Part shown: one piece after another, positions 1 to 64,000 of the stretch
Layout of the letters: each line of letters begins with the position of its first letter
Numbering within the stretch: the stretch's first letter is position 1
Assembly: GCF_013004105.1 (NCBI RefSeq)
Contig: NZ_CP053085.1
Coordinates: 2,418,001 to 2,482,000 of the forward strand
Direction of reading: 5' to 3'
Source: Gemmatimonas groenlandica
GTDB taxonomy: Bacteria > Gemmatimonadota > Gemmatimonadetes > Gemmatimonadales > Gemmatimonadaceae
Length of the DNA stretch: 64,000 bases
Notes under the pieces: generated by a model
The model's input: only the letters and a program-made list of their open reading frames with translations
What the model was told of the DNA's origin: nothing
Databases searched by the model: none
Position numbers and translations under genes: made by a program

Positions 1-1
1 C

Positions 2-238
2 GAGGCGAGAGCCACGCTGAAGAGTGACCCCACCCCGAAGTTCGGGACGCCGGTACCGTCGCGCGCAATCCTCGAAGAAGAGTTGGAGCGCGGGCGGCCG
101 TCCGAAGATCAGGCGCTGCTTGGTGCGCCGGAGCCTGTGGTCGAAGAACGACGACGAGCGGTGCAGCCGGTGTTCATGGTGCTCGGCCTCATCGCGCTCA
201 TCGCCGTCATCTGGTTCCTGTTCGAACTCTTCGGATAA
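2..238 (+). CDS. 3' end of an unknown gene with a C-terminal membrane anchor
   Basis: An open frame enters from the window edge and ends at TAA 236-238. The 78 visible residues are a charged, Pro/Glu/Arg-rich stretch (about residues 1-57) followed by a hydrophobic helix (VFMVLGLIALIAVIWFLFEL) at the very C-terminus. This looks like a tail-anchored or single-pass membrane protein whose soluble part faces the cytoplasm, as the Arg cluster before the helix suggests. The start and the main domain lie outside the window, so no function can be given. It converges on the GH3 gene with an 8-nt gap. Codon use (G/C at third positions) matches the neighbours, which supports it being real although no start codon is visible. 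Confidence 0.6.
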   Translation, partial: EARATLKSDPTPKFGTPVPSRAILEEELERGRPSEDQALLGAPEPVVEERRRAVQPVFMVLGLIALIAVIWFLFELFG

Positions 239-246
239 GCGGCGCG

Positions 247-1728
247 CTACTTCTTGTTGCGCAGCAGTCCGCGTCCCGCCGCCTGCTGCATCACGCGATC
301 TCCACCCCACGCCAGTACGGTGGGGTGTGTCATGCCGAGCTGCGCGACCCAACGCGGATCGCCGAGACCGATGAGAATCACCGAGCGCTGCAGCGCTTCG
401 GCCTGCGCCACCAGCGCATGCACCTGCGCCACCGTTTCCGGTAGCAGCGTGGTCCGCCCCTTCCCCGCCACGTAATCGGCGAACAACGCGATCACGAACG
501 GGCCACCGCTCGCGGGCGTCGGTGCATCGACCAGTCGCGCGTCGTTGCCACCAAGTCGCATCGCCTCAGCGATTCCCGTTCGCTCCACCGACGGACCATC
601 GGCCTGGTGATCGTCGTCGACGATCGCCATTTCCGTTATGGTCCCGACCGGCGGCAGCGGACCATGATCAACCCGAATCACCTTGTCGGCGAGCAACGCG
701 CCCCACGCCGTGTCGGCTCCACTCGGCCGACGCCAATCGTTCGGTGGTGACGCCCACTGCGCCCACTTGAGTCGGCGACGGACCGAATGCTTCACACGTT
801 CCGGTTCGAGCGTGCCATCGTCGTATGCGCGCTCGAGTGCGTTGAGCGCGTCCTCGAGATCACCGGGAGCAAGCAGCACATCGCAGCCGCCGCGCACCGC
901 GAGGACGGCAGTCTCCGCAGCGGTGCGTCCCTCGCGAGCCGCGACCATCGTCATCGTGTCGGCGACGATGAGATTGTCGAACTTGAGCTGCTGCCGGAGC
1001 AACCACTGCAGGATCTCGCGCGACAGTGTGGCCGGTACGCGACTCGAGTCGAGCGCGGGATACAGCACATGCGACGTCATCACGCTGGCCACACCGCCAG
1101 TGATAGCCGCCCGGAACGGCTGGAGATCCTGCTCCTTGAGCTGATCCGCCGGCGTCTCGACCACCGGCAGCTCGAGATTCGGATCGCGCGTGACGCGTCC
1201 CATACCGGGGAAGTGCTTCGCGCAGGCGAGCACGCCTTCCGCCTGACAGGCTTCGATCCACGCGGTCACGAGTTGCGCGACCTTCCGCGCATCGGTGCCC
1301 ATCGCGCGCGTGCCGATGATCGGGTTCTCGAGCAGCAGATCGAGATCACTCACCGGCGCGAGATTCCAGTTCACGCCCATCGTCCGCGCTTCACGGGCCG
1401 TGAGCCGCGCGGCGCGACGCAGCGCTTCGATATCGTCGAGCGACGTGATGGCCGCGAGCGGCGGCAAGCCGGTGGCGCCGGCGAACTGCTGTCCGGCGCC
1501 CCGTTCCAGATCGGCCGCGATCAACAGCGGATGACGCGACTTGAGCTGCAGCTCCTTGGCGAGCGCCCGCACGCCATCCTGCTCACCGCCCACGAGCTGA
1601 AAACCGCCGACGCCGAGGGCGAGCGACTGCTCGATGAGCGGACGCGTATCGGCAAAGCCGCCCGACGGCGACCAACGGAGCACGGGGATGAGCAACTGCG
1701 CAACTTCACGACGGGACTGTTCGCTCAT
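247..1728 (-). CDS. Glycoside hydrolase family 3 protein, NagZ-like
   Basis: A 493-residue protein. Residues 1-330 form a GH3 TIM barrel and the last 130 residues a second alpha/beta domain, as in two-domain GH3 enzymes. NagZ-type enzymes release N-acetylglucosamine from GlcNAc-anhydroMurNAc muropeptides. Visible motifs are the substrate-loop KHFPG (171-175) and the nucleophile Asp257 in VADTMTM. Odd feature: the usual acid/base loop Asp-x-His reads Asp182-Pro-Asn184, so the catalytic His is Asn, and the GHG after KHFP is GMG. The ATG at 1728 lies 6 nt after the anmK stop, and the gene is third in a murQ-anmK-GH3 operon. That context makes muropeptide recycling the likely role, but the changed dyad means activity could be altered. 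No signal peptide is seen, so it is cytoplasmic. Confidence 0.88.
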   Translation of the reverse strand: MSEQSRREVAQLLIPVLRWSPSGGFADTRPLIEQSLALGVGGFQLVGGEQDGVRALAKELQLKSRHPLLIAADLERGAGQQFAGATGLPPLAAITSLDDIEALRRAARLTAREARTMGVNWNLAPVSDLDLLLENPIIGTRAMGTDARKVAQLVTAWIEACQAEGVLACAKHFPGMGRVTRDPNLELPVVETPADQLKEQDLQPFRAAITGGVASVMTSHVLYPALDSSRVPATLSREILQWLLRQQLKFDNLIVADTMTMVAAREGRTAAETAVLAVRGGCDVLLAPGDLEDALNALERAYDDGTLEPERVKHSVRRRLKWAQWASPPNDWRRPSGADTAWGALLADKVIRVDHGPLPPVGTITEMAIVDDDHQADGPSVERTGIAEAMRLGGNDARLVDAPTPASGGPFVIALFADYVAGKGRTTLLPETVAQVHALVAQAEALQRSVILIGLGDPRWVAQLGMTHPTVLAWGGDRVMQQAAGRGLLRNKK

Positions 1729-1734
1729 GAGCGA

Positions 1735-2910
1735 CTAACGGACGGCTGGAGTGAGCGAACCGAGGGGACGCGGACCTCGCGCTCCCGTTGCGCTGGGCAC
1801 ATTGCCGGCGCGGCCCGAAAGGTGGAGATAGCCCAGCAGTGCAAACGCCACCGCCTCCTTCGCTTCTCCATCGAAATACAATCCGTCAAAGATACACACC
1901 TGAGGCCCGTTTTCCTGCGCCACGGCGCTTTCGATCATACGGACGAGCGTCGGATTGTGGGCACCGCCGCCGGAAAGCACCACATCCTGAACGGGCTCAG
2001 GGATGAAGCGGCGATACTGGTCGGCCAACGAACGCGCCGTCAGCGCGGTCGCGGTCGCTACGATGTCGGCAGGTGCCGCTCCCGCCGCCCGGCACTCGTC
2101 GATGAACTGCCCGACGTAGGCCCGCGAAAAGAGTTCGCGCCCGGTGCTCTTCGGCGGCGCGTCGCTGAAGTACGGATGCCGCATCGCCGTCGACACGACG
2201 GACTCGAGCACCTGGCCGCCGGCCGCGATGAGACCATCGCGGTCATACGGCTGGCCGTCATACAATGCCCGCACTACCGCATCGATGATGACGACACCGG
2301 GGCCGGTATCGAACGCGCGAACCGACTGCATGCCGCCGCGCTCGTGCGTGTTCGCCGGCGGCACCACGGTCACGTTGCCGATACCGCCGATGTTCTGCAG
2401 CGCGCGCCACTGCGTGTCATGCGCGAACAACATGCAGTCGGCCATCGTGACCAGCGGCGCTCCCTGTCCGCCGGCGGCCACGTCTCGCGAACGAAAGTCC
2501 GACACGACATCACAGCCGGTGCGCTCGGCGATGCGCGCCCCATCACCCACTTGCCACGTGCTATGACCCGGCTCGTGCCACAAGGTCTGTCCGTGCGATG
2601 CCACCGCCGCGACATCGTGCGCCGTCACGCCGGCGTCGGCCATCGCGGCGAGCGCCGCCTCGGCCATCCAGTCGCCGACGTCGGCGTGCACGCGACAGTA
2701 CTCGCGCGCGCTTCCCTGCTGCATCGCCTGCTCGAGCCGTGCGCGTTCCTCAGGGCGATACGCACGATGCGTAAACCCCAGCAGGTCACTGTGCACGCGA
2801 CCGTTCGGCAGGTCGCGAAAGCGTGCCACGGCCGCGCTGATACCGTCGAGCGACGTGCCCGACATCAGCCCGACGAAAATGCGTCCCTGATCGCCCATGA
2901 TGTCAGGCAT
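1735..2910 (-). CDS. anmK: 1,6-anhydro-N-acetylmuramic acid kinase
   Basis: About 391 residues. The kinase phosphorylates and ring-opens 1,6-anhydroMurNAc to MurNAc-6-phosphate, the substrate of MurQ, in the cytoplasm. The family signature GLMSGTSLDGISAA sits near the N-terminus. Later motifs include IGGIGNVTVV, the FDTGPGVVIID loop and VLSGGGAHNP, all typical of AnmK in the sugar-kinase/actin fold. Length fits the family (about 370). Start choice: a TTG at 2916 overlaps the murQ stop (TTGA), and ATGs occur at 2910 and 2898; I use 2910. It lies between murQ and the GH3 gene, so two successive steps of cell-wall recycling are coupled here. Confidence 0.95.
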   Translation of the reverse strand: MPDIMGDQGRIFVGLMSGTSLDGISAAVARFRDLPNGRVHSDLLGFTHRAYRPEERARLEQAMQQGSAREYCRVHADVGDWMAEAALAAMADAGVTAHDVAAVASHGQTLWHEPGHSTWQVGDGARIAERTGCDVVSDFRSRDVAAGGQGAPLVTMADCMLFAHDTQWRALQNIGGIGNVTVVPPANTHERGGMQSVRAFDTGPGVVIIDAVVRALYDGQPYDRDGLIAAGGQVLESVVSTAMRHPYFSDAPPKSTGRELFSRAYVGQFIDECRAAGAAPADIVATATALTARSLADQYRRFIPEPVQDVVLSGGGAHNPTLVRMIESAVAQENGPQVCIFDGLYFDGEAKEAVAFALLGYLHLSGRAGNVPSATGARGPRPLGSLTPAVR

Positions 2911-2912
2911 CG

Positions 2913-3860
2913 TCAAACGACCGGCGGCGGTGCGTTCGGCACGACACGTCGCACCACGCCTTGCCCTTCTTCGAGACGGCGCCGTGCGCTTTCCGCATCG
3001 ATGTGCAGCGCATGCATCACCAACGCCAGTTTCACGCGGCCATCGGCGCGCGCAAGCAACGTACGCGCCGCCTCACGCGGCAGTTCGGTGACTTCCATGA
3101 CGATGCGCTCGGCGCGGTCCTGCAGCTTCACGTTGGTGGCGCGCAGATCCACCATCAGGTTGCCGTAGCTCTTGCCAATGCGCACCATCGCACCGGTGGT
3201 CAGCATGTTGCACACGAGCTTGGTGGCGGTGCCCGCCTTGAGTCTGGTCGAGCCGGTGAGCGCTTCAGGCCCGACGACCGGCAGCATGCAGATGTCCGCC
3301 ACCGCACGCATCGATGCCGGCGGTTCCGTGCACGCGATGAGCAGTGTACGGGCTCCGAGCTCGCGGGCGCGCGTGAGTGCGCCACGCACGAATGGCGTCG
3401 TCCCCGAAGCCGCGATGCCACACACCACATCACCGGCCCGCACGGCGTGCGCGTCCATGACGGCCGCACCCGCCTCGGGATCGTCCTCCGCGCCTTCGAT
3501 GGGATTGCGCAGCGCACGGTCACCACCGGCGATGATACCGACGACCATGGCCGGGTCGGTGCCGAACGTCGGGGGACATTCGCTGGCATCAAGAACGCCG
3601 AGCCGTCCTGAGGTACCGGCGCCCACATACAGCAGGCGGCGGCCGCTCCGAAACGCGGCTTCGATCAATGCGATCGACTCAGCAATCGGCTCGCGCTGCG
3701 ACGCGACCGCGGCGGCCACTCCCTGATCTTCCGCGTTGATGAGATCCACGATCGCGAGGGGCGACGCGAGGTCGATGTCGACGGTACGCGGATTGCGACG
3801 TTCCGTGACACGTGAATCGTGTGTCGGTGCGGGCACGGGAGCGGGTTCAGGGGACACCAC
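2913..3860 (-). CDS. murQ: N-acetylmuramic acid 6-phosphate etherase
   Basis: About 315 residues. MurQ cleaves the lactyl ether of MurNAc-6-P to give GlcNAc-6-P and D-lactate. The SIS-domain signature is clear: VGAGTSGRLGVLDASECPPT, then GIIAGGDRALRNPIEGAEDD, GIAASGTTPFV and GSTRLKAGTATKLVCNM. The C-terminus carries the usual small helical domain. The open frame runs on upstream to about 4082, but homology begins near VDIDLASPLAIVDLINAED. I therefore place the start at one of two consecutive GTG codons (3860 or 3857); there is no clear ribosome site, so the start is uncertain. It is first in the operon and divergent from the barrel gene at 3983. Confidence 0.93.
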   Translation of the reverse strand: MVSPEPAPVPAPTHDSRVTERRNPRTVDIDLASPLAIVDLINAEDQGVAAAVASQREPIAESIALIEAAFRSGRRLLYVGAGTSGRLGVLDASECPPTFGTDPAMVVGIIAGGDRALRNPIEGAEDDPEAGAAVMDAHAVRAGDVVCGIAASGTTPFVRGALTRARELGARTLLIACTEPPASMRAVADICMLPVVGPEALTGSTRLKAGTATKLVCNMLTTGAMVRIGKSYGNLMVDLRATNVKLQDRAERIVMEVTELPREAARTLLARADGRVKLALVMHALHIDAESARRRLEEGQGVVRRVVPNAPPPVV

Positions 3861-3982
3861 GCGATCGGCTGTCTTGTGCTCGCGGCGCGGGGTATGTTCC
3901 AGTGGATGCTGCCGACGATGCTGGCAGCACGAGCGACGGCGCGGTCTCGCCTGCGTCACTCTCGTCAAACTTAGGAGTCGCC

Positions 3983-4789
3983 ATGCGCGAATCGCAACCC
4001 GCGTCACCGAGACGTGCGGCGCTACACTCGGCCCTTCGAGCCGGCAACCGGCCAGACGGTCGGCGTCGGTTCGCCTCCGCACTCAGCGCTGCGGCCGTCG
4101 CGACGTGCCTCTGCGCCACCACGCTCACGGCACAGATCCGAGGACGGCCGGCAGCGCGAGCGCCCGATGCTGGCTGGTGGTTCTCCGGTGGCGCCGCCGC
4201 CGTGATCCTCAACGACATCAGTGACGGCGCGACGCGCTCCACGTGGAAGTTCGGCAGCGATCCGCTCTGGCAGCTACGCGGCACGCTCGAGAAGGCGCTC
4301 GACGAAGCCACCACGATCGGCGTATCGGCCGGTTACGGCGTGATCGACGTGACGCTCTCACCACTCACCTACACCGCCGCCAAGCCGCCCACGTCTCCCG
4401 AGTTACCGACACAGTGCGCCTCCGGCTGCGACGCGCAGACGCAGCTGTGGACGCTCATGGGACAGTTCCGCAGCGGCGGCAGCAGCGGCTTTCACACACT
4501 GTTCGAAGCGGCCGGTGGCGTCACGGGGTTTCGCGACATGCGCGTGCGCGCCGACAGCTCGGGAGTCGCCGGTGTCGCCCTCGGACCCAAGAAGGGTCCA
4601 TTCGACCTCTCCGGCACGCTGGGCGCCGGGTTCGGTTACGGACTCTCGAGTAATCTGCACATCGCACTCGTGCAGGAGTTCGGCATAGGCTGGCATTCCA
4701 AGTCCGATCTCCCCGATGGCATCGGTCGCACCTGGCGCGTGCGCACCACGCGCGCGTCGCTGCGCTTCGGATTCGGCTCACACCGCTGA
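3983..4789 (+). CDS. Putative outer-membrane beta-barrel protein
   Basis: A 268-residue protein with no recognised family. The start is set by AGGAG (3973-3977) five bases before ATG 3983; the open frame continues upstream without support. Residues 1-50 hold an Arg-rich n-region, a hydrophobic core (SALSAAAVATCLCATTLTA) and AQ, a likely signal-peptidase I site. The mature part has alternating short strands rich in Gly, aromatic and polar residues (GWWFSGGAAAVIL, AGFGYGLSSNLHIALVQEFG), typical of an 8-10 strand barrel. The end, ASLRFGFGSHR, resembles a final strand. Residues CASGC around 140 might form a loop disulfide. It is followed 34 nt later by ggt. Confidence 0.7.
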   Translation: MRESQPASPRRAALHSALRAGNRPDGRRRFASALSAAAVATCLCATTLTAQIRGRPAARAPDAGWWFSGGAAAVILNDISDGATRSTWKFGSDPLWQLRGTLEKALDEATTIGVSAGYGVIDVTLSPLTYTAAKPPTSPELPTQCASGCDAQTQLWTLMGQFRSGGSSGFHTLFEAAGGVTGFRDMRVRADSSGVAGVALGPKKGPFDLSGTLGAGFGYGLSSNLHIALVQEFGIGWHSKSDLPDGIGRTWRVRTTRASLRFGFGSHR

Positions 4790-4823
4790 TGTCCGCTCCC
4801 AACACCCTCTTCACCACGCACGC

Positions 4824-6584
4824 ATGACTGTTTCCAAGGCGCTCGTTCTGTCGCTGTCGATCTCCGTGTTGGGTGCGTGTGCGCAGAGCGCCACCCCGGC
4901 CGCCACCTCCAGCGCCGAACCAGCGCGTGAACCGGCGCGCTTCCCCGACGGGTGGCGTCTCCCCGCTGGTGCGTCGTCCACCTTCGCGTCGCAGGCAATC
5001 GCGGTCAGCAACAGCCCCTCGGCGAGCGCAGCGGCCGCCGAGATCATGAAGGCCGGCGGCAATGCCGTCGATGCCGCGGTCGCCCTCGGCTTCGCGTTGG
5101 CGGTCACGTGGCCGGAGGCGGGCAACATCGGCGGCGGCGGATACTCCATCGTGCACATGGCCGACGGACGCACCGCGGCGATCGACTATCGCGAAGTCGC
5201 GCCGCTGGCGGCGACGCGCAACATGTATCTCGATGCGAACGGGAAAGTCACCGACCGCAGCATCGAAGGGCATCTCGCGAGTGGTGTGCCGGGCGCTGTG
5301 GCCGGGCTGAGCATGCTGCTCGAGAAGTACGGGACGATGTCGTTGTCGCGTGTCATGCAGCCGGCCATTACACTCGCGCGTGAGGGGTTCGTGATCGACA
5401 CCGCGCTGGCGGGGTCGATGTCTCGCGCCGCGACCACGGTTTCGCGCAACAGCCCGGTCACGCCGTACTTCCCGAACGGCAAGGCGCTCCCCGCCGGTGC
5501 ACGGTTGGTGCAGCCCGATCTCGCGCGCACCCTGCAGGCGATTGCCGACAATGGCGCCAAGGCGTTTTACGAGGGCTGGATCGCCGACTCGCTGGTGGCC
5601 GAACAGCGGCGCGGTGGTGGTGTGATCACGCGTGCCGATCTCAAGGCGTACACGCCGGTGCCACGCACGGCGATCGCGAGTACGTACCGCGGCTATCGCC
5701 TGCTGGCCATGCCGCCCTCGTCATCGGGCGGCGTGACGATGACGGAAGCCCTCAACATTCTCGAGCAGTACAGCACCGTGCCGGCGTACGGCAGCACGCG
5801 TTGGTTCCATTTGGTCGGCAGCGCGTTTCAACGCGCGTTCATCGATCGCAACAGCAAGCTCGGCGACCCGGCCTTCGTGAAGGTGCCGATGGAGCAACTC
5901 ACCAGCAAAGCGTATGCAAAGACGTTGGCCGCCACGATCAACGATACGCGAGTGACGAGCACGAAGGCGCTCGAGCCGATGATGCAGCAGCCCGTACGCG
6001 AACCGGAACACACGACGCACTACGCCGTCGTCGACAAGAGCGGCAACGCCGTGTCGACCACCACCACGTTGAACAACTCGTGGGGCTCGGGCGTCTGGGT
6101 GCGCGGCGCCGGTTTCATGCTGAATGACGAGATGGATGACTTCGCCGTGCAGCCGGGTACGGCGAACATGTACGGCTTGGTGCAGGGCGAGGCGAACGCC
6201 ATTCAGCCCGGCAAGCGCATGCTGAGCGCGATGTCGCCGACGATCGTCCTCGACAAGACCGGTCGCGTGTTCCTGGTGGTCGGCGCTGCCGGCGGGCCCA
6301 CGATCATCACCGGCACCACGCAGGTAATCTTGAATGTGATCGACCATCACATGTCACTCGCCGACGCGATGCGCGCGCCACGCGTGCATCATCAGGCGCT
6401 GCCCGATTCCCTGACGTACGAGGACGGTGGCATCCGTCCCGCCGTGCTCGACTCGCTCACGAAGATGGGATACTCCATGCGGAAGTTGCGCGCACTCGTG
6501 AACATCAACGCGATCATGCGCGTGAAGAACGGATGGGAAGGAGTACCGGAGCCGAGGCGGAGCGGGGGAGCAGTCGGGTATTGA
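4824..6584 (+). CDS. ggt: Gamma-glutamyltransferase, lipoprotein form
   Basis: A 586-residue Ntn-hydrolase precursor that transfers or hydrolyses the gamma-glutamyl group of glutathione and related peptides in the periplasm. It self-cleaves into two chains. The family nucleophile is the first Thr of TTHYAVVD (about Thr397), where the small subunit should begin. Other hallmarks are GGNAVDAAVALGFALAVTWP, GNIGGGGYSIVH, SSSGGVTMTEALNILE, NNSWGSGVW and AMSPTIVLD. The N-terminus is a lipoprotein signal ending in LGAC (Cys about 19), so it is probably membrane-anchored rather than free. The start ATG 4824 puts this signal at the N-terminus; the longer frame from 4716 would bury it. Length is normal for the family. 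Confidence 0.93.
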   Translation: MTVSKALVLSLSISVLGACAQSATPAATSSAEPAREPARFPDGWRLPAGASSTFASQAIAVSNSPSASAAAAEIMKAGGNAVDAAVALGFALAVTWPEAGNIGGGGYSIVHMADGRTAAIDYREVAPLAATRNMYLDANGKVTDRSIEGHLASGVPGAVAGLSMLLEKYGTMSLSRVMQPAITLAREGFVIDTALAGSMSRAATTVSRNSPVTPYFPNGKALPAGARLVQPDLARTLQAIADNGAKAFYEGWIADSLVAEQRRGGGVITRADLKAYTPVPRTAIASTYRGYRLLAMPPSSSGGVTMTEALNILEQYSTVPAYGSTRWFHLVGSAFQRAFIDRNSKLGDPAFVKVPMEQLTSKAYAKTLAATINDTRVTSTKALEPMMQQPVREPEHTTHYAVVDKSGNAVSTTTTLNNSWGSGVWVRGAGFMLNDEMDDFAVQPGTANMYGLVQGEANAIQPGKRMLSAMSPTIVLDKTGRVFLVVGAAGGPTIITGTTQVILNVIDHHMSLADAMRAPRVHHQALPDSLTYEDGGIRPAVLDSLTKMGYSMRKLRALVNINAIMRVKNGWEGVPEPRRSGGAVGY

Positions 6585-6589
6585 ACTGA

Positions 6590-6675
6590 TGAACGGCGCT
6601 AAGAGTTACGGGCGCTAAGAGTGAACGGCGCTAAAGTAAACGGCGCGAAGAATAAGGGGCGTGAACGGCGTCGGA
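6590..6675 (+). repeat. Left array of AACGGCGCTAAGAGT-type repeats
   Basis: Just after the ggt stop there are five imperfect copies of a roughly 15-19 base unit close to AACGGCGCTAAGAGT (perfect copy 6592-6606; others follow with small changes). The same unit recurs in inverse orientation at 6743-6810, on the other side of the hairpin at 6683-6713. The arrays could pair into one very long stem. Confidence 0.75.
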
Positions 6676-6682
6676 AGAAAGC

Positions 6683-6713
6683 AGAGCCCCGTGACCAATG
6701 GTCACGGGGCTCT
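6683..6713. terminator. Perfect 14-bp hairpin, bidirectional terminator between ggt and the lipoprotein gene
   Basis: Arms 6683-6696 and 6700-6713 pair perfectly (AGAGCCCCGTGACC and its complement) around the 3-base loop AAT. CTTTCC follows on the + strand and TTTCTTCC on the minus strand. It sits between convergent genes, as expected for a shared intrinsic terminator. Confidence 0.85.
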
Positions 6714-6742
6714 CTTTCCGATGCGGTTGCGTTCGCACCGCA

Positions 6743-6810
6743 GTTTACTCTTAGCGCTTCTTACCTTAGCGCCGTTTACTCTTAGCGCCGTTTATTCTCA
6801 GCGCCGTTCG
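6743..6810 (-). repeat. Right array, inverse copies of the same repeat
   Basis: Four imperfect copies of ACTCTTAGCGCCGTTT, the complement of the unit seen at 6590-6675, lie here (clearest 6777-6793). The array ends just before the stop codon of the minus-strand lipoprotein gene. The two arrays enclose the terminator symmetrically. Confidence 0.75.
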
Positions 6811-6819
6811 TTGTTCGAA

Positions 6820-7675
6820 TTACGGCGTCGCGTTCGGCCGCACCGTAACCGGCGCGTCCAGCGTCGCGCTGATGCCCGCACCCGCGTTGATGCACGTGTC
6901 GTAGTTCGCCGTGGCCGCAGCCGCCGCTGTGCCTGCCGCCGCACCAGCGGCCGCACCGATCACTGTGCCCTTCGTGTTCTTCCCGATGATCTGGCCCGCG
7001 ATCGCGCCGATGATCGCGCCACCGGCGACCTTCTTCGCATCCGTGCCCTTCGTCGCGCTGCGCACGCGCTCGGCCGACGCCGACTGCACCGTGGCTTCCA
7101 ACGGATACGTGCGGCCACCGTACGTTACCGACACCAGGCGCACCGTCAGCGACGTCTGGTCGCTCGAGTTCTTCGCCGTCTTCGCTTCCGTCACTTCAAA
7201 CGTGCCCGTCGCGCCTTCCGGAATCACGACGCCGTTGGTGGCGGTCACCGACTGCTCCAGCGACGCGGTGAACTTCTCACCGACGGTCACCGTGTTGCTG
7301 CATACTTTGTTATTCGTGGCGAAGCGGAACGACGTGCCCGAGGCCACGACACCCGTTACGGCGGCCGGAGCAGGAGCCGGCTTCGTCGATGGCGCCGACG
7401 GCTTTGGTGCGGTCGTGGTCGGACGCGGGCGAGGAGCCGCCGGCTTCGGGGCCGGGGCCGGCGCGGCGGCGGCGGGGGCCGGGGGGGGGCGTGACCGGAA
7501 CGTCCTCGAGCTTCGGCTGCGCCGAATCCGTCGCCATCGCCAGATCGCGACCCAGCGTGCTGTCAGCGTTCAGCGACGCGTTGTCGGCAGCCTTGTCGCC
7601 GCAAGCGGCCAGGGCAGCCAGCGAGAACGCGGCCAGAATCATCGTGGGACGTGACGAACGAATATATTGACGCAT
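6820..7675 (-). pseudogene. Glycine-zipper lipoprotein gene interrupted by a frameshift at a G9 run
   Basis: Two overlapping frames make one gene. The first (start 7675) has a lipoprotein signal ending LAALAAC at Cys25 and reads to the run of nine G at 7481-7489 (C9 on the coding strand). The second frame continues with a Pro/Ala/Lys-rich linker (PAPKPAAPRPRPTTTAPKP), a beta-rich domain starting near GTSFRFATNNKVCSNTVTVG, and a glycine zipper (GGAIIGAIAGQIIGKN, then VIGAAAGAAAGTAAAAAT). Removing one C restores a single protein of about 285 residues. The linker reads sensibly only in the second frame. This may be a sequencing error, a recent loss or an on/off phase switch; the sequence cannot tell which. 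Likely an envelope lipoprotein; its function is unknown. Confidence 0.75.
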
Positions 7676-7761
7676 ACAGAAACTCCTGAGAAAGGGACGC
7701 GGGACACTCCCGCGAGATGAAGATAAGTGAAACGCGTCGCCGAGCGAAATTCGGAGTACTG

Positions 7762-9645
7762 ATGAACGGAACTACACGCGCATTGCCGCCGATGCCAGCG
7801 CGGCGCGCCCTGCGACGCCTACTCCCCTACTACCACCCGTACCGGTGGCAAGTTGCGTGCGGGCTCGGATCTGTCGTCCTGGCCGCGTTCCTGGCCAGTG
7901 TCATTCCGTCCCTGTTGCAACGCGGAGTGGACGACATCCGGGCGGGCGCTACGGTCAACACCATCCTGCGCCTCGGCGGTGTGATGCTCATCACTGCCGT
8001 TGCCAGTGGCGTGCTCCGCTTCAGCATGCGACTTCTGCTCAACAGCATCAGTCGTCGCATCGAAACTGATCTCCGCCACGACATCTTTTCGCGCCTCAGC
8101 ACCCTCGATGCCAGTTGGTACGCCCGCTGGCGCACGGGGGATCTCATGGCGCGTCTCACCAACGACCTCGGCGCCGTGCGCATGGCCGCCGGGCCGGCCG
8201 TGATGTACCTCGTGAACACCATCTTCGGTGCCCTGTTCGCGATGATCATGATGGTGCGCATCAGCCCGCTCCTCACGGCCGTCGCGCTGCTCCCCATGAT
8301 CGGTCTCCCCATACTCATGCTGCGCCTCGGACGCCTCGTGCACGACCGCTTTGAGGCCGTGCAGTCGCAGTTCAGCCAGCTCACCACACGCGCGCAGGAG
8401 AACCTCTCGGGCGTGCGGGTTGTCCGGGCCTATCGGCAGGAGCAGGCCGAAACTGCGCGTTTCGTGACGCTCGGCGACAAGTACCTCGCCGCCAATATGC
8501 GGCTCGCGAAGCTCAACGGCGTCATGAACCCAGGGTTCGGGCTGCTCGCGGGGCTGGGCGGTGCGGTCACGATCGGAGTCGGGGGACGTCTCCTTATCCA
8601 AGGAAACGTCACCGTGGGCGGCTACGTCGCGTTCGGTATCTATCTCGCGCAACTCACCTGGCCGCTCATTGCGCTTGGCTGGACGACGAATCTCTTTCAG
8701 CGCGCCGCCGCGTCGATGACCCGCGTGCTGGAGCTGCTCGACGCGAAGCCGTTGTCGGTGCAAGACACCGGCGTCGCCAGCCTCCCGGTCGCGGTGGGTG
8801 GCACCGACGCCCAGCAGGGCGGGCGCACCGTCGAGTTTCGACACGTGTCGTTCCGGTATCCGCGCCCCGTCATCGTGAGCGAAGACGGGGCCGCGCGCGA
8901 TGCCAACTACGAACACACGCCGGACGGCGCGCCACCGGCCGAGTCGCGCTGGATTCTACGCGATGTCTCCTTCCGTATCGCCGCTGGCGGCACGCTCGCG
9001 ATCGTCGGTGCGACCGGCTCCGGCAAGAGTGCACTGATGGACCTGATCCCGCGCTTCTTCGATCCGCAGGAAGGACAGGTACTGCTCGACGGCGTCGACA
9101 TCCGCGAGCTGCCAATTGGTGCACTCCGCGCGGAACTGGGATACGTGCCGCAGGAAGCGCTGCTCTTCAGCGAAACCGTGGGCGAGAACATCGGCTATGG
9201 TCTCGAGGCGCCAGACCGCGAACGTCTGGAACACGCCACCGGCATCGCACAGCTGCGGGACACGATCGCTTCACTCCCCAGTGGCTTCGAGACGCGGCTC
9301 GGTGAGCGCGGTATCAACCTCTCGGGCGGCCAGAAGCAGCGGACTGCGCTGGCGCGTGCGCTCGCGCGTAGCCCGCGCGTGGTACTGCTTGACGATGCGC
9401 TATCCGCCGTGGACACCCAGACGGAAGCCGCAATTCTCCATGAGCTGCGCACCGCCCTGCAGGGTCGCACGGCCCTGATTACCTCGCATCGCGTGAGCGC
9501 CGTGCGCGACGCGGATCACATTCTCGTGCTCGACGACGGCCGCATCGTCGAGCAGGGAACGCACGAAGAGCTCGTTCGGCTCGGCGGACGCTACACGCAA
9601 TTGCTGCAACGTCAGCAGCTCCTCGAGGCGATCGAAGCGGCGTAA
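7762..9645 (+). CDS. ABC transporter, fused membrane and ATPase domains (MdlA/BmrC-like exporter half)
   Basis: 627 residues: a six-helix type I exporter domain (about 1-320), then an ATPase domain. Walker A is GATGSGKSA, the signature LSGGQKQR and Walker B VVLLDDALSAVD. The catalytic Glu after Walker B is Asp, as known for MdlA and BmrC, the degenerate halves of heterodimeric exporters. A roughly 25-residue insert (EDGAARDANYEHTPDG) separates the two N-terminal strands of the ATPase. The start is ATG 7762 with GGAG at 7753-7756; the ATG at 7717 has no ribosome site. No partner half is adjacent, so substrate and partner are unknown. It probably exports lipids or drugs across the inner membrane. 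Confidence 0.93.
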   Translation: MNGTTRALPPMPARRALRRLLPYYHPYRWQVACGLGSVVLAAFLASVIPSLLQRGVDDIRAGATVNTILRLGGVMLITAVASGVLRFSMRLLLNSISRRIETDLRHDIFSRLSTLDASWYARWRTGDLMARLTNDLGAVRMAAGPAVMYLVNTIFGALFAMIMMVRISPLLTAVALLPMIGLPILMLRLGRLVHDRFEAVQSQFSQLTTRAQENLSGVRVVRAYRQEQAETARFVTLGDKYLAANMRLAKLNGVMNPGFGLLAGLGGAVTIGVGGRLLIQGNVTVGGYVAFGIYLAQLTWPLIALGWTTNLFQRAAASMTRVLELLDAKPLSVQDTGVASLPVAVGGTDAQQGGRTVEFRHVSFRYPRPVIVSEDGAARDANYEHTPDGAPPAESRWILRDVSFRIAAGGTLAIVGATGSGKSALMDLIPRFFDPQEGQVLLDGVDIRELPIGALRAELGYVPQEALLFSETVGENIGYGLEAPDRERLEHATGIAQLRDTIASLPSGFETRLGERGINLSGGQKQRTALARALARSPRVVLLDDALSAVDTQTEAAILHELRTALQGRTALITSHRVSAVRDADHILVLDDGRIVEQGTHEELVRLGGRYTQLLQRQQLLEAIEAA

Positions 9646-9664
9646 GTGCGGCCGGCGGCGTCGG

Positions 9665-10390
9665 CTACAGACGCTCCACCAGGAAGGCCGGCGTGAGCGG
9701 CTGCAGAATGGCCGCCAGACGCTCGAACCATCCGGTAAACATCAGCACACCGACCAGAATCAACAGCACGCCAGCAATACGATTCACGAGCCCCAGATTC
9801 TTCTTGAACTTCTGGAAGAATCCGAGGAAGTGTTCGAGGGCGAGCGCACTCAAGAGGAATGGCACCGCCAGCCCGAGCGAGTAGAACGAGAGGAGCGTGA
9901 CGCCCTTGGCCAGCTGCGACTCGTTCGCGGCGAGCAACAGAATCGCGCCAAGCGTCGGACCGAGACATGGCGTCCAGCCCGCGCCGAAGGCGATGCCCAC
10001 CAGGATCGTGCCGAGGAAGCCGATTGGTTTGTCGCTCAGGTGTACGCGACGCTCCTGCTGCAAGGCACCGATGTTCAGCACACCGATCATCCAGAGTCCC
10101 ATCAGCACCATCAACGCACCACCTACGCGCGCAATCCACACGCGGTAGGCGAGCATCAATTGGCCGAATGCCGTGGCGCCGGCCCCAAGTGCCACGAAGA
10201 TGAACGAGAAGCCAATGACGAACAGCACGGCGTGCGTGAGCGCTGCTCGCCGGGAACGTGACACATCGTCGAGTCCCATCCCCGTGATGAACGTGATGTA
10301 ACTCGGCACGAGGGGAAGCACACACGGACTGAGGAAGCTCAGTAATCCCGCGGTGAACGCGACCAGAACTGTCAGGGAATCAGGAGCCAC
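9665..10390 (-). CDS. ccdA: Cytochrome c biogenesis protein CcdA-like thiol-disulfide transporter
   Basis: About 241 residues, mostly six transmembrane helices. CcdA passes reducing electrons from cytoplasmic thioredoxin across the inner membrane to periplasmic thiol proteins. The two conserved Cys are seen in LSFLSPCVLPLVPSY and GAGWTPCLGPTLGAIL, the expected positions in helices 1 and 4. GTG 10390 overlaps the 3' end of fur and puts VAFTAGLLSFLSPC at the usual distance; an ATG at 10447 would add 19 residues and overlap fur by 68 nt. Last gene of the LOR/SDH-acidic-fur-ccdA operon. No thioredoxin-like partner is near. Confidence 0.92.
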   Translation of the reverse strand: MAPDSLTVLVAFTAGLLSFLSPCVLPLVPSYITFITGMGLDDVSRSRRAALTHAVLFVIGFSFIFVALGAGATAFGQLMLAYRVWIARVGGALMVLMGLWMIGVLNIGALQQERRVHLSDKPIGFLGTILVGIAFGAGWTPCLGPTLGAILLLAANESQLAKGVTLLSFYSLGLAVPFLLSALALEHFLGFFQKFKKNLGLVNRIAGVLLILVGVLMFTGWFERLAAILQPLTPAFLVERL

Positions 10391-10886
10391 GACGCGCACT
10401 CGCAGAACTAGAGGGAAGTCCGCGACGGCAGTCGCCGCACAGACCATAAATCACAAGCCGGTGACGCTGGCGCGAGAAATCATGCGCTTCGGCCAAGAGC
10501 GTCGTCATACGTTCCAATCGTTCATCACGAAACTCCGTGACCTTACCGCATACCGTGCACAATAGATGCTCGTGGTGCGGAATGCCGCGCGACGCCTCGT
10601 AGCGCTTGAAGCCTTCGCCGAAGTCGCGCTCCACCACGAGTCCGCTGCGCACGAGGACCTCGAGCGTGCGATACACGGTCGCCGTGCCGGCCGCCGCGCC
10701 ATGTGCGCGCAGCTCACGCGCCACGTCTTCGGCCGACAGGTGCCGGTCGGTTCCCAACACGACATCGGCGATCGCCAGCCGCTGCGCCGTGGCGGGCAGA
10801 TTGTGATCGCGCAGGAAGACACGAAACGCCTCACGGTCGGCCGCGATGGCCGCCGTACTCGTCGTCGCCTCGTGCGAATCACTCAT
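10380..10886 (-). CDS. fur: Fur family metal-responsive repressor
   Basis: About 168 residues. Residues 25-95 form the winged-helix DNA-binding domain (LPATAQRLAIADVVL, GTATVYRTLEVL). The dimerisation domain follows with the metal motif HHEHLLCTVCGK and a second CxxC in YGLCGDCRRG, a structural zinc site. Fur proteins repress metal uptake, peroxide or zinc genes; which metal cannot be read from this sequence. ATG 10886 with GAGAG upstream is preferred to a longer in-frame start at 10985 that would overlap the preceding gene. The preceding gene ends 22 nt upstream. No clear Fur box was found nearby. Confidence 0.93.
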   Translation of the reverse strand: MSDSHEATTSTAAIAADREAFRVFLRDHNLPATAQRLAIADVVLGTDRHLSAEDVARELRAHGAAAGTATVYRTLEVLVRSGLVVERDFGEGFKRYEASRGIPHHEHLLCTVCGKVTEFRDERLERMTTLLAEAHDFSRQRHRLVIYGLCGDCRRGLPSSSASARRGS

Positions 10887-10908
10887 ATGGGATCGCTCTC
10901 GGTGTGAA

Positions 10909-11646
10909 TCAGACCGCGGGGAACGGCACGCGGAGTGCCCGCGCCAACTGTGGTGCCGAGTAGCGCACGATCTCCGACTCCTCACCCGCGCGACGCTGAA
11001 CGCCTCGAACCACCAGATCCACCGTGATGAGCGGGGCCTCGGCCTCCGCCACGACGTCAGCTTCCCACTTGCCGCGCTCCGGACCCTTCTGCACGAGCCG
11101 GTAGCGAGCCGTGTACACCGTGTGTCGGACGCGCGGCACCGGCGTGGTTTCGATCACCGCCACGTCGTCAGCATCGGCCAGGACATCGGCTTCGTCCAGT
11201 TCCTCGTCAGCGGCATGCTCGGCGATGACGTCGACATCGAGCGCCGCCTCAACGTCGCCGTGCGTGTTCTCCGCATCGGCTTCGACCTCGCCTTCAGCTT
11301 CGACTTCAGCGTCGCCTTCCGCGTCGATTTCCGCTTCGTCTTCGGGTGCGGGCTCCTCCTCGTCGACAACCTCCTCGAACGGCAGCTCCGGGGCCGCCGA
11401 CGACTCGACGACCACCACCGGCACACGCGCCGCGATCACCGCGATACCCGTCTCCACGCCGCCTTGCCGCAACGGCGAGAACAAGTGCAACTCCTCGATG
11501 CGATCGAGCGGCACATGCGCGATCACCACCTTGAGGAATCGCTCGGTAATCTCGGATACCGGCGCGTCGGCGCGATCGGGCGCGTCGACCAACTCCGCCT
11601 GCGGCGCGTCTTCTTCTGGAACAGTCGTATCGATGGGGAGCGTCAT
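10909..11646 (-). CDS. Unknown protein with a long Asp/Glu/Ala-rich central segment
   Basis: About 245 residues, no family recognised. The N-terminal part (1-90, ITERFLKVVIAHVPLDRIEELHLF) and the C-terminal part (170-245, RHTVYTARYRLVQKGPERGKW) look like folded alpha/beta pieces. Between them about 75 residues are almost all Glu, Asp, Ala and Val (for example EDEAEIDAEGDAEVEAEGEV), likely disordered and strongly negative. This coincides with a DNA repeat of GAxGCx-type codons. A TTG at 11658 overlaps the stop of the LOR/SDH gene by 4 nt; ATG 11646 is the first ATG. Being coupled to the enzyme upstream and 22 nt ahead of fur, it may serve one of them, but that is inference. Confidence 0.8.
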   Translation of the reverse strand: MTLPIDTTVPEEDAPQAELVDAPDRADAPVSEITERFLKVVIAHVPLDRIEELHLFSPLRQGGVETGIAVIAARVPVVVVESSAAPELPFEEVVDEEEPAPEDEAEIDAEGDAEVEAEGEVEADAENTHGDVEAALDVDVIAEHAADEELDEADVLADADDVAVIETTPVPRVRHTVYTARYRLVQKGPERGKWEADVVAEAEAPLITVDLVVRGVQRRAGEESEIVRYSAPQLARALRVPFPAV

Positions 11647-11654
11647 CAGGTGAA

Positions 11655-12848
11655 TCAAGTAATCGGAAGGAACGGATAAGGCGACTTGCCGGCACGCGAC
11701 GCGTGATCACGGTTGGTCGGATTGCGATCGCGTGCGTCCTGCTCGCGCTCGATGAACAGTCGCAGAATGTGCAGAAAGTCCTGCGCGTTGGTGACCACAC
11801 CGAACGCCTGCCGCGTCCCGCGGTCCTTGAGTTTGCTCACGACGAACTCCGACGAGTCCACGCAGATCGTCGGCAGCTCGTGCAATATGCCGTCGCGGTC
11901 CATCGTGAACGACGGCAGCATGTTACCTGTGGCGATCGCGTGCAGCGCCGTCGCGATCATCACCGCCATTGTCGCTTTCGTCGCGTGGGCACGCATGGCA
12001 TCCTGCGCCTCGACCGCATCGGTGATCACGTCGGGCAGCGGCCCGTCGTCACGAATCGAGCCGCAGAGCACGAAGGGGACACCGCGCGTCACCAGCGCGT
12101 GCATGATGCCGTCCCTGACGATACCCTGCTCCACCGCATTCGCGATCGAGCCCGCGCCACGCACCGCGTTGATCGCGCGCATATGCAGGCCGTGCCCACC
12201 GGTACTCGCCTGCCCCGTACCGGTCATGCCAAGCGTCGTGCCGAACATCGACGCTTCGATATCGTGCACGGCGACAGCATTGCCCGCCAGCAGCACCTGC
12301 ACGAAGCCGTTCTCCACGAACCAGGTCATGTCCGTGCGGGCCCGCGAGTGCACGAGTGCTGGGCCGGCCACCCACGTGACGTAGCCACCAGCGTCGCGCT
12401 GCTCGAGCAGCAGCAGCGCCATCTGACGGTAGTCGATCGGCTTCTCACGAGACACTTCACTCGTCATGAATCGGAACTCGCTGCCGTCATCCGGCTCCAC
12501 GAATGCGTGCATGTGGACGAAGACCCCTTCGCTCCCGTCCTCCGCCTCGCCGACCACCACCAGATCGCCCTGGGCGACGCGTCGGCCTTCGCGAATCCGC
12601 AGCAGCCCGTCCGTGCCGAGCACGATGCCCGAGTCCATGCGCGGCTCAAGCGGCAATCGCCAGGCGCCGCCGATTCGCACGTAGGTCGGCAGGTTCGTCG
12701 TCGAGAAGAAGCCGTCGGGCAGCACCCCATCTGCCGGCGCGGGCACAAAACGGGCGTCCGGCGCCGTTGAGAGCGGCGCGTCGTCGAAGGCAGGCGGGCG
12801 GAAGCGGGTCACCTTGGAAACATCACCGGGCGCGGCACCCCCGAACAA
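11655..12848 (-). CDS. LOR/SDH domain protein (TIGR00300 family), putative ornithine cyclodeaminase
   Basis: 397 residues. The second half carries the conserved run of this family: VQVLLAGNAVAVHDIE, TGGHGLHMRAINAVRGAGSI, VEQGIVRDGIMHALV, CGSIRDDGPLPDVITD, MVEAQ-like DAVEAQDAMRAHATKA and TGNMLPS. Family members are related to the C-terminal domain of cyanobacterial AgrE/ArgZ and archaeal proteins that convert ornithine to proline and ammonia with bound NAD. The substrate here is inferred from family only. The start is TTG 12848; a GGGA lies about 9 nt upstream. It heads the operon with the acidic protein, fur and ccdA. No arginine or proline genes are adjacent. Confidence 0.85.
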   Translation of the reverse strand: MFGGAAPGDVSKVTRFRPPAFDDAPLSTAPDARFVPAPADGVLPDGFFSTTNLPTYVRIGGAWRLPLEPRMDSGIVLGTDGLLRIREGRRVAQGDLVVVGEAEDGSEGVFVHMHAFVEPDDGSEFRFMTSEVSREKPIDYRQMALLLLEQRDAGGYVTWVAGPALVHSRARTDMTWFVENGFVQVLLAGNAVAVHDIEASMFGTTLGMTGTGQASTGGHGLHMRAINAVRGAGSIANAVEQGIVRDGIMHALVTRGVPFVLCGSIRDDGPLPDVITDAVEAQDAMRAHATKATMAVMIATALHAIATGNMLPSFTMDRDGILHELPTICVDSSEFVVSKLKDRGTRQAFGVVTNAQDFLHILRLFIEREQDARDRNPTNRDHASRAGKSPYPFLPIT

Positions 12849-12889
12849 GCGGAAATCCCGATTCGCCCCTTGCCTTCTCCCGATGGGTA

Positions 12890-12910
12890 GTTACCTTATT
12901 ACTATACTAT
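12890..12910 (+). promoter_or_regulatory. AT-rich promoter candidate for yceI
   Basis: The 125 bases between the divergent LOR/SDH and yceI starts contain the only AT-rich patch in the area. TATACT at 12903-12908 matches a -10 box. No good -35 is spaced 16-18 bases upstream, so this is only a candidate. Confidence 0.25.
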
Positions 12911-12974
12911 TGCCTAAGCAAACACAGTACACACAAAGACACGCATCACTTTCATCTTTTCCAAGATACAACAT

Positions 12975-13562
12975 ATGACCAAGTCCTCACGTTTCCTCGC
13001 CGGCGCGATGCTCGTGCCTGTCCTGATGGCCGCCCGTCCGTTCGTCGATGTGAAGCCGCACGTCATCGACAAGAACCACAGCCAGATCAACTTCATCGCC
13101 GATTCTCGCCTCCTCAGCGCGCACGGATTCTTCGGCAAGTGGGACGCCGACGTGAAGCTCGACGCGACGAACTGGGCGGCGTCTACGGTTTCCATTTCCA
13201 TCGACGCGACCAGCCTCAACACCCGCGTCGACATGCGCGACAATCACCTCCGCAGCCCGGACTTCTTCGACGTCGCCAAGTTCCCGACGATCACGTTCAA
13301 GTCGGTCAGCGTCACGAAGGTCGCCGAAGGCAAGCTCGACATCGCCGGCGATCTCACGATCCGTGGTGTAACAAAGCGCATCGTCGTGCCGGCCACAGCG
13401 GTGTTTTACGAGAAGGGCGCCGGCCGCTTCCGCGGTCAGTTCGCCATCAACCGCAAGGACTACGGCGTCGCGTACGACTCATCGGTGAATCCGATCGAGA
13501 ACGAAGTGCAGGTGCAGTGGGACATGGCTATCAGCGAGCCCAAGCCCGCCGCGGCCAAGTAA
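12975..13562 (+). CDS. YceI family periplasmic lipocalin-like protein
   Basis: 195 residues. YceI proteins are secreted barrels that bind polyisoprenoid-type lipids in the periplasm. The N-terminus has a short signal (SSRFLAGAMLVPVLMAA). The mature protein starts with the family pattern VIDKNHSQINFIADSRL, followed by HGFFGKWDADVKLD, MRDNHLRSPDFFDVAKFPTITFKS and LTIRGVTKRIVVP. Length matches the family. ATG 12975 is the only start that leaves the signal intact. It is monocistronic, divergent from the LOR/SDH operon, and convergent with the aminotransferase. Confidence 0.93.
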   Translation: MTKSSRFLAGAMLVPVLMAARPFVDVKPHVIDKNHSQINFIADSRLLSAHGFFGKWDADVKLDATNWAASTVSISIDATSLNTRVDMRDNHLRSPDFFDVAKFPTITFKSVSVTKVAEGKLDIAGDLTIRGVTKRIVVPATAVFYEKGAGRFRGQFAINRKDYGVAYDSSVNPIENEVQVQWDMAISEPKPAAAK

Positions 13563-13596
13563 CGCCGGAACACACGCCGCGATCCTGAGGTGTCAC

Positions 13597-14763
13597 TCAG
13601 GACGACGGTGCGGCCGCTGCGATCGACGTGATCGCAGCGGCCGCTTTCGTGAGCACGTCGGCCGGCTGTACCAGTGAGACGCGGAAGCGTCCTCGTCCCG
13701 CTTCGCCGAAGGCGATGCCCGGCGTCACGACCACACCCGGGCCCTCCATCAGTGCGTCCACCCAGCCCCAGTCGTCGTAGCCCCCCGGCACCGGCAGCCA
13801 CAGATACATCGTGGCCTTGGGCGCCTGCACATCCCAGCCCCCGGCCTGCATCGCCGCGACTAGCGCATCGCGACGTGCGCGGTACTCCGCCACGATCGGC
13901 GGCACGATCGCTTCATGATGCGTGAACGCTGCCGTGCCGGCCATCTGCGCCATCGTGCTCACGCCGTAGCCGATGTTGGAGCGGTACGCATCAAGCTGCG
14001 CGATCGCTTCTCGCTTGCCGGCCACGAAGGCGATGCGCACACCAGCCATGTTGAAGCTCTTGCTGCACGTATGCATCTCGACCGCCACGCGCGACGCGCC
14101 CGGCACTTGCAGCACGCTCGGCACGACGTAACCGTCGTACGACAGCTCACTATACGCCAAGTCACTGATCAGCAGGATGTCATGACGCGCGGCGAAGTCC
14201 ACGAGGTGCGCGTAGTCGTCGAGCGTGATCGTCGCGGTGGTGGGATTGCCCGGATAGTTCACGATCATCACCCGGGCCCGCGCGAGGTCGCCCGGCGCCA
14301 CGGCCTCGAGATCCAAACGCCCGTCGGGGAGGAACGGCACGAACACCGGCTGCGCTGCGGCCAAACTCGTCGCGCGAGCATAGACCGGGTAATACACCTC
14401 GGGAATCAGCACGACGTCGCCCGGATTCGTATGCGAGAGAATCAGCTCGGCGATGCCCTCTTTGGACCCGGCCAGCGCCAGCAGCTCGCTCCCCGCGTCG
14501 ACGCTTACGCCGAAGCGGTTGTGCAGATATCCCGCCACCGCCTGACGAAAGAGCGGATGCGCCCGGAACTCCGGATAGCCACTCAACCCGCGATCGGCCG
14601 CCGTCCGCTGCATCGCCTCGATCACGACGTCGGGGATCGGACCATCGGGGCTGCCGATGCCGACATCGATCAATGACTTGCCGGCGGCGCGCTGCCGATT
14701 GCGACGCGCATCGAGTTCGTAGAACACGTACGGCGGAATCTCCGCGAGGCTGTTGAGCGACAT
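13597..14763 (-). CDS. PLP-dependent aminotransferase, LL-diaminopimelate aminotransferase-like
   Basis: 388 residues, fold-type I class I/II aminotransferase. The PLP Lys is in HTCSKSFNMAGVRIAF. Other motifs are AGSKEGIAELILSHTNPGD, PEVYYPVYARA, VMIVNYPGNPTTA and DLAYSELSYDG. The pattern YPxY plus NYPxNPT and the SK(S/T)xNM(A/T)G motif resemble DapL-type enzymes, which make LL-diaminopimelate from tetrahydrodipicolinate in one step. This matters for peptidoglycan and lysine, but aspartate or alanine transaminases of the same subgroup cannot be excluded. ATG 14763 follows the priA stop by 29 nt, so it may be cotranscribed with priA. Confidence 0.88.
   Translation of the reverse strand: MSLNSLAEIPPYVFYELDARRNRQRAAGKSLIDVGIGSPDGPIPDVVIEAMQRTAADRGLSGYPEFRAHPLFRQAVAGYLHNRFGVSVDAGSELLALAGSKEGIAELILSHTNPGDVVLIPEVYYPVYARATSLAAAQPVFVPFLPDGRLDLEAVAPGDLARARVMIVNYPGNPTTATITLDDYAHLVDFAARHDILLISDLAYSELSYDGYVVPSVLQVPGASRVAVEMHTCSKSFNMAGVRIAFVAGKREAIAQLDAYRSNIGYGVSTMAQMAGTAAFTHHEAIVPPIVAEYRARRDALVAAMQAGGWDVQAPKATMYLWLPVPGGYDDWGWVDALMEGPGVVVTPGIAFGEAGRGRFRVSLVQPADVLTKAAAAITSIAAAAPSS
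13610..13644. terminator. Perfect 15-bp hairpin at the convergent 3' ends of yceI and the aminotransferase gene
   Basis: Arms 13610-13624 and 13630-13644 (GCGGCCGCTGCGATC and complement) pair perfectly around a 5-base loop and are followed by TTT on the + strand. It lies 48 nt past the yceI stop but inside the last codons of the minus-strand gene (an Ala-rich tail). A weaker stem, CCTGAG/CTCAGG, lies just upstream. It probably ends yceI transcription. Confidence 0.6.
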
Positions 14764-14792
14764 ACCGGAAAGTAAACGATGGGCGGACCAGC

Positions 14793-17042
14793 CTACAGCA
14801 GCGACACCGGATCGCGGTCGACCGTGAGCCGCAGCTCGTGCATCTTCGGCACCGGGCAGCGTTCGGCGATATACCGCGCCACGCGCGTCATCAGCTTGGG
14901 CTGTGACGACTTAAGGAGAAAATGCCAGCGCCAGCGATCCTTGATGCGGTCGATGGGGCACGGGGCGGGACCGACGAACACGAGGTCGCGGAGCCCCTGA
15001 CGTTCGACCAGTCGCTGCACCCAACTGGCCGCAGCCACCGCCGTTGCTGCCGTCGCCGCCTGGTCAAGACCGCTGACCAGCACGTTCGCGATGCTCACGA
15101 ATGGCGGATACGCCGGCATCCGTCGCGCCCCCAACTCTTCCCGAACGAAGCCGGTGACGTCGTGCGTGATGGCGTGACGGATCGCATGACTGTTCGGCAT
15201 GCGTGTCTGAATGATCACGTCGCCGCCCTTGGGTCCACGGCCCGCACGTCCCGCGACCTGACTGACCAGCTGGAACGTGCGCTCGGCCGCGCGGAAGTCG
15301 GGAAGATTCAGCCCCGTATCGGCATCGACGACGCCGACCAGTGTGACGTTCGGAAAGTCGAGCCCCTTCGCGATCATCTGCGTGCCCAGCAGGATGTCCA
15401 CCTCGCCACGGCCCACGCGATCGAGAATCTGCGTGTGCGCCCACTTGCCGCTGGTGGTATCGACATCCATCCGCGCAATACGCGCCTCGGGAAAGCGCTC
15501 GGAGAGCACACGCTCAACCTGCTGCGTACCCAGTCCGCGCCGGCGCATCGTGTCAGCCGAACACTGCGCACACACCGCCGGCACCGGCTGCTGATGCTGA
15601 CAGTAGTGACAGACGAGCATCTCAGGCACGCGATGATACGTGAGTGAGATGCTGCAATGCGGACACACCGGCACATCACCACAGGCGTTGCACTGCATGA
15701 AGCTCGAATAGCCGCGTCGGTTCAGCAGTAGCAGGCTCTGCTCACCGCGTACGAGCCGCTGCTCAAGTGCCACCAGCAACGACTTGCTGAACACACCCAG
15801 CGTCTCGTCAAATGGCGCATTGGGATTGCGTTCCTTCACCGCCTGTTTGAGCTCTACGCGCATATCCACCACGGTCACCGGCGGCAGCTGCGCCCCGGCA
15901 GCGCGGTCGGGCAGCGTGAGCCGGATAGCCTGACCGCGATCGGCGCGTTCCCACGTTTCCAGGCTCGGCGTGGCGCTGCCCAGCACCACCACCGCGCCTT
16001 CCGCCCGCGCGCGCACGATCGCCGCTTCGCGCGCATGGTAGCGCGGCGTCTCCGATTGCTTGTAGCTGCTCTCGTGTTCCTCGTCGACGATCACGACACC
16101 AACGCGCTCGAGTGGCGCAAACAGCGCCGAGCGAGCACCCACGGCAATACGCCGTTCCCCCCGACGCAGCGATTGCCACGCATCAAGCCGTTCCCCATCA
16201 CTCAAGCCCGAATGCAACACCGCCACATCGTCGCCGAAGGCGCCGCGGAATCGGTCGACCGTTTGCGAGGTGAGGGCGATCTCGGGCACAAGCACGATCG
16301 CCGTCTTGTCACGCTGCTGCAGCACGGCGCGCAGCACTTCGATGTACACCAACGTCTTGCCGCTGCCGGTGACCCCATGTAGCAGAAACACCTGCCCTGG
16401 ATCACCGGCGAGGATCGCGCGCACCGCCTCCCGCTGCGCCTCGCTCGGATTGGGCGGCGGCAGCGTACCGGCACGATCGGCGAACGGATCGCGCTGCTGC
16501 ACCTCGTCACGGATGTCCACGAGACCGCGCTTCGCCATCGCCGTGAACACGCCGGCGCTGCAGTTGGCCTGGATGCGCAATGACTCCAGTGGCGCCGCGC
16601 CGCCCTGTGCTTCCAGCAGGTCGTATACGACGCGCTGCTGCTTGGCGCGGGCGAAGGTCTGCTCGCGCTGCAACAGCGACGGCAGATCCATCACGATGCG
16701 CACCATCCGCTGCGTGCGCGATGCCGGCGCCGGCGCCTTGGCCGACGTGAGCGCCGTGGGCAGCATGGAGCGCAGGGTGAGGCCGAGTGGCGCGGCGTAC
16801 CAATCGGCAATCCACTTGCCGGTATGCAGCAGCGATGCCGGCAGCGACGGCACATCGTCCACGACGGCCTGAATCGGCTTGAGCGTGATCCCGTCGGGCG
16901 GCACAGTGGCCCCCAGACAGATCCCGATCTCGGGGCGATTACGAAAAGAGACCAACACACGCGTGCCGGGCGCGATCGGCACCGCGATGCCATCGGGCAC
17001 GCGATAGGTGAACGTGCGGAACAGTGGCGCAGCCAGCGCCAC
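14793..17042 (-). CDS. priA: Primosomal helicase PriA
   Basis: About 749 residues. PriA recognises stalled forks and reloads the replisome. Order: 3'-DNA-binding domain (FRTFTYRVPDG, TRVLVSFRNR), winged helix, then SF2 helicase with Walker A GVTGSGKTLVYIE and DEAH-type box VDEEHESSYKQ. Zinc cysteines follow (CNACGDVPVCPHC, CHYC, CAQC), then the second RecA-like domain with GTQMIAKGLDFPNVTLVGV and QVAGRAGRG. The start is GTG 17042, just after the upstream gene stop at 17075. The longer open frame upstream is a shadow of the epimerase gene and has no PriA-like residues. Length is normal. Confidence 0.95.
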   Translation of the reverse strand: MALAAPLFRTFTYRVPDGIAVPIAPGTRVLVSFRNRPEIGICLGATVPPDGITLKPIQAVVDDVPSLPASLLHTGKWIADWYAAPLGLTLRSMLPTALTSAKAPAPASRTQRMVRIVMDLPSLLQREQTFARAKQQRVVYDLLEAQGGAAPLESLRIQANCSAGVFTAMAKRGLVDIRDEVQQRDPFADRAGTLPPPNPSEAQREAVRAILAGDPGQVFLLHGVTGSGKTLVYIEVLRAVLQQRDKTAIVLVPEIALTSQTVDRFRGAFGDDVAVLHSGLSDGERLDAWQSLRRGERRIAVGARSALFAPLERVGVVIVDEEHESSYKQSETPRYHAREAAIVRARAEGAVVVLGSATPSLETWERADRGQAIRLTLPDRAAGAQLPPVTVVDMRVELKQAVKERNPNAPFDETLGVFSKSLLVALEQRLVRGEQSLLLLNRRGYSSFMQCNACGDVPVCPHCSISLTYHRVPEMLVCHYCQHQQPVPAVCAQCSADTMRRRGLGTQQVERVLSERFPEARIARMDVDTTSGKWAHTQILDRVGRGEVDILLGTQMIAKGLDFPNVTLVGVVDADTGLNLPDFRAAERTFQLVSQVAGRAGRGPKGGDVIIQTRMPNSHAIRHAITHDVTGFVREELGARRMPAYPPFVSIANVLVSGLDQAATAATAVAAASWVQRLVERQGLRDLVFVGPAPCPIDRIKDRWRWHFLLKSSQPKLMTRVARYIAERCPVPKMHELRLTVDRDPVSLL

Positions 17043-17074
17043 CTCGATGCAGCGAAACGCGCCCTCGGCGTCGG

Positions 17075-18097
17075 TCAGCGGCGCTGCACGCCGAGCCCCG
17101 GCGCGTCGCTGAGGGTGACCTGTCCGTTCGGAATCGACGGGCCGGTGAATGGATCGTCGGAAAGCAACGCCGCACCGTCCAGATCGGCGTCGTCGAGCAG
17201 CGGCGAGAAGTGCGCGGCCGCCGCGATGCCGAGCGTCGTTTCGATCATGCAGCCACACATCACGCGCATGCCGTGCGCCCGTGCCACGGCGATCATGCGC
17301 ATCGCCTCGCGCAAGGAGCCGCACTTGGCGAGCTTGATGTTGATCCCGTCGACCGCGCCCACGAGCTTCGGAATGTCGGTCGCCACGACGCACGACTCGT
17401 CGGCCACGACCGGAATCGGCGAACGCTCACGCACGAAGCGAAGTCCTTCGATATCGTGTGGTGCGAGCGGCTGCTCCAGCATGTCTACACCGACGTCGGA
17501 CAGCGGCTGCAGCATGGCGAGGGCCTGCTTGGGCGTCCACGCCGCGTTGGCATCCACGCGCAGCGTCGCGTGCGGGGCTTCCTCGCGGACGATGCGCAGC
17601 ACCTCGCGGTCCCAGGTCGAGCCCAGCTTGATCTTGAGAATCGGATAGGCGGCGGCGTCGCGCACGCGCGCGCGCAACGTCTCGGCATCAGGCGCAATTC
17701 CGATCGTGAACGTCGAACGGGGTGCCGCTTTGGGGTCGAGTCCCCACAGTTTCCAGAGCGGCACACCGAGTCGCTTCGCCGCTAGATCATGCAGCGCCGA
17801 ACTGATCGCGCAACGCGCCGCGGCATTCCAGCGCAGTGTCTTCTCGAGCTCGCGCTCGATGGCGTCGATCGACCAGCTGTTCGCGCGTTGGAGTACCGGT
17901 GCGAACTGCGCCATCGCCGCCATCACGCTATCCGCGGTCTCTCCGTAGAAGCGACTCGGTGCCGCTTCGCCCCATCCTTCCGCGCCATCGGCATCACGCA
18001 GTCGCACCCAGACTACGCGATACTCGCTGAAACCGCCGCGCGCGATGATGAACGGGTGCGTCGTGTGGACCGTGAGCATTTCCGCGTGCAATTGCAT
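17075..18097 (-). CDS. Enolase-superfamily dipeptide epimerase (L-Ala-D/L-Glu type)
   Basis: 340 residues. The N-terminal capping domain is followed by the barrel with second-strand KIKLG (Lys acid/base), metal ligands in VDANAAW, LEQPL and ADES, and NIKLAKCGS with the second catalytic Lys. MCGCMIETTLGIAAAAHF and the ending DLDGAALLSDDPF with its Asp-x-Asp-like substrate contact are typical of dipeptide epimerases. These convert L-Ala-D-Glu from murein peptides to L-Ala-L-Glu in the cytoplasm, so this gene probably complements the murQ-anmK-GH3 operon 13 kb away. Exact dipeptide specificity cannot be read. ATG 18097 lies 26 nt after the kinase gene. Confidence 0.9.
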   Translation of the reverse strand: MQLHAEMLTVHTTHPFIIARGGFSEYRVVWVRLRDADGAEGWGEAAPSRFYGETADSVMAAMAQFAPVLQRANSWSIDAIERELEKTLRWNAAARCAISSALHDLAAKRLGVPLWKLWGLDPKAAPRSTFTIGIAPDAETLRARVRDAAAYPILKIKLGSTWDREVLRIVREEAPHATLRVDANAAWTPKQALAMLQPLSDVGVDMLEQPLAPHDIEGLRFVRERSPIPVVADESCVVATDIPKLVGAVDGINIKLAKCGSLREAMRMIAVARAHGMRVMCGCMIETTLGIAAAAHFSPLLDDADLDGAALLSDDPFTGPSIPNGQVTLSDAPGLGVQRR

Positions 18098-18123
18098 GGA
18101 ACGGGCAGTCGTGGTGGATGAGA

Positions 18124-19122
18124 TCAGAACGGCGTGAGTCCCGACGGACGCGACGACCGGGCCGCGCGCAGTTCAGCTCCCGGTACCTGCCCCAGAAACG
18201 CGACGAGCGCATCGGCCAGCTCGAAGCCGCGATCGTACCGATCGACCGCTTGCTTCGAGAGGCACTTCATCGTGATCGCGCTCAGTCCGGCCGGGATGCG
18301 CGTGTCCACCTGATCGGGCGCGACCGGCGCCTCGTGCACATGCTTGTATCCCACGGCATACGAGTCTTCGCCATCGAACGGCGGATGTCCCAGGAGCATC
18401 TCGTACAGCAGCAGACCGACAGCGTACAAGTCGCTTCGGCCGTCGACCAGTTTGCCCATCGCCTGTTCGGGCGACATGTAATGCGGCGTACCCATGGCAC
18501 GTCCGCTGGCGGTGAGTCGGCCGTGGAACCGTGCCGTCGCGATCCCGAAGTCGGTGAGGGCGACGTTGCCGTCTTCGTCGAACAGAATGTTGTCGGGCTT
18601 GATGTCGCGATGCACCACGCCGTGCCGGTGGGCGTAGTCGAGCGCACACGCGACCTGCACCGCGATCGACGCCGCCGCGTTGGCCGAGACGGTCTTGCGA
18701 CGGGACAGCATGTCGGCGAGCGAACCGCCCGCGTAGTACGGCATCGCGAGATACTCGATGTCACCCGCCGTGCCCATGTCGGCAATCGCACAGATGAACG
18801 GATGAATCAGGCGCGCCGCCGCTTCGGCTTCCCGTCGAAAGCGCTCGCGCATCTCCGGCTCCTGCGCCAGCGTACGGTGCAGCACCTTGATGACCAGCGG
18901 CCGCGCCAGCACCGCATGTTTCGCCAGGTACACATGCGCCATGCCGCCGCTCCCCAACCGCTTCATCACCGTATAGCGATTGCCCGTGGCCACGCGCAGC
19001 TCGCGCAGCTCTTCGTCAGGAATGTCGATCGGCGGGGCCGACACGTCCGGGAGCGGGACGCCACAGCGCGTACAGCGCGCGGCCGCTGCCCGGTTCCAGG
19101 TCCCGCATTCAGGGCAGAACAT
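18124..19122 (-). CDS. Soluble Ser/Thr protein kinase with N-terminal zinc ribbon
   Basis: 332 residues. Residues 1-24 form a zinc ribbon (CPECG at 3-7, CTRCG at 17-21). The kinase domain begins near residue 48: glycine loop LGSGGMAHVY, Lys79 in VIKVL, HRDIKPDN with Asp173, DFG with Asp191, and GTPHYMSPEQ as P+1 loop. All catalytic residues are present, so an active Hanks-type kinase is expected. There is no transmembrane helix or PASTA domain, so it is cytoplasmic, unlike PknB. The ribbon may be a protein- or nucleic-acid-binding sensor. It lies between corA and the epimerase on the same strand; substrates are unknown. Confidence 0.92.
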   Translation of the reverse strand: MFCPECGTWNRAAAARCTRCGVPLPDVSAPPIDIPDEELRELRVATGNRYTVMKRLGSGGMAHVYLAKHAVLARPLVIKVLHRTLAQEPEMRERFRREAEAAARLIHPFICAIADMGTAGDIEYLAMPYYAGGSLADMLSRRKTVSANAAASIAVQVACALDYAHRHGVVHRDIKPDNILFDEDGNVALTDFGIATARFHGRLTASGRAMGTPHYMSPEQAMGKLVDGRSDLYAVGLLLYEMLLGHPPFDGEDSYAVGYKHVHEAPVAPDQVDTRIPAGLSAITMKCLSKQAVDRYDRGFELADALVAFLGQVPGAELRAARSSRPSGLTPF

Positions 19123-19170
19123 CTGGCGAGGAAAGAGAGAGAGGGGAGAACCGGCGGACGAACGGGTGCG

Positions 19171-20202
19171 TCAGAGCAGCCGACGCCGCCGCAGATACAA
19201 AAGTAGCAGGCAGCCCAACCCGAGCTGTGCGACCAGTAGCACCCAGAAGCCGTGTGGCCAGCCCGACAGCGGAATCGTCGAGAAATTCATGCCCCACATG
19301 CCGCTCACGACGACGAACGGCAGTGACATCGTGGCTACGACTGACAACGCCTTGGTCGTCGCTCCCAGACGATTCGACACCTGCGTGAGATACGCATCCA
19401 TGGTGCTGCTGAGCAGATCCCGGTACGTATCGAGCGCATCGTTGATGCGGAGCACGTGATCGTAAATGTCCCGGAAATAGATCTGCACATCCGGCGTCAA
19501 CAACGTGCTCGGGCGATTCGTGAGCACGTTCATGACTTCGCGCGAGGGTTGCAGATAGCGTCGCAGCGACAGCACTAGCCGCTTCACATGGAACAGGTCA
19601 CGCAGCGCCGTTTCGTCGAACTCCACGAAGACGCGCTCCTCGAGCCCGTCGATGAACTCGTCGATCTGCTGCATGATGGGGAAGAAACTGTCGATGGTGT
19701 CATCGAGAATCGCGTGCAGCGCCCGCTCGACGCCGCGCGAGAGCAGCTCCGGCGACCGGCGCAGCTGTTCCGATACGCGGTCGATCGACGCCATTGGACC
19801 GGCGTGCACCGTCACGAGGTAGTGTGGCCCGAGGAAGCAGTACAGCTCCTTCGTTTCGAGGTCGTACGGATCGTCGGTGTCAGCCGCGAGCGCCACGCCG
19901 CGGATGATGACGAACAGGAACCCCTCGTACTCTTCGAGCTTGACGCGGGAATTCGGATTGAGGGTGTCCTCGATCGCGAGCGGATGAAAGTGAAAAATTT
20001 TCTCCAGCATCGCATGCTGCGAGCGCACCGACGAGTCGATGTCGACCCACATCGGTCCACCATTCGCCATCAGCTGCGCGATATCGCGCGGATGACAATC
20101 GATGACCTCCTCACCCGACAGCGACCGGTAGATGGTGCGCGGCGGCGGATCGTGCGGCTGGTCGACCGAGAGGAGGGCGGCGGGTATGGTAGTCATCACC
20201 AT
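19171..20202 (-). CDS. corA: CorA family magnesium/cobalt channel
   Basis: 343 residues. The large cytoplasmic N-terminal domain with a long helix precedes two C-terminal membrane helices. The first ends in the selectivity motif GMWGMNF (GMN about residue 303), the second is FWVLLVAQLGLGCLLLLYL, followed by a basic tail. The channel takes up Mg2+ or exports divalent cations in the inner membrane. An Asp/Glu-rich N-terminal region could form the Mg2+-sensing site. Starts at ATG 20202 or ATG 20196; the kinase gene begins 49 nt after its stop. Confidence 0.95.
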   Translation of the reverse strand: MVMTTIPAALLSVDQPHDPPPRTIYRSLSGEEVIDCHPRDIAQLMANGGPMWVDIDSSVRSQHAMLEKIFHFHPLAIEDTLNPNSRVKLEEYEGFLFVIIRGVALAADTDDPYDLETKELYCFLGPHYLVTVHAGPMASIDRVSEQLRRSPELLSRGVERALHAILDDTIDSFFPIMQQIDEFIDGLEERVFVEFDETALRDLFHVKRLVLSLRRYLQPSREVMNVLTNRPSTLLTPDVQIYFRDIYDHVLRINDALDTYRDLLSSTMDAYLTQVSNRLGATTKALSVVATMSLPFVVVSGMWGMNFSTIPLSGWPHGFWVLLVAQLGLGCLLLLYLRRRRLL

Positions 20203-20226
20203 CGAATCATGGTGGCAGGCGGGCCG

Positions 20227-21168
20227 TCAGGCCAGCGCCGCCAGGTGTACCAGCACGGCTTGCGCGACAGGATCGGGGGCATATCCCCCTTCCATGGCGC
20301 TCACCAGCCGACCGCCGCACCAGCGGTCGGCGCGTTCCACGAGCGCCCGGGTAAGCGTGCCGATATCGTCGAGCGTCAGCGTGAAGGCGCCGAGGGGGTC
20401 GCCCTCGAGGCAGTCGAAGCCGGCGCTCAGCAGGATCAGATCGGGCGTGAAGCCCTCAGCCGCGGCATCGACGGCGCGCAGCAGCGCCTCCATGTATTGC
20501 GACGACGGCAGCGACGGGGCCATCGGCACGTTCCACACCGTACCGTGCGGACCACGGTCTTCGGCCGCCCCGGTGCCGGGGTACCACGGCCACTGATGCA
20601 TCGACACGAAGTGAATGCGCGGCTCACGCTCCACCAACGCCTGCGTGCCGTTGCCGTGATGCACGTCCCAATCCACGATCAACACGCGCTCGCACGCCTT
20701 GGTGGCCAGCGCGTAGTGGGCGGCAATGGCCACGTTGCCGAACAGACAGAACCCCATCGCGCGGTCGCGGAGGGCATGATGCCCCGGGGGACGCACAGCC
20801 GAAAAACTGCGGGGCGCACGACCATCGAATGCCATGTCGACCCCGTCCAGCACACACCCGGTGCCCGCGGTCGCGGCGTCCCACGATCCTTCGCTCACGA
20901 CCGTGTCGGGATCGAGGCGGCCACCGCCCGACTGCGCCATGTCGCGCACTTTGGCGATGTACGCACGATCGTGCACCAGAGCGATCTCGTCTTCCGTGGC
21001 GTGTCGGCCCTCGTGATGCTGCAGCGCCTCGAACAACGCCTGATCGTATCGCAAGGCGCGCGGGATGGCGCGCAGTCGTCCGACGTGCTCGGGGTGCTCC
21101 CACCCCGTGTCGTGCCGACCGCAATCGGAGTGCGAGAGGAACGCGACCTGCTGCTTCATGCCATGCAT
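20227..21168 (-). CDS. Histone deacetylase-like (arginase-fold) deacetylase
   Basis: 313 residues. All zinc-site and catalytic motifs of the class II HDAC/acetylpolyamine amidohydrolase family are present: RPPGHHA (tandem His), DWDVHHGNGTQ (zinc ligands Asp and His), SAGFDCLEGDPLG (zinc Asp) and EGGY (catalytic Tyr, here MEGGYAPD). In bacteria such enzymes deacetylate acetylpolyamines, acetoin-related targets or lysines on proteins; the substrate here is unknown. It is cytoplasmic. ATG at 21168 or 21159. It follows the membrane gene by 16 nt and precedes corA by 24 nt on the same strand. Confidence 0.92.
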   Translation of the reverse strand: MHGMKQQVAFLSHSDCGRHDTGWEHPEHVGRLRAIPRALRYDQALFEALQHHEGRHATEDEIALVHDRAYIAKVRDMAQSGGGRLDPDTVVSEGSWDAATAGTGCVLDGVDMAFDGRAPRSFSAVRPPGHHALRDRAMGFCLFGNVAIAAHYALATKACERVLIVDWDVHHGNGTQALVEREPRIHFVSMHQWPWYPGTGAAEDRGPHGTVWNVPMAPSLPSSQYMEALLRAVDAAAEGFTPDLILLSAGFDCLEGDPLGAFTLTLDDIGTLTRALVERADRWCGGRLVSAMEGGYAPDPVAQAVLVHLAALA

Positions 21169-21184
21169 CCGGACGTGAGAGGTC

Positions 21185-22594
21185 TCATCGATTGCCGCGC
21201 AAGCGCCGCGAGGCCCATTCGCCCAGCAGCGTCAACGCGATCACCATGAACAGTAGGCCGGGCGCGGCGCGCAGGCGATCCATCAGGGCGTCGAACGCCG
21301 ATCGGGCGGACGTCCGGTTCGGCGCAACGGCACTGTCGGCCCCCACCGGCCCGCCAATCCGCGCCACAAGGTCGGCGAAGGGTGCCGCGTCACCAGGATA
21401 GGCGTCAGCCAGCGTATCGACCGCCACGGTCGGCACACCGGCCGCCAGCCCCAACACAGCACCCCACCACGCGCGATGCTCGGCGGCGCCGTCATCGGTG
21501 CCCTCCATCCGCCAGCGCCAGCTGTTGCGATAGGCGCTGGCGACCACGCGACCGGCGCCGACACGTTGCGCGACCAGCACGGGCTCGGCGTGCCCGTGCT
21601 CCGAGGGGTCCGACCGCACCACCGCGGCACCGCGATTCGCCACCAACTCCCACGCTTCGAGACCGCGCTGCGGGACGTTGGTCAGCAGGGCGCCGGCCGC
21701 GCCACCGCGCGTCGACGTCGCGCGCGCGGGGCTGATCGGCGACAACGCCGAAATGCGCAGCGCATCACCACCGAGCACGAGCCCTCCGCCTTGCTGCACG
21801 AAGCGTGTGACGCCGGCCGCATCGACCGACATGCTGTCGAGCAACACCACCACAGCGTAACGCGACGTATCGAGGCGCGCTGGTGCACCAACCGTGATCG
21901 CGGTGCGCGGAGACACGCGATAGCTGCCGTCTACCTGCCACCCCGCTTCCTCCAGCGCGGCCGCAACGAACTTCGACTCCCATCCCGGCTCGGCCATCAA
22001 CATCACCCGTCGCGTCGGTGCGGCCTCTCGCGCGAACACGCGGGCTTCCGACGCGCCGATCAACACCCGCAGCGGCGGCGACATGCTGGCCAGTCGCCAG
22101 CCGGCGCGCCGCGTGGCCGGAATGGAATCGAGCATGCCGCCGAGGTCTCGGAGCACCAACGGCAACGACGCAGCCGTCGAACCGGCCACGCGTACGTCGA
22201 TCGCCTGCGAATGACCGGCCACGGTCGTCGCGGAGAGCGCGATCCCCGACGCCTGGGTGCGATCGATCCAGCGCAGCGCGATGTCAGCGCCATCGACGGC
22301 GCCGAACAGCGCGCGGGCGCGCGGGCTGGGCAACGCCGACAAGTCGACCGTCACGCGTCGCGGCTGCGTGTCGCCTGCCGCCGCGATCAGCTCACCCACG
22401 ACGGCCGTGGTGAGCGCGGTCGCGGTGCTGTCCGTGACGTCGGCGACTGACCACTGCCGTAAAGCGTCCCGACCACCCGGCGGGCTCGCTGGGCGGTTCG
22501 CCAGGTACAGCGCGACCGCCAAGGTCAGCAACGCCACGGTACGCAGCACCCGCTCGAGAAGAGCACGTGCCGGATTCGGTGCGTTCGGCGTCAT
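21185..22594 (-). CDS. Membrane-anchored protein with GATase1-like domain, last gene of the MoxR operon
   Basis: 469 residues, no firm family. A membrane helix near the N-terminus (TVALLTLAVALYLANRP) is followed by a periplasmic segment. An alpha/beta domain then contains GGGLVLGGDALRI, like the class I glutamine amidotransferase-like fold common in such operons, and a C-terminal helix (LLFMVIALTLLGEWASRRL) closes the protein. A catalytic Cys is not evident. ATG 22594 overlaps the stop of the DUF4159 gene (ATGA), which fixes the start against the longer frame from 22774. It is probably part of the envelope machine encoded by the operon. Confidence 0.8.
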   Translation of the reverse strand: MTPNAPNPARALLERVLRTVALLTLAVALYLANRPASPPGGRDALRQWSVADVTDSTATALTTAVVGELIAAAGDTQPRRVTVDLSALPSPRARALFGAVDGADIALRWIDRTQASGIALSATTVAGHSQAIDVRVAGSTAASLPLVLRDLGGMLDSIPATRRAGWRLASMSPPLRVLIGASEARVFAREAAPTRRVMLMAEPGWESKFVAAALEEAGWQVDGSYRVSPRTAITVGAPARLDTSRYAVVVLLDSMSVDAAGVTRFVQQGGGLVLGGDALRISALSPISPARATSTRGGAAGALLTNVPQRGLEAWELVANRGAAVVRSDPSEHGHAEPVLVAQRVGAGRVVASAYRNSWRWRMEGTDDGAAEHRAWWGAVLGLAAGVPTVAVDTLADAYPGDAAPFADLVARIGGPVGADSAVAPNRTSARSAFDALMDRLRAAPGLLFMVIALTLLGEWASRRLRGNR

Positions 22595-23250
22595 CGGGTC
22601 AGCGCGTAAACCACGAGATTCACCGCGAACTTCGTGTTGTCGACCGAGAGAAACCGCTTGTTGTCGGGATGGAAGCTCCACTCCGAGCTGTAGTCCTTGC
22701 TGCTGTACAACACCGAGATGCGGCCGTTGCGCAGCACGGCATCGAGCTGCTCGTGCACGAGATTGTCGCCCCACCCGTTCATCTCATGCGACGTGGTGGG
22801 CGGTCCGTTCTCGAACACGAAGAAGCTGCGATACAGCTCGTGCGTGTTCGGCAACGGCGCCAGCGGCCCCGCTACGCGACGGATCTCTTCGCGTACAGTC
22901 TTGTGAAAGGCACCGTCCACATCGTGGTTGTGATCGTCCACGAACAGCAAGCCGCCGCGTACCAGATACTTACGCAGCACATCCGCCTCGCGCGTGGTGA
23001 AGCGCACCGGCAGGTGTCCGGTGAGAAAGAGGAGTGGATACGCGAACACGGCCTCTGACGACAACGGCACCGTGACTCCCTGCGGCCGAACCGGGAGCGA
23101 CGTGTAGCGCGCGATCGAATCGATCACGTTGGCCGGCAGCATCGGCGCCGAGTCCCAGTCGCCCGATTCGTACTGCGCCGTCGCGAACACGAATGGCTCG
23201 ATGGCACGCATATCGCTCGCGGCAATCTCGCTCGCGGGCAGGTCGCTCAT
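22591..23250 (-). CDS. DUF4159 domain protein
   Basis: 219 residues. Family features are a strand-rich start (EPFVFATAQYESGDW), FAYPLLFLTGHLPVRFT, the hallmark YLVRGGLLFVDDHNH and the ending LSVDNTKFAVNLVVYALTR. The fold is GATase1-like; DUF4159 proteins lie downstream of MoxR/DUF58/BatA genes in many bacteria and have no known activity. There is no signal peptide, so it may be cytoplasmic. It overlaps both neighbours by 4 nt (start within the end of the DUF4175-like gene, stop within the start of the next), so its output is tied to the operon. Confidence 0.9.
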   Translation of the reverse strand: MSDLPASEIAASDMRAIEPFVFATAQYESGDWDSAPMLPANVIDSIARYTSLPVRPQGVTVPLSSEAVFAYPLLFLTGHLPVRFTTREADVLRKYLVRGGLLFVDDHNHDVDGAFHKTVREEIRRVAGPLAPLPNTHELYRSFFVFENGPPTTSHEMNGWGDNLVHEQLDAVLRNGRISVLYSSKDYSSEWSFHPDNKRFLSVDNTKFAVNLVVYALTR

Positions 23251-25418
23251 TGCGGCACGCCGCGTGACCAGGCACCGGCCTCCGTGCGCACGACGCCGCC
23301 CAGCACGCGACGCGCGCGGATGAACGCGTCGGTGACATCGCCCTCGCGGCCGAGTACATCGAGCACCGCGCCGACGGCCGCGGCGAACGCCGGCGAATCG
23401 CCAAGCGCTTCTGCGCGCAGGACCGCGAGCGAATCACGTGCGGCCGACGCATCGCTCGGCACGAGCTGCGCGGCCGCGACCAGTCGTACCGCACGGCGCG
23501 CCTCGCGCGGCGGCAGCGCCTCGCGCGATCGACGGAGATTGGTGACGCCCGTATCCTTTCCAGCGAGTCGCACTTTCGCGATGTCGATGATCACCGTGGG
23601 TGGCTTACCGCGCAGATACAGCCGCTCGGCGGAACGCGCCCGTTCGATGGCGGCCAACGCGAGTCGCATATGCGGAATCGCCGCCTTGGGGTCCCCCTGC
23701 TCGAGCTCCCGCCCGGCGTCCCACATCGCGTTGTACGCTTCCAACAGTGGTTGGTTGATCGCAATGACCGGCGAGTCGTCGCCCTCCTCGAGCACGCCGC
23801 CGGTATTGCCACCCGACAGCGCGAGTTTGCCCTGCTGCTGCTCGACGCCATGATCATGCCCGTCGCCGGCCGAGTGCGTGTGCTCGCCACTCACGTCGCC
23901 GCTGAGGCGTTGAAACACCACGTCACCGACGGCCTGTCGCAACCTCGCCTGATCGCGCCCGATCTTGGTCGACTCACTCAGGAGCGTTTTGCGCTCCAGC
24001 GTGGGCCGTTGCTTCTCGAGCTTCTCCGTGAGCATCAACAGCATGCGCTGACTGAGCAGCGACTTGTCGACTTCCGGCGGCGGCGCGGGTTCGACGGCCA
24101 CCGAGTCGTATTCGGCCACGCGCGCGATGCGGAACGAGCGCGTCTCGCTGCTGCCGAACTCGCGGTTCGACGCGGGATGCGCATCGCGCGCGATCGCCCG
24201 CAGGTGCACGATGTCGCCCGCGACCAGCTTGAGGGCGGCGATGTCCATCGTCGCGCGGATCGTGCCGGCCCGGTCGCCGGCATATGCGCGCGCGCCCATC
24301 TGCACGGTGCGCGCCGTGAAGCGTTCACCGTCGCCCGAACTCACGATGAGCTCGAAGTGGGCGTTCGCGAGCCCGATGTCGTCACGCACCGAGGCGACGA
24401 GCGCCAGCGACCCCACGGTCGTGCGGAACACACTGTCGCGCGCCGGCTGCACGAGTGACACGATCGGGATCGAATCGGCACGACCTTCCACCACGAGCAA
24501 CCGCGAACGACCGCCGCGTTCTAGCTGCAGCGTGACTGGCCCATCGGTCGCTACCGTGCGCACCTCCCAGCCGTCACCCGTCGTGGCAGGCACCAATCGC
24601 CGCTCGCGACGCGCGGCCGCCAGCGAATCGGCGGCCTCACCCACGAGTCGCTCGATCACCGTCTCCGGCACGGGGCCGGTGCCGCGCAGCCGCACCGTGC
24701 TTCCACGCACTGCCGCCACGTTCTGAATGTCGCCGAACTGCTGCGGAGCGCGCCGGGTGTACGCGGGGGCATCGACCCGCACGTTCCACGCACCCATCGC
24801 AGGAATAGGCGTCGCCATCGCCGTGTCGCCGGTCACAGCGCGCAACAGCGCGCCGGCCGTGCCGCTCTCCATGGAGCGGACCAATGCACCGAGCATCAGC
24901 ACCGTGAGCGCCCCTCCCGCGAACAGCGCGGGGCCAAGTAACTGATTTCTCGCCGAACGTCGCAAGGCTCGCGGCACATCCGTTCGTGCGAGCACCGCGC
25001 GTGCTGACGCCTGCAGCAGCGGATTCTCCGAGACGGCCCGCGCCGCTGCGTCGGCGACCGACGAGTGCCGCGCGACCAGTGCCTCGACCAATGTCACCAG
25101 CGCAAAACTCGCGGTCCCCACACCGGTGCCGCGCTCTTCAAGCCACAAGGCCGCCCGCACGTCGGTAATGCCTTGCGTGCGACGTGCCGCCAGTGCCCAA
25201 CTGACCGCGAGCGCCACCCCGAACGCGACGACGAACGCGATCGCCGCGCTACGACCCATGCCGATCGGCGCAGCGCCTCGCGCCAGGCCCACGCCGTCGG
25301 CCACCAACCACACCGACAGGGCCACACCGAGTGCGAGCAACGTGGCCCGCGCGTACACCAACCGCGTCAACGCACGGCGCACACGGTGCACCCCCGACAG
25401 CAGCATCGTCTCGCTCAC
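23247..25418 (-). CDS. DUF4175-like large membrane protein
   Basis: About 723 residues. Three membrane segments lie in the first 190 residues (LLALGVALSVWLVADGV, AIAFVVAFGVALAVSWALA, LGPALFAGGALTVLMLGALV). A long periplasmic beta-rich part follows and includes Ig-like strands (FELIVSSGDGERFTARTVQMG). The last 250 residues are helical and charged (LSQRMLLMLTEKLEKQR) with a His-rich patch (GEHTHSAGDGHDHG) that might bind metal. DUF4175-type proteins accompany MoxR operons; function unknown. GTG 25418, preceded by GCGAG, is the likely start; ATG 25409 is an alternative. The frame continuing upstream to 25550 overlaps the BatA gene and is not supported. Confidence 0.85.
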   Translation of the reverse strand: MSETMLLSGVHRVRRALTRLVYARATLLALGVALSVWLVADGVGLARGAAPIGMGRSAAIAFVVAFGVALAVSWALAARRTQGITDVRAALWLEERGTGVGTASFALVTLVEALVARHSSVADAAARAVSENPLLQASARAVLARTDVPRALRRSARNQLLGPALFAGGALTVLMLGALVRSMESGTAGALLRAVTGDTAMATPIPAMGAWNVRVDAPAYTRRAPQQFGDIQNVAAVRGSTVRLRGTGPVPETVIERLVGEAADSLAAARRERRLVPATTGDGWEVRTVATDGPVTLQLERGGRSRLLVVEGRADSIPIVSLVQPARDSVFRTTVGSLALVASVRDDIGLANAHFELIVSSGDGERFTARTVQMGARAYAGDRAGTIRATMDIAALKLVAGDIVHLRAIARDAHPASNREFGSSETRSFRIARVAEYDSVAVEPAPPPEVDKSLLSQRMLLMLTEKLEKQRPTLERKTLLSESTKIGRDQARLRQAVGDVVFQRLSGDVSGEHTHSAGDGHDHGVEQQQGKLALSGGNTGGVLEEGDDSPVIAINQPLLEAYNAMWDAGRELEQGDPKAAIPHMRLALAAIERARSAERLYLRGKPPTVIIDIAKVRLAGKDTGVTNLRRSREALPPREARRAVRLVAAAQLVPSDASAARDSLAVLRAEALGDSPAFAAAVGAVLDVLGREGDVTDAFIRARRVLGGVVRTEAGAWSRGVPQ

Positions 25419-25428
25419 GAGATCTCGC

Positions 25429-26763
25429 TCACGACGCCGCCGTTCCTGCCGACTCACGCCGGACCACGTGTTCGGCCAACAGCGCGAGGAACGCCACCGA
25501 GAGCAGTGCCGTGGCCAACCACGCCGGTTTCGTAGTACCCGTGGTCCCATCGAGCGCTCGGAACCGACTCGCCGATAGCTGCCACGTCAGCGCGTTCACG
25601 CCCGACCCGGTAGCTGGCTCATTCGGTGCCGGCACGCCGATCCCTCCACACGGCGCGCGAAGCGCCCGCAGCACACCATCGGCCGCCGGTGAGAGCAGGA
25701 GATCACTGCCCGGCGCCACCGCAATCGCCACCTCACGCAGGCACGACGTCCCGCGCCTCCGCTCCACGGCAGCCGCCACTCCGTCACTCCACCACGCGAT
25801 CGCCCGTACGCTGTCCGATAGGGTCGGGGGCAATGCGTTACGCACCCACGGCGCCACCAGCGCGCCACCGGCAGCGACAACCGCACCCACGGAGTCGGCG
25901 GGCGGCGCCGCGCGCCACCCCGCCGGCACTCCACTCACCGGCCAGCGCACGAGCACCTGAGCATTCGTTGCGTCCTCGATCGTGTCACGGCGCACCACTA
26001 CCTCGTCGACGTCCGACCCGCCCGCCGACCCGCCCGCGCGCACCGCGCTTGCACCACGCGACGCGAACGCCGCCGCAACGACATCCGTACCCGGTGTCGT
26101 CGCCGCACTGACCACCCGCACGCGTCCGACGGCCGACAGCGCGGCGGCGCTGGTATCACTCTCGCCCGAGAGACCAGGGCGCACCACGCGAATACGCGCC
26201 GGCCACTGCTCGCGCCAGGCATCCCACCCACGCCGCGAACGCACGATCTCCGGCATTACCACCGTGAGGGACACCGTCGCCAACGACGGATTGGCTTGTG
26301 CCTGACGCGCCGATGCACGGATCGCGGCCGCTATCGCGACACCGGGATCGTCCGACACGCCGTTCACCCAGAGCACGACCGGCGGTTCTCCATCAGCCGC
26401 GCTATCCGCAGCGCTGTCGGCGGACGCTGCGCGCACCGCGCGCGCCAGCAGCGCCGCCGAATCGGCGCGTGATGCGGCGTCGATCACGATCAGCGACGAC
26501 ATCCGAGCGCTCCGCTCACTGCACCGTGCGCCTGCCAGCGCAGAACCCGCCGCCAGCAGCGCGATCACGCGCAACAGCAACAGCGGCAAGTCACTCGGCT
26601 TAGCCTGACGCGCCACCGCGCGCGCGTCGCGTTCCGGCACGAAGCGCGCCGTCGGCAGCAAGAGTACACGCGGCTGTCGCACCGAAAGAAAGTGCAGCGC
26701 CGTGATCGTCAGCGCGGCCGCCAGTGCAAGGCCGAAAATCCATGGAGCGGCGAAGCCGATCAC
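25429..26763 (-). CDS. BatA-like aerotolerance N-terminal domain membrane protein
   Basis: About 444 residues. It begins with the BatA N-terminal pattern: a membrane helix FAAPWIFGLALAAALTITALHFL, a cytoplasmic loop (SVRQPRVLLLPTARF) and a second helix (LPLLLLRVIALLAAGSALAGA). A large periplasmic Ala/Arg-rich domain and a C-terminal helix (WLATALLSVAFLALLAEHVV) follow. A metal-binding vWA motif DxSxS is not intact here (VIDAASRAD). GTG 26763 overlaps the DUF58 stop (GTGA), fixing the start. Together with MoxR and DUF58 this is a Bat-type complex; such operons are linked to envelope stress or metal-cofactor assembly. Confidence 0.85.
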   Translation of the reverse strand: MIGFAAPWIFGLALAAALTITALHFLSVRQPRVLLLPTARFVPERDARAVARQAKPSDLPLLLLRVIALLAAGSALAGARCSERSARMSSLIVIDAASRADSAALLARAVRAASADSAADSAADGEPPVVLWVNGVSDDPGVAIAAAIRASARQAQANPSLATVSLTVVMPEIVRSRRGWDAWREQWPARIRVVRPGLSGESDTSAAALSAVGRVRVVSAATTPGTDVVAAAFASRGASAVRAGGSAGGSDVDEVVVRRDTIEDATNAQVLVRWPVSGVPAGWRAAPPADSVGAVVAAGGALVAPWVRNALPPTLSDSVRAIAWWSDGVAAAVERRRGTSCLREVAIAVAPGSDLLLSPAADGVLRALRAPCGGIGVPAPNEPATGSGVNALTWQLSASRFRALDGTTGTTKPAWLATALLSVAFLALLAEHVVRRESAGTAAS

Positions 26764-27623
26764 AGGGCCAGCCCCGCGACGACCGCACGGACCGCACGCG
26801 CCGGCGTCACGTTTGTCGGCACTTCGGTGTAGCCGGCGCCGAGCGCGCGCCACTGATCACGCACCTGCGCGCGGAATGCATCGAAGCGCGACGCGTAGCC
26901 GCGCTGCACATCAGGGCTCGTCACGCGCCAGATGGCGGCATCCTCCGGATCCTGCGCACGGAAGATCCCGGCAGGGAGCGTCAGCTCCTCGCGGGCCACG
27001 ATATGCACGCACTCCAGCATCGCACCGCCCGCTGCCAGCACCGACGCGTTCTTGATCGTGGCCTCATGATCACCGAGGCAGTCGGTCACGAGGACGCAGC
27101 GCGCGGACACGGGGATCAGCATGAGTGTGGCCGCCAGCGTACTGGTGCCGCCGGCCTGCACAGCATCCAGCGACCTGGCGATCTCGCGCACGGTGCCTCG
27201 GCGAGTGCGCGGCGGCATGCGCAACACGCCGTCCGCATGCATGGCGAGCACGCCCACTGGATCACCCGATGCGTGCGCCACGGCCGCGAGTCCCACGGCA
27301 ACGGCACACGCCATCCGCCACTTGCTCATCCCCACTCCGTCTGGGAAGTCCATGCTCGCACTCCCGTCGAGCACGATCCAGGTGGGTAGCAGCGCGCGAT
27401 CATCGCTCAACCGCACGAAGGCACGATCGCTCCGCGCCAGCAGCTTCCAGTCGAGCGCGCGCGGGTCATCGCCCTGTCGATACAGGCGATACTCGGTGAA
27501 CTCGCCCGCCGTTCCGCGCTGCCGCGAGCGGTGCGCGCCCGATGGTGCCGCGGCCACGGCCCGGCGTGCTGGCCAACGCACGCCGCGCAGGGCATCGAGC
27601 AGCGGCCCGTAATCCGCGCTCAT
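26760..27623 (-). CDS. DUF58 domain protein, vWA-like partner of MoxR
   Basis: 287 residues, typical DUF58 length. The hallmark is GEFTEYRLYRQGDDPRALDW, followed by KLLARSDRAFVRLSDDRA and the vWA-like strand TWIVLDGSASMDF, which contains a DxSxS MIDAS motif. Later strands read VGVLAMHADGVLRMP and CVLVTDCLGD. DUF58 proteins are thought to be substrates or adaptors of MoxR AAA+ ATPases. ATG 27623 is the first start after the moxR stop (38 nt gap); the frame further upstream belongs to the moxR shadow. The stop overlaps the next gene by 4 nt. Confidence 0.9.
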   Translation of the reverse strand: MSADYGPLLDALRGVRWPARRAVAAAPSGAHRSRQRGTAGEFTEYRLYRQGDDPRALDWKLLARSDRAFVRLSDDRALLPTWIVLDGSASMDFPDGVGMSKWRMACAVAVGLAAVAHASGDPVGVLAMHADGVLRMPPRTRRGTVREIARSLDAVQAGGTSTLAATLMLIPVSARCVLVTDCLGDHEATIKNASVLAAGGAMLECVHIVAREELTLPAGIFRAQDPEDAAIWRVTSPDVQRGYASRFDAFRAQVRDQWRALGAGYTEVPTNVTPARAVRAVVAGLAL

Positions 27624-27661
27624 CGGCGCGTAGGCGTACGCCGCGCGTTCATACCGCGCGA

Positions 27662-28660
27662 TCAGGCCGGCAGCGCGCTGCCTGGCGCTGCCACGTGCGA
27701 CAACAGCGCCTCGATGATCGGTTCCGCCGAGACGCCGTCCGCCTCCGCCGCGAAATTCGGCAGAATGCGATGACGTAACACCGGCATCGCGACGCGTCGA
27801 ATGTCTGCCGGCGAGACGGCAGCCCGACCAGCGAGCAGCGCGCACGCCTTCGCCCCGAGAATCAGCGCCTGCCCCGCGCGCGGTCCGGCACCCCATCGGA
27901 CGTACTGTCGTACGATGCCCGGTGCCGACGCCTCCTGCGGACGCGTCGCCCGTACGAGCTTGGCCGCATACGTGAGCACCAGCTCACTGCAGGGCAACTC
28001 GCGCACCAGGCGTTGCAAGGCCAACGCGTCGTCCGCCGAGAACACCGCCTCGATCGGCGCGCCACGCTTGCCCGTGGTCGTGCGGAGAATGGAGATCTCG
28101 TCGGCTTCGGTGGGATAGCCCACACGGATGTCGAACAGGAAGCGATCCAGCTGCGCTTCGGGCAGCGGATACGTGCCTTCCTGTTCGATCGGATTCTGCG
28201 TCGCCAACACGAAGAACGGCTCCGGCAGCTTCATCGTCTTGCCGGCCGCGGTCACGCTGTGTTCCTGCATTGCCTCCAGCAGTGCCGCCTGCGTGCGTGG
28301 CGGCGCGCGATTGATCTCGTCAGCCAGCACGATGTTCGCGAACACCGGTCCGTGCACGAAGCGGAACGCGCGTGCACCGCCGCCGCTCTCCTCGAGAATC
28401 TCGGTGCCCGTGATGTCGCTCGGCACGAGGTCCGGCGTGAACTGGATGCGACGAAACTCGAGCTGCATCGCGTCCGACAACGACTTGATCATCAGCGTCT
28501 TGGCGAGTCCGGGGACGCCCACGAGCAAGGCGTGTCCACCGGCCACCAGCGCCATCAGAATCTCATCGACCACCGCATCCTGACCCACGATGCGCTTCGC
28601 AATCTCTCCGCGCAGCCGTTGGACGGCCGCGATCAGCGACTCAGGCGACCGTTCGCTCAC
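27662..28660 (-). CDS. moxR: MoxR family AAA+ ATPase
   Basis: 332 residues. MoxR ATPases are chaperone-like hexamers that activate vWA/DUF58 partners. Seen: Walker A GVPGLAKT, Walker B VLADEINRAPP, sensor 1 LATQNPIEQEGTYPLPEAQ, arginine finger region LDRFLFDI, and the C-terminal lid with sensor 2 (GPRAGQALILGAKACALLAG). All motifs look intact. GTG 28660 overlaps the stop of the small upstream gene by 4 nt (GTGA). The gene sits at the third position of an eight-gene coupled operon that encodes its likely partners DUF58 and BatA. Confidence 0.95.
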   Translation of the reverse strand: MSERSPESLIAAVQRLRGEIAKRIVGQDAVVDEILMALVAGGHALLVGVPGLAKTLMIKSLSDAMQLEFRRIQFTPDLVPSDITGTEILEESGGGARAFRFVHGPVFANIVLADEINRAPPRTQAALLEAMQEHSVTAAGKTMKLPEPFFVLATQNPIEQEGTYPLPEAQLDRFLFDIRVGYPTEADEISILRTTTGKRGAPIEAVFSADDALALQRLVRELPCSELVLTYAAKLVRATRPQEASAPGIVRQYVRWGAGPRAGQALILGAKACALLAGRAAVSPADIRRVAMPVLRHRILPNFAAEADGVSAEPIIEALLSHVAAPGSALPA

Positions 28661-28995
28661 CGAACCGGCCGACGACGACGTCCCGTCACGAACAGCGTCG
28701 ACGCATCGCGCGCCCCCGCCGACTGGAGCGACTGCGACTCGTTCGTCACCTCGGCACCGTGCAACTTGACCATGAAGCTGTCGATCTGGTCGACATCGGG
28801 GAGCAACAGCGCCATCGCGGCCTGCTTCACGTCGCGCACGCGCGTTTCCGGCGTCGTTTCGACCCGTACCGCATCCCACACCTCGGCCGCCTGCACGCGC
28901 ACCGTCCACACGACGGGGGCCTGCTCACTGGCGATGCGTACGATCTCCGGACGCACACGCAGCGAATTCACGAAATGCGTGGTGCTGACCGTCAT
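28657..28995 (-). CDS. Small protein with a ubiquitin-like beta-grasp pattern
   Basis: 112 residues, no family that I can name with certainty. Residues 28-104 follow the order of ubiquitin: strand (VVWTVRVQAA), strand (WDAVRVETTPET), helix (RVRDVKQAAMALLL), strand (FMVKLHGAEVT), a short loop helix (LQSAGARD) and a last strand (ASTLFVT). This closely parallels the VK helix, LIFAG strand and STLHLV strand of ubiquitin. YukD/EsaB-type bacterial proteins share the fold. The tail GRRRRPVR is basic and lacks Gly-Gly, so covalent conjugation is unlikely. TGA overlaps the moxR start and the start overlaps the upstream gene, so it is tightly coupled to MoxR and could be its adaptor or substrate. Confidence 0.85.
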   Translation of the reverse strand: MTVSTTHFVNSLRVRPEIVRIASEQAPVVWTVRVQAAEVWDAVRVETTPETRVRDVKQAAMALLLPDVDQIDSFMVKLHGAEVTNESQSLQSAGARDASTLFVTGRRRRPVR

Positions 28996-29333
28996 GACAC
29001 ACCGTGCGGCAGGGCAGCGACAGCAGCCGCGTCCGGCGTCGCCACGGATACTGCCGGCGCCGTCGGCAACGAGTCGAGAAAGCGGGCCAGCTGCTGATCG
29101 AACATATACGTCGAACCAGATACCGACGTGCCGGCATCGGTCACGCGCGCCGCGATCACCAGCTCTTCGCCACCCTGCCCTCGCAGGACGAGGTGCGAGG
29201 GGCCCTGCTTCTCGATGAACGTCGCGTAGACCCCGCTACGGCGCGTGAAGAAACGCGCGGCCCTCGCGAGGACGTCCGCGATCGACAGTGAGGTGAGACG
29301 TTCCTGCAATTGGCGATTCGACTGCTGGTGCAT
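28992..29333 (-). CDS. Unknown small protein, first gene of the MoxR operon
   Basis: 113 residues, not recognised. A helical N-terminus (LQERLTSLSIADVLARAARFF) leads into three or four strands (YATFIEKQGPSHLVLRGQGG, ELVIAARVTDAGTSVSGSTY), then a short helix (QQLARFLDSLP) and an Ala/Val-rich tail. No signal peptide, Cys or metal motif. The start is ATG 29333; the longer frame from 29486 lacks a ribosome site. Its stop overlaps the ATG of the ubiquitin-like gene (ATGA). The gap of 49 nt to the GAF gene upstream may hold a promoter, but none is convincing. Confidence 0.75.
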   Translation of the reverse strand: MHQQSNRQLQERLTSLSIADVLARAARFFTRRSGVYATFIEKQGPSHLVLRGQGGEELVIAARVTDAGTSVSGSTYMFDQQLARFLDSLPTAPAVSVATPDAAAVAALPHGVS

Positions 29334-29382
29334 ACGGGCGATCCGGATTGAACGAGAAAACTGGAGGGTCGACGGGTGCGGA

Positions 29383-30639
29383 TCAGAGATCCACTTCGAC
29401 GGGGAAGACCAACGTCCATCCGCCCTCGTCTTCTGACCCACTGGCCGATTGCTCGACGCGCATCTGACCGCCAAGGCGCCCGGCAAGGACGGTGGCCAGC
29501 GGCTGATCGAGTGCCGTCACCGCCCCCCGCACGCCCGCAAACGGGTCGTGCGCCGGACGGCGCAGCGTCTCCTGAAGTATACGTGAAGGCACCGAGGGAG
29601 GTTGATCCGCCACCGCGTCCATCGAGGCGTCGCGCCACCCGACCTGCAGGGCGATGAACCCTCGTCCCAGTCGCACCCCGGTATTCACCGTCCCGCCCTC
29701 CATACACGCGGACCGTACCGCCAACCCGACGACCAATTCCAGGAGACGGGACAGCCAGTGCAAGTCGCCACGGATCATCGGCAAAAGCACCGTTGGCTCG
29801 TCCACGTGAATCGGCACCATCGGGGCCCGGATGCGCCACGTGGACACGGCGGAGAGCAGCGGCTCCCGTGGGTCCACGTCGGCCGCTGCCGCCGAGAAGT
29901 CATCGCGTGTGACCAGGTCGTAGTCGCGGGCCGCGACGGCCAGCGCATGGACGGCGGCCAAGCGCATTGAGGCGTCAGCGGTCTCACCGGGAGCCGCCAG
30001 CGTGAGCAACGCCGACACCACGTCGTGCACGGTCTGATCACGCGCCCGTTCGGCGCTGTTCCACACCGCCGCCTGTCGCTCGAGCTGCGCATTGGCTTCG
30101 GCCAGCGCCGCATTCGCGCGTCGCAGCGCATCGGTGCGGCGCGACTTATCAGTCGCTGCCGCCAACTGATCGGCCACCACCCGCACCAACGCGCGCTGCT
30201 CGTCGCGCACCGGTGTGGCGTCGGCGAAATAGAAGGCGATCGCCCCGATGGGCCCGTCCGCCGTTTCCATCGGCGCCGCGATGATCGACCGGAAGCCCAG
30301 CTCCGAGGCCACTTCGTGCCACGCACCAAGCGACGCATCGGCGAAGAGATCGGCGACCTCGACCAATCGTCGCTCCGCCACGGCCACACCACTGGGCCCG
30401 TCGCCGACGCGCACGCGCAGCGCGCCGATCCAATGACGGTGCTTCGACGGCCACTCATGCTGTGCCACCGGCCGCAGCAGTTCCCCGTCGTCCCCGAGTT
30501 CCATCACCAGCGAGAACGCCGCGCCGAGGATCGGGGTGACCCGATCGAGCGCGAATTGCTGCACATCACTCGGGCGATCAGCCAGCAGGAATGCGTGCGC
30601 GATCTCGCGCACCGCGAGCAGTTCGCGCGCGTCACTCAC
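29383..30639 (-). CDS. GAF sensor with degenerate histidine-kinase-like C-terminus
   Basis: 418 residues. Residues 1-165 are a GAF domain (PILGAAFSLVMELGDDGELL, DGPSGVAVAERRLVEVADLF, FRSIIAAPMETADGPIGAIAFYF). A coiled coil (RRANAALAEANAQLERQAAV) follows, then a region laid out like a dimerisation helix with His (DQTVHDVVSALLTL) and an ATPase-like domain. The N-box Asn and the GxGxG boxes are missing (LLELVVGLAVRSA; AGVRGAVTALDQPLATVLAG), so ATP binding is doubtful. It may be a ligand-responsive scaffold or an anti-partner rather than a kinase. GTG 30639 comes directly after the SDR stop; it precedes the MoxR operon by 49 nt. Confidence 0.8.
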   Translation of the reverse strand: MSDARELLAVREIAHAFLLADRPSDVQQFALDRVTPILGAAFSLVMELGDDGELLRPVAQHEWPSKHRHWIGALRVRVGDGPSGVAVAERRLVEVADLFADASLGAWHEVASELGFRSIIAAPMETADGPIGAIAFYFADATPVRDEQRALVRVVADQLAAATDKSRRTDALRRANAALAEANAQLERQAAVWNSAERARDQTVHDVVSALLTLAAPGETADASMRLAAVHALAVAARDYDLVTRDDFSAAAADVDPREPLLSAVSTWRIRAPMVPIHVDEPTVLLPMIRGDLHWLSRLLELVVGLAVRSACMEGGTVNTGVRLGRGFIALQVGWRDASMDAVADQPPSVPSRILQETLRRPAHDPFAGVRGAVTALDQPLATVLAGRLGGQMRVEQSASGSEDEGGWTLVFPVEVDL

Positions 30640-30640
30640 C

Positions 30641-31351
30641 TCAGGAGGCCCGAGGGCGCTTCGGGGAAAGCGGCCGCACCTCGAGCCGATGCACGAGCAT
30701 ATGCGGGGGTGCCTCAATCGCGAAACCGACGGCATCAGCCACGTTCTGCGGCTCGAGCATCCACGTGCGATTCGTGCCGGCGGGGAACAAGTCGGTATCC
30801 ACCGAGCCGGGCGTGATCACCGACACACCGACACCGGCATCGCGCACTTCCAGCATCAGCGACTCCGCAAAGCCCATCACGAAATGCTTCGTGCCCGTGT
30901 AGCAAGTGCCGCCGACGAACGTGTTGCGTCCCGCCGTACTGCCGATGATGCAGACGTGTCCGTGGCCGCGCGCGACCATGCCGGGTAGGACTGCGCGCGT
31001 GACATGATAGAGCGCGTTCACGTTCACGTCGACCTGACGATGCCACTCTTCGGCCGTCATCTCGAGGAACGGTTTCATCACGGCGACGCCAGCGTTGTTC
31101 ACCAGGACATCGACGTGCAGTCCGGTCAGTCGCTGCGCCGTGACCAGCGCATTCTGCACGTCGGCCGCGATGCACTGGACGGAGGCACCGAGTGCCTCGC
31201 ACTCCGCGGCCACCGCCATCAGCAGCGACTCGTCACGCGCGACGAGGATCAGATCGTGCTTCGGGGCGAGCCGGAGCGCGATGGCGTGCCCGATACCGCG
31301 TGATGCGCCGGTGATGAGCGCCACCGGGCGGGAATTGGCAGAGGGAGTCAT
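30641..31351 (-). CDS. Short-chain dehydrogenase/reductase
   Basis: 236 residues, classical SDR. Cofactor motif TGASRGIG, NNAG at about residue 86, catalytic Ser in IGSTAG, and the Tyr-x-x-x-Lys pair in CYTGTKHF. LVARDES after the second strand fits NADP(H) use. The substrate cannot be deduced from the sequence. ATG 31351 with no clear ribosome site. It is divergent from the phytase gene and 1 nt ahead of the GAF gene, so it heads the long minus-strand block. It is cytoplasmic. Confidence 0.92.
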   Translation of the reverse strand: MTPSANSRPVALITGASRGIGHAIALRLAPKHDLILVARDESLLMAVAAECEALGASVQCIAADVQNALVTAQRLTGLHVDVLVNNAGVAVMKPFLEMTAEEWHRQVDVNVNALYHVTRAVLPGMVARGHGHVCIIGSTAGRNTFVGGTCYTGTKHFVMGFAESLMLEVRDAGVGVSVITPGSVDTDLFPAGTNRTWMLEPQNVADAVGFAIEAPPHMLVHRLEVRPLSPKRPRAS

Positions 31352-31537
31352 GCCGGAAAGCTACGCCGTGACTGTGTTCAGGAAAGCCGCCCAACGCAAA
31401 GCCGCCGAAATACAACTGTGACAGAGTCGTCGCCAAATCGGGACAGCCTCGTCGCCGGATAGTCATCGATTCGGGGGACCTTCTCGAAGTTGAGGCTGCT
31501 GGCATGACGCCGGGCAGCGCCCCTCGGTTCCCTCTCT

Positions 31538-32644
31538 GTGCAACGCATCTCGCTGGCCGCGTCCGCGGCCCTCGGCCTGGCGCTGAGCGGCTGTCGAACT
31601 GGGGAATCCCCATCGACAACCAACGCCGACTCTCTCGCCGCGGCCGCCGTGTCGTCGGCCGCCGATACGCTCCGACCGGTGGTCGTCACCGCCGCCGTGC
31701 TCAACGACTCGGACGATCCCGCGATCTGGATCGACACCCTGAATCCCTCCCGGTCGCTGGTGATCGGCACCGACAAAGGGGACAGCACCGGTGGACTCTA
31801 CGTATTCACTTTGGATGGGCGGATTGACACCACACGCACGCGTCGTCCACTCAAGCGTCCGAACAACGTCGATATCATCTCCGGCGTCTCGCTGAACGGG
31901 AAGTTGATCGACATCGCGGTCGCCGCTGAACGTGGCACGAAATCGCTCCGGATTTTCCGACTGCCGGATATGATGCCGATCGACGCTGGTGGCATCCCGG
32001 TGTTCAACGCAGATACGACACGCGCGCCCATGGGGATCGCGCTGTATCGCCGTCCCCGCGACGGCGCCGTCTTCGCGATCGTCGGCGGTAAGAGCGGCCC
32101 GCGTGAGGGATACCTCTGGCAATACCGCCTCGCCGATGCCGGCAACGGGACGCTCACCGGTACACGGGTACGCGCCTTCGGCGCCTACAGCGGACAGAAG
32201 GAGATCGAGGCGATCGCCGTCGATCAACAACTGGGCTTCGTCTACTACAGCGACGAGACCGTCGGCATCCGGAAGTACCACGCCGATCCCGATCTCGCCG
32301 AGGCCGCAAAGGAACTGGCACTCTTCGGTACGACCGGATTCGTCAGTGATCACGAGGGCATCGCCGTGTACCCCACGAGCGACTCCACCGGCTACCTCGT
32401 GGTCTCCGATCAACAGGGCCACCGACTGCAGCTGTTTGCGCGCGAAGGTGCCAAGGGCGCGCCGAACACGCACATCGCGCTCGCCACGATCCCGGTGGCG
32501 GCCCAGGAAACGGATGGCCTCGAAGTCACGGCCCGTGCGCTGTCCCCCGCGTTTCCCGAAGGACTGCTCGTGATGATGTCGACCGACAAGACGTTCCACT
32601 TCTACGACTGGCGCGATGTCCGCAAGCGCCTTCCTCTAAACTGA
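31538..32644 (+). CDS. Beta-propeller phytase, lipoprotein
   Basis: 368 residues. It hydrolyses phytate to release phosphate outside the cytoplasm and uses Ca2+. The N-terminus is a lipoprotein signal ending LALSGC (Cys19). Propeller motifs are DDPAIWIDTLNPSRSLVIGT, NVDIISGVSLNGKLIDIAVA, RAPMGIALYRR, GQKEIEAIAVDQQLGFVYYS, FVSDHEGIAVY and ETDGLEVTARALSPAFPEGLLV, all from the BPP family with its acidic Ca-binding residues. The start is GTG 31538. The TonB receptor begins 8 nt downstream, so substrate release and uptake are coupled. No clear Pho box was seen in the 185 bases upstream. Confidence 0.92.
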   Translation: MQRISLAASAALGLALSGCRTGESPSTTNADSLAAAAVSSAADTLRPVVVTAAVLNDSDDPAIWIDTLNPSRSLVIGTDKGDSTGGLYVFTLDGRIDTTRTRRPLKRPNNVDIISGVSLNGKLIDIAVAAERGTKSLRIFRLPDMMPIDAGGIPVFNADTTRAPMGIALYRRPRDGAVFAIVGGKSGPREGYLWQYRLADAGNGTLTGTRVRAFGAYSGQKEIEAIAVDQQLGFVYYSDETVGIRKYHADPDLAEAAKELALFGTTGFVSDHEGIAVYPTSDSTGYLVVSDQQGHRLQLFAREGAKGAPNTHIALATIPVAAQETDGLEVTARALSPAFPEGLLVMMSTDKTFHFYDWRDVRKRLPLN

Positions 32645-32652
32645 TCTCTTCG

Positions 32653-35502
32653 ATGCATATGTCGATTCGCAGTATGGCCATCGGCCTACTGCTCGCCGCC
32701 GCGCCGCTCGGCGCACAGGGTGTGGTCGTCGGTTCCGTGACCGATCCGAATGGGCGACCGCTCTCCGGCATGCTCGTGTCCGTTGACGGTACGGCGATTC
32801 GCGCCGCGACCCAGAATGGCACCTATCGCGCGGTGAACGTGCCCGCTGGCGCACGCACGCTCACGTTCCGCTACATCGGCTTCCAGGCCGTGTCCAAGTC
32901 CGTCACGGTCAGCACGGGCGCCACCGCCACGCTCGACGTCAAGATGACGGCCGCGATGACGACACTGTCGGCGATCGAGGTGAAAGGACAGGTCGCCGGA
33001 CAGGCGTCGGCCCTGAATCAGCAGCGCACTGCGGCGACCATCTCCAGTGTCATCGACAACGAACTCGTCGGTCGCCTACCCGATCCGAATATGGCGGAGG
33101 CGCTCGCGCGCGTGCCCGGCGTTGCCGTGCTACGCGATCAGGGAGAGGGACGCTTCGTACAGATCCGCGGCACGAACGCCGACCTCAATTCGATGTCGCT
33201 GAACGGCCTTCGCATCAGCTCACCGGAACAGAACAGCCGTCAGTTGCCGATGGATATCGTGCCGTCCGATCAGGCCGCACAGATCCAGATCTCCAAGACG
33301 CTCACGCCTGATATGGACGCCGACGCCATCGGCGGCAACGTCAACATCGTCACGCGCACCGCTCGGGCGAATCAGCCGCTACTGAACGCCACGTTCGCCG
33401 GTGGCGCCAACCAGCTCGGCGGCGGTGCCTTGGTCAACGTCGGCGCCAACGCGGGCAAGCGCTTCGGTGCGTCGCAGAAGCTCGGCGCGATGATCGGCGG
33501 CACGTACTACAAGAATGAGCGGGCGTCACAGAACATCGAAGGTGACTGGTGCTCGCAGACGCGGAACTGCGGTGTAGCCCCGTCGCTCACGTCGCTCGAT
33601 GCGCCCAACCTGTTCGAGCTGCGCGACTATCCGCAGGTGAACCGGTTGCGCGCCGGGCTTAATGGCACGCTCGACTACTTGCTCGCCAACAACAGCAAGC
33701 TGTTCCTTCGCGGCACCTTCAACCGCTTCTCCGACGACGAAGTCCGCGCCCGTGCGCGCTTTCGTTTCCGCGGCGGCGGCGGCTCCCGTTGGACGCAGGT
33801 GACGCCCGACTCCGGCATCACCACGGGATCGCAGTTCGATCGCGACATCCGCTTGCGCGAAGTGATTCAAGATATCATCACCGCGCAGATCGGTGGCGAG
33901 CATTTTGCCGGCAACGGCAAGGCGCTCGATTGGGCGATCGGAACGTCGCGCGCTACCGAGAGTCGTCCCGATGTCCTGACGATGTCCTTCCGCCAGAGCG
34001 GCATGACCCTCGGCTACAATTTTGCCGACCCCGATCGACCACGCGCCAATGTGTCTGTCGGATCGTTCGACGATCCCTCACGCTTCGGCTTCAATAGCCT
34101 CGTGCGGGAAGTCCGCGATACCAAGGACAATGACATCAGTGCGAAGCTGAACGCGTCGATGCCGGTGGCGTTCGGGGCCTTCTCCGGCACCCTGAAGGGC
34201 GGCGTTGCCGCGCGGCTCAAGGAGCGCGAAAACACGCTGGCGAACACCACCTTCACCAGTGCACTCGGCACAAACGCCTCCGGTGCCACGGGCGCGACGC
34301 TCATGAGCGCGCTCACCTCGGAAACGACCGGTCGCACGATCTTCGGTGGCGACTATCAGTTTGGTCGCACGTTCGATCCGACGCGTATGGCCGACTTCAT
34401 CAAGGCGAATCCGAATGCCTTCACGCTGAACACGCTGACATCGCAGACCACGTCGGCCGGCGGAACGTTCGCCGTCGGCGAAGACGTGTACGCGGCGTAC
34501 CTCATGGCCACACTCGACGCCGGCGCGCTGCGCCTGGTACCCGGCGTACGCGTCGAGGCCACGCGTGTAGAGAATACGGCAAAGATCATATCGCTCAACG
34601 CCGCTGGCACGGCGCTCTCCCGCCCGATTTCGGACACGACGGGCACGAGCAACTACGTGAATGTGTTCCCGTCGATTAACGCCACGTATCGCGTGGACGA
34701 ATACACCAACGTGAAGGCGGCGATTACCACGGCGCTCGTGCGTCCGCAGTTCCAGGACATGACGCCGTACGTGAACGTCCAAGCCGGCCAGCAGACGGCG
34801 ACCATCGGCAACCCGGCGCTCGAGGCGACTACCGCCCTTGCGTATGATCTCATGATCGAGCGCTACTTCCGGTCAGTCGGTTTCGTGTCAGCCGGCGCGT
34901 TCTACAAGGACCTCAAGAACTTCATCTTCCCGACTGCACGCGCGCGTCGCACCGATGAAGCACTCGGACCGGACGCCACGCAGGTGATTCAGCCGGTCAA
35001 CGGCCCCACCGCGAAGCTGTACGGCTTCGAAGTCGCCTGGCAGCAGAACCTCACGTTTCTCCCGGGTATGCTCGCCGGACTCGGACTGAACGCGAACTAC
35101 ACCTATACGAAGTCGGTGGCCGAGATCCCTGGCCGCGGGCGCACCGGGGTCGACACACCGCTTCCGGGTCAGACGGGCAATGCCGGCAACCTCGGCGTGT
35201 TTTTCGATCGCGGACCCGTATCCCTGCGCGTCGGTGCGAACTACTCCGGCGAATTTCTCTCCACGATCAACGCGCTGACGCCCGAAGGTGACACGCGCAC
35301 CCGTGAGCGGCTGCAGTGGGATGCATCGGGATCGTTCCAGATCCGCAGCGGCATGAAGCTCTTCGCGGAAGCGATCAATCTCTCGAACACGCCGCTGCGT
35401 GCCACGGTTGGTGATCGCCTCAACCGCGGCGGCGGCGGCGACGATCCGAGCTACGAGTTCTACAAGCCGTGGGGTATGGTGGGTCTGCGCATCGAACGCT
35501 GA
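32653..35502 (+). CDS. TonB-dependent outer-membrane receptor
   Basis: 949 residues. A signal peptide (MAIGLLLAAAPLGAQG) precedes a carboxypeptidase-regulatory-like domain (about 25-110, GSVTDPNGRPLSGMLVSVDG). A plug domain follows with RVPGVAVLRDQGEGRFVQIRG and the motif MDADAIGGNVNIVTR, then a 22-strand barrel to the C-terminus (WGMVGLRIER). The receptor imports large substrates with TonB energy. Lying 8 nt downstream of the phytase in one operon, it most likely takes up inositol phosphates or phytase products; this is context inference. ATG at 32653 or 32659. Hairpin 35545-35587 follows. Confidence 0.93.
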   Translation: MHMSIRSMAIGLLLAAAPLGAQGVVVGSVTDPNGRPLSGMLVSVDGTAIRAATQNGTYRAVNVPAGARTLTFRYIGFQAVSKSVTVSTGATATLDVKMTAAMTTLSAIEVKGQVAGQASALNQQRTAATISSVIDNELVGRLPDPNMAEALARVPGVAVLRDQGEGRFVQIRGTNADLNSMSLNGLRISSPEQNSRQLPMDIVPSDQAAQIQISKTLTPDMDADAIGGNVNIVTRTARANQPLLNATFAGGANQLGGGALVNVGANAGKRFGASQKLGAMIGGTYYKNERASQNIEGDWCSQTRNCGVAPSLTSLDAPNLFELRDYPQVNRLRAGLNGTLDYLLANNSKLFLRGTFNRFSDDEVRARARFRFRGGGGSRWTQVTPDSGITTGSQFDRDIRLREVIQDIITAQIGGEHFAGNGKALDWAIGTSRATESRPDVLTMSFRQSGMTLGYNFADPDRPRANVSVGSFDDPSRFGFNSLVREVRDTKDNDISAKLNASMPVAFGAFSGTLKGGVAARLKERENTLANTTFTSALGTNASGATGATLMSALTSETTGRTIFGGDYQFGRTFDPTRMADFIKANPNAFTLNTLTSQTTSAGGTFAVGEDVYAAYLMATLDAGALRLVPGVRVEATRVENTAKIISLNAAGTALSRPISDTTGTSNYVNVFPSINATYRVDEYTNVKAAITTALVRPQFQDMTPYVNVQAGQQTATIGNPALEATTALAYDLMIERYFRSVGFVSAGAFYKDLKNFIFPTARARRTDEALGPDATQVIQPVNGPTAKLYGFEVAWQQNLTFLPGMLAGLGLNANYTYTKSVAEIPGRGRTGVDTPLPGQTGNAGNLGVFFDRGPVSLRVGANYSGEFLSTINALTPEGDTRTRERLQWDASGSFQIRSGMKLFAEAINLSNTPLRATVGDRLNRGGGGDDPSYEFYKPWGMVGLRIER

Positions 35503-35544
35503 CACCAGCGCGCGACAGTGCCAATGTTCCATTGAGTGAAAATA

Positions 35545-35587
35545 GACGGGCCCCCCGCCGGCTTAACATCGCCGACCGGGGCCCGTC
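35545..35587. terminator. GC-rich hairpin after the TonB receptor gene
   Basis: Arms 35545-35554 and 35578-35587 (GACGGGCCCC and GGGGCCCGTC) pair with a 23-base inner part that holds a smaller GCCG/CGGC stem. The A-rich bases lie on the left side, so the T-run is on the minus strand. On the + strand no T-run follows, so terminator activity for the receptor gene is plausible but not certain. Confidence 0.55.
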
Positions 35588-35665
35588 AACTGTTATGAAC
35601 CCGTCGCAACACGGCTGACGATCGAGGGATCGACGCCACGTTGCCGCGCCTCAGGAGAGTGTCTC

Positions 35666-35941
35666 ATGCGTCGTTCGATCTATCTCGCCGCACTGCTCGC
35701 CGCGCTGCCTTTCGCCGTGGCATCGACCGCGTCCGCACAGTCCGTGAAGCAGGAAGCGAAGGAACTGCGGAAGGCCAAGCACGAACTCAACGGTGATCAG
35801 CGCGACCGTCGGCAGGCCGTAAAGGCCGGCGACAGAAGCGCCGTCAAGCAGGAGACGCGTGAAGTCCGCGCCGACAAGCGTGACGTGAAGCAGGAACGTC
35901 GGGACGTGAAGCGGGCCGTGAAGGACAAGCGGAACCCGTAG
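35666..35941 (+). CDS. Small secreted highly charged helical protein
   Basis: 91 residues. Signal peptide with cleavage after STASAQ at about residue 25. The mature 66 residues are almost entirely Lys, Arg, Glu, Asp and Gln in a helical pattern: KELRKAKHELNGDQRDRR, then near-repeats ending in KRDVKQERRDVKRAVKDKR. This suggests a single long charged helix or coiled coil in the periplasm. The start is fixed by AGGAGA (35653-35658) seven bases before ATG. No family is recognised; similar charged helices occur in periplasmic chaperone-like or DNA-binding proteins, so no function is proposed. It stands alone and converges on the lipoprotein gene with an 8-nt gap. Confidence 0.8.
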   Translation: MRRSIYLAALLAALPFAVASTASAQSVKQEAKELRKAKHELNGDQRDRRQAVKAGDRSAVKQETREVRADKRDVKQERRDVKRAVKDKRNP

Positions 35942-35948
35942 TCACGCA

Positions 35949-36383
35949 CTATTTCGGCGCGGCACTCGATTGAGGCGCCGCGCCGATTTGCTTGAGCTGC
36001 GCATCCAACAACCGCTTGGCCAGATTCGCCACCGGCGCGTTGGGATGGCGCGAGAAGTAGCCGAGCCACTCTCGCGTGTCCTCGCTTTCGTAGCGCGATC
36101 CCAACTCGAGCGCGCAAGTGACTTCGGCCTGCGTCGTCGCCTGATCGGCGGTTTCCTGATACACGATCAGACCGAAGGTGTACGCTGTGCCGCTCGCCAG
36201 TGAATCGACCGCCGGCGGCAATGGGATCGACAGTGCCCGCTCTCCCTCGCCGCGCATGAACGCCGGATTGCGAACGGCGAGGCATCCTTGCATCGCGTTC
36301 GCCACGCGCGTTCGCACACTCGGACCGCAGCCGGTGCTCAGCGCGACTGCGCTGAGCACCGTGATGATGACGCGAGTCTTCAT
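35949..36383 (-). CDS. Small lipoprotein coupled to the Asp-box protein
   Basis: 144 residues. Lipoprotein signal with lipobox LSTGC (Cys about 18) after VIITVLSAVA. The mature part has helices (ALELGSRYESEDTREWLGYF, NLAKRLLDAQLKQIGAA) similar to a TPR- or Sel1-like helical protein, not clearly assignable. The ATG 36383 overlaps the stop of the large Asp-box gene by 4 nt (ATGA), which decides the start; the longer frame from 36485 is not supported. Possibly a partner in the envelope of that exported protein. Confidence 0.8.
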   Translation of the reverse strand: MKTRVIITVLSAVALSTGCGPSVRTRVANAMQGCLAVRNPAFMRGEGERALSIPLPPAVDSLASGTAYTFGLIVYQETADQATTQAEVTCALELGSRYESEDTREWLGYFSRHPNAPVANLAKRLLDAQLKQIGAAPQSSAAPK

Positions 36384-39300
36384 GGCGTGGCAGTGCATCC
36401 CGCCACGACCGTGCACTTGGGATCGAGCAACGGCAGGTTGAGCCGCTTCAACTCCGCGTTCACCGCGGACAGATCGACCTTCCACACGGTCTCGAGTTTC
36501 GTGGTATAGCCGCCGAGTTCCTTCGTGAGGATGCTGAGGATCTCCGGCATGTACGTGCCCGGGGGACCGTCACCACGCTCCGACATCGAGAGCAGATTCG
36601 CGAGTCGGTTGTTCACGCGGATGGGGAAGTTGAGCGGGTCCTGTCCGCTCTGGTTCTTCACCTGATACACCTGCTCTTCCACCGCCGACGCGTTGGTCTT
36701 GAGCGTACCGCCCTTCGCCGCGAGCGCGGCATCCTGACTGCGCTTGAGGCGGTCGTCCAACTGCTCCTTCACGCGACGAATCTCGATCACGGCCTTCTGC
36801 GCTTCGTTCGTCTTGTCGCGCACCTGCTTGCCGAACGCGTACTGCGCGCGCAGATCGGCGTTCGTGACTTCCGGCAGCAGCGGGCTGCGCTGAATGGTCA
36901 TCGGCGCCGTCAGCGTCTTGCCGTCGGCGGTGAGGCGCACGGTGTAACGACCCGGCGGCAGCGCCGGCCCAGCCGTACCAGCGCCCCACAGAATCATGCC
37001 CGGGAAGCTTTCGATTCCCGTGGCGCGCATGTCGTAGGTGAAGCGCGACAGACCGGCGGTGAGCGGGAACGACGACGACGTACCGCGCCGGCGACCCGCG
37101 CCGGCACCAGCCGCCGATGTCGCGGTGTCACCCGTGAGCTCGCGCAGCACGGCACCGGCCGAATCGAGGATCGACAGCGTCGCACGCTTCGGCGCCGACT
37201 TGAACACCCAGCTCATCGGCACACCAGCGCTGGAGCGGATGCCGACCGGCGGCGCGAATAGATGGGCGTCGGCCGCGAGCACGGCCGGTGTCGCCTGACG
37301 AAGCGGCGCCACATTGTCGAGCACCCAGAAACCACGGCCGTGCGTAGCGATCACGAGATCGTTCGCTTCCACCACGAGATCGGCGATCGGCGTGTCGGGC
37401 ATATTGAGCTTGAGGCTCTGCCAGTTCGCGCCGTCATCGTACGAGATGTAGACGCCGTGCTGCGTGGCGGCATACAGCAATCCCTTGCGGGCCGGATCTT
37501 CGCGCACCGCATGCACATAGTCCTCGGCGCCGAGTCCGTTCACGATCTTCGTCCACGTCTTGCCGAAGTCGGTCGTGCGGAAGATGTACGGCGCGCGATC
37601 GTTCAGCAGCGGACGACGCACCGACATGTACATCGTGCCGGCATCGAACGCCGACGCATCGATCTGTGAGACGCGGCCGAAGTCCGGCATGTCCTTCGGC
37701 GTCACGTTGGTCCACGTGAGACCGCCATTCCGCGTTACGTGCACGAGACCGTCGTCGGAACCGGTCCAGATCACGTTCACATCCTTCTTGCTCGGCCCCA
37801 CGGAGAAGATCACGCCGTACACTTCGGGGCCGTTCATGTCACCCGTGATCGGGCCACCCGACTTCTCCTGCGTTTCCGGCGCGTGACGCGTAAGGTCACC
37901 GCTCAGCACCTTCCACGTGCGTCCACCATCGAGCGTGCGCCACAGACGCTGCGACGACACGAACAGCATCTTCGGATTCAGCGGCGAGTACAGGATGGGG
38001 AACGTCCACTGCCACCGCTCCTTGATGTCTTTCGACGGCTCACCCGAATAGAACCAGGGGTACGGATTCACTTCACGTGACAGCCCGGTCTTCTTGTTGA
38101 ACTTGTCGACGTAGCCGCCGTTGTTCGTACCGGCGTAGAAGATGTCGGGATCGAGCGGATCGGTCGCGATGTAGCCGGGCTCACCGCCGCCAACCTGATA
38201 CGACACCGCCATGCCGCCCGCCGCCTGCTGCGCGCCGTTCGGCCGTCCGAAGTTCCACTGCGACGGCGTGCACAGGGTGCTGTTGTCCTGCTGCGACCCG
38301 CAGATGTGATACGGAATGTGCTTCGTCGTGATCGCGTGATACCATTGCGCGGTCGGGAAGTCCTGCTCGGTCCACTTACCGCCGGTGTTCGTCGTCACCG
38401 CGCCGCCGCCGTCGTTGGCGCCAACCAGGTGCGTCGGATCAGCCGGATCGATCCACAGGTCATGGTGATCGCCGTGCGTCCCGTTGCCGATGCTCGTGAG
38501 CGTCTTGCCCGCGTCGGCCGAACGGAACAGCGACGTGTTCTGCGCGTACACGACATCGGCGTTCTTGTGGTCGGCGAACAGGTGCGTGTAATAGAACGCG
38601 CGCTGCCGGATGTTGCGGTCGCTGTTCACGAGCGTCCACGTGGCGCCGGCATCATCGCTCTTGAAGAGGCCACCGTTGTCGTTCTCGATCAGCGCGTACA
38701 CGCGGTTCGAGTTCGCGGCCGTGAGTGCGACGCCGATTCGACCTACCAGGCCGGCCGGCAGTCCCTTGTTGCGCGTGATCTCGGTCCACGTCTCGCCACC
38801 GTCGGTGCTCTTGAACAGTCCGGAACCCGGACCACCCGACGACATCTGAAATTCCTTGCGGTACGCTTCCCACATGGCCGCGTACATCACACTCGGGTTG
38901 TTGCGGTCGAGGGCGATATCGATCGCGCCCGACTTGTCATCGCGAAACAGCACCTTGCGCCACGACTTGCCGCCGTCGGTGCTCTTGAACACCCCGCGCT
39001 CGGCACTCGGCACGCTATACTTGCCGAAAACGGCCGCATACACGATGTCGGGGTTGGTCGGGTGGATGCGGATCTTCGAGATGGCATCGACGGTCTTGAA
39101 GCCGATGTGCGCCCACGTCTTGCCGGCATCGGTGCTCTTGTAGATGCCGTCGCCGGGCATGATGTTGCCGCGAATCGCCGACTCACCCATGCCGATGTAC
39201 ACGATATCGGGATTACTCTCGCTCACGGCCACCGCGCCCACCGAGGCGCTGGTGATCTGGCCGTCGGTCACCGGCGCCCAATTCTCGCCGCCATCGGTCG

Positions 39301-39559
39301 TCTTCCAGAGCCCGCCACCGGTCGCGCCGAAATACGCCTCGTTCTTACGCCCCACCACGCCGCTGGCGGCAATCGACCGGCCGCCGCGGTCGGGACCGAT
39401 GTTGCGCCACCGGAACGACTTGAGCAGCGTCGAATCCAGCGTAACCGGCGCCAATGGCGCGACGCGGGAGGTCGCCGTCGCCGGTTTGGCCGGCGGTTGC
39501 ACCAGCGCCGCCGGAACGGACAGCGCCGTGAGAAACAGGAAAGGTCGAAGTGGCAGCAT
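36380..39559 (-). CDS. Very large sortilin-like Asp-box (BNR/VPS10) propeller protein
   Basis: 1059 residues. Signal peptide (FLFLTALSVPAALVQ) at the N-terminus. Then at least ten Asp-box motifs: KTTDGGENW, KSTDAGKTW, KSTDGGKSW, KSTDGGETW, KSDDAGATW, RSADAGKTL, RTLDGGRTW, RTTDFGKTW, ISYDDGANW and a variant RNGGLTW. They form two seven-bladed propellers as in VPS10/sortilin and GH74-like enzymes. Sequences HDLWIDPADPTHLVGANDGG and VRPPLLNDRAPYIF-like pieces match proteins often annotated as glycosyl hydrolases, but catalytic acids of GH74 cannot be confirmed here. The C-terminal 250 residues are beta-sandwich and helical. Secreted; binding or hydrolytic role unknown. ATG 39559. Confidence 0.9.
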   Translation of the reverse strand: MLPLRPFLFLTALSVPAALVQPPAKPATATSRVAPLAPVTLDSTLLKSFRWRNIGPDRGGRSIAASGVVGRKNEAYFGATGGGLWKTTDGGENWAPVTDGQITSASVGAVAVSESNPDIVYIGMGESAIRGNIMPGDGIYKSTDAGKTWAHIGFKTVDAISKIRIHPTNPDIVYAAVFGKYSVPSAERGVFKSTDGGKSWRKVLFRDDKSGAIDIALDRNNPSVMYAAMWEAYRKEFQMSSGGPGSGLFKSTDGGETWTEITRNKGLPAGLVGRIGVALTAANSNRVYALIENDNGGLFKSDDAGATWTLVNSDRNIRQRAFYYTHLFADHKNADVVYAQNTSLFRSADAGKTLTSIGNGTHGDHHDLWIDPADPTHLVGANDGGGAVTTNTGGKWTEQDFPTAQWYHAITTKHIPYHICGSQQDNSTLCTPSQWNFGRPNGAQQAAGGMAVSYQVGGGEPGYIATDPLDPDIFYAGTNNGGYVDKFNKKTGLSREVNPYPWFYSGEPSKDIKERWQWTFPILYSPLNPKMLFVSSQRLWRTLDGGRTWKVLSGDLTRHAPETQEKSGGPITGDMNGPEVYGVIFSVGPSKKDVNVIWTGSDDGLVHVTRNGGLTWTNVTPKDMPDFGRVSQIDASAFDAGTMYMSVRRPLLNDRAPYIFRTTDFGKTWTKIVNGLGAEDYVHAVREDPARKGLLYAATQHGVYISYDDGANWQSLKLNMPDTPIADLVVEANDLVIATHGRGFWVLDNVAPLRQATPAVLAADAHLFAPPVGIRSSAGVPMSWVFKSAPKRATLSILDSAGAVLRELTGDTATSAAGAGAGRRRGTSSSFPLTAGLSRFTYDMRATGIESFPGMILWGAGTAGPALPPGRYTVRLTADGKTLTAPMTIQRSPLLPEVTNADLRAQYAFGKQVRDKTNEAQKAVIEIRRVKEQLDDRLKRSQDAALAAKGGTLKTNASAVEEQVYQVKNQSGQDPLNFPIRVNNRLANLLSMSERGDGPPGTYMPEILSILTKELGGYTTKLETVWKVDLSAVNAELKRLNLPLLDPKCTVVAGCTATP

Positions 39560-39686
39560 GGTCGGGAATGAGGAGGCGGAGCACTGCAGGGCCGCCCGCG
39601 TACGAACGGCACCCTTACGTTGCAGGCTACGTCCGGGGATGGCAACTCGCTGACACGACGATGACGGCCTCGGCGCATGATCCGGC

Positions 39687-40076
39687 ATGCCCCCGATCAA
39701 TCAGATCACCGCCGACATCATCGACGCGTCGATCCACATCCATGCCGACCTCGGCCCCGGCCTCTTCGAATCGGCGTATGAGGAACTGCTCGCCGCCGAG
39801 CTAACGCGCCGCGGTCTCCGCGTCCAACGGCAGCTCGTCGTGCCTTTCGAGTACAGAGGGACGAAGATTGAATTCGGGTTCCGGCTCGACCTGATGATCG
39901 AGGGGCGCATTCCGGTGGAGCTCAAATGCACCGAACGCCCGGCGCCCATTCACCAACGACAATTGCTGACCTATCTGCGGATCATGAAGCTGCCAGTCGG
40001 CCTGCTCATCAATTTTGGTGGCGACCGCCTGATCGACGGCGTTCAGCGGATCGTCAATGGCTACACCGGCGAATGA
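39687..40076 (+). CDS. GxxExxY family protein, PD-(D/E)XK nuclease-like
   Basis: 129 residues. The family motif is GLFESAYEE (G-x-x-E-x-x-Y, residues 25-31). The PD-(D/E)XK core shows as FRLDLMIEGRIPVELKCTE, with Asp then Glu-Leu-Lys (E-x-K). Further conserved strands are LPVGLLINFGG and DGVQRIVN. Known members are small single-domain nuclease-fold proteins without a proven role. ATG 39687; no ribosome site is visible and no promoter stands out in the 127 bases upstream. A 43-bp-armed palindrome starts 20 bases after its stop. The pair may be a mobile or selfish unit; that part is inference. Confidence 0.9.
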   Translation: MPPINQITADIIDASIHIHADLGPGLFESAYEELLAAELTRRGLRVQRQLVVPFEYRGTKIEFGFRLDLMIEGRIPVELKCTERPAPIHQRQLLTYLRIMKLPVGLLINFGGDRLIDGVQRIVNGYTGE

Positions 40077-40095
40077 TCAAACCAAAAGCCTTTTG

Positions 40096-40195
40096 AAAAG
40101 ATCACGCAAAGAAAAAGAGGGCGCAGAGAACGCAGAGACCAAAATCACATGTTCTCTGCGTTCTCTGCGCACTCTGCATCTCTGCGTGATCTTTT
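40096..40195. repeat. 100-bp imperfect palindrome of CTCTGCG units next to the GxxExxY gene
   Basis: Arms 40096-40138 and 40153-40195 (43 bases each) are inverse copies with 38 of 43 positions pairing, around a 14-base A/C-rich loop. The right arm contains four spaced copies of CTCTGCG or CTCTGCA; the left arm has the complementary CGCAGAG units. Ends are GATCACGC/GCGTGATC. The base composition is lower in GC than the surrounding sequence. It lies between convergent genes, so it may also act as a terminator for glyS, but its length and internal repeats are unusual for that. Confidence 0.9.
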
Positions 40196-40244
40196 CCTGC
40201 AACCTGTGTGATCAGTTCCTACGATTCCGCCGCAAGCACACCAA

Positions 40245-41591
40245 CTACCCCACCAGCTTCGCCGCCAGGTAGCCCTTGAGCTGACTCACGTCGACCCGGT
40301 CCTGCGCCAGGGTGTCGCGGTCGCGCACGGTGACCGTCTGATCGGTCGTGCTCTGGCCGTCGACCGTGATGCAGAACGGCGTGCCGACTTCGTCCTGACG
40401 GCGGTAGCGCTTGCCGATCGAGCCCGATTCGTCGTAGTCCATCGGAAACGCCATGCGAAGGTCGTTCATGATGTTCTTCGCCATTTCCGGCTGACCGTCC
40501 TTCTTCGTGAGCGGGAAGATCGCGGCCTTGATCGGGGCGATCGACCGATGCAGGCCCAGCACCACGCGGCCTTCATCTTCGCCCTCCACCGACTCTTCGC
40601 GGTACGCGTTCACCAGCGCGGCCAGAGTGACACGATCGGCGCCGACCGACGTTTCGATCACGTACGGCACATAGCGCTTGTTGTTCAGCTGGTCGTAGTA
40701 CTCGAGCTTCTTGCTCGAGTACTGCTGATGCTGCGTGAGATCGAAATCGCCGCGATTGTGCACACCTTCGATTTCCTGGAAGCCGAGGGTGCCGCCGAAG
40801 TCGAACGTCACGTCGAATGCCGCGCGCGCGTAGTGCGCGAGCTCACCGGCGCCGTGCTGATGGAACTTGAGACGCTCCGGCGAGAGACCGAGCGCCAGAT
40901 GCCACTCCATGCGCAGCTGCTTCCACTGCTCGAACCACTCCATGTCCGTGCCCGGCTCGACGAAGAACTGCATCTCCATCTGCTCGAACTCGCGCGTGCG
41001 GAAAATGAAGTTGCCCGGCGTGATCTCGTTGCGGAACGCCTTGCCGATCTGCGCGATGCCGAATGGCACCTTCTGACGCATGCTCTGCTGCACGTTCAGA
41101 AAATTCACGAAGATGCCCTGCGCCGTTTCCGGACGCAGGTAGACGATGCTCGCGCTCTCCTCGAGCGCGCCCATGTACGTCTTGAACATCAGGTTGAAAT
41201 TGCGCGCTTCCGTGAGCTGACAGGCATCGTGCTGCCCCGGCTGCTTGCTCGGCTTCTGCGGGCAACGCGCGTCTTCGAGCTTGTCGGCGCGGAAACGGCC
41301 CTTGCACGTCTTACAGTCCACCAGGGGGTCGACGAAACCGGCCACGTGTCCGCTCGCTTCCCACGTGCGCGGGTGCATCAGGATCGCCGCATCGAGCCCT
41401 TCGATGTCGTCGCGCGAACGCACCATCGCGTTCCACCAGCGATCCTTGATGTTCTTCTTGAGCTCCACACCAAGCGGACCGTAGTCCCACACCGAGCCCG
41501 TGCCGCCGTAGATCTCGGAGGACTGGAAGATGAAGCCGCGGCGCTTGCACAGCGACACCAGCTTGTCCATCACGTCGGGTTGGGAAGCCAT
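40245..41591 (-). CDS. glyS: Glycyl-tRNA synthetase, dimeric alpha2 type
   Basis: About 448 residues. It charges tRNA-Gly with glycine. Class II motifs: [15 protein letters not shown] near the N-terminus, motif 2 region [26 protein letters not shown], and [13 protein letters not shown] for motif 3-like contacts, then the anticodon domain ending in [14 protein letters not shown]. The Cys set CKTCKGRF and [15 protein letters not shown] marks the family zinc-like insertion. Most bacteria have a tetrameric enzyme; this single-chain form occurs in Actinobacteria, Deinococcus and archaea-like types. ATG 41591 is preferred over the frame extended to 41642. No ribosome site is obvious. Confidence 0.95.
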
Positions 41592-41610
41592 CGGAACCGA
41601 AGAGTTGAAG

Positions 41611-42636
41611 TCAGGAAAGGATATGCCGCACGATCGTGTCACCGTGATCGCGGCCGTTCTCGATGAAGATACGATTCGCCGAAAGCCCGGAGGCGATCAC
41701 TCCCGCAAGGTAGACACCGGTGACCGGCGTGGCCATCGTGAGCGGGTTGTGCTGCGGAATGCCGCTGTCGGGCTCGATGGGCACGCCCACCGCCTCGAGC
41801 AATCCCGTTTCCGGCAGATACCCCGTCATCGTGTACACCTGCGTCGCCGGCACGCGCACCTCGCCCTCAGGCCCCGCGATCACGACCACGTCGGGCTCGA
41901 TCGCCAACACCCGGCTCTCATAGTGCGCCTGGATGCTGCCCTCGTGAATGCGCGCCTCGATTTCCGGACGTACCCACGGCTTTACCCCGTTGTCCAGCGT
42001 GGCACCCACGTGCACCATCGTGACGTGGGCGCCGGCGCGGTACATGTCGAGCGCGGCGTCCACGGCTGAATTGCCGCCGCCCACGATCACCACCGGTTCG
42101 CGCCACGCCGAGTGGCCTTCCACGTAGCCGTGACGCACATGCGGCAACGATTCGCCTGGCACCTGCAGCAGATTCGGACGACCGAAATAGCCCGTCGCGA
42201 TGATCACCGCATGCGCCGCCGTTTCCATCACCTCGCCACTGCGCTTCACGCTGCGCAGCAGCCACTGCGCCCCGCGCGCGGGCGCCAGCTCGCCGGCCGG
42301 CGGATCGAAGCGCACCGGGCGCATCGATTCCACCGTTTCGTACTGCCGCACCGGCACGTCGTACATCGATGCCACACCGCGATAGTAGGCGAGCGCATCA
42401 CGACGCGTCGGCTTGTCGGTCGCCACCAGGAACGGCACGCCGCCGATCGCGATCCGTTCGGCCGTACTGAAAAACGTCATGTACGTCGGATAGCTCGCGA
42501 TGCCGTGCACGATGCACCCGCGGTCGAACACCGCGACCGACAATCCACCGCGAATCGCCGCAATCGCCGCGGCCAGACCGCACGGCCCGGCCCCCACGAT
42601 CGCCACGTCCACGAACGTCGTCACGGACGCGCTCAT
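41611..42636 (-). CDS. ypdA: YpdA family putative bacillithiol disulfide reductase
   Basis: 341 residues. FAD and NADPH Rossmann motifs: [17 protein letters not shown] near the N-terminus and [17 protein letters not shown] in the middle. The family features [20 protein letters not shown] and [20 protein letters not shown] match YpdA, which reduces bacillithiol disulfide rather than thioredoxin (no CxxC). This suggests the organism makes bacillithiol or a similar low-molecular thiol. ATG 42636 overlaps the purA stop by 4 nt (ATGA), and glyS begins 20 nt after its own stop, so glyS, ypdA and purA form one unit. Confidence 0.9.
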
Positions 42637-43928
42637 GCGACGACCGCGTGAACTCCAATGATCTGGTCACGACGGGTTCCCACGCTCACGTACGCGATGG
42701 GCGTCTCGCACAGCTCTTCGAGACGATCGAGATAGGCACGCGCTGCGGCCGGCAGGTCTTCCAGCTTCCGCGCATCCTGCGTGGATTGGTTCCACCCCGG
42801 CATCGTCTCGTACACCGGCTCGGCGTGCTCCAACAGTTGGAGATCAGCCGGGAATTCCGTGTGCACTTCCCCGTTGATACGATAGCCCGTGCACACCATC
42901 AACTCGTCGAGCGTGTCCAGCACGTCGAGCTTCGTAATGGCCAGCGCCGTGAGACCGTTCACGCGCGCGGCGTAGCGCACCACCACGCCATCGAACCAGC
43001 CGCAGCGACGGGCACGTCCCGTGGTCGCGCCGAACTCGTGGCCAAGGGTGCGCACCTGCGTCTGCAGCGGCTCGGCGAACTCCGTCGGCAGCGGGCCATG
43101 ACCGACGCGCGTCGTGTAGGCCTTTACCACACCCAACGCGCACTGCAACGACATCGGCGAGATGCCAACGCCGGTGGCCGCACCGCCCACCGTGGTGTTG
43201 CTCGACGTCACGAACGGGTAGGTGCCGTGATCGATGTCGAGCATCGACCCCTGCGCGCCTTCCAGCAGCACCGCCGCACCGTTCTTGATCGCGCGATGCA
43301 CGCACAGACCAACGTCTTCGGCCAGACCGAGCAAACGCGGCGACAGCGCATCGAGCGCGGCGATCGTGTCGTCCACCGACGCCCGCAGATCGGAGCCCGA
43401 ACGTTCCAGCTGCGCGTTCGCCCGCTCCACACCCGCGGTCACGAGCTCGCGCAGCCGCGCGGGATTCCGCAGGTCGAGCACGCGCACACCACGACGCGCC
43501 ACCTTGTCCTCATAGGCCGGACCGATGCCGCGACCGGTCGTGCCGATCGCCTTGCTGGCCGCGCTCGCCTTGTCCACGAGTTTGTGATACGGCATCACGA
43601 GATGGGCGCGCTCGCTGACATACAGCCGCCCTTCCACGTCCACGCCGTCGGCGATCAACTCGTCGACCTCCGTGAACAGCGTCTCCGGGTCCATCACGAC
43701 GCCATTGCCGATCGCGCACCGCACGCCGGGGTGCAGAATGCCGCTGGGGATCTGATGCAGGATGAACGACTTGTCGCCGATATGCACAGTGTGGCCGGCA
43801 TTGGCGCCGCCCTGATAGCGCACGACCCAATCGGCCTTCTCGGCGAGGACGTCCACCAGCTTGCCCTTCCCCTCGTCGCCCCACTGGGCACCTACCACCA
43901 CCACCGTACGTGTCGTCGAATCGAACAT
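42633..43928 (-). CDS. purA: Adenylosuccinate synthase
   Basis: 431 residues. It joins IMP and aspartate using GTP to give adenylosuccinate in AMP synthesis. Motifs: VGAQWGDEGKGKLVD (phosphate loop), GGANAGHT, IGTTGRGIGPAYEDK, LEGAQGSMLDIDHGTYPFVTSSN and TKLDVLD near the C-terminus. Length is normal (about 430). ATG 43928 is fixed by the motif position; the upstream frame to 44405 is a shadow of the DUF456 gene. An intrinsic terminator for the preceding gene lies just ahead (43965-43997), so purA likely has its own promoter in the remaining bases. It is coupled to ypdA at its 3' end. Confidence 0.97.
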   Translation of the reverse strand: MFDSTTRTVVVVGAQWGDEGKGKLVDVLAEKADWVVRYQGGANAGHTVHIGDKSFILHQIPSGILHPGVRCAIGNGVVMDPETLFTEVDELIADGVDVEGRLYVSERAHLVMPYHKLVDKASAASKAIGTTGRGIGPAYEDKVARRGVRVLDLRNPARLRELVTAGVERANAQLERSGSDLRASVDDTIAALDALSPRLLGLAEDVGLCVHRAIKNGAAVLLEGAQGSMLDIDHGTYPFVTSSNTTVGGAATGVGISPMSLQCALGVVKAYTTRVGHGPLPTEFAEPLQTQVRTLGHEFGATTGRARRCGWFDGVVVRYAARVNGLTALAITKLDVLDTLDELMVCTGYRINGEVHTEFPADLQLLEHAEPVYETMPGWNQSTQDARKLEDLPAAARAYLDRLEELCETPIAYVSVGTRRDQIIGVHAVVA

Positions 43929-43964
43929 GCGAATCCCTGGCTCCGGCGGCTCGGTGCCGCGCAC

Positions 43965-43997
43965 AAAAAACGCCCCGCGGACAACCCGCGAGGCGTT
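43965..43997 (-). terminator. Intrinsic terminator between the DUF456 gene and purA
   Basis: On the minus strand a stem of AACGCCTCGCGGG pairs with CCGCGGGGCGTT around a TTGT loop and is followed by six T (complement of AAAAAA at 43965-43970). It starts 9 bases after the stop of the DUF456 gene, as expected for a rho-independent terminator. Confidence 0.85.
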
Positions 43998-44005
43998 GAG
44001 GGAAT

Positions 44006-44509
44006 CTAGTTTCCGACCACCGCCGCCGCCATGACCAACACGGCGACAACGACACCAATTCCCACTTTCGCCGCGGCGGCGACCACGCGACCCACCAGCG
44101 CACCCGTGGCCACCCGTACCGGCGCGCCGCGCGAATCGCGCGCCACCGAGAGCTCGGCCACCAGCGCCCCCAGGAAGGCGCCGGCGAATGCGCCAATGAG
44201 CGAACCCACCACCGGCACCGGAATGCCCACCACGGCCCCTACCAGGCCACCAATGACCGCTCCCCACGAGGCCCGGCGTGAGCCACCGTATTTCCGGGTG
44301 TAGCGGGCCGAGATGGTGAACTCGAGCACCTCCGCCGCCACGACCAGCGCGCCCGCGCCCGCCATCGTCCACACGCCGATGCCGCCTAAAGGCACCAGCA
44401 CCCAATGCAGAAGCGCCGCGCCCAGCATCACCCAGAGGCCGGGCAGTCCTAACGGAATCAGGATCAAGCCGCCCGCGAGGGCCGCGCCAAGCAGTGCCAG
44501 AGAGAGCAT
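44006..44509 (-). CDS. DUF456 membrane protein
   Basis: 167 residues, nearly all hydrophobic, with glycine-rich membrane helices (LALLGAALAGGLILIPLGLPGLWVML and others) and the DUF456 central loop KYGGSRRASWGAVIGG with VVGIPVPVVGSLIGAFAGAF. Glycine-zipper repeats favour tight helix packing. Function in the family is unknown; inner membrane. ATG 44509 lies 7 nt after the dapA-like gene stop, so both are likely cotranscribed, and the terminator above ends this transcript. The longer frame to 44755 is not supported. Confidence 0.9.
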   Translation of the reverse strand: MLSLALLGAALAGGLILIPLGLPGLWVMLGAALLHWVLVPLGGIGVWTMAGAGALVVAAEVLEFTISARYTRKYGGSRRASWGAVIGGLVGAVVGIPVPVVGSLIGAFAGAFLGALVAELSVARDSRGAPVRVATGALVGRVVAAAAKVGIGVVVAVLVMAAAVVGN

Positions 44510-44516
44510 AGCCGAC

Positions 44517-45416
44517 CTACGACGGCAGCAGCCCCGCTGTTTCGAGACGCGCCCGCACGATAGCGACCTCGTCCGCATTCGCGGGGAGCAACGGACTGCG
44601 CGGCGGTCCACCATGCAGCCCCACCAGATCGAGCGCCGCCTTGATCCCCGCCGGTCCCATGGCCCCGGCAATGTCCGTCGCCAGCGGCGCCAGACGCGCC
44701 TGCAGCACGGTCGCGCCGTCCACATCGCCCGCCCGGAAGGCATTGACCATCTCACGCACCAGCGGGCCCGCGTACAACGCGATCGCCAGAATGGCCCCCG
44801 AGGCCCCGGCCGCCAGCGCCGGCACGACCGTCGCCCCGCTGCCGGTCAGTACGCGAAAGTTCGGGCCCTGCGATTCGAGATACTGCGTGAAAACCGGGAT
44901 GTTGCCCGCGCTGTCCTTCATGCCGATCACGTTCTCGTGCTGTGCCATCTCGTGCACGAAGGTCGGGCTCAACACCAGATGCGCGTACGCCGGCATGTTG
45001 TAGAGCAACACCGGCAACGGACTCGCATCGGCCACCGCGCGGAAATGTGCCAGCAATGCCGGCTCCGTCATCCGCTTCAGGAAGTAGTGCGGCGAGATCA
45101 CCAGCGCCGCGGTCGCCCCGGCCGCCTTCGCGTCATGCGCGCGCGAAATCGTCTGACGGGTGCTCTCGCTGCCGACGCCGGCCAGCAGCCACTGGTCGTC
45201 GGAGAGACGCTCGCGCGCCCACGTCAACAGCTGTCGACGATCATCGCAGTCGAGCAGCGAGGATTCGCCGCTCGAGCCGGCAACGAGCACGCCGTCGACG
45301 CCGTGGCCGACATACGCATCGATGTTGGACTGGAACGCGGCGCGGTCGAGGTTACCCGTCGCGGTAAAGCAGGAGGCGGCAGGCACCATGAGCCCACCAA
45401 TGGGAGTGTTCGGCAT
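44517..45416 (-). CDS. DapA/NanA family aldolase (dihydrodipicolinate synthase-like)
   Basis: 299 residues, class I aldolase TIM barrel. The Schiff-base Lys is in IGMKDSAGN, the catalytic Tyr in VLLYNMPAYA, and the pyruvate-binding loop is SSGESSLLD (family TTGE-like). The latter differs from the strict TTGES of DapA, so the reaction (dihydrodipicolinate synthesis, sialic acid or other 2-keto acid cleavage) is left open. ATG 45416 is chosen because homology starts at GGLMVP; a GTG at 45467 would add 17 residues. It lies between pilT (62 nt gap) and the DUF456 gene. Confidence 0.88.
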   Translation of the reverse strand: MPNTPIGGLMVPAASCFTATGNLDRAAFQSNIDAYVGHGVDGVLVAGSSGESSLLDCDDRRQLLTWARERLSDDQWLLAGVGSESTRQTISRAHDAKAAGATAALVISPHYFLKRMTEPALLAHFRAVADASPLPVLLYNMPAYAHLVLSPTFVHEMAQHENVIGMKDSAGNIPVFTQYLESQGPNFRVLTGSGATVVPALAAGASGAILAIALYAGPLVREMVNAFRAGDVDGATVLQARLAPLATDIAGAMGPAGIKAALDLVGLHGGPPRSPLLPANADEVAIVRARLETAGLLPS

Positions 45417-45478
45417 GTGGAGAATGTAATCCGTCGCCCGTTCCGGTGTCCGCACTCCCGTTTTCACGACGTGCGGGA

Positions 45479-46789
45479 TCAGCTCCCGAAGAGACTCTCG
45501 AACCCGCTGCCAAAAACCGTGTCGTTCCCGAGCGGATTCGGGCTCGACACCGCCGAATGACCACTCGGACTCGTCGCGATCGGCGGCATCGTCGGACCGG
45601 TGCCCAGCGGGTTCGCTCCGAGACCACTGGGCGTGGCCACCGCGCCCATCCCCTGCGTCACCGACTTCGTGCTCCCGGTAGGCCGCGACGCGATCCCGCG
45701 CACTCCCGAGGGAGGCGACTGCCGGTTCTTGCCCATGCGGAAGCTCAACTCGAAGTCGGCCGGGTTGGTCGCCGCCGCTTTCGCCACCTCGAACGTCACT
45801 TCGTTGCCGTTCACCAGCTCCGTGAGATGCTGATCGAACGTCCGCATGCCGTACTGCACGCCGTCGGCGATGTAGTCGCGGATCTCGACGATGTTGCCCT
45901 CGGCGATCAGATCGCGGATCGTCGACGTCACGATCATCACTTCACACGCCACCACGCGTCCTTGTCCGTTCGCGCGCGGCAGCAGCCGTTGCGAGACCAC
46001 GGCATGCAACGATTCGGCGAGACGCATGCGCACGACCGTCTGCTCATCGGGCGGGAACATCGCCACGATGCGCATGATCGTGCTCTGCGCGTCGGGCGTG
46101 TGTAGCGTCGAGATCAGCAAGTGACCGGTCTCCGCCGCCTTCATCGCCGTGTCGATCGTTTCCGGATCGCGCATTTCGCCGATCAGGATCACGTCGGGAT
46201 CCTGACGCAGCGCGGCACGGAGGCCCATGCGGAAGCTCTCGGTGTCGATGCCCACTTCACGCTGCGTCACCGAGCTCTTCAAGTCGGCGTGAATGAACTC
46301 GATCGGATTCTCGAGCGTGAGAATGTGCTTCTCGTACGACGCGTTGATCGCATTCACCAGGGCGGCCATCGTGCTCGATTTACCGGAACCCGTCACACCG
46401 GTCACCAGCACCATGCCGCGCTCCGTATGCGCGATCTTGTCGAGCACCGGCGGCAGCTTGAGCGACTGGAACGTCGGCACATTCTCCGGGATCACGCGCA
46501 TCACGATGGAATGGGCCGCGCGCTGCCGCATGATGTTCACGCGGAATCGGCCGACGCCCGGCGAGTGCCAGGAGCAGTCGTGGTCCTTGAGCGTGTCGAT
46601 CGTGGAGCGTTCCGCGTCCGACGTCATGAAATGCAAGGCAATCGCACGCGTCTGCTCGGCGGTGAGCGCCTGCTTCGTCAGCACCACGAGGCGGCCGTCG
46701 ATGCGCGCACGCACCACGTCCCCCGCCTTGATGTGCACGTCGGACGCACCGCGTTCGACTGCCGCCTTGATGATTCGCTCAATCGCCAC
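45479..46789 (-). CDS. pilT: Type IV pilus retraction ATPase PilT-like
   Basis: 436 residues. The first 340 match PilT: N-terminal SDVHIKAGD, Walker A VTGVTGSGKSST, Asp box TLENPIEFIHADLKSSVTQREVG, Walker B DPDVILIGEMRDPETI, and His box TGHLLISTLHT. Residues 370-436 add a low-complexity Ser/Gly/Pro/Asn tail, probably disordered and unusual for PilT. The ATPase drives pilus retraction and twitching at the inner membrane. No other pil gene is next to it; the pilus operon must be elsewhere. ATG 46789. Confidence 0.95.
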   Translation of the reverse strand: MAIERIIKAAVERGASDVHIKAGDVVRARIDGRLVVLTKQALTAEQTRAIALHFMTSDAERSTIDTLKDHDCSWHSPGVGRFRVNIMRQRAAHSIVMRVIPENVPTFQSLKLPPVLDKIAHTERGMVLVTGVTGSGKSSTMAALVNAINASYEKHILTLENPIEFIHADLKSSVTQREVGIDTESFRMGLRAALRQDPDVILIGEMRDPETIDTAMKAAETGHLLISTLHTPDAQSTIMRIVAMFPPDEQTVVRMRLAESLHAVVSQRLLPRANGQGRVVACEVMIVTSTIRDLIAEGNIVEIRDYIADGVQYGMRTFDQHLTELVNGNEVTFEVAKAAATNPADFELSFRMGKNRQSPPSGVRGIASRPTGSTKSVTQGMGAVATPSGLGANPLGTGPTMPPIATSPSGHSAVSSPNPLGNDTVFGSGFESLFGS

Positions 46790-46831
46790 GATGCCTGCTT
46801 GGGAGAACTACGGGAGGTGTGTGTCCCCCGA

Positions 46832-47890
46832 TCAATAGCCCGCATCGAGGTCCACGACGTTGCGCAGCGGTGTGCCCGCCTGCCAGCGCCGCCAGTTGTC
46901 TTCGAACAGCTCGAGCACCCGCCGCCAATGTTGCGGCGAGACACCCGACACATGAGGAGTCACCAGAACCTTCGGATGCTGCCAGTATGGATTGTCGACC
47001 GGTAGCGGCTCCGTATTGAATACATCCAACACGGCGCCACGTAGATGATTCCGGTTTAACGAATCCAGCAGCGCCTCGTCGGAGACCAGCGCGCCCCGCG
47101 CTACGTTCACGACGATTGCCCCGGCGGGGAGCAACGCCAGCCGCCGGGCGTCCAATAACGAAGCGCTGCCTCCGGTCAACGGCGCGGCCAGCACGAGCAC
47201 ATCGGCGTCCGGTAGCTCCGCATCGAGGGCACCCGGGCCCTCCACCCGCGCAAAGCCTTCGGGCGCGCCGAGTTCTGGTCGACGGCGGATCCCCACGCAA
47301 CGGCACCCCAACGCCGAAAACCGACGGGCCACCGCGGTACCGATGCCACCCGCCCCGACGATCAGGACACGAAGCTCGGCGAGTTCACGGACCTCCGCGC
47401 GCGCGCTGAGATCGCGGTGAATGAACGGCAATTGATTCCACGTGGACGCGGCCTGCTGCCGTGTCGCGAAGTCGAGCCCGCGTACGAAGTGCAGTACCCC
47501 GGCCAACACGGTATCGGCCATCGGCTCGCCGTACACGCCCGCGCTGTTCGTGAAGACGACCCCGCTGGCGCGCAGCTCCGGAGTCACCGACGCGCCGACC
47601 CCCGCCGCCGCGCTGTGCGCCCATCCCAAATGCGGAGCGGCCTGCAGCAACCCCGCCGGCACACCGTAGCCCAGGTATCCCTCGGCTCGCGTGATCACGG
47701 CCAGCGTCTCGTCGCTGGCCATGTTGCTGCCGCTGCCAATCGACTTCGACGGCGAGGCGATGTGGACGACCTCCCATCCATCCGGCGCCGCCGCCGCGAT
47801 CCGTTCAGCGGCCCAAAGCGGCACCCGCATGTGCGGTGAGGTGCTCTGCAGATCCACCACGAGCCGTCGACGGCCCGGCGTCTCGGTCAC
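46832..47890 (-). CDS. D-2-hydroxyacid dehydrogenase family protein
   Basis: 352 residues. NAD-binding domain with VLIVGAGGIGTAVARRF, catalytic Arg in VNVARGALVSDEALLDSL, and Glu/His in VLDVFNTEPLP and VLVTPHVSG. The enzyme reduces or oxidises 2-hydroxy acids (candidate substrates glyoxylate, phosphoglycerate, formate); the sequence does not decide. GTG 47890 overlaps the trpS stop (GTGA), so it is coupled to the synthetase. It is the last gene before a gap of 42 nt to pilT. Confidence 0.9.
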   Translation of the reverse strand: MTETPGRRRLVVDLQSTSPHMRVPLWAAERIAAAAPDGWEVVHIASPSKSIGSGSNMASDETLAVITRAEGYLGYGVPAGLLQAAPHLGWAHSAAAGVGASVTPELRASGVVFTNSAGVYGEPMADTVLAGVLHFVRGLDFATRQQAASTWNQLPFIHRDLSARAEVRELAELRVLIVGAGGIGTAVARRFSALGCRCVGIRRRPELGAPEGFARVEGPGALDAELPDADVLVLAAPLTGGSASLLDARRLALLPAGAIVVNVARGALVSDEALLDSLNRNHLRGAVLDVFNTEPLPVDNPYWQHPKVLVTPHVSGVSPQHWRRVLELFEDNWRRWQAGTPLRNVVDLDAGY

Positions 47891-48894
47891 GCCGGGCTAT
47901 CGGTGGGGATGGTGACCGCGTCGAGGCCCATGTAGCCGCGCACCTCGCGCATGGTTTCGCGCGCGATTCCCCGCGCCGTCTCGGCACCACTGGCCAGCGC
48001 ATCGAGTACGCGCTGCGGTTCGGTGTCGAGCATTTCTGCACGGCGACGGATCGGCGTGAGCTCCTGCACCATGCCCTCCTGCAACACCTTCTTGCAGTCC
48101 ATGCACCCCCACCCGGCAGTGCGGCACTGCGCATCGACATGCGCGACGGTCTCCGCACTGCTGAATGCCTTGTGCAGCTGGAAGATGTTGCACACCTCGG
48201 GGCGCCCCACATCGGTCTTGCGCACGCGCTGCGGATCGGTCATCGCCGGACGCAGCTTCGCCCAGATCTCGTCGTCGGTTTCCATCAGGCCGATGGTGTT
48301 GCCCAGCGATTTCGACATCTTCGACTGTCCGTCGAGCCCCATGATGCGGCGCGTCGGCGTGAGCAGCGGCTTCGGCTCGGGGAAATACTCCTGCCCGAAC
48401 TTCGCATTCCACTTGCGTGCGGTATCACGCGCCAACTCGAGATGCTGAATCTGGTCTTCACCGACAGGCACGGAATCGGCGCGATACAGCAGGATGTCCG
48501 CACTCTGCAGCACGGGATACATGAGCAAGCCGGCGGGAATGCTCTCCACCTTGGACGACTTGTCCTTGAACTGCGTCTGCCGCTCGAGATCACCCAGCGG
48601 CGTGAGCGTCGTGAAGATCCACGAGAGCTCGGTGTGCTCCGGTACATCGCTCTGCATGAACAGCGCGCACTTGGCCGGATCGATGCCGGCGGCCAGCAGC
48701 GATTTGGCCATGCCCCAGCGCCGCGCGCGCAGCACCGCCGGATCGTAGGCGCCGGTGATCGCGTGATAGTCGACGACACAGAACAGGGCGCCAGGATGAG
48801 TCTCCTGGAGCTGGACCCAATTCTTGACGGCGCCGAGGTAATTGCCGATGTGGAGTTCGCCCGAAGGCTGGATGCCGCTGAAGATGCGTGCCAT
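47887..48894 (-). CDS. trpS: Tryptophanyl-tRNA synthetase
   Basis: 335 residues, the usual size. Class I signatures: GIQPSGELHIGNYLGAVKNW (HIGH variant HIGN), and KMSKSLGNTI. Other landmarks are CVVDYHAITGAYDP and VPVGEDQIQHLELARDTA. It charges tRNA-Trp in the cytoplasm. ATG 48894; the suhB-like gene starts divergently at 48945, leaving a 50-nt shared upstream region. The Cys pair CMDCKK near the C-terminus might bind metal. Confidence 0.97.
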   Translation of the reverse strand: MARIFSGIQPSGELHIGNYLGAVKNWVQLQETHPGALFCVVDYHAITGAYDPAVLRARRWGMAKSLLAAGIDPAKCALFMQSDVPEHTELSWIFTTLTPLGDLERQTQFKDKSSKVESIPAGLLMYPVLQSADILLYRADSVPVGEDQIQHLELARDTARKWNAKFGQEYFPEPKPLLTPTRRIMGLDGQSKMSKSLGNTIGLMETDDEIWAKLRPAMTDPQRVRKTDVGRPEVCNIFQLHKAFSSAETVAHVDAQCRTAGWGCMDCKKVLQEGMVQELTPIRRRAEMLDTEPQRVLDALASGAETARGIARETMREVRGYMGLDAVTIPTDSPA

Positions 48895-48944
48895 CCTTCA
48901 AACGTACCCACCGTGATTTTCTCCAGCAACGCATAGCGCACCGA

Positions 48945-49787
48945 ATGACATCGTCCGCACACCCGAAGCGCCGCGAGTGGCGCGACGCCGCCATCGCCGC
49001 CGCGGATACGGCCGCGCGCTTCATCACGTACGAGGCGATGTCGCACCGTACGCTGGCCTGGGAGGAGAAGAGCGCGACGGACTTCGTGAGCCGGGTCGAT
49101 GTCGGGGCCGAGGAGCGCATCCGCGACATGATCACGTCGAGGATCCCCGGCATTCGGATCGTGGGCGAAGAGTTGAGCGCCGATGCGCGCCCCGATGAGG
49201 GCCTGGTCGCGATCGTCGACCCCCTCGACGGTACCACCAACTTCCTGCATGGCTTTCCGAACTATTGCGTCTCGATCTGCATTGCGCTCGACGGGGTACC
49301 GCAAGCTGGCGTCGTGCACGACGTGGCCCGCGGTGGCGTCCTGCACGCCACGGCCGGCGACGGGGCCTTCGTGGACAGCAGTCGGTTGCAGGTGTCCACG
49401 ACTACAACCCCCGCCCGGGCCCTCATCGGCACCGGCATTCCGTTCAAGGATGTCTCGCAGGCCGACCTCTATCTCCGTCAGCTCCGACGCCTCATGCCGA
49501 TCATCTCCGGTGTGCGCCGCGCCGGTTCGGCGGCGCTCGACCTCTCGGATGTGGCCCGCGGCCGCTTTGACGGATTCTGGGAGCTTTTCCTGAACCCCTG
49601 GGACCTCGCCGCCGGCGTGCTGCTGGTACGCGAAGCCGGAGGTCGCGTTACCGACCTCGAGGGGCGCGATGCACGCCTGACGAGTGGGCCAATCGTCGCC
49701 AGCAACGGTATGCTTCATGACTGGTTCCTTGGCATGCTCAACGAAGGTGAAGGCACTACCACCGTTCCCGCCCCCGACCCCGCCTGA
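48945..49787 (+). CDS. Inositol monophosphatase family protein (SuhB-like)
   Basis: 280 residues. Metal-site motifs: GEE (IVGEELSAD), DPLDGTTNF and WDLAAGVLLVREAGG. Family enzymes hydrolyse inositol-1-phosphate and related sugars, and SuhB also acts in ribosomal RNA antitermination. ATG 48945 gives a natural N-terminus; 48888 would overlap trpS. It is followed 2 nt later by ftcD in the same direction. Cytoplasmic. Confidence 0.93.
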   Translation: MTSSAHPKRREWRDAAIAAADTAARFITYEAMSHRTLAWEEKSATDFVSRVDVGAEERIRDMITSRIPGIRIVGEELSADARPDEGLVAIVDPLDGTTNFLHGFPNYCVSICIALDGVPQAGVVHDVARGGVLHATAGDGAFVDSSRLQVSTTTTPARALIGTGIPFKDVSQADLYLRQLRRLMPIISGVRRAGSAALDLSDVARGRFDGFWELFLNPWDLAAGVLLVREAGGRVTDLEGRDARLTSGPIVASNGMLHDWFLGMLNEGEGTTTVPAPDPA

Positions 49788-49789
49788 TC

Positions 49790-51319
49790 GTGTCTCTCGT
49801 CGAATGCGTCCCCAACTTCTCTGAAGGCCGCGACCCTGCGGTGATCGCCGCGATTCGCGACGCCATCGCGAACACCCCCGGCGCTCACGTGCTCGACGTG
49901 TCCAGCGATCCGTCGCATCATCGCACGGTGATCACCTTCGTGGCATCGCTCGAGGCGGCCGTGCCGGCAGCGTTCGCCGCGATGCGGGTCGCGAAGGAGC
50001 GCATCGATCTCACCACGCATCAAGGGGAGCATCCCCGCATCGGCGCCACCGACGTCGTCCCGTTCATTCCGCTCGAAGGCGCCACGATGGAGCACTGTGT
50101 CGCGCTCGCCCGCGAACTCGGTGCGCGCGCGGCGGCGGAGCTCGGCATTCCGGTTTACCTGTACGAACGCGCCGCCAGCTCACCCGCTCGCGAGAACCTC
50201 GCCGACGTGCGTCGCGGTGAATTCGAAGGGCTCCGCGACGACATCCGCACGAATTCCGCGCGCAAACCCGACTTCGGGTCGAGCGAAATCCATCCCACGG
50301 CCGGTGCCACGGCGATCGGTGCGCGTCCATTCCTGGTCGCCTACAACGTCTATCTCGGCGACGCCAGGAATCTTCCCGTCGCGAAGGACGTCGCGAAGGC
50401 GATTCGGGGGTCGTCGGGCGGCCTGCGCTACGTGAAGGGACTCGGGATGGAGGTCGACGGGCAGGCGCAGGTCTCCATGAATCTGGTCGACACCGAGAAG
50501 ACGCCACTGCATCGCGTGTTCGAGATCGTAAAGTCCGAAGCGGCCGCACACGGTGTCTTGCCGACGTGGAGCGAGATCGTCGGTCTGGTTCCCGAGCGCG
50601 TGCTGCTCGACGCCGGCGCGCGTCACGTGCAGTTGCGCGGTTTCTCCAAGGCGATGCTGCTGGAGACGAAGGTACGCGAGGTCATCGCCGGCGGTGAAGC
50701 GGTCGAGAGCTTCATGGCACGTGTTGCCGATGCCTCGCCCACGCCGGGAGGCGGCAGTGTGGCTGCGCACGTCGGCGCGCTGGGCGCGGCGCTCGCGCAG
50801 ATGGTCGCTGGACTCACGATCGGCAAGAAGAAGTACGCCGCCGTCGAAGAGCAGATGAAGCAGCTCACCATCGACGCCTACACGCTGCGCCGACAACTCT
50901 CCGAGCTGGTGCAGCGTGATGCCGATTCCTACGAACGCGTGCGGACGGCCTACACGATGGCGAAGGAGCCGGAGCATGCTGTGGCGCGCGCGGATGCTAT
51001 TCGAGACGCATTGGTGTTCGCGTCACGCGTGCCCCTCGAAACGGCGCAGCTCGCCGTGCGGGTCGCCGCGATCGCGGCCACGGTCGCGGAGCTGGGGAAC
51101 AGCAACGCCGTGACCGACGCCTGCGTTGCCGCCCTGATGGCGGAAGCGGCCTGCAAAGGCGCCGTGCTCAATGTGCGCATCAACGTGGTATCGCTCGATG
51201 AGCAAGGCACGCAAACGGGTGCGCAACTCGCCTCGGAGGCCCGCGCTTGTCTCGATGCGGCATCGGTGCACGCCCGCGTGGCGGAAGCGGCGGCCGAGCG
51301 CGCGATGGTACCGGCATGA
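49790..51319 (+). CDS. ftcD: Bifunctional glutamate formimidoyltransferase/formimidoyl-THF cyclodeaminase
   Basis: 509 residues. N-terminal transferase domain (1-300: VECVPNFSEGRDP, SSDPSHHRTVITF, HQGEHPRIGATDVVPFIP, NVYLGDARNLPVAK) and C-terminal cyclodeaminase domain (310-509: ADASPTPGGGSVAAHVGALG, MVAGLTIGKKKY, VTDACVAALMAEAACKGA) in one chain. It passes the formimino group from formiminoglutamate to tetrahydrofolate and removes ammonia. No other histidine-degradation gene is near. GTG 49790 follows suhB by 2 nt. Its stop overlaps the next ATG (ATGA). Confidence 0.95.
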   Translation: MSLVECVPNFSEGRDPAVIAAIRDAIANTPGAHVLDVSSDPSHHRTVITFVASLEAAVPAAFAAMRVAKERIDLTTHQGEHPRIGATDVVPFIPLEGATMEHCVALARELGARAAAELGIPVYLYERAASSPARENLADVRRGEFEGLRDDIRTNSARKPDFGSSEIHPTAGATAIGARPFLVAYNVYLGDARNLPVAKDVAKAIRGSSGGLRYVKGLGMEVDGQAQVSMNLVDTEKTPLHRVFEIVKSEAAAHGVLPTWSEIVGLVPERVLLDAGARHVQLRGFSKAMLLETKVREVIAGGEAVESFMARVADASPTPGGGSVAAHVGALGAALAQMVAGLTIGKKKYAAVEEQMKQLTIDAYTLRRQLSELVQRDADSYERVRTAYTMAKEPEHAVARADAIRDALVFASRVPLETAQLAVRVAAIAATVAELGNSNAVTDACVAALMAEAACKGAVLNVRINVVSLDEQGTQTGAQLASEARACLDAASVHARVAEAAAERAMVPA

Positions 51320-51708
51320 AGAACCGGCCATACGTCGTCCCGCTGGTCGTGGGACTGTTCGTGGGTGGCTGCGCGCATTCCGCTCCCGGCACATCGGCGG
51401 GCGCATCCGTGAACACGTCCTCCGCCGCGTCGACCTGCGCCTCAGCGAATGGCGTGGGTAAACTCCGGTTGTCGCTGACACTGCAACCCGCCGTGTCAGA
51501 AACGACAGAAGCGCTCGTTCGCCTCGAAAGCGAAACAGAGCGCTCCACCGTTAGGGTGAATGCCACCCTCGGCACCACCTTCGAACTGCGTCCGGGAACT
51601 TACCGGCTATCCATCTCGCTGCCCGGCTACAACAATGCGGAGCGCACGGCCATCATCGACTGCGGGTCCGACAAGGCACTCACGGTCCAGCTGACCAGGA
51701 AGCGATAG
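51316..51708 (+). CDS. Small lipoprotein with PEGA-like domain
   Basis: 130 residues. Lipobox VGGC (Cys about 19) after a hydrophobic core (YVVPLVVGLF). The mature part has a Ser/Ala-rich linker and a strand-rich domain with RPGTYRLSISLPGYNNAER, the pattern of PEGA domains that bind surface layers or peptidoglycan-related sugars. Two Cys (in STCASANG and IDCGSDK) may form a disulfide. ATG 51316 overlaps the ftcD stop. The stop TAG at 51706-51708 abuts the map stop, so the two genes end tail to tail with no gap. Confidence 0.75.
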   Translation: MKNRPYVVPLVVGLFVGGCAHSAPGTSAGASVNTSSAASTCASANGVGKLRLSLTLQPAVSETTEALVRLESETERSTVRVNATLGTTFELRPGTYRLSISLPGYNNAERTAIIDCGSDKALTVQLTRKR

Positions 51709-52491
51709 CTAGCCGAGCGGCTGCGTGAGAATTCGCGGCCCGTGCTCGGTGATGGCCACCGTGTGCTCGAAGTGCGCTGAGCGCTTGGCATCCACCGTCA
51801 CGACGGTCCACTTGTCGCTCAGCGTCTTGGTCTTGGCCGTCCCCACGTTGACCATCGGTTCGATGGCGATTGTGAGCCCCACGCTGAGCTTCTTCCCGCG
51901 CTTCGGCTTACCGTAGTTCGGGATCTGTAGCTCTTCGTGCGGCGAGAAACCGACGCCATGCCCCACCAGCTCGCGCACCACCGAGAAGCCGGCCGCTTCC
52001 ACGACCGCCTGCACGGCGGCGCCGATGTCGCCCACATGATTGTCTGGCGTCGCGGCCGCGATGCCGGCATCAAGCGAGCGCTTGGTGACTTCGAGCAGCC
52101 GCTGCGTCTGCTCGTCGATGACACCGACCGGCACCGTAATGGCGGAGTCGGTATACATGCCTTCGAGCTTGACGCCGAAATCGAGCTTCACGATGTCGCC
52201 ATCGTTCAGCACGCGCTTTCGCGACGGGATGCCATGAACGATCTCTTCGTTGATCGAGATGCAGGCGCTGCCCGGGAATCCGTAGAGTCCCTTGAAGGCC
52301 GGCTCAGCGCCGGCATGCGAGCGAATGAACGCCTCACAGAGCGCGTCGAGCTCACCGGTACTGATGCCCGGTCGAACATGGGCCTTCATGTGCTGCAGCG
52401 TGGCGTACAGCAGGGCGCCACCGCGCGCCATAATGTCGATCTCGCGCGGTGACTTGAGCAACGTAGCAGGAGCAGATCCGCCGATCGCCAT
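51709..52491 (-). CDS. map: Methionine aminopeptidase type I
   Basis: 260 residues. It removes the initiator Met. Metal ligands lie in VKLDFGVKLEGMYTDSAIT (Asp pair), GHGVGFSPHE (His), IAIEPMVN (Glu) and SAHFEHTVAI (Glu). FEHTV and SINEEIVHGIPS are typical. ATG 52491 overlaps the adk stop by 1 nt (TGATG). Last gene of the ribosomal superoperon in this window; the usual infA-rpmJ genes are not here. Confidence 0.96.
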   Translation of the reverse strand: MAIGGSAPATLLKSPREIDIMARGGALLYATLQHMKAHVRPGISTGELDALCEAFIRSHAGAEPAFKGLYGFPGSACISINEEIVHGIPSRKRVLNDGDIVKLDFGVKLEGMYTDSAITVPVGVIDEQTQRLLEVTKRSLDAGIAAATPDNHVGDIGAAVQAVVEAAGFSVVRELVGHGVGFSPHEELQIPNYGKPKRGKKLSVGLTIAIEPMVNVGTAKTKTLSDKWTVVTVDAKRSAHFEHTVAITEHGPRILTQPLG

Positions 52492-53132
52492 CAGTACCCG
52501 AGCACGTGCAGGGCGCGAGCCTCGACCTCTTCGAGTGAGCCAATGGCGTCGATCCGCACGACCCGGGGGCCGTGCTCCTCGTACCAGTTGATCACCGGCG
52601 AGGTCTGATCGCGATAGACCTGCAGACGCTTCCGCACCGCGTCCGGCTCGTCATCCTTACGGCGAACGAGCGTGCCGGTCTTTCCATCGGCGTCGCACGA
52701 TTCCCCAGGCTGGCGTCCGAAGAACGGGCGCTGGCAGGCGTCGCACGTGGTACGTCCGCTCAGGCGGCGCACCAACTCGTCTTCCGCAATATCGAACAAC
52801 AACACCGCATCGACCTTGCGGCCGAGATCCGAAAGCATGGCGGCGACACCGTCGGCCTGCGGCGTGGTACGAACCACTCCGTCCAGGATCGCTCCCTTCG
52901 CAGCCGTTGGAGACGCCAGCGCTTCCTTCATGATCCCCATGATCACGTCATCGGGGACCAGATCGCCGCGATCCATAGCAGCCTTCGCTTCGAGACCGAG
53001 CGGAGTGCCGTCACGTACCGCGGCGCGGAGTACATCGCCGGTGGCGATCTTAGGAACGTCAAGGCGAGCGGCAAGCCGCTCGCCTTGAGTCCCCTTGCCC
53101 GCACCAGGCGGTCCAAGCAGGACAATGATCAT
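52491..53132 (-). CDS. adk: Adenylate kinase
   Basis: 213 residues. It balances ATP, ADP and AMP. P-loop GPPGAGKGTQGERLA, AMP-binding ATGDVLRAAVRDGTPLG, and the LID region with a zinc site made from C-x-x-C (TCDACQ) and C-x-x-D (SCDADGK), as in Bacillus and other thermally stable forms where one Cys is Asp. Motif LVRRKDDEPDAVRKRL follows. ATG 53132. The gene lies 8 nt after secY, the classic secY-adk-map order. Confidence 0.97.
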   Translation of the reverse strand: MIIVLLGPPGAGKGTQGERLAARLDVPKIATGDVLRAAVRDGTPLGLEAKAAMDRGDLVPDDVIMGIMKEALASPTAAKGAILDGVVRTTPQADGVAAMLSDLGRKVDAVLLFDIAEDELVRRLSGRTTCDACQRPFFGRQPGESCDADGKTGTLVRRKDDEPDAVRKRLQVYRDQTSPVINWYEEHGPRVVRIDAIGSLEEVEARALHVLGY

Positions 53133-53140
53133 GATCTTCC

Positions 53141-54487
53141 TTAGAAGCCCTGAGTCGCCTGACGGCCGCGGAAGCGCACGCGCCCCTTCTTCATGAAGCC
53201 GTCGTACTTGCGGAGCAGCAGGTGCTGCTGCATCTGCGCCATCGTATCCAGCGCCACACCGACCACGATCAGCAGCGACGTTCCACCAAAGGCGAACGGC
53301 ACGTTGATCAAGCGCGCGATGATGATCGGCATCAGCGCAATGACGGTGAGGAAAATCGCGCCGGGAAGCGTGATACGCTCCACGACCTGCTCGATGTACT
53401 CAGCGGTCTTGGCGCCCGGCTTGATGCCAGGCACGAAGCCGCCCTGCTTCTTCAGGTTCTCCGCCAGATCCACCGGATTGAAAATGATGGACGTGTAGAA
53501 GTACGTGAACAGCAGGATCAGGACGGCGGAAAGCACGAAGTACAGCCACGGATTCGGACCCTGCGGATTGAACAGCTCCGCGATCTCCTGCGCCTTGGCG
53601 TTGCCGCTGAACTGAGCGATCGCACCGGGAATCACGATCACCGACTGCGCGAAGATGATCGGCATCACGCCCGCCGTGTTGATGCGGAGCGGGATGAAAT
53701 TCCGCGCGGCTTCACGCTGCCGTCCACGCGCCATCGTGCGCTGCGGGATCTGGATGAGGACGCGACGCGCCGCCACCGTGATCGCCACGACACCGGCCAC
53801 CACCGCCACCATCAGAATCGCCAACACCACGAGCGAGAGCACATTGAGCGTGCCCGTCGAGATGTAGTTGAACGACTGGAAAATACCCGGCCACATGCGT
53901 TCGACGATCGAGAAGAAAATGATCAGCGACGCACCGTTCCCGAGGCCACGTTCCGTGATCTGCTCACCCAACCACATGACGAAAATCGCGCCCGTGGTGA
54001 GGAACAGCATCATCTGAACCGTGAACCACGGTCCCGGACGCGAAACCGCGGCCGGGAGCGACGAGGTGAACAGGGCAAATCCGTACGCCTGAATCAGCGC
54101 CAGCACGACCGTGAGGTAACGCGTGTACTGCGTCAACTTCTTCCGGCCTTCCTCGTCCTTCTGCATCTTGTCCACGTTCGGCAGCACAGCCCCGGCAATC
54201 TGGACGAAGATACTCGACGAGATGTAGGGCATGATGCCGAGCGCGAAGACCGTCGCGCGGGAAAGACCACCACCCACGAACATGTCGTAGAGGCCGAGGA
54301 GGCCACCGCCCTGCTGGCGGGTGAAGTAGTCCGTCAGCGCCTGGACATCGATACCGGGAGCCGTGATGTGCGCTCCGATTCGATAGATCACCATACACAG
54401 GAACGTGAAGGTGATCTTCTGCCAGAGTTCAGGCGTCCGGTAGATGTTGGAGACGGCTTGCGCCGCCGGATTGGGTTGCTGCGCCAT
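53141..54487 (-). CDS. secY: Preprotein translocase subunit SecY
   Basis: 448 residues, ten membrane helices. It forms the protein-conducting channel with SecE and SecG. Markers: ITFTFLCMVIYRIGAHITAPG for helix 1, GIMPYISSSIFVQIAG for helix 2, RQREAARNFIPLRINTAGVMPIIFAQS in the helix 6-7 region, and TAEYIEQVVERITLPGAIFL near helix 9. ATG 54487, 17 nt after rplO. C-terminus RGRQATQGF is basic. Confidence 0.97.
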   Translation of the reverse strand: MAQQPNPAAQAVSNIYRTPELWQKITFTFLCMVIYRIGAHITAPGIDVQALTDYFTRQQGGGLLGLYDMFVGGGLSRATVFALGIMPYISSSIFVQIAGAVLPNVDKMQKDEEGRKKLTQYTRYLTVVLALIQAYGFALFTSSLPAAVSRPGPWFTVQMMLFLTTGAIFVMWLGEQITERGLGNGASLIIFFSIVERMWPGIFQSFNYISTGTLNVLSLVVLAILMVAVVAGVVAITVAARRVLIQIPQRTMARGRQREAARNFIPLRINTAGVMPIIFAQSVIVIPGAIAQFSGNAKAQEIAELFNPQGPNPWLYFVLSAVLILLFTYFYTSIIFNPVDLAENLKKQGGFVPGIKPGAKTAEYIEQVVERITLPGAIFLTVIALMPIIIARLINVPFAFGGTSLLIVVGVALDTMAQMQQHLLLRKYDGFMKKGRVRFRGRQATQGF

Positions 54488-54504
54488 GCGCTGGATTGTC
54501 TCCG

Positions 54505-54987
54505 TCAGCCGTCGATGCGGCCACCGGCCGCTTCGATCTTCGCCTTGGCACCGGCGCTGATCTTCACGCCGCGTACCGTGAACGCACGGGACACTTCACC
54601 GTTGTTGAGCAGCTTCGCCGGGCCGTGACCCGAACGAATGAGCCCAGCCGCGACCAGCGTCTCCACCGTCACTTCGTCCCCGGCAACGCCGGTCAGCGAA
54701 TCGAGGCGAACCACCTGCGCCTCTTCACGGAACGGATTCGTGAAACCGCGCTTCGGAATACGACGCGTGAGCGGCATCTGGCCGCCTTCGAAGTGCGGCT
54801 TGCCGCCACCAGGACCGCCATGGCCGGACCGCGCCATGGAGCCCTTGTGACCCTTACCGGACGTCTTGCCCAGACCAGAGCCCGGACCGCGACCCACGCG
54901 ACGACGGCCGCGATGCGAACCCGGCGCCGGCTGCAGGTTGTGCAGGCCGATCTTCTCGACGCCTTCGGCGCCTGAATTGGAAGCCAT
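54505..54987 (-). CDS. rplO: Ribosomal protein L15
   Basis: 160 residues. N-terminal flexible arm GLHNLQPAPGSHRGRRRVG with GRGPGSGLGKTSGKGHKGS, then the globular part (GGQMPLTRRIPKRGFTNPF, LDSLTGVAGDEVTVETLVAAGL). It contacts 23S rRNA in the large subunit. It starts at ATG 54987, 3 nt after the rpmD stop region. Normal length plus about 10 residues at the N-terminus. Confidence 0.97.
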   Translation of the reverse strand: MASNSGAEGVEKIGLHNLQPAPGSHRGRRRVGRGPGSGLGKTSGKGHKGSMARSGHGGPGGGKPHFEGGQMPLTRRIPKRGFTNPFREEAQVVRLDSLTGVAGDEVTVETLVAAGLIRSGHGPAKLLNNGEVSRAFTVRGVKISAGAKAKIEAAGGRIDG

Positions 54988-54990
54988 GTG

Positions 54991-55245
54991 TTACTCCTCC
55001 ACCGCCGTCACCAACACGAGGTGACGAACCTGCTTGAGCTGGCCGCGCAGCGAGGCGGAATCCTGCTGCACGACGCTGGCCTGATGATGACGAAGGCCGA
55101 GCGCTTCAAGCGTACGACGCATCCGCCACGAATGGCCGATCGCGCTGCGTACCTGCTTGATATGAAGCTTGCCGGTTCCCGGCGCTTCGAGCTTCGGGGT
55201 CTTCGCCGGACCCTTCGACGGATGCCATACAAACGTACGGGGCAT
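54991..55245 (-). CDS. rpmD: Ribosomal protein L30 with N-terminal extension
   Basis: 84 residues; typical L30 has about 60. The conserved core is GKLHIKQVRSAIGHSWRMRRTLEALGLR with the end QLKQVRHLVLV. About 25 extra residues precede it (FVWHPSKGPAKTPKLEAPG), Pro/Lys-rich. ATG 55245 overlaps the rpsE stop by 1 nt (TAATG). Part of the large subunit. Confidence 0.93.
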   Translation of the reverse strand: MPRTFVWHPSKGPAKTPKLEAPGTGKLHIKQVRSAIGHSWRMRRTLEALGLRHHQASVVQQDSASLRGQLKQVRHLVLVTAVEE

Positions 55246-56075
55246 TATGCCACCTCCGCGGCGTTAGGCGAGGCGCCAACCACGGCGGCCTTGCGAGCAT
55301 CATGAGTCTCAGTGCGCGACTTGGCGCGCGAGCGGTAACCGATCGCCGACACGTCGACACCACGTTCCTTGGCGGCCTGTTCGACCGTGATCAGGTGCGT
55401 GAGGCCGTCGAGCGCCGCCAGCACCATGTTGTGCGGATTGGTCGAACCCAGCGACTTCGTGAGAATGTCGTGGATACCGGCGCACTCGAGCACGGCGCGC
55501 ACAGCTCCACCAGCAATCACACCAGCACCCGGCGCGGCGGGCTTCATGAGCACCTTACCGGCGCCATGCTTACCGACCACTTCGTGCGGGATCGTCGAGC
55601 CCGTCAGCGGGATCTGCACCATCTTGCGACGGGCGGCTTCCACGGCCTTACGGACCGCTTCCGACACTTCGTTCGCCTTACCGGTGGCAAATCCGACCTT
55701 GCCCTGTCCGTCGCCCACCGCGACCAGCGCGTTGAACGAGAACCGACGACCACCCTTCACGACCTTCGCGACGCGATTGATCGCGATCACGTTTTCTACC
55801 AGATCGCTCTGCTCGCGTTCCTGCGACGGGCCACGGCCACCATCGCGGCCACGGCCATCACGGCCCGCGCCCGGTCCACCTTCACCACCGGGGCCACGAC
55901 CACGGCCGCCCGGCGCACCACCACCGGGTCCGCCACGACCGCCACCAGGGCCGCCACGACCGCCACCAGGTCCACCACGACCGCCGCCCGGGCCACCACG
56001 GCCACGACCGCCAGGTCCACCACCACTGCGGGCGCTGCCACCAGGCGCGCCACCGGTTCCTGCTGCGTTAGCCAT
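55245..56075 (-). CDS. rpsE: Ribosomal protein S5 with RGG-rich N-terminal extension
   Basis: 276 residues; ordinary S5 has about 165. The S5 core starts near residue 92 ([21 protein letters not shown]), has [40 protein letters not shown] and ends near residue 255. Before it stand about 90 residues of Gly/Arg/Pro, with four tandem RGGPGGG units (21-base DNA repeats, 55921-56004) and then Arg/Asp-Gly repeats. Such RGG stretches bind RNA in other proteins. Translational start is ATG 56075, 2 nt after rplR. Whether the extension remains in the ribosome is unknown. Confidence 0.95.
55921..56004 (-). repeat. 21-base tandem repeat encoding RGGPGGG units in rpsE
   Basis: Four consecutive 21-base units, near CCACCAGGTCCGCCACGACCG, start at 55921, 55942, 55963 and 55984 with a few changes each. 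They keep the reading frame of S5. In-frame repeats of this kind can change copy number by slippage. Confidence 0.85.
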
Positions 56076-56077
56076 GA

Positions 56078-56434
56078 TCAGAACTCCAGGCCGCCCTCTC
56101 GGGCGCCATCTGCCACGGCCTTCACGCGGCCGTGATACTGGTAACCGGCACGGTCGAAGACGACCTTCGCGATGCCGGCCGCCTTCGCCTTCTCAGCAAC
56201 CTGCTTGCCGACGGCGAGTGCACGCTCCGACTTCGTGCCGTTCATCCCTTCGTCGCCAACGGTCATCAGCGTGCGCTGCGTGACGTCGTCCACGATCTGG
56301 GCGTAGATGTGCTTCAGCGAACGGAACACCACGAGACGCGGACGCTCCGCAGACCCGCTCACTGCCTTGCGCACGCGCAGGTGACGGCGCTTCCGCCGCT
56401 CTGCGTTCGTACGCGGGATCGCGATCTTGGCCAT
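56078..56434 (-). CDS. rplR: Ribosomal protein L18
   Basis: 118 residues, normal length. The N-terminal basic arm ([18 protein letters not shown]) is followed by the 5S RNA-binding core ([46 protein letters not shown] at the end). ATG 56434 overlaps the rplF stop by 1 nt. It binds 5S rRNA together with L5. Confidence 0.97.
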
Positions 56435-56973
56435 TACTTGCCTCCCGCCTTACCGGCCTTACGCCGGATGACTTCACCCTGATACTTCACGCCCTTGCCC
56501 TTGTACGGCTCGGGCTTGCGGAAGCTGCGAATCTCGGCGGCACTCTGTCCGACAAGCTCCTTGCTCGCGCCTTCGATGACGACGAGCGTCGGCGTCGTGG
56601 CGGTGATCTTCACGCCTTCCGGCGCCTTGTACTCGATCTGGTGCGAAAAGCCGAGCGACAACAGCGCGCCGTACGGCTTGATCTCGGCCTTGTAGCCGAC
56701 ACCGGTGATCTCGAGGACCTTCTTGAAGCCCGTCGTGACCCCTTCCACCATGTTCGCCACGAGCGTGCGCGTGAGACCATGCAGCGCCTTGTGGCGCTCC
56801 TCATCGGTCGGACGCTTCACGAGCAGTTCACTGCCCTCGTGCGAGATGATCATGTCCGCGGGGAGCACACGGGAAAGCTCACCCTTCGGACCCTTCACAC
56901 TGATCTTCGACCCGTCGATCGCCACCGTGACCCCGGCCGGAACCGGGATGGGGCGCTTGCCGATACGTGACAT
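56434..56973 (-). CDS. rplF: Ribosomal protein L6
   Basis: 179 residues, normal. Two similar domains; conserved [19 protein letters not shown] and [10 protein letters not shown] at the N-terminus, and [24 protein letters not shown] at the C-terminus. Located after rpsH with a 12-nt gap. Binds the GTPase-associated region of the large subunit. Confidence 0.97.
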
Positions 56974-56985
56974 CGTTGCGTCTCC

Positions 56986-57387
56986 TTACCAGACGAGGGC
57001 GAGCAGCTCGCCCCCGGTATTCGAGGAGCGCGCATCACGGTCGGACATGATGCCCTTCGACGTGCTGAGGATCGCCATGCCGAGGCCGTTACGGACTCGC
57101 GGGATCTCCTGCGCACCAACGTATTTGCGAAGGCCGGGCGTGGACACGCGCTTCGTCTGTCGGATGACCGACTGTCCGCCGTGCGCGTACTTGAGGATCA
57201 CACGAAGCAGATGCTTCCCGTCTTCGTTCTCGACGGTGCGGTAATCCTGGATGAAGTTGTTCTCCTTCAAGATCCGCGCGATCTCGAGCTTCATCTTTGA
57301 CAACGGCATGTCGACGCGGCGGTGCTTGGACGCACACGCGTTGCGAATGCGCGTCAGCATGTCGGCAATAGGGTCGTTGAGGCTCAT
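56986..57387 (-). CDS. rpsH: Ribosomal protein S8
   Basis: 133 residues, normal length. N-terminal DPIADMLTRIRNACASKH and MPLSKMKLEIARILKENNFI; C-terminal VSTPGLRKYVGAQEIPRVRN and ILSTSKGIMSDRDARSSNTGGE. In E. coli S8 represses the spc operon. It starts at ATG 57387, preceded by AGGAG-like bases (57401-57405 complement). The 157 bases upstream hold a long hairpin, which could be an autoregulatory or attenuation site. Confidence 0.97.
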   Translation of the reverse strand: MSLNDPIADMLTRIRNACASKHRRVDMPLSKMKLEIARILKENNFIQDYRTVENEDGKHLLRVILKYAHGGQSVIRQTKRVSTPGLRKYVGAQEIPRVRNGLGMAILSTSKGIMSDRDARSSNTGGELLALVW

Positions 57388-57460
57388 GCTCTCTGAGTTC
57401 TCCTAGGGTATCCGCCGGCCGCGCCGGGGACCTGTAGGAAGTGAATAGAATAATCAGCGA

Positions 57461-57527
57461 CAGGTGCAGCCTTTCAAGGTAGTGGGTTGAGGCTCAGCCA
57501 CAACTCACCACTTGAACTCTGCACCTG
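57461..57527 (-). promoter_or_regulatory. Long imperfect hairpin in the rpsN-rpsH gap
   Basis: The 157-base gap is the longest inside this ribosomal operon. It contains an inverted repeat with outer arms CAGGTGCAG (57461-57469) and CTGCACCTG (57519-57527), an inner second stem with TTCAAG and CTTGAA, then GTGGGTTGAGGCT pairing loosely with AGCCACAACTCAC, and a tight loop. Thus about 30 base pairs with a few mismatches form one long stem. No T-run follows on the minus strand, which argues against a simple terminator. It may be a binding site for S8 or another regulator, an RNA-processing site or an attenuator. Confidence 0.7.
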
Positions 57528-57544
57528 CGACCGATCGGATCCTG

Positions 57545-57850
57545 CTACCAGCTCGCCTTGCGCACGCCGGGAATGAGGCCGTTCAGGGCCATGTCACGGA
57601 GGGCGATGCGGCTGAGGCCGAAGTGGCGGAGAAACGCGCGCGGGCGTCCGCTCATGTTGCAGCGGTTGCGCACGCGGGTCGCCGAGGAATCACGCGGCAG
57701 CTTATGCAGCGCGTTCACGGCGGCGAGCTTCTCTTCGCCCGTGCTCTTCGGATTCTGGATGATGGCCTTGAGGGCAGCGCGCTTGGTGGCGTATCGGGCC
57801 ACCAGTTCCTTGCGCTGCGCGTTGCGGGCCAGCTTGCTCGTCTTTGCCAT
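57545..57850 (-). CDS. rpsN: Ribosomal protein S14, zinc-free long form
   Basis: 101 residues. The conserved C-terminal region [41 protein letters not shown] is intact as seen in its parts ([13 protein letters not shown] and [11 protein letters not shown]). Only one Cys is present, so this is the long form without the zinc ribbon. N-terminal helix [22 protein letters not shown] 57850 with the rplE stop 17 nt upstream. Head of the 30S subunit. Confidence 0.96.
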
Positions 57851-57866
57851 GTCGTCTGTGTCCGGA

Positions 57867-58673
57867 TTAGGCGGCGGCCGGGGAGGCCGCCGGCTGCGCC
57901 ACCTTGGGAATGACCGGCTTGTCGTCGCCGCGGAACGGCATGCCCAGCTGATGCAGGAGCGCCATTGCGTGCGCATCCTTCTCGGCCGTCGTCACGAACG
58001 TGATGTCCATGCCGTGGATCTGCTCCACCATGTCGTAGTTGATCTCCGGGAAGATCATCTGTTCCTTGATGCCGATCGTGTAGTTGCCACGACCATCGAA
58101 CGACTTCGTGCCGAGGCCGCGGAAGTCGCGGATACGCGGGACAGACACCGTCACGAACCGGTCGAGGAACTCCCACATCTTCGCGCCACGGAGCGTCACC
58201 GACGCGCCGATTTCCTGGCCTTCACGCAGGCCGAAGTTCGAGATCGACTTCTTCGCCTTGCGACGCACCGGCTTCTGACCCGTAATCAGCGCCAGCTCCT
58301 CGACCACCACGTCGAGCAGCTTCGGCTGCTTCACGGCTTCACCGACACCGCAGTTCACCACGATCTTCGACAGCGACGGAATCTGATGTCCGTTCGTGAA
58401 GCCGAACTGCGTGGCCAGCGCCCCGCGTACGACGTTCACGTAATGCGCCTGCAGACGCGGCGCCGCCACCGGCAGCCCCGCACCCGCGTGGTCGCGCTTG
58501 GTGAAGTCGATGGCCTGACGCGGCTGTCCTGCCTTGCCCGCCTTACCACCCTTCCCCTTCGCGGCCGCGCCGCCACCCTTGGCTCCGGCTCCGCCCTTCG
58601 CGGCGCCCTTGCCAGCTGCCTTACCACCTGCCTTCGCGCCGGCCTTTCCGCCGGCCTTTTCCTTGGTCGCCAT
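57867..58673 (-). CDS. rplE: Ribosomal protein L5 with Ala/Gly/Lys-rich N-terminal extension
   Basis: 268 residues; typical L5 has about 180. The core begins near residue 71 ([20 protein letters not shown]) and has [37 protein letters not shown] and [17 protein letters not shown]. The first 70 residues are a lysine/alanine/glycine-rich tail ([20 protein letters not shown]), resembling a histone H1-like tail. The C-terminus also carries a short Ala/Pro tail. It binds 5S rRNA. ATG 58673. Confidence 0.95.
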
Positions 58674-58687
58674 TTGCTATGCTCCGG

Positions 58688-59092
58688 TCAGCGCGCGCGG
58701 GGGATGACTTCACCGCTCTTGACGCCGACGCGCTCCTTCGTACCGTCGGTGTCGATGCGCTTCTTCGTGCGCGTCGGCTTGCCGGTCTTCGAATCGAGCA
58801 ACATCGCGTTCGACGCGTGGAAGGGCGCGGCCATCTCGATGATGCCGCTCGTCTCTTCCGCCGTACGCGCCTTGCGGTGCTTCTTCACAATATTGATGCC
58901 TTCCACCTTGATACGGCCCGTCTTGGGGTACACCTGAAGGACCTTCCCTTCCTTCCCCTTGTCGTCGCCGCGCATGATGCGGACGGTATCACCCTTCGTG
59001 ACGTGGATGACCTCGCGCGAAGCCTTCAGCGCGTGGCGTCCAGCGCCGAGGCGCTGTCCACGGTCCGTCTTGTAGTACACGTTCTTACGCAT
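58688..59092 (-). CDS. rplX: Ribosomal protein L24, N-terminally extended
   Basis: 134 residues, about 30 more than usual. The KOW motif core is [20 protein letters not shown] with [19 protein letters not shown] and the end [10 protein letters not shown]. The extra N-terminus ([20 protein letters not shown]) is basic. ATG 59092 is one base after the rplN stop; the frame extends to 59122 but overlaps rplN. L24 starts large-subunit assembly. Confidence 0.94.
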
Positions 59093-59093
59093 C

Positions 59094-59462
59094 TCAGAGC
59101 ACCTCAGGCGCCAGCGACACAATCTTCATGTACCGCTTCTCGCGCAGTTCACGCGCCACGGGACCGAAAATACGGGTCGCCTTCGGCTCACCGTTGTCGT
59201 TGATGATGACGACCGCGTTCTCATCGAAACGGATGTAGCTGCCGTCCTTGCGACGCGTTTCCTTGACCGTGCGCACTACCACGGCCTTGGCCACGTCGGA
59301 CTTTTTCACGGTGCCGTTCGGGAGCGCGTCCTTCACCGCCACGATGACCCGGTCACCCAGGCCCGCATAGCGACGGCGCGTGCCGCCCAGCACACGGATC
59401 ACCAGGGCACGCTTGGCGCCACTGTTGTCCGCGACCTTCACGACCGATTCCTGCTGAATCAT
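59094..59462 (-). CDS. rplN: Ribosomal protein L14
   Basis: 122 residues, exactly the family size. Conserved [32 protein letters not shown] and [20 protein letters not shown], then [23 protein letters not shown] 59462. Part of the subunit interface region. Confidence 0.98.
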
Positions 59463-59475
59463 GGTTTAGTTCCCC

Positions 59476-59772
59476 TTAACGCGCGCGTTCGACGATCTCG
59501 ACCACGCGCCACCGCTTGTCCTTCGACAAGGGCCGGGTCTCCATGATACGAACCAGATCGCCGAGCTTCGCCGAGTTCTCCTCGTCGTGCGCTTTCAGCT
59601 TGCGGGTCCGCGTCACCATCTTGCCATACTGGGGGTGAGGCATCCGTCGGTCGATGCGCACCACCACCGTCTTATCCATCTTATCGCTCACCACCAGACC
59701 CGTACGCACCTTGCGCGCGGTCCGGTCGGAGGCGCCATTCTGCGTGGCGCTCGCGTTGTTCATCTCAGCCAT
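59476..59772 (-). CDS. rpsQ: Ribosomal protein S17
   Basis: 98 residues with a 15-residue N-terminal extension ([13 protein letters not shown]). Core: [40 protein letters not shown] and [20 protein letters not shown]. Start ATG 59772. Binds 16S rRNA helices early in assembly. Confidence 0.97.
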
Positions 59773-59786
59773 CGATCGGATTCCGG

Positions 59787-59990
59787 TTAGCGGCCACGGG
59801 TCGCGAGCTGACGCTCGCGCTGCACCGTCTTGAGGCGCGCAATGTCCCTGCGGATGCTGCGCAACCGCAGCGGCTCTTCCAGCGCTTCGGTGCCGCTCCG
59901 GAACTTGAGGCGGAAACGCTCCTCCTCGAGTTCGGCGATACGGGCCACCAGTTCGTTTTCCGCGAGCGCGCGGATCTCTTCACTCTTCAT
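59787..59990 (-). CDS. rpmC: Ribosomal protein L29
   Basis: 67 residues, two-helix hairpin typical of L29. [20 protein letters not shown] and the second helix [23 protein letters not shown] 59990 overlaps the rplP stop by 4 nt (ATGA). Near the peptide exit tunnel. Confidence 0.96.
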
Positions 59991-60409
59991 TCGGTCACCG
60001 CCTCCTCACGGGCAACAAACTTGGTCTTTACGCCGAGCTTCGCGGCAGCCAGGCCCATTGCCGTTTCGGCAAGTTCCCGCGTCACGCCTTCGATCTCGAA
60101 CATCACTCGGCCCGGCTTCACCACCGCCACCCACATCTCGGGCGATCCCTTGCCCTTACCCATGCGCGTTTCGGCCGGCTTCTTCGTGATCGGCTTGTCC
60201 GGGAAAATCCGGATCCACACCTTACCGCCACGCTTGATGTGACGCGTCATCGCGACGCGGCACGCTTCGATCTGACGGCTCGTGACCCAAGCCGGCTCCA
60301 GCGCCTGCAAACCGAAGGTGCCGAACGACACCTCCGATCCACGGTGCGCGAGCCCGGTCATGCGGCCCTTGAACATCTTGCGGAACTTGACCCGCTTCGG
60401 ACTCAGCAT
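59987..60409 (-). CDS. rplP: Ribosomal protein L16
   Basis: 140 residues. [60 protein letters not shown] and [20 protein letters not shown] are conserved. L16 shapes the aminoacyl-tRNA binding site. ATG 60409; its stop overlaps rpmC. 11 nt after rpsC. Confidence 0.98.
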
Positions 60410-60420
60410 CTCTTAGTTCC

Positions 60421-61080
60421 TCAGTTGCCGGTCGAGTAGGTCTTGCCGCGACGATCTTCCACGATCTCACCCTTGAAGATCCACACCTTGACACCAATGG
60501 TGCCGTACGTGGTCTTCGCGGTGCTCGTGGCGTAATCGATGTCGGCGCGCAGTGTATGAAGGGGCACCCGGCCTTCCATGTACCCTTCCGTTCGCGCGAT
60601 TTCGGCACCGCCAAGACGGCCGCCGGCCTTCACCTTGATACCAAGCGCGCCCATCCGCATCGCGCTCTGCACCGCGCGCTTCATGGCGCGACGGAACGAG
60701 ATACGCTGAGACAGCTGCGCCGCAATGTTGTCGGCCACCAGCTGCGCCTCGACTTCCGGACGCTTGATCTCTTCGACGTTGATGCCGACTTCCTTGCCCG
60801 TGAGCTGTGCCAGCTCGTCACGCAGCTTGTCGACCTCCGCGCCCTTCTTGCCGATCACCACGCCCGGACGGCCGGTGTGAATCGTGACTACGACCTTGCC
60901 CGGCTTGCGCTCGATCGTCACGTCCGAAATGGCCGCATTCTCGAGACGAGCCTTCAGGTACTTGCGGAGCAGCGCGTCTTCCTTCAACAGCGCCGGCATC
61001 TCCTTCTTCGCGTACCAGGTCGAGCGCCAGTTCTTCGTGACACCGAGGCGGAACCCGATCGGATTAGTCTTTTGTCCCAT
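60421..61080 (-). CDS. rpsC: Ribosomal protein S3
   Basis: 219 residues. [20 protein letters not shown] at the N-terminus; KH domain [41 protein letters not shown]-terminal [23 protein letters not shown] 61080 overlaps the rplV stop by 1 nt (TAATG); the longer frame is not supported. Part of the 30S mRNA entry tunnel. Confidence 0.98.
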
Positions 61081-61457
61081 TAGCGCACCGCCTCCGCCAC
61101 GATGATCTCGATGTGGCTCGTCCGCTTGGCAATTGGCGTCGCACGACCCATGGCCGCCGGCATCCAACGCTTCAGCTTCGGACCCTCGTTCACGATAGCC
61201 TTCGTGATCACCAGCGCGTCGACATCCAGCGACGTGTTGGCAGCACGGGCTGCCTGCTCTGCGTTCGCGACGGCGCTGGCCAGCGTCTTCTCGATCTGCT
61301 TGGCCGCACCCTTCTTCGAGAACTTGAGAATCGCCAGCGCGTCGTTCACACGCTGACCGCGGATCTGGTCGATCACCAGCCGCATCTTGTACGGAGACTG
61401 ACGCGCCGTGCGCTGAATCGCGCGCGCTTCAGTGCCGGTCTTCAAAGCCTTGGCCAT
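61080..61457 (-). CDS. rplV: Ribosomal protein L22
   Basis: 125 residues. [40 protein letters not shown] and the hairpin [20 protein letters not shown] that lines the exit tunnel, with [12 protein letters not shown] at the end. ATG 61457, 3 nt after rpsS. Confidence 0.98.
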
Positions 61458-61460
61458 GGA

Positions 61461-61760
61461 TTACTTGCCTCCCTTACCAGCGGGCTTCTTCGCGTCGACC
61501 TTCTGGCCCGCGTGACCGCGGAACAGACGCGTCGGCGAGAATTCGCCGAGCTTATGGCCGACCATGTTTTCCGTCACGTACACGGGGATGAACTTGTTCC
61601 CGTTGTGCACCGCGAACGTGTGGCCGACGAACTCGGGGAGAATCGTGCTCGCTCGAGACCACGTCTTCACCACCTTCTTCTCGCTGCGGCCGTTCATGGC
61701 GATCACCTTAGCTTCGAGGCGCTCAGCGACGAACGGACCCTTCTTAATGCTTCTGGACAT
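61461..61760 (-). CDS. rpsS: Ribosomal protein S19
   Basis: 99 residues. [60 protein letters not shown], and [14 protein letters not shown] are conserved; C-terminal basic tail KKPAGKGGK. In the 30S head, forming a heterodimer with S13. ATG 61760. Confidence 0.98.
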
Positions 61761-61784
61761 ATAGGTTCTCGATTCGCCTGGCGG

Positions 61785-62615
61785 TTACTGCGTCGCCCGG
61801 CCGCGCTTGCGGCCGCGCACGATGAGACGCGTTGAAGCCTTCTTCTTGTTGCGCGTCTTGACGCCCTCGGGCTTGCCCCACGGGCTGACCACGTTCCGGC
61901 CGCCGCGCGTACGTCCACCGTGCGGGTGATCCACCGGGTTCATCACTTCACCACGAACCTTCGGACGCTTGCCCAGCCAGCGGCTCTTACCCGCCTTGCC
62001 GTGCGACTGCAACTCATGCTCCGAGTTGCCGACTTCGCCGATCGTCGCGGTGCAGTTACCGTGCACCAGGCGCATTTCGGTGCTGCTCAGACGGAGCGTC
62101 ACGTACTCGCCTTCCTTCGCCACGACCTGGGCAAAGGTGCCGGCCGAGCGCGCCATCTGACCGCCCTTGCCGATCTTCAGCTCGATGTTGTGCACCTGCG
62201 TACCGAGCGGCACTTCCTTCAGGGGCATCGCGTTGCCGACGCGGAAATCGCTTCCCGGGCCCGCCACGATCGTATCACCCTGCTTGAGTCCCTTCGGGTG
62301 CAGAATGTAGCGCTTCTCGCCGTCCGTGTACTCGACCAGCGCGATACGCGCCGAGCGATTCGGATCGTACTCGATCTCCTTCACAACCGCCGGCATGCCG
62401 TGCTTGTTGCGCTTGAAATCGATGAGGCGGTACATCCGCTTGTGTCCACCGCCGATGCGGCGCATGGAGATGTGACCGTGATTGTCGCGGCCACCCGACT
62501 TCTTGAGAGGCTCGACCAGCGACTTCTCGGGCGTCGAACGCGTGATCTCGGCGAAATCCGACACCGAGCGGAAGCGCGAACCCTTGCTGACCGGCTTGAA
62601 CTGACGAATACCCAT
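61785..62615 (-). CDS. rplB: Ribosomal protein L2
   Basis: 276 residues, normal. [60 protein letters not shown], and the peptidyl-transferase region [20 protein letters not shown] with [23 protein letters not shown] 62615, 5 nt after rplW. Required for subunit joining. Confidence 0.98.
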
Positions 62616-62620
62616 GCGAA

Positions 62621-62908
62621 TCAGCCCTCGAAGATCGCGATGGTGTCGCCGTCACGCAGCTTCACTATCGCCTTCTTGGTATGTGGACGGCGACCGATCG
62701 ACTGGCCGACGCGACGCGACTTACCACGCGCATTCGACGTCCAGACACCAGTCACCTTCACGCCGAACAGCTGCTCGACGGCCGCCTTGATGGAATACTT
62801 ATTGGCGTCGGGCGCCACTTCGAACGTGTACTCGCCACGATCCTGGTACGCAGCCGAGCTGCGCTCCGTGATGATCGGGCGCATGATAGTGCGATGAATA
62901 GTCGCCAT
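62621..62908 (-). CDS. rplW: Ribosomal protein L23
   Basis: 95 residues. [60 protein letters not shown], and the end [11 protein letters not shown]. Binds at the tunnel exit and is the docking site for trigger factor. ATG 62908, 3 nt after rplD. Confidence 0.97.
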
Positions 62909-62911
62909 CGG

Positions 62912-63553
62912 TTACGCCTCCGCCGAAGTCTGGGTGAGTGCCGACGACTCGATCACCACGACATCCGACCACAGGATGTGATAGGTGCTCACATCGCTGA
63001 ACGGCATCACGTGCGCGTGGGCGACGTTGCGGGCGCTCAGGTACACGTTCGGCTTCACACCGTCCGTGAGGAGCAGCACCTTCTTCCCGGCCACACCAAG
63101 CGACTCGAACAGGCTGAGTATCGACTTCGTCTTGGGAGCGCTGTAGGTCAGCGCATCCACCAGCATGACCGCGTTCTCGCGGGCACGGGCATTCAGCGCG
63201 CTCTTCCGCGCCAAGGCACGAACCTGCTTCGGCACGATCTGCGTGTACTTGCGCGGGATCGGACCAAACACCGTACCACCACCCGGCCAGTTCGGCGCGC
63301 GAATCGAGCCCTGACGGGCGCGACCGGTGCCCTTCTGCTTCCACGGCTTCTGGTTGCCGCCGGTCACTTCACCGCGCGTCTTGGTCTTGGCCGTGCCCTG
63401 GCGGCGGTTGGCGAGGAACGCCTTCACCGCCTGGTGCATGACCGGCACATTCACCGTGCCGTCGAACATGCCTTCGGGCAGCTGGCGGGTACCGCCCTGC
63501 TTGCCCTGCGCCGAGAACACAGGCGCCTGAAAGGTCTGAGTTTCCGTGGTCAT
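62912..63553 (-). CDS. rplD: Ribosomal protein L4
   Basis: 213 residues. [60 protein letters not shown] and the C-terminal half ([20 protein letters not shown]) are typical. In E. coli L4 also controls the S10 operon. ATG 63553, 2 nt after rplC. Confidence 0.97.
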
Positions 63554-63555
63554 GA

Positions 63556-64000
63556 TCAGCTCTGCTTCCGCACGAAGACGATGCCGTTCGTCGGCCCCGC
63601 CACGCTGCCGCGCAGATAAATAAGGTTGCGCTCAGCATCGATCTTCTCGATGCGAATGCCGATGGCCGTGTGACGGACGTTGCCGTACTGGCCCGGCATC
63701 TTCTTGCCCTTGATAACGCGCGACGGATCCGTGCCCGCGCCGATCGAGCCAGGCTTGCGGTGCTTCGTGTTACCGTGCGTGTTCGGTCCGCCGTGGAAGC
63801 CATAACGCTTCACGACGCCTTGGAAGCCACGGCCCTTCGAGGTGCCTTCGACCTTGACCTTTTCGCCAGGCGCGAAGATACCGACCGTGATCGTATCGCC
63901 CACCGTGTACGTCGGAGCCTCGGCGTTCTTGCCCGGGGCATCGTCGAGACGGAAGCTGCGGAGTACGGTTGGCGGGGCGTCGAGCCCGGCCTTCTTCGCA
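63556..64000 (-). CDS. rplC: Ribosomal protein L3, 3' part, cut by the window edge
   Basis: The frame runs from the window end to TGA 63556-63558; about 147 C-terminal residues are seen. GDTITVGIFAPGEKVKVEGT, SKGRGFQGVVKRYGFHGGPN, THGNTKHRKPGSIGAGTDPS and KGKKMPGQYGNVRHTAIGIR are L3 hallmarks, followed by RIEKIDAERNLIYLRGSVAG. The 5' end and the operon promoter lie beyond 64000. The first visible codons read AKKAGLDAPPTVLRSFRL, which fits L3 and shows that the gene continues upstream of the GTG at 63903. Confidence 0.96.
   Translation of the reverse strand, partial: AKKAGLDAPPTVLRSFRLDDAPGKNAEAPTYTVGDTITVGIFAPGEKVKVEGTSKGRGFQGVVKRYGFHGGPNTHGNTKHRKPGSIGAGTDPSRVIKGKKMPGQYGNVRHTAIGIRIEKIDAERNLIYLRGSVAGPTNGIVFVRKQS

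Follow-up and report, generated by a model that had tools for sequence, protein, structure and literature searches.

The window analysed here is a stretch of 64,000 nucleotides (64 kb) from the Gemmatimonas groenlandica genome. On its forward strand, at 39687..40076, lies a gene for a 129 aa protein that a sequence-only reading had taken for a GxxExxY nuclease of the PD-(D/E)XK type. This assignment was confirmed by matches to both PF13366 (PDDEXK_3, 118.6 bits at a cut-off of 22) and TIGR04256 (GxxExxY, 121.4 bits at a cut-off of 35). The product carries the full motif G25xxE28xxY31 together with the catalytic residues D68, E78-x-K80 and Q92, and G25, E28, Y31, D68, E78, K80 and Q92 are invariant across 15 diverse GxxExxY members. 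Judged by profile matches, residues and an AlphaFold model, 39687-40076 is an intact GxxExxY PD-(D/E)XK gene and a member of the family. Its convergent neighbour is the glyS reading frame (glycyl-tRNA synthetase, 40245..41642, reverse strand), which served as landmark for orthologous loci. On the other side lies a further landmark, a large conserved gene on the reverse strand (36380..39560, start approximate), whose name, BNR/sialidase-like-repeat gene, is inferred from the repeat pattern in its translation.

The AlphaFold model of the protein is compact and confident (pLDDT 90). Foldseek placed the Cas4-type SSO0001 first (4ic1, E 2.9e-4), and VIA-align gave Z 9.6 for this pair (rmsd 4.3 over 103 residues) and Z 7.0 for the archaeal Hjc resolvase (1gef, rmsd 3.2 over 87). 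Neither tool found a match that stood out from the general PD-(D/E)XK fold, Z values of 7-8 not being distinctive. Likeness to the Cas4, lambda-exonuclease and Holliday-junction-resolvase branches is confined to the minimal PD-(D/E)XK fold, whereas sequence-level membership was not found, and a common fold shows no function. The predicted fold would suit DNA substrates that are branched or contain ends, which proves nothing about what the protein does.

Eighteen bases past the stop codon of the nuclease gene, a long palindrome begins (40095-40196). It had been recognized in the sequence-only reading and proved somewhat bigger than claimed there, with 47-nt arms that are 87% complementary and an 8-nt loop. 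The left arm (40095..40141, forward strand) starts with the end box GAAAAGATCACGC and continues in CGCAGAG tandem units; the right arm (40150..40196, forward strand) consists of CTCTGCG units and closes with the end box GCGTGATCTTTTC. Both the tandem repeats and the GATCACGC ends agree with the first description. Just beyond the palindrome stands a solitary outer end box, TGATCAGTTC (40209..40218, forward strand), and in relatives such end boxes are tandemly repeated (for example L149 and L267). The fold energy was -46.1 kcal/mol compared to -16.3 +/- 3.0 kcal/mol in dinucleotide shuffles (z = -10.1, reached by 0 of 200 shuffles). Only one other comparable palindrome occurs in the window (6591..6809). 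It has arms of ~65 nt and a different, AACGGCGCTAAGAGT-type unit in the same architecture. Three block-shuffled 64-kb windows contained none. All orthologues of the GxxExxY gene at the glyS locus kept a palindrome, 0-40 bp 3' of the gene. Among these orthologues dN/dS was 0.09-0.19, which shows that the gene is maintained under purifying selection. Two orthologues carry an in-frame TAA (G069/L150, 540-815; G071/L189, 1492-1758) and recent gene loss therefore occurs. Palindromes are still abundant in both of these genomes.

When the palindrome was searched for in the organism's own genome, one contig of 5.18 Mb, ~20 distinct, dispersed places came to light, so that it is neither unique nor a private terminator of glyS. 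The members of this CTCTGCG family (family 1) have common end boxes, GAACTGATCACGC...GCGTGATCAGTTC, in addition to the CTCTGCG units. Some places hold the arms in reversed order or additional end boxes, and a single arm therefore acts as the monomer, much as it does in REP/REPIN arrays. CTTCGCG units make up a second family (family 2), which is unrelated in sequence to the first and occupies ~25 places or more among the part of the candidates that was scored. One of its copies precedes another GxxExxY gene (L033/L092) by 49-51 bp. Copies lie between a few and a few tens of bases past stop codons, and 13 of 26 copies from the two families were found between convergent genes. The genome encodes six GxxExxY genes, four of which border long palindromes, each differing in sequence. 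Such repeats beside other GxxExxY genes were found in relatives as well. The earlier suggestion that gene and palindrome travel as one unit was not supported: within the genus the palindromes are dispersed, but the gene keeps to a single locus 3' of glyS. A RAYT as hidden mobiliser was ruled out: a search of the genome for the Y1/RAYT transposase (PF01797, Y1_Tnp) gave no match, while control genomes including E. coli matched.

A near-perfect palindrome with 31-nt arms of ACTCAAAACTC units also lies just upstream of a four-helix-bundle gene (TIGR02436; L035 1366-1431, own genome 1976548-1979865). None of the other four of the five four-helix-bundle loci in this genome has a palindrome of that length. 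This may be a parallel association.

Beyond the window, GxxExxY relatives were gathered by single-protein search, the family being too divergent for alignment-based search. GxxExxY genes are SPECIFICALLY linked to long palindromes. Among loci of the Gemmatimonadaceae, 25 of 60 GxxExxY genes had a palindrome within 150 bp, compared to 29 of the 283 other genes in the same 12-kb stretches, which served as controls (Fisher p = 5e-8, with crude control gene calling and loci that are not fully independent). Far intergenic regions contained a palindrome in 11% of cases; since several of these 'far' palindromes themselves belong to the families in question, as additional copies, the control is conservative. 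Thirteen palindromes were located 5' and 16 were located 3' of the gene, and the side showed no relation to protein relatedness (Mantel p = 0.32). Outside the phylum, palindromes adjoin GxxExxY genes in a deltaproteobacterial MAG and an Acidobacteriaceae MAG. They also do so on contigs filed under Methanothrix and Paceibacterota, where MAG binning is doubtful. No palindrome directly adjoined the GxxExxY genes of five plasmids (Sphingomonas, Bacteroides, Bernardetia, Treponema and Prevotella), none was present at the loci L161 and L162, and none was detected at more than half of all GxxExxY loci. Given these palindrome-free loci and the plasmid examples, the association belongs to particular lineages and does not extend to GxxExxY genes in general. 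Two palindrome-free genes are tightly inserted among other genes, one between fabD and fabG in Sphingomonas (L311 2938-3366) and one after radA in Bacteroides (L312 2989-3363). Viral contigs contained no relative of the GxxExxY protein, and the six with an exact end box contained neither palindrome nor GxxExxY gene.

Across 36 non-redundant gene-palindrome pairs, protein identity predicted arm similarity (Mantel r = 0.38, p <= 0.0002, 0 of 5000 permutations). The correlation was present within the genus (r = 0.43, p = 0.0008) and outside it (r = 0.35, p = 0.0002), and it persisted under stratified permutation. Each GxxExxY lineage thus has its own palindrome sequence. A degenerate unit, CRCRRA[G/T], is nevertheless common to arms across lineages, with 56 occurrences in 1544 nt versus 3.1 in shuffles.

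Gene lineages and palindrome families also co-occur (all p values are from raw genome counts, uncorrected for phylogeny). Family 1 palindromes were present in 12 of 30 genus genomes, 10 of which hold the cognate gene lineage, versus 0 of the 18 genomes without them (p = 2e-6). In the ten carriers the gene sits either at the glyS locus or next to the same palindrome. Its identity is 87-100% in seven of them and 55-58% in the other three; for these three, 'cognate' was assigned by locus and palindrome and is partly circular, the seven being the clean cases. The two palindrome-bearing genomes without the gene are incomplete MAGs (57% and 80%). Family 2 was found in 8 genomes, and the L033 orthologue (84-100% identity) in five of these versus 0 of 22 others (p = 4e-4); all five hold many CTTCGCG copies. 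Relatedness does not simply account for this co-occurrence, because the pattern is patchy with respect to glyS DNA identity: G063 (88.0%) lacks both gene and palindrome, while G059 (87.7%) and G062 (83.5%) have both.

At orthologous sites, palindromes are present in some genomes and absent in others, as at site 14 (G079/G080) and site 10 (G070). At site 10 in G084 (L294) the interior is lost, and fusion of the outer boxes has left GAACTGATCAGTTC. This sequence of the site without the element would fit either a duplication of TGATCA or a deletion through slippage; no duplication is seen at sites 9 and 14, where remnants with one end or one arm are found. Such clean loss would fit enzymatic excision and also replication slippage between TGATCA boxes. 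At site 2 of G079 and G082 (L296, L297), palindrome and flank are apparently multiplied in tandem to 3-4 copies. A different kind of change was found in G084, where at the glyS site and at site 2 a new interior (CACACAGAG...AAAGAGA...) stands in the place that CGCAGAG units occupy in sister genomes. Both arms are changed and remain complementary. Cut-and-copy repair or template switching may have produced this two-arm replacement. RNAalifold, applied to 14 copies, found double changes in 4 of 32 pairs (covariation term +0.59); conservation of the units left little covariation credit. A stronger sign comes from L153/L305, where both arms have been replaced. Genomes without the GxxExxY gene at glyS have a different palindrome there, with GGGAGGGGAACTAC units (L154, L156, L168). 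Palindromes thus seem to have a hot spot at the 3' end of glyS.

An ordinary bidirectional terminator serving the GxxExxY and glyS genes is highly improbable, even though a strong hairpin between convergent genes is what such a terminator would look like. Intrinsic terminators combine a short GC-rich stem with a T-run and are private to a gene end, whereas here the arms have 47 nt with internal tandem units, no T-run exceeds TTTT, the family is dispersed and multicopy, and palindromes are also found 5' of genes (L092). Dispersal and 5'-side palindromes rule termination out as the sole explanation; incidental terminator activity is possible. We give equally little credence to palindromes being MITE-like derivatives of a classical transposon, mobilised by an ordinary DDE transposase. 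This idea draws on G037, where a MITE of 330-370 bp in ~7 copies (L241-L247), with GTAGTGGGTCAGTTT as its 15-bp terminal inverted repeats and with duplications of apparently 8 bp, contains a GxxExxY gene fragment between two arms of a CACGGAG-type palindrome. However, its terminal inverted repeats are outside the palindrome and unrelated to it, and the dispersed CTCTGCG palindromes have neither such repeats nor visible duplications. A retron-like partnership, raised in the sequence-only reading, gained no support: nothing retron-like was seen, and no reverse transcriptase was noted among the open reading frames read around the gene.

In two further explanations the nuclease does not mobilise the palindromes. 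In the first, long palindromes might arise and spread through replication template switching or through another enzyme, with GxxExxY genes as small passengers that are tolerated in the same intergenic 3'-end sites. Quasi-palindrome correction yields matched arms. The preference for positions past stop codons (with 13 of 26 copies lying between convergent genes), the unrelated palindromes at the glyS 3' end of gene-free genomes and the one MITE that holds both arms and a gene fragment all agree with a shared niche. Nevertheless we think it unlikely: it does not predict the covariation of protein and palindrome, the linkage of one gene to one family or their co-occurrence, the enrichment holds against other intergenic regions, and the nuclease is under purifying selection. 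Slightly less likely still is a parasite resembling homing endonucleases, in which the GxxExxY gene invades beside pre-existing palindromes by cutting them, and would be adjacent and coevolving without mobilising them. Genes that adjoin a complete palindrome on its 5' or 3' side, interior replacement at fixed loci that fits cut-and-repair, and tight insertions into operons such as fabD/fabG of Sphingomonas would be expected of such a parasite. The gene, however, does not follow the palindromes (~20 palindromes, one gene), and palindrome families are missing where the gene lineage is missing. Homing endonuclease genes likewise lie beside a presumed recognition site, but here the site is multicopy and variable while the gene stays, and there is no intron or intein. 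In 23S rRNA intervening sequences a small ORF is associated with a long stem. The present system shares this combination with the intervening sequences that carry four-helix-bundle (S23) genes, but it lies outside rRNA and involves another protein.

The interpretation that we favour, with somewhat better than even confidence, is a two-part system that resembles REPIN/RAYT pairs, in which a non-homologous nuclease would act on its own palindromes. It is based on dispersal, family-specific linkage, co-occurrence, covariation, clean loss, both-arm replacement and selection. The REP/RAYT comparison made from sequence alone thus stands as the best reading of the locus, and it survived both of the refuting checks set for it there. 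As with REPINs, the palindromes are dispersed, intergenic, mostly post-stop and composed of two inverted monomers (PMC3116915, PMC3733652). Each repeat family has one single-copy gene of the endonuclease class, bordered by a family member, and several families, each with its own gene, coexist in a genome and leave clean excision traces. Similarly, each RAYT is distinctive and single copy, and REPIN excision has been detected in reads (PMC3116915). REPs lie downstream of genes, their monomers measure 20-40 bp with a GTAG or CGTC tag, and CGTC repeats have no known enzyme (PMC3733652). These published descriptions are closely paralleled here. In contrast, the enzyme here is PD-(D/E)XK, not HUH/Y1, and the palindromes measure ~85-200 bp, with arms of 40-60 nt and tandem 7-9-nt units. 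No GTAG/CGTC tag was found at the palindrome ends, where the end boxes are GAACTGATCA, and tens of copies were found per palindrome family. Since the Y1 transposase and REP-type length and tag are absent, we say that the system works like REPIN/RAYT, not that it is one.

The proposed REPIN/RAYT-like system couples a single-copy, vertically kept GxxExxY PD-(D/E)XK gene, with one 'reference' palindrome at its border, to dozens of palindromes of the same family that are scattered through intergenic DNA, for the most part shortly past stop codons. In each palindrome, conserved end boxes (GAACTGATCA...TGATCAGTTC in the CTCTGCG family) enclose a pair of inverted arms, which are built from degenerate 7-9-nt units with the consensus CRCRRA[G/T]. 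The arms may extrude as a hairpin or cruciform. Cuts by the cognate nuclease would fall at the base of this structure or in its loop, and as the cut DNA is repaired or copied, palindromes could be spread, removed and homogenised in trans. The GxxExxY protein would thus be expected to bind, cleave and mobilise the palindromes.

In the literature searched, which included few subscription papers, no described function was found for the widespread PD-(D/E)XK family GxxExxY, nor were the typical repeat strings found; an earlier description is possible. GxxExxY is mentioned only in passing in PMC8934634. More tentatively, and with slightly less than even confidence, we propose that GxxExxY proteins may be dedicated, sequence-specific mobilisers or rewriters of long palindromes with tandem units. 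They would represent a second, independent origin of a REPIN/RAYT-like system, with a restriction-type fold working on extruded hairpins, and might be the source of many anonymous CRCRRAG-type repeats in Gemmatimonadota, Acidobacteriota and other phyla. If true, this would provide a function for a large uncharacterised nuclease family and account for those long palindromes, dispersed in bacterial genomes, that have no known enzyme. The joint persistence of repeat populations and a single-copy nuclease has so far been studied with RAYTs; because the enzyme here is unrelated to them, these palindromes would allow the question to be tested independently a second time.
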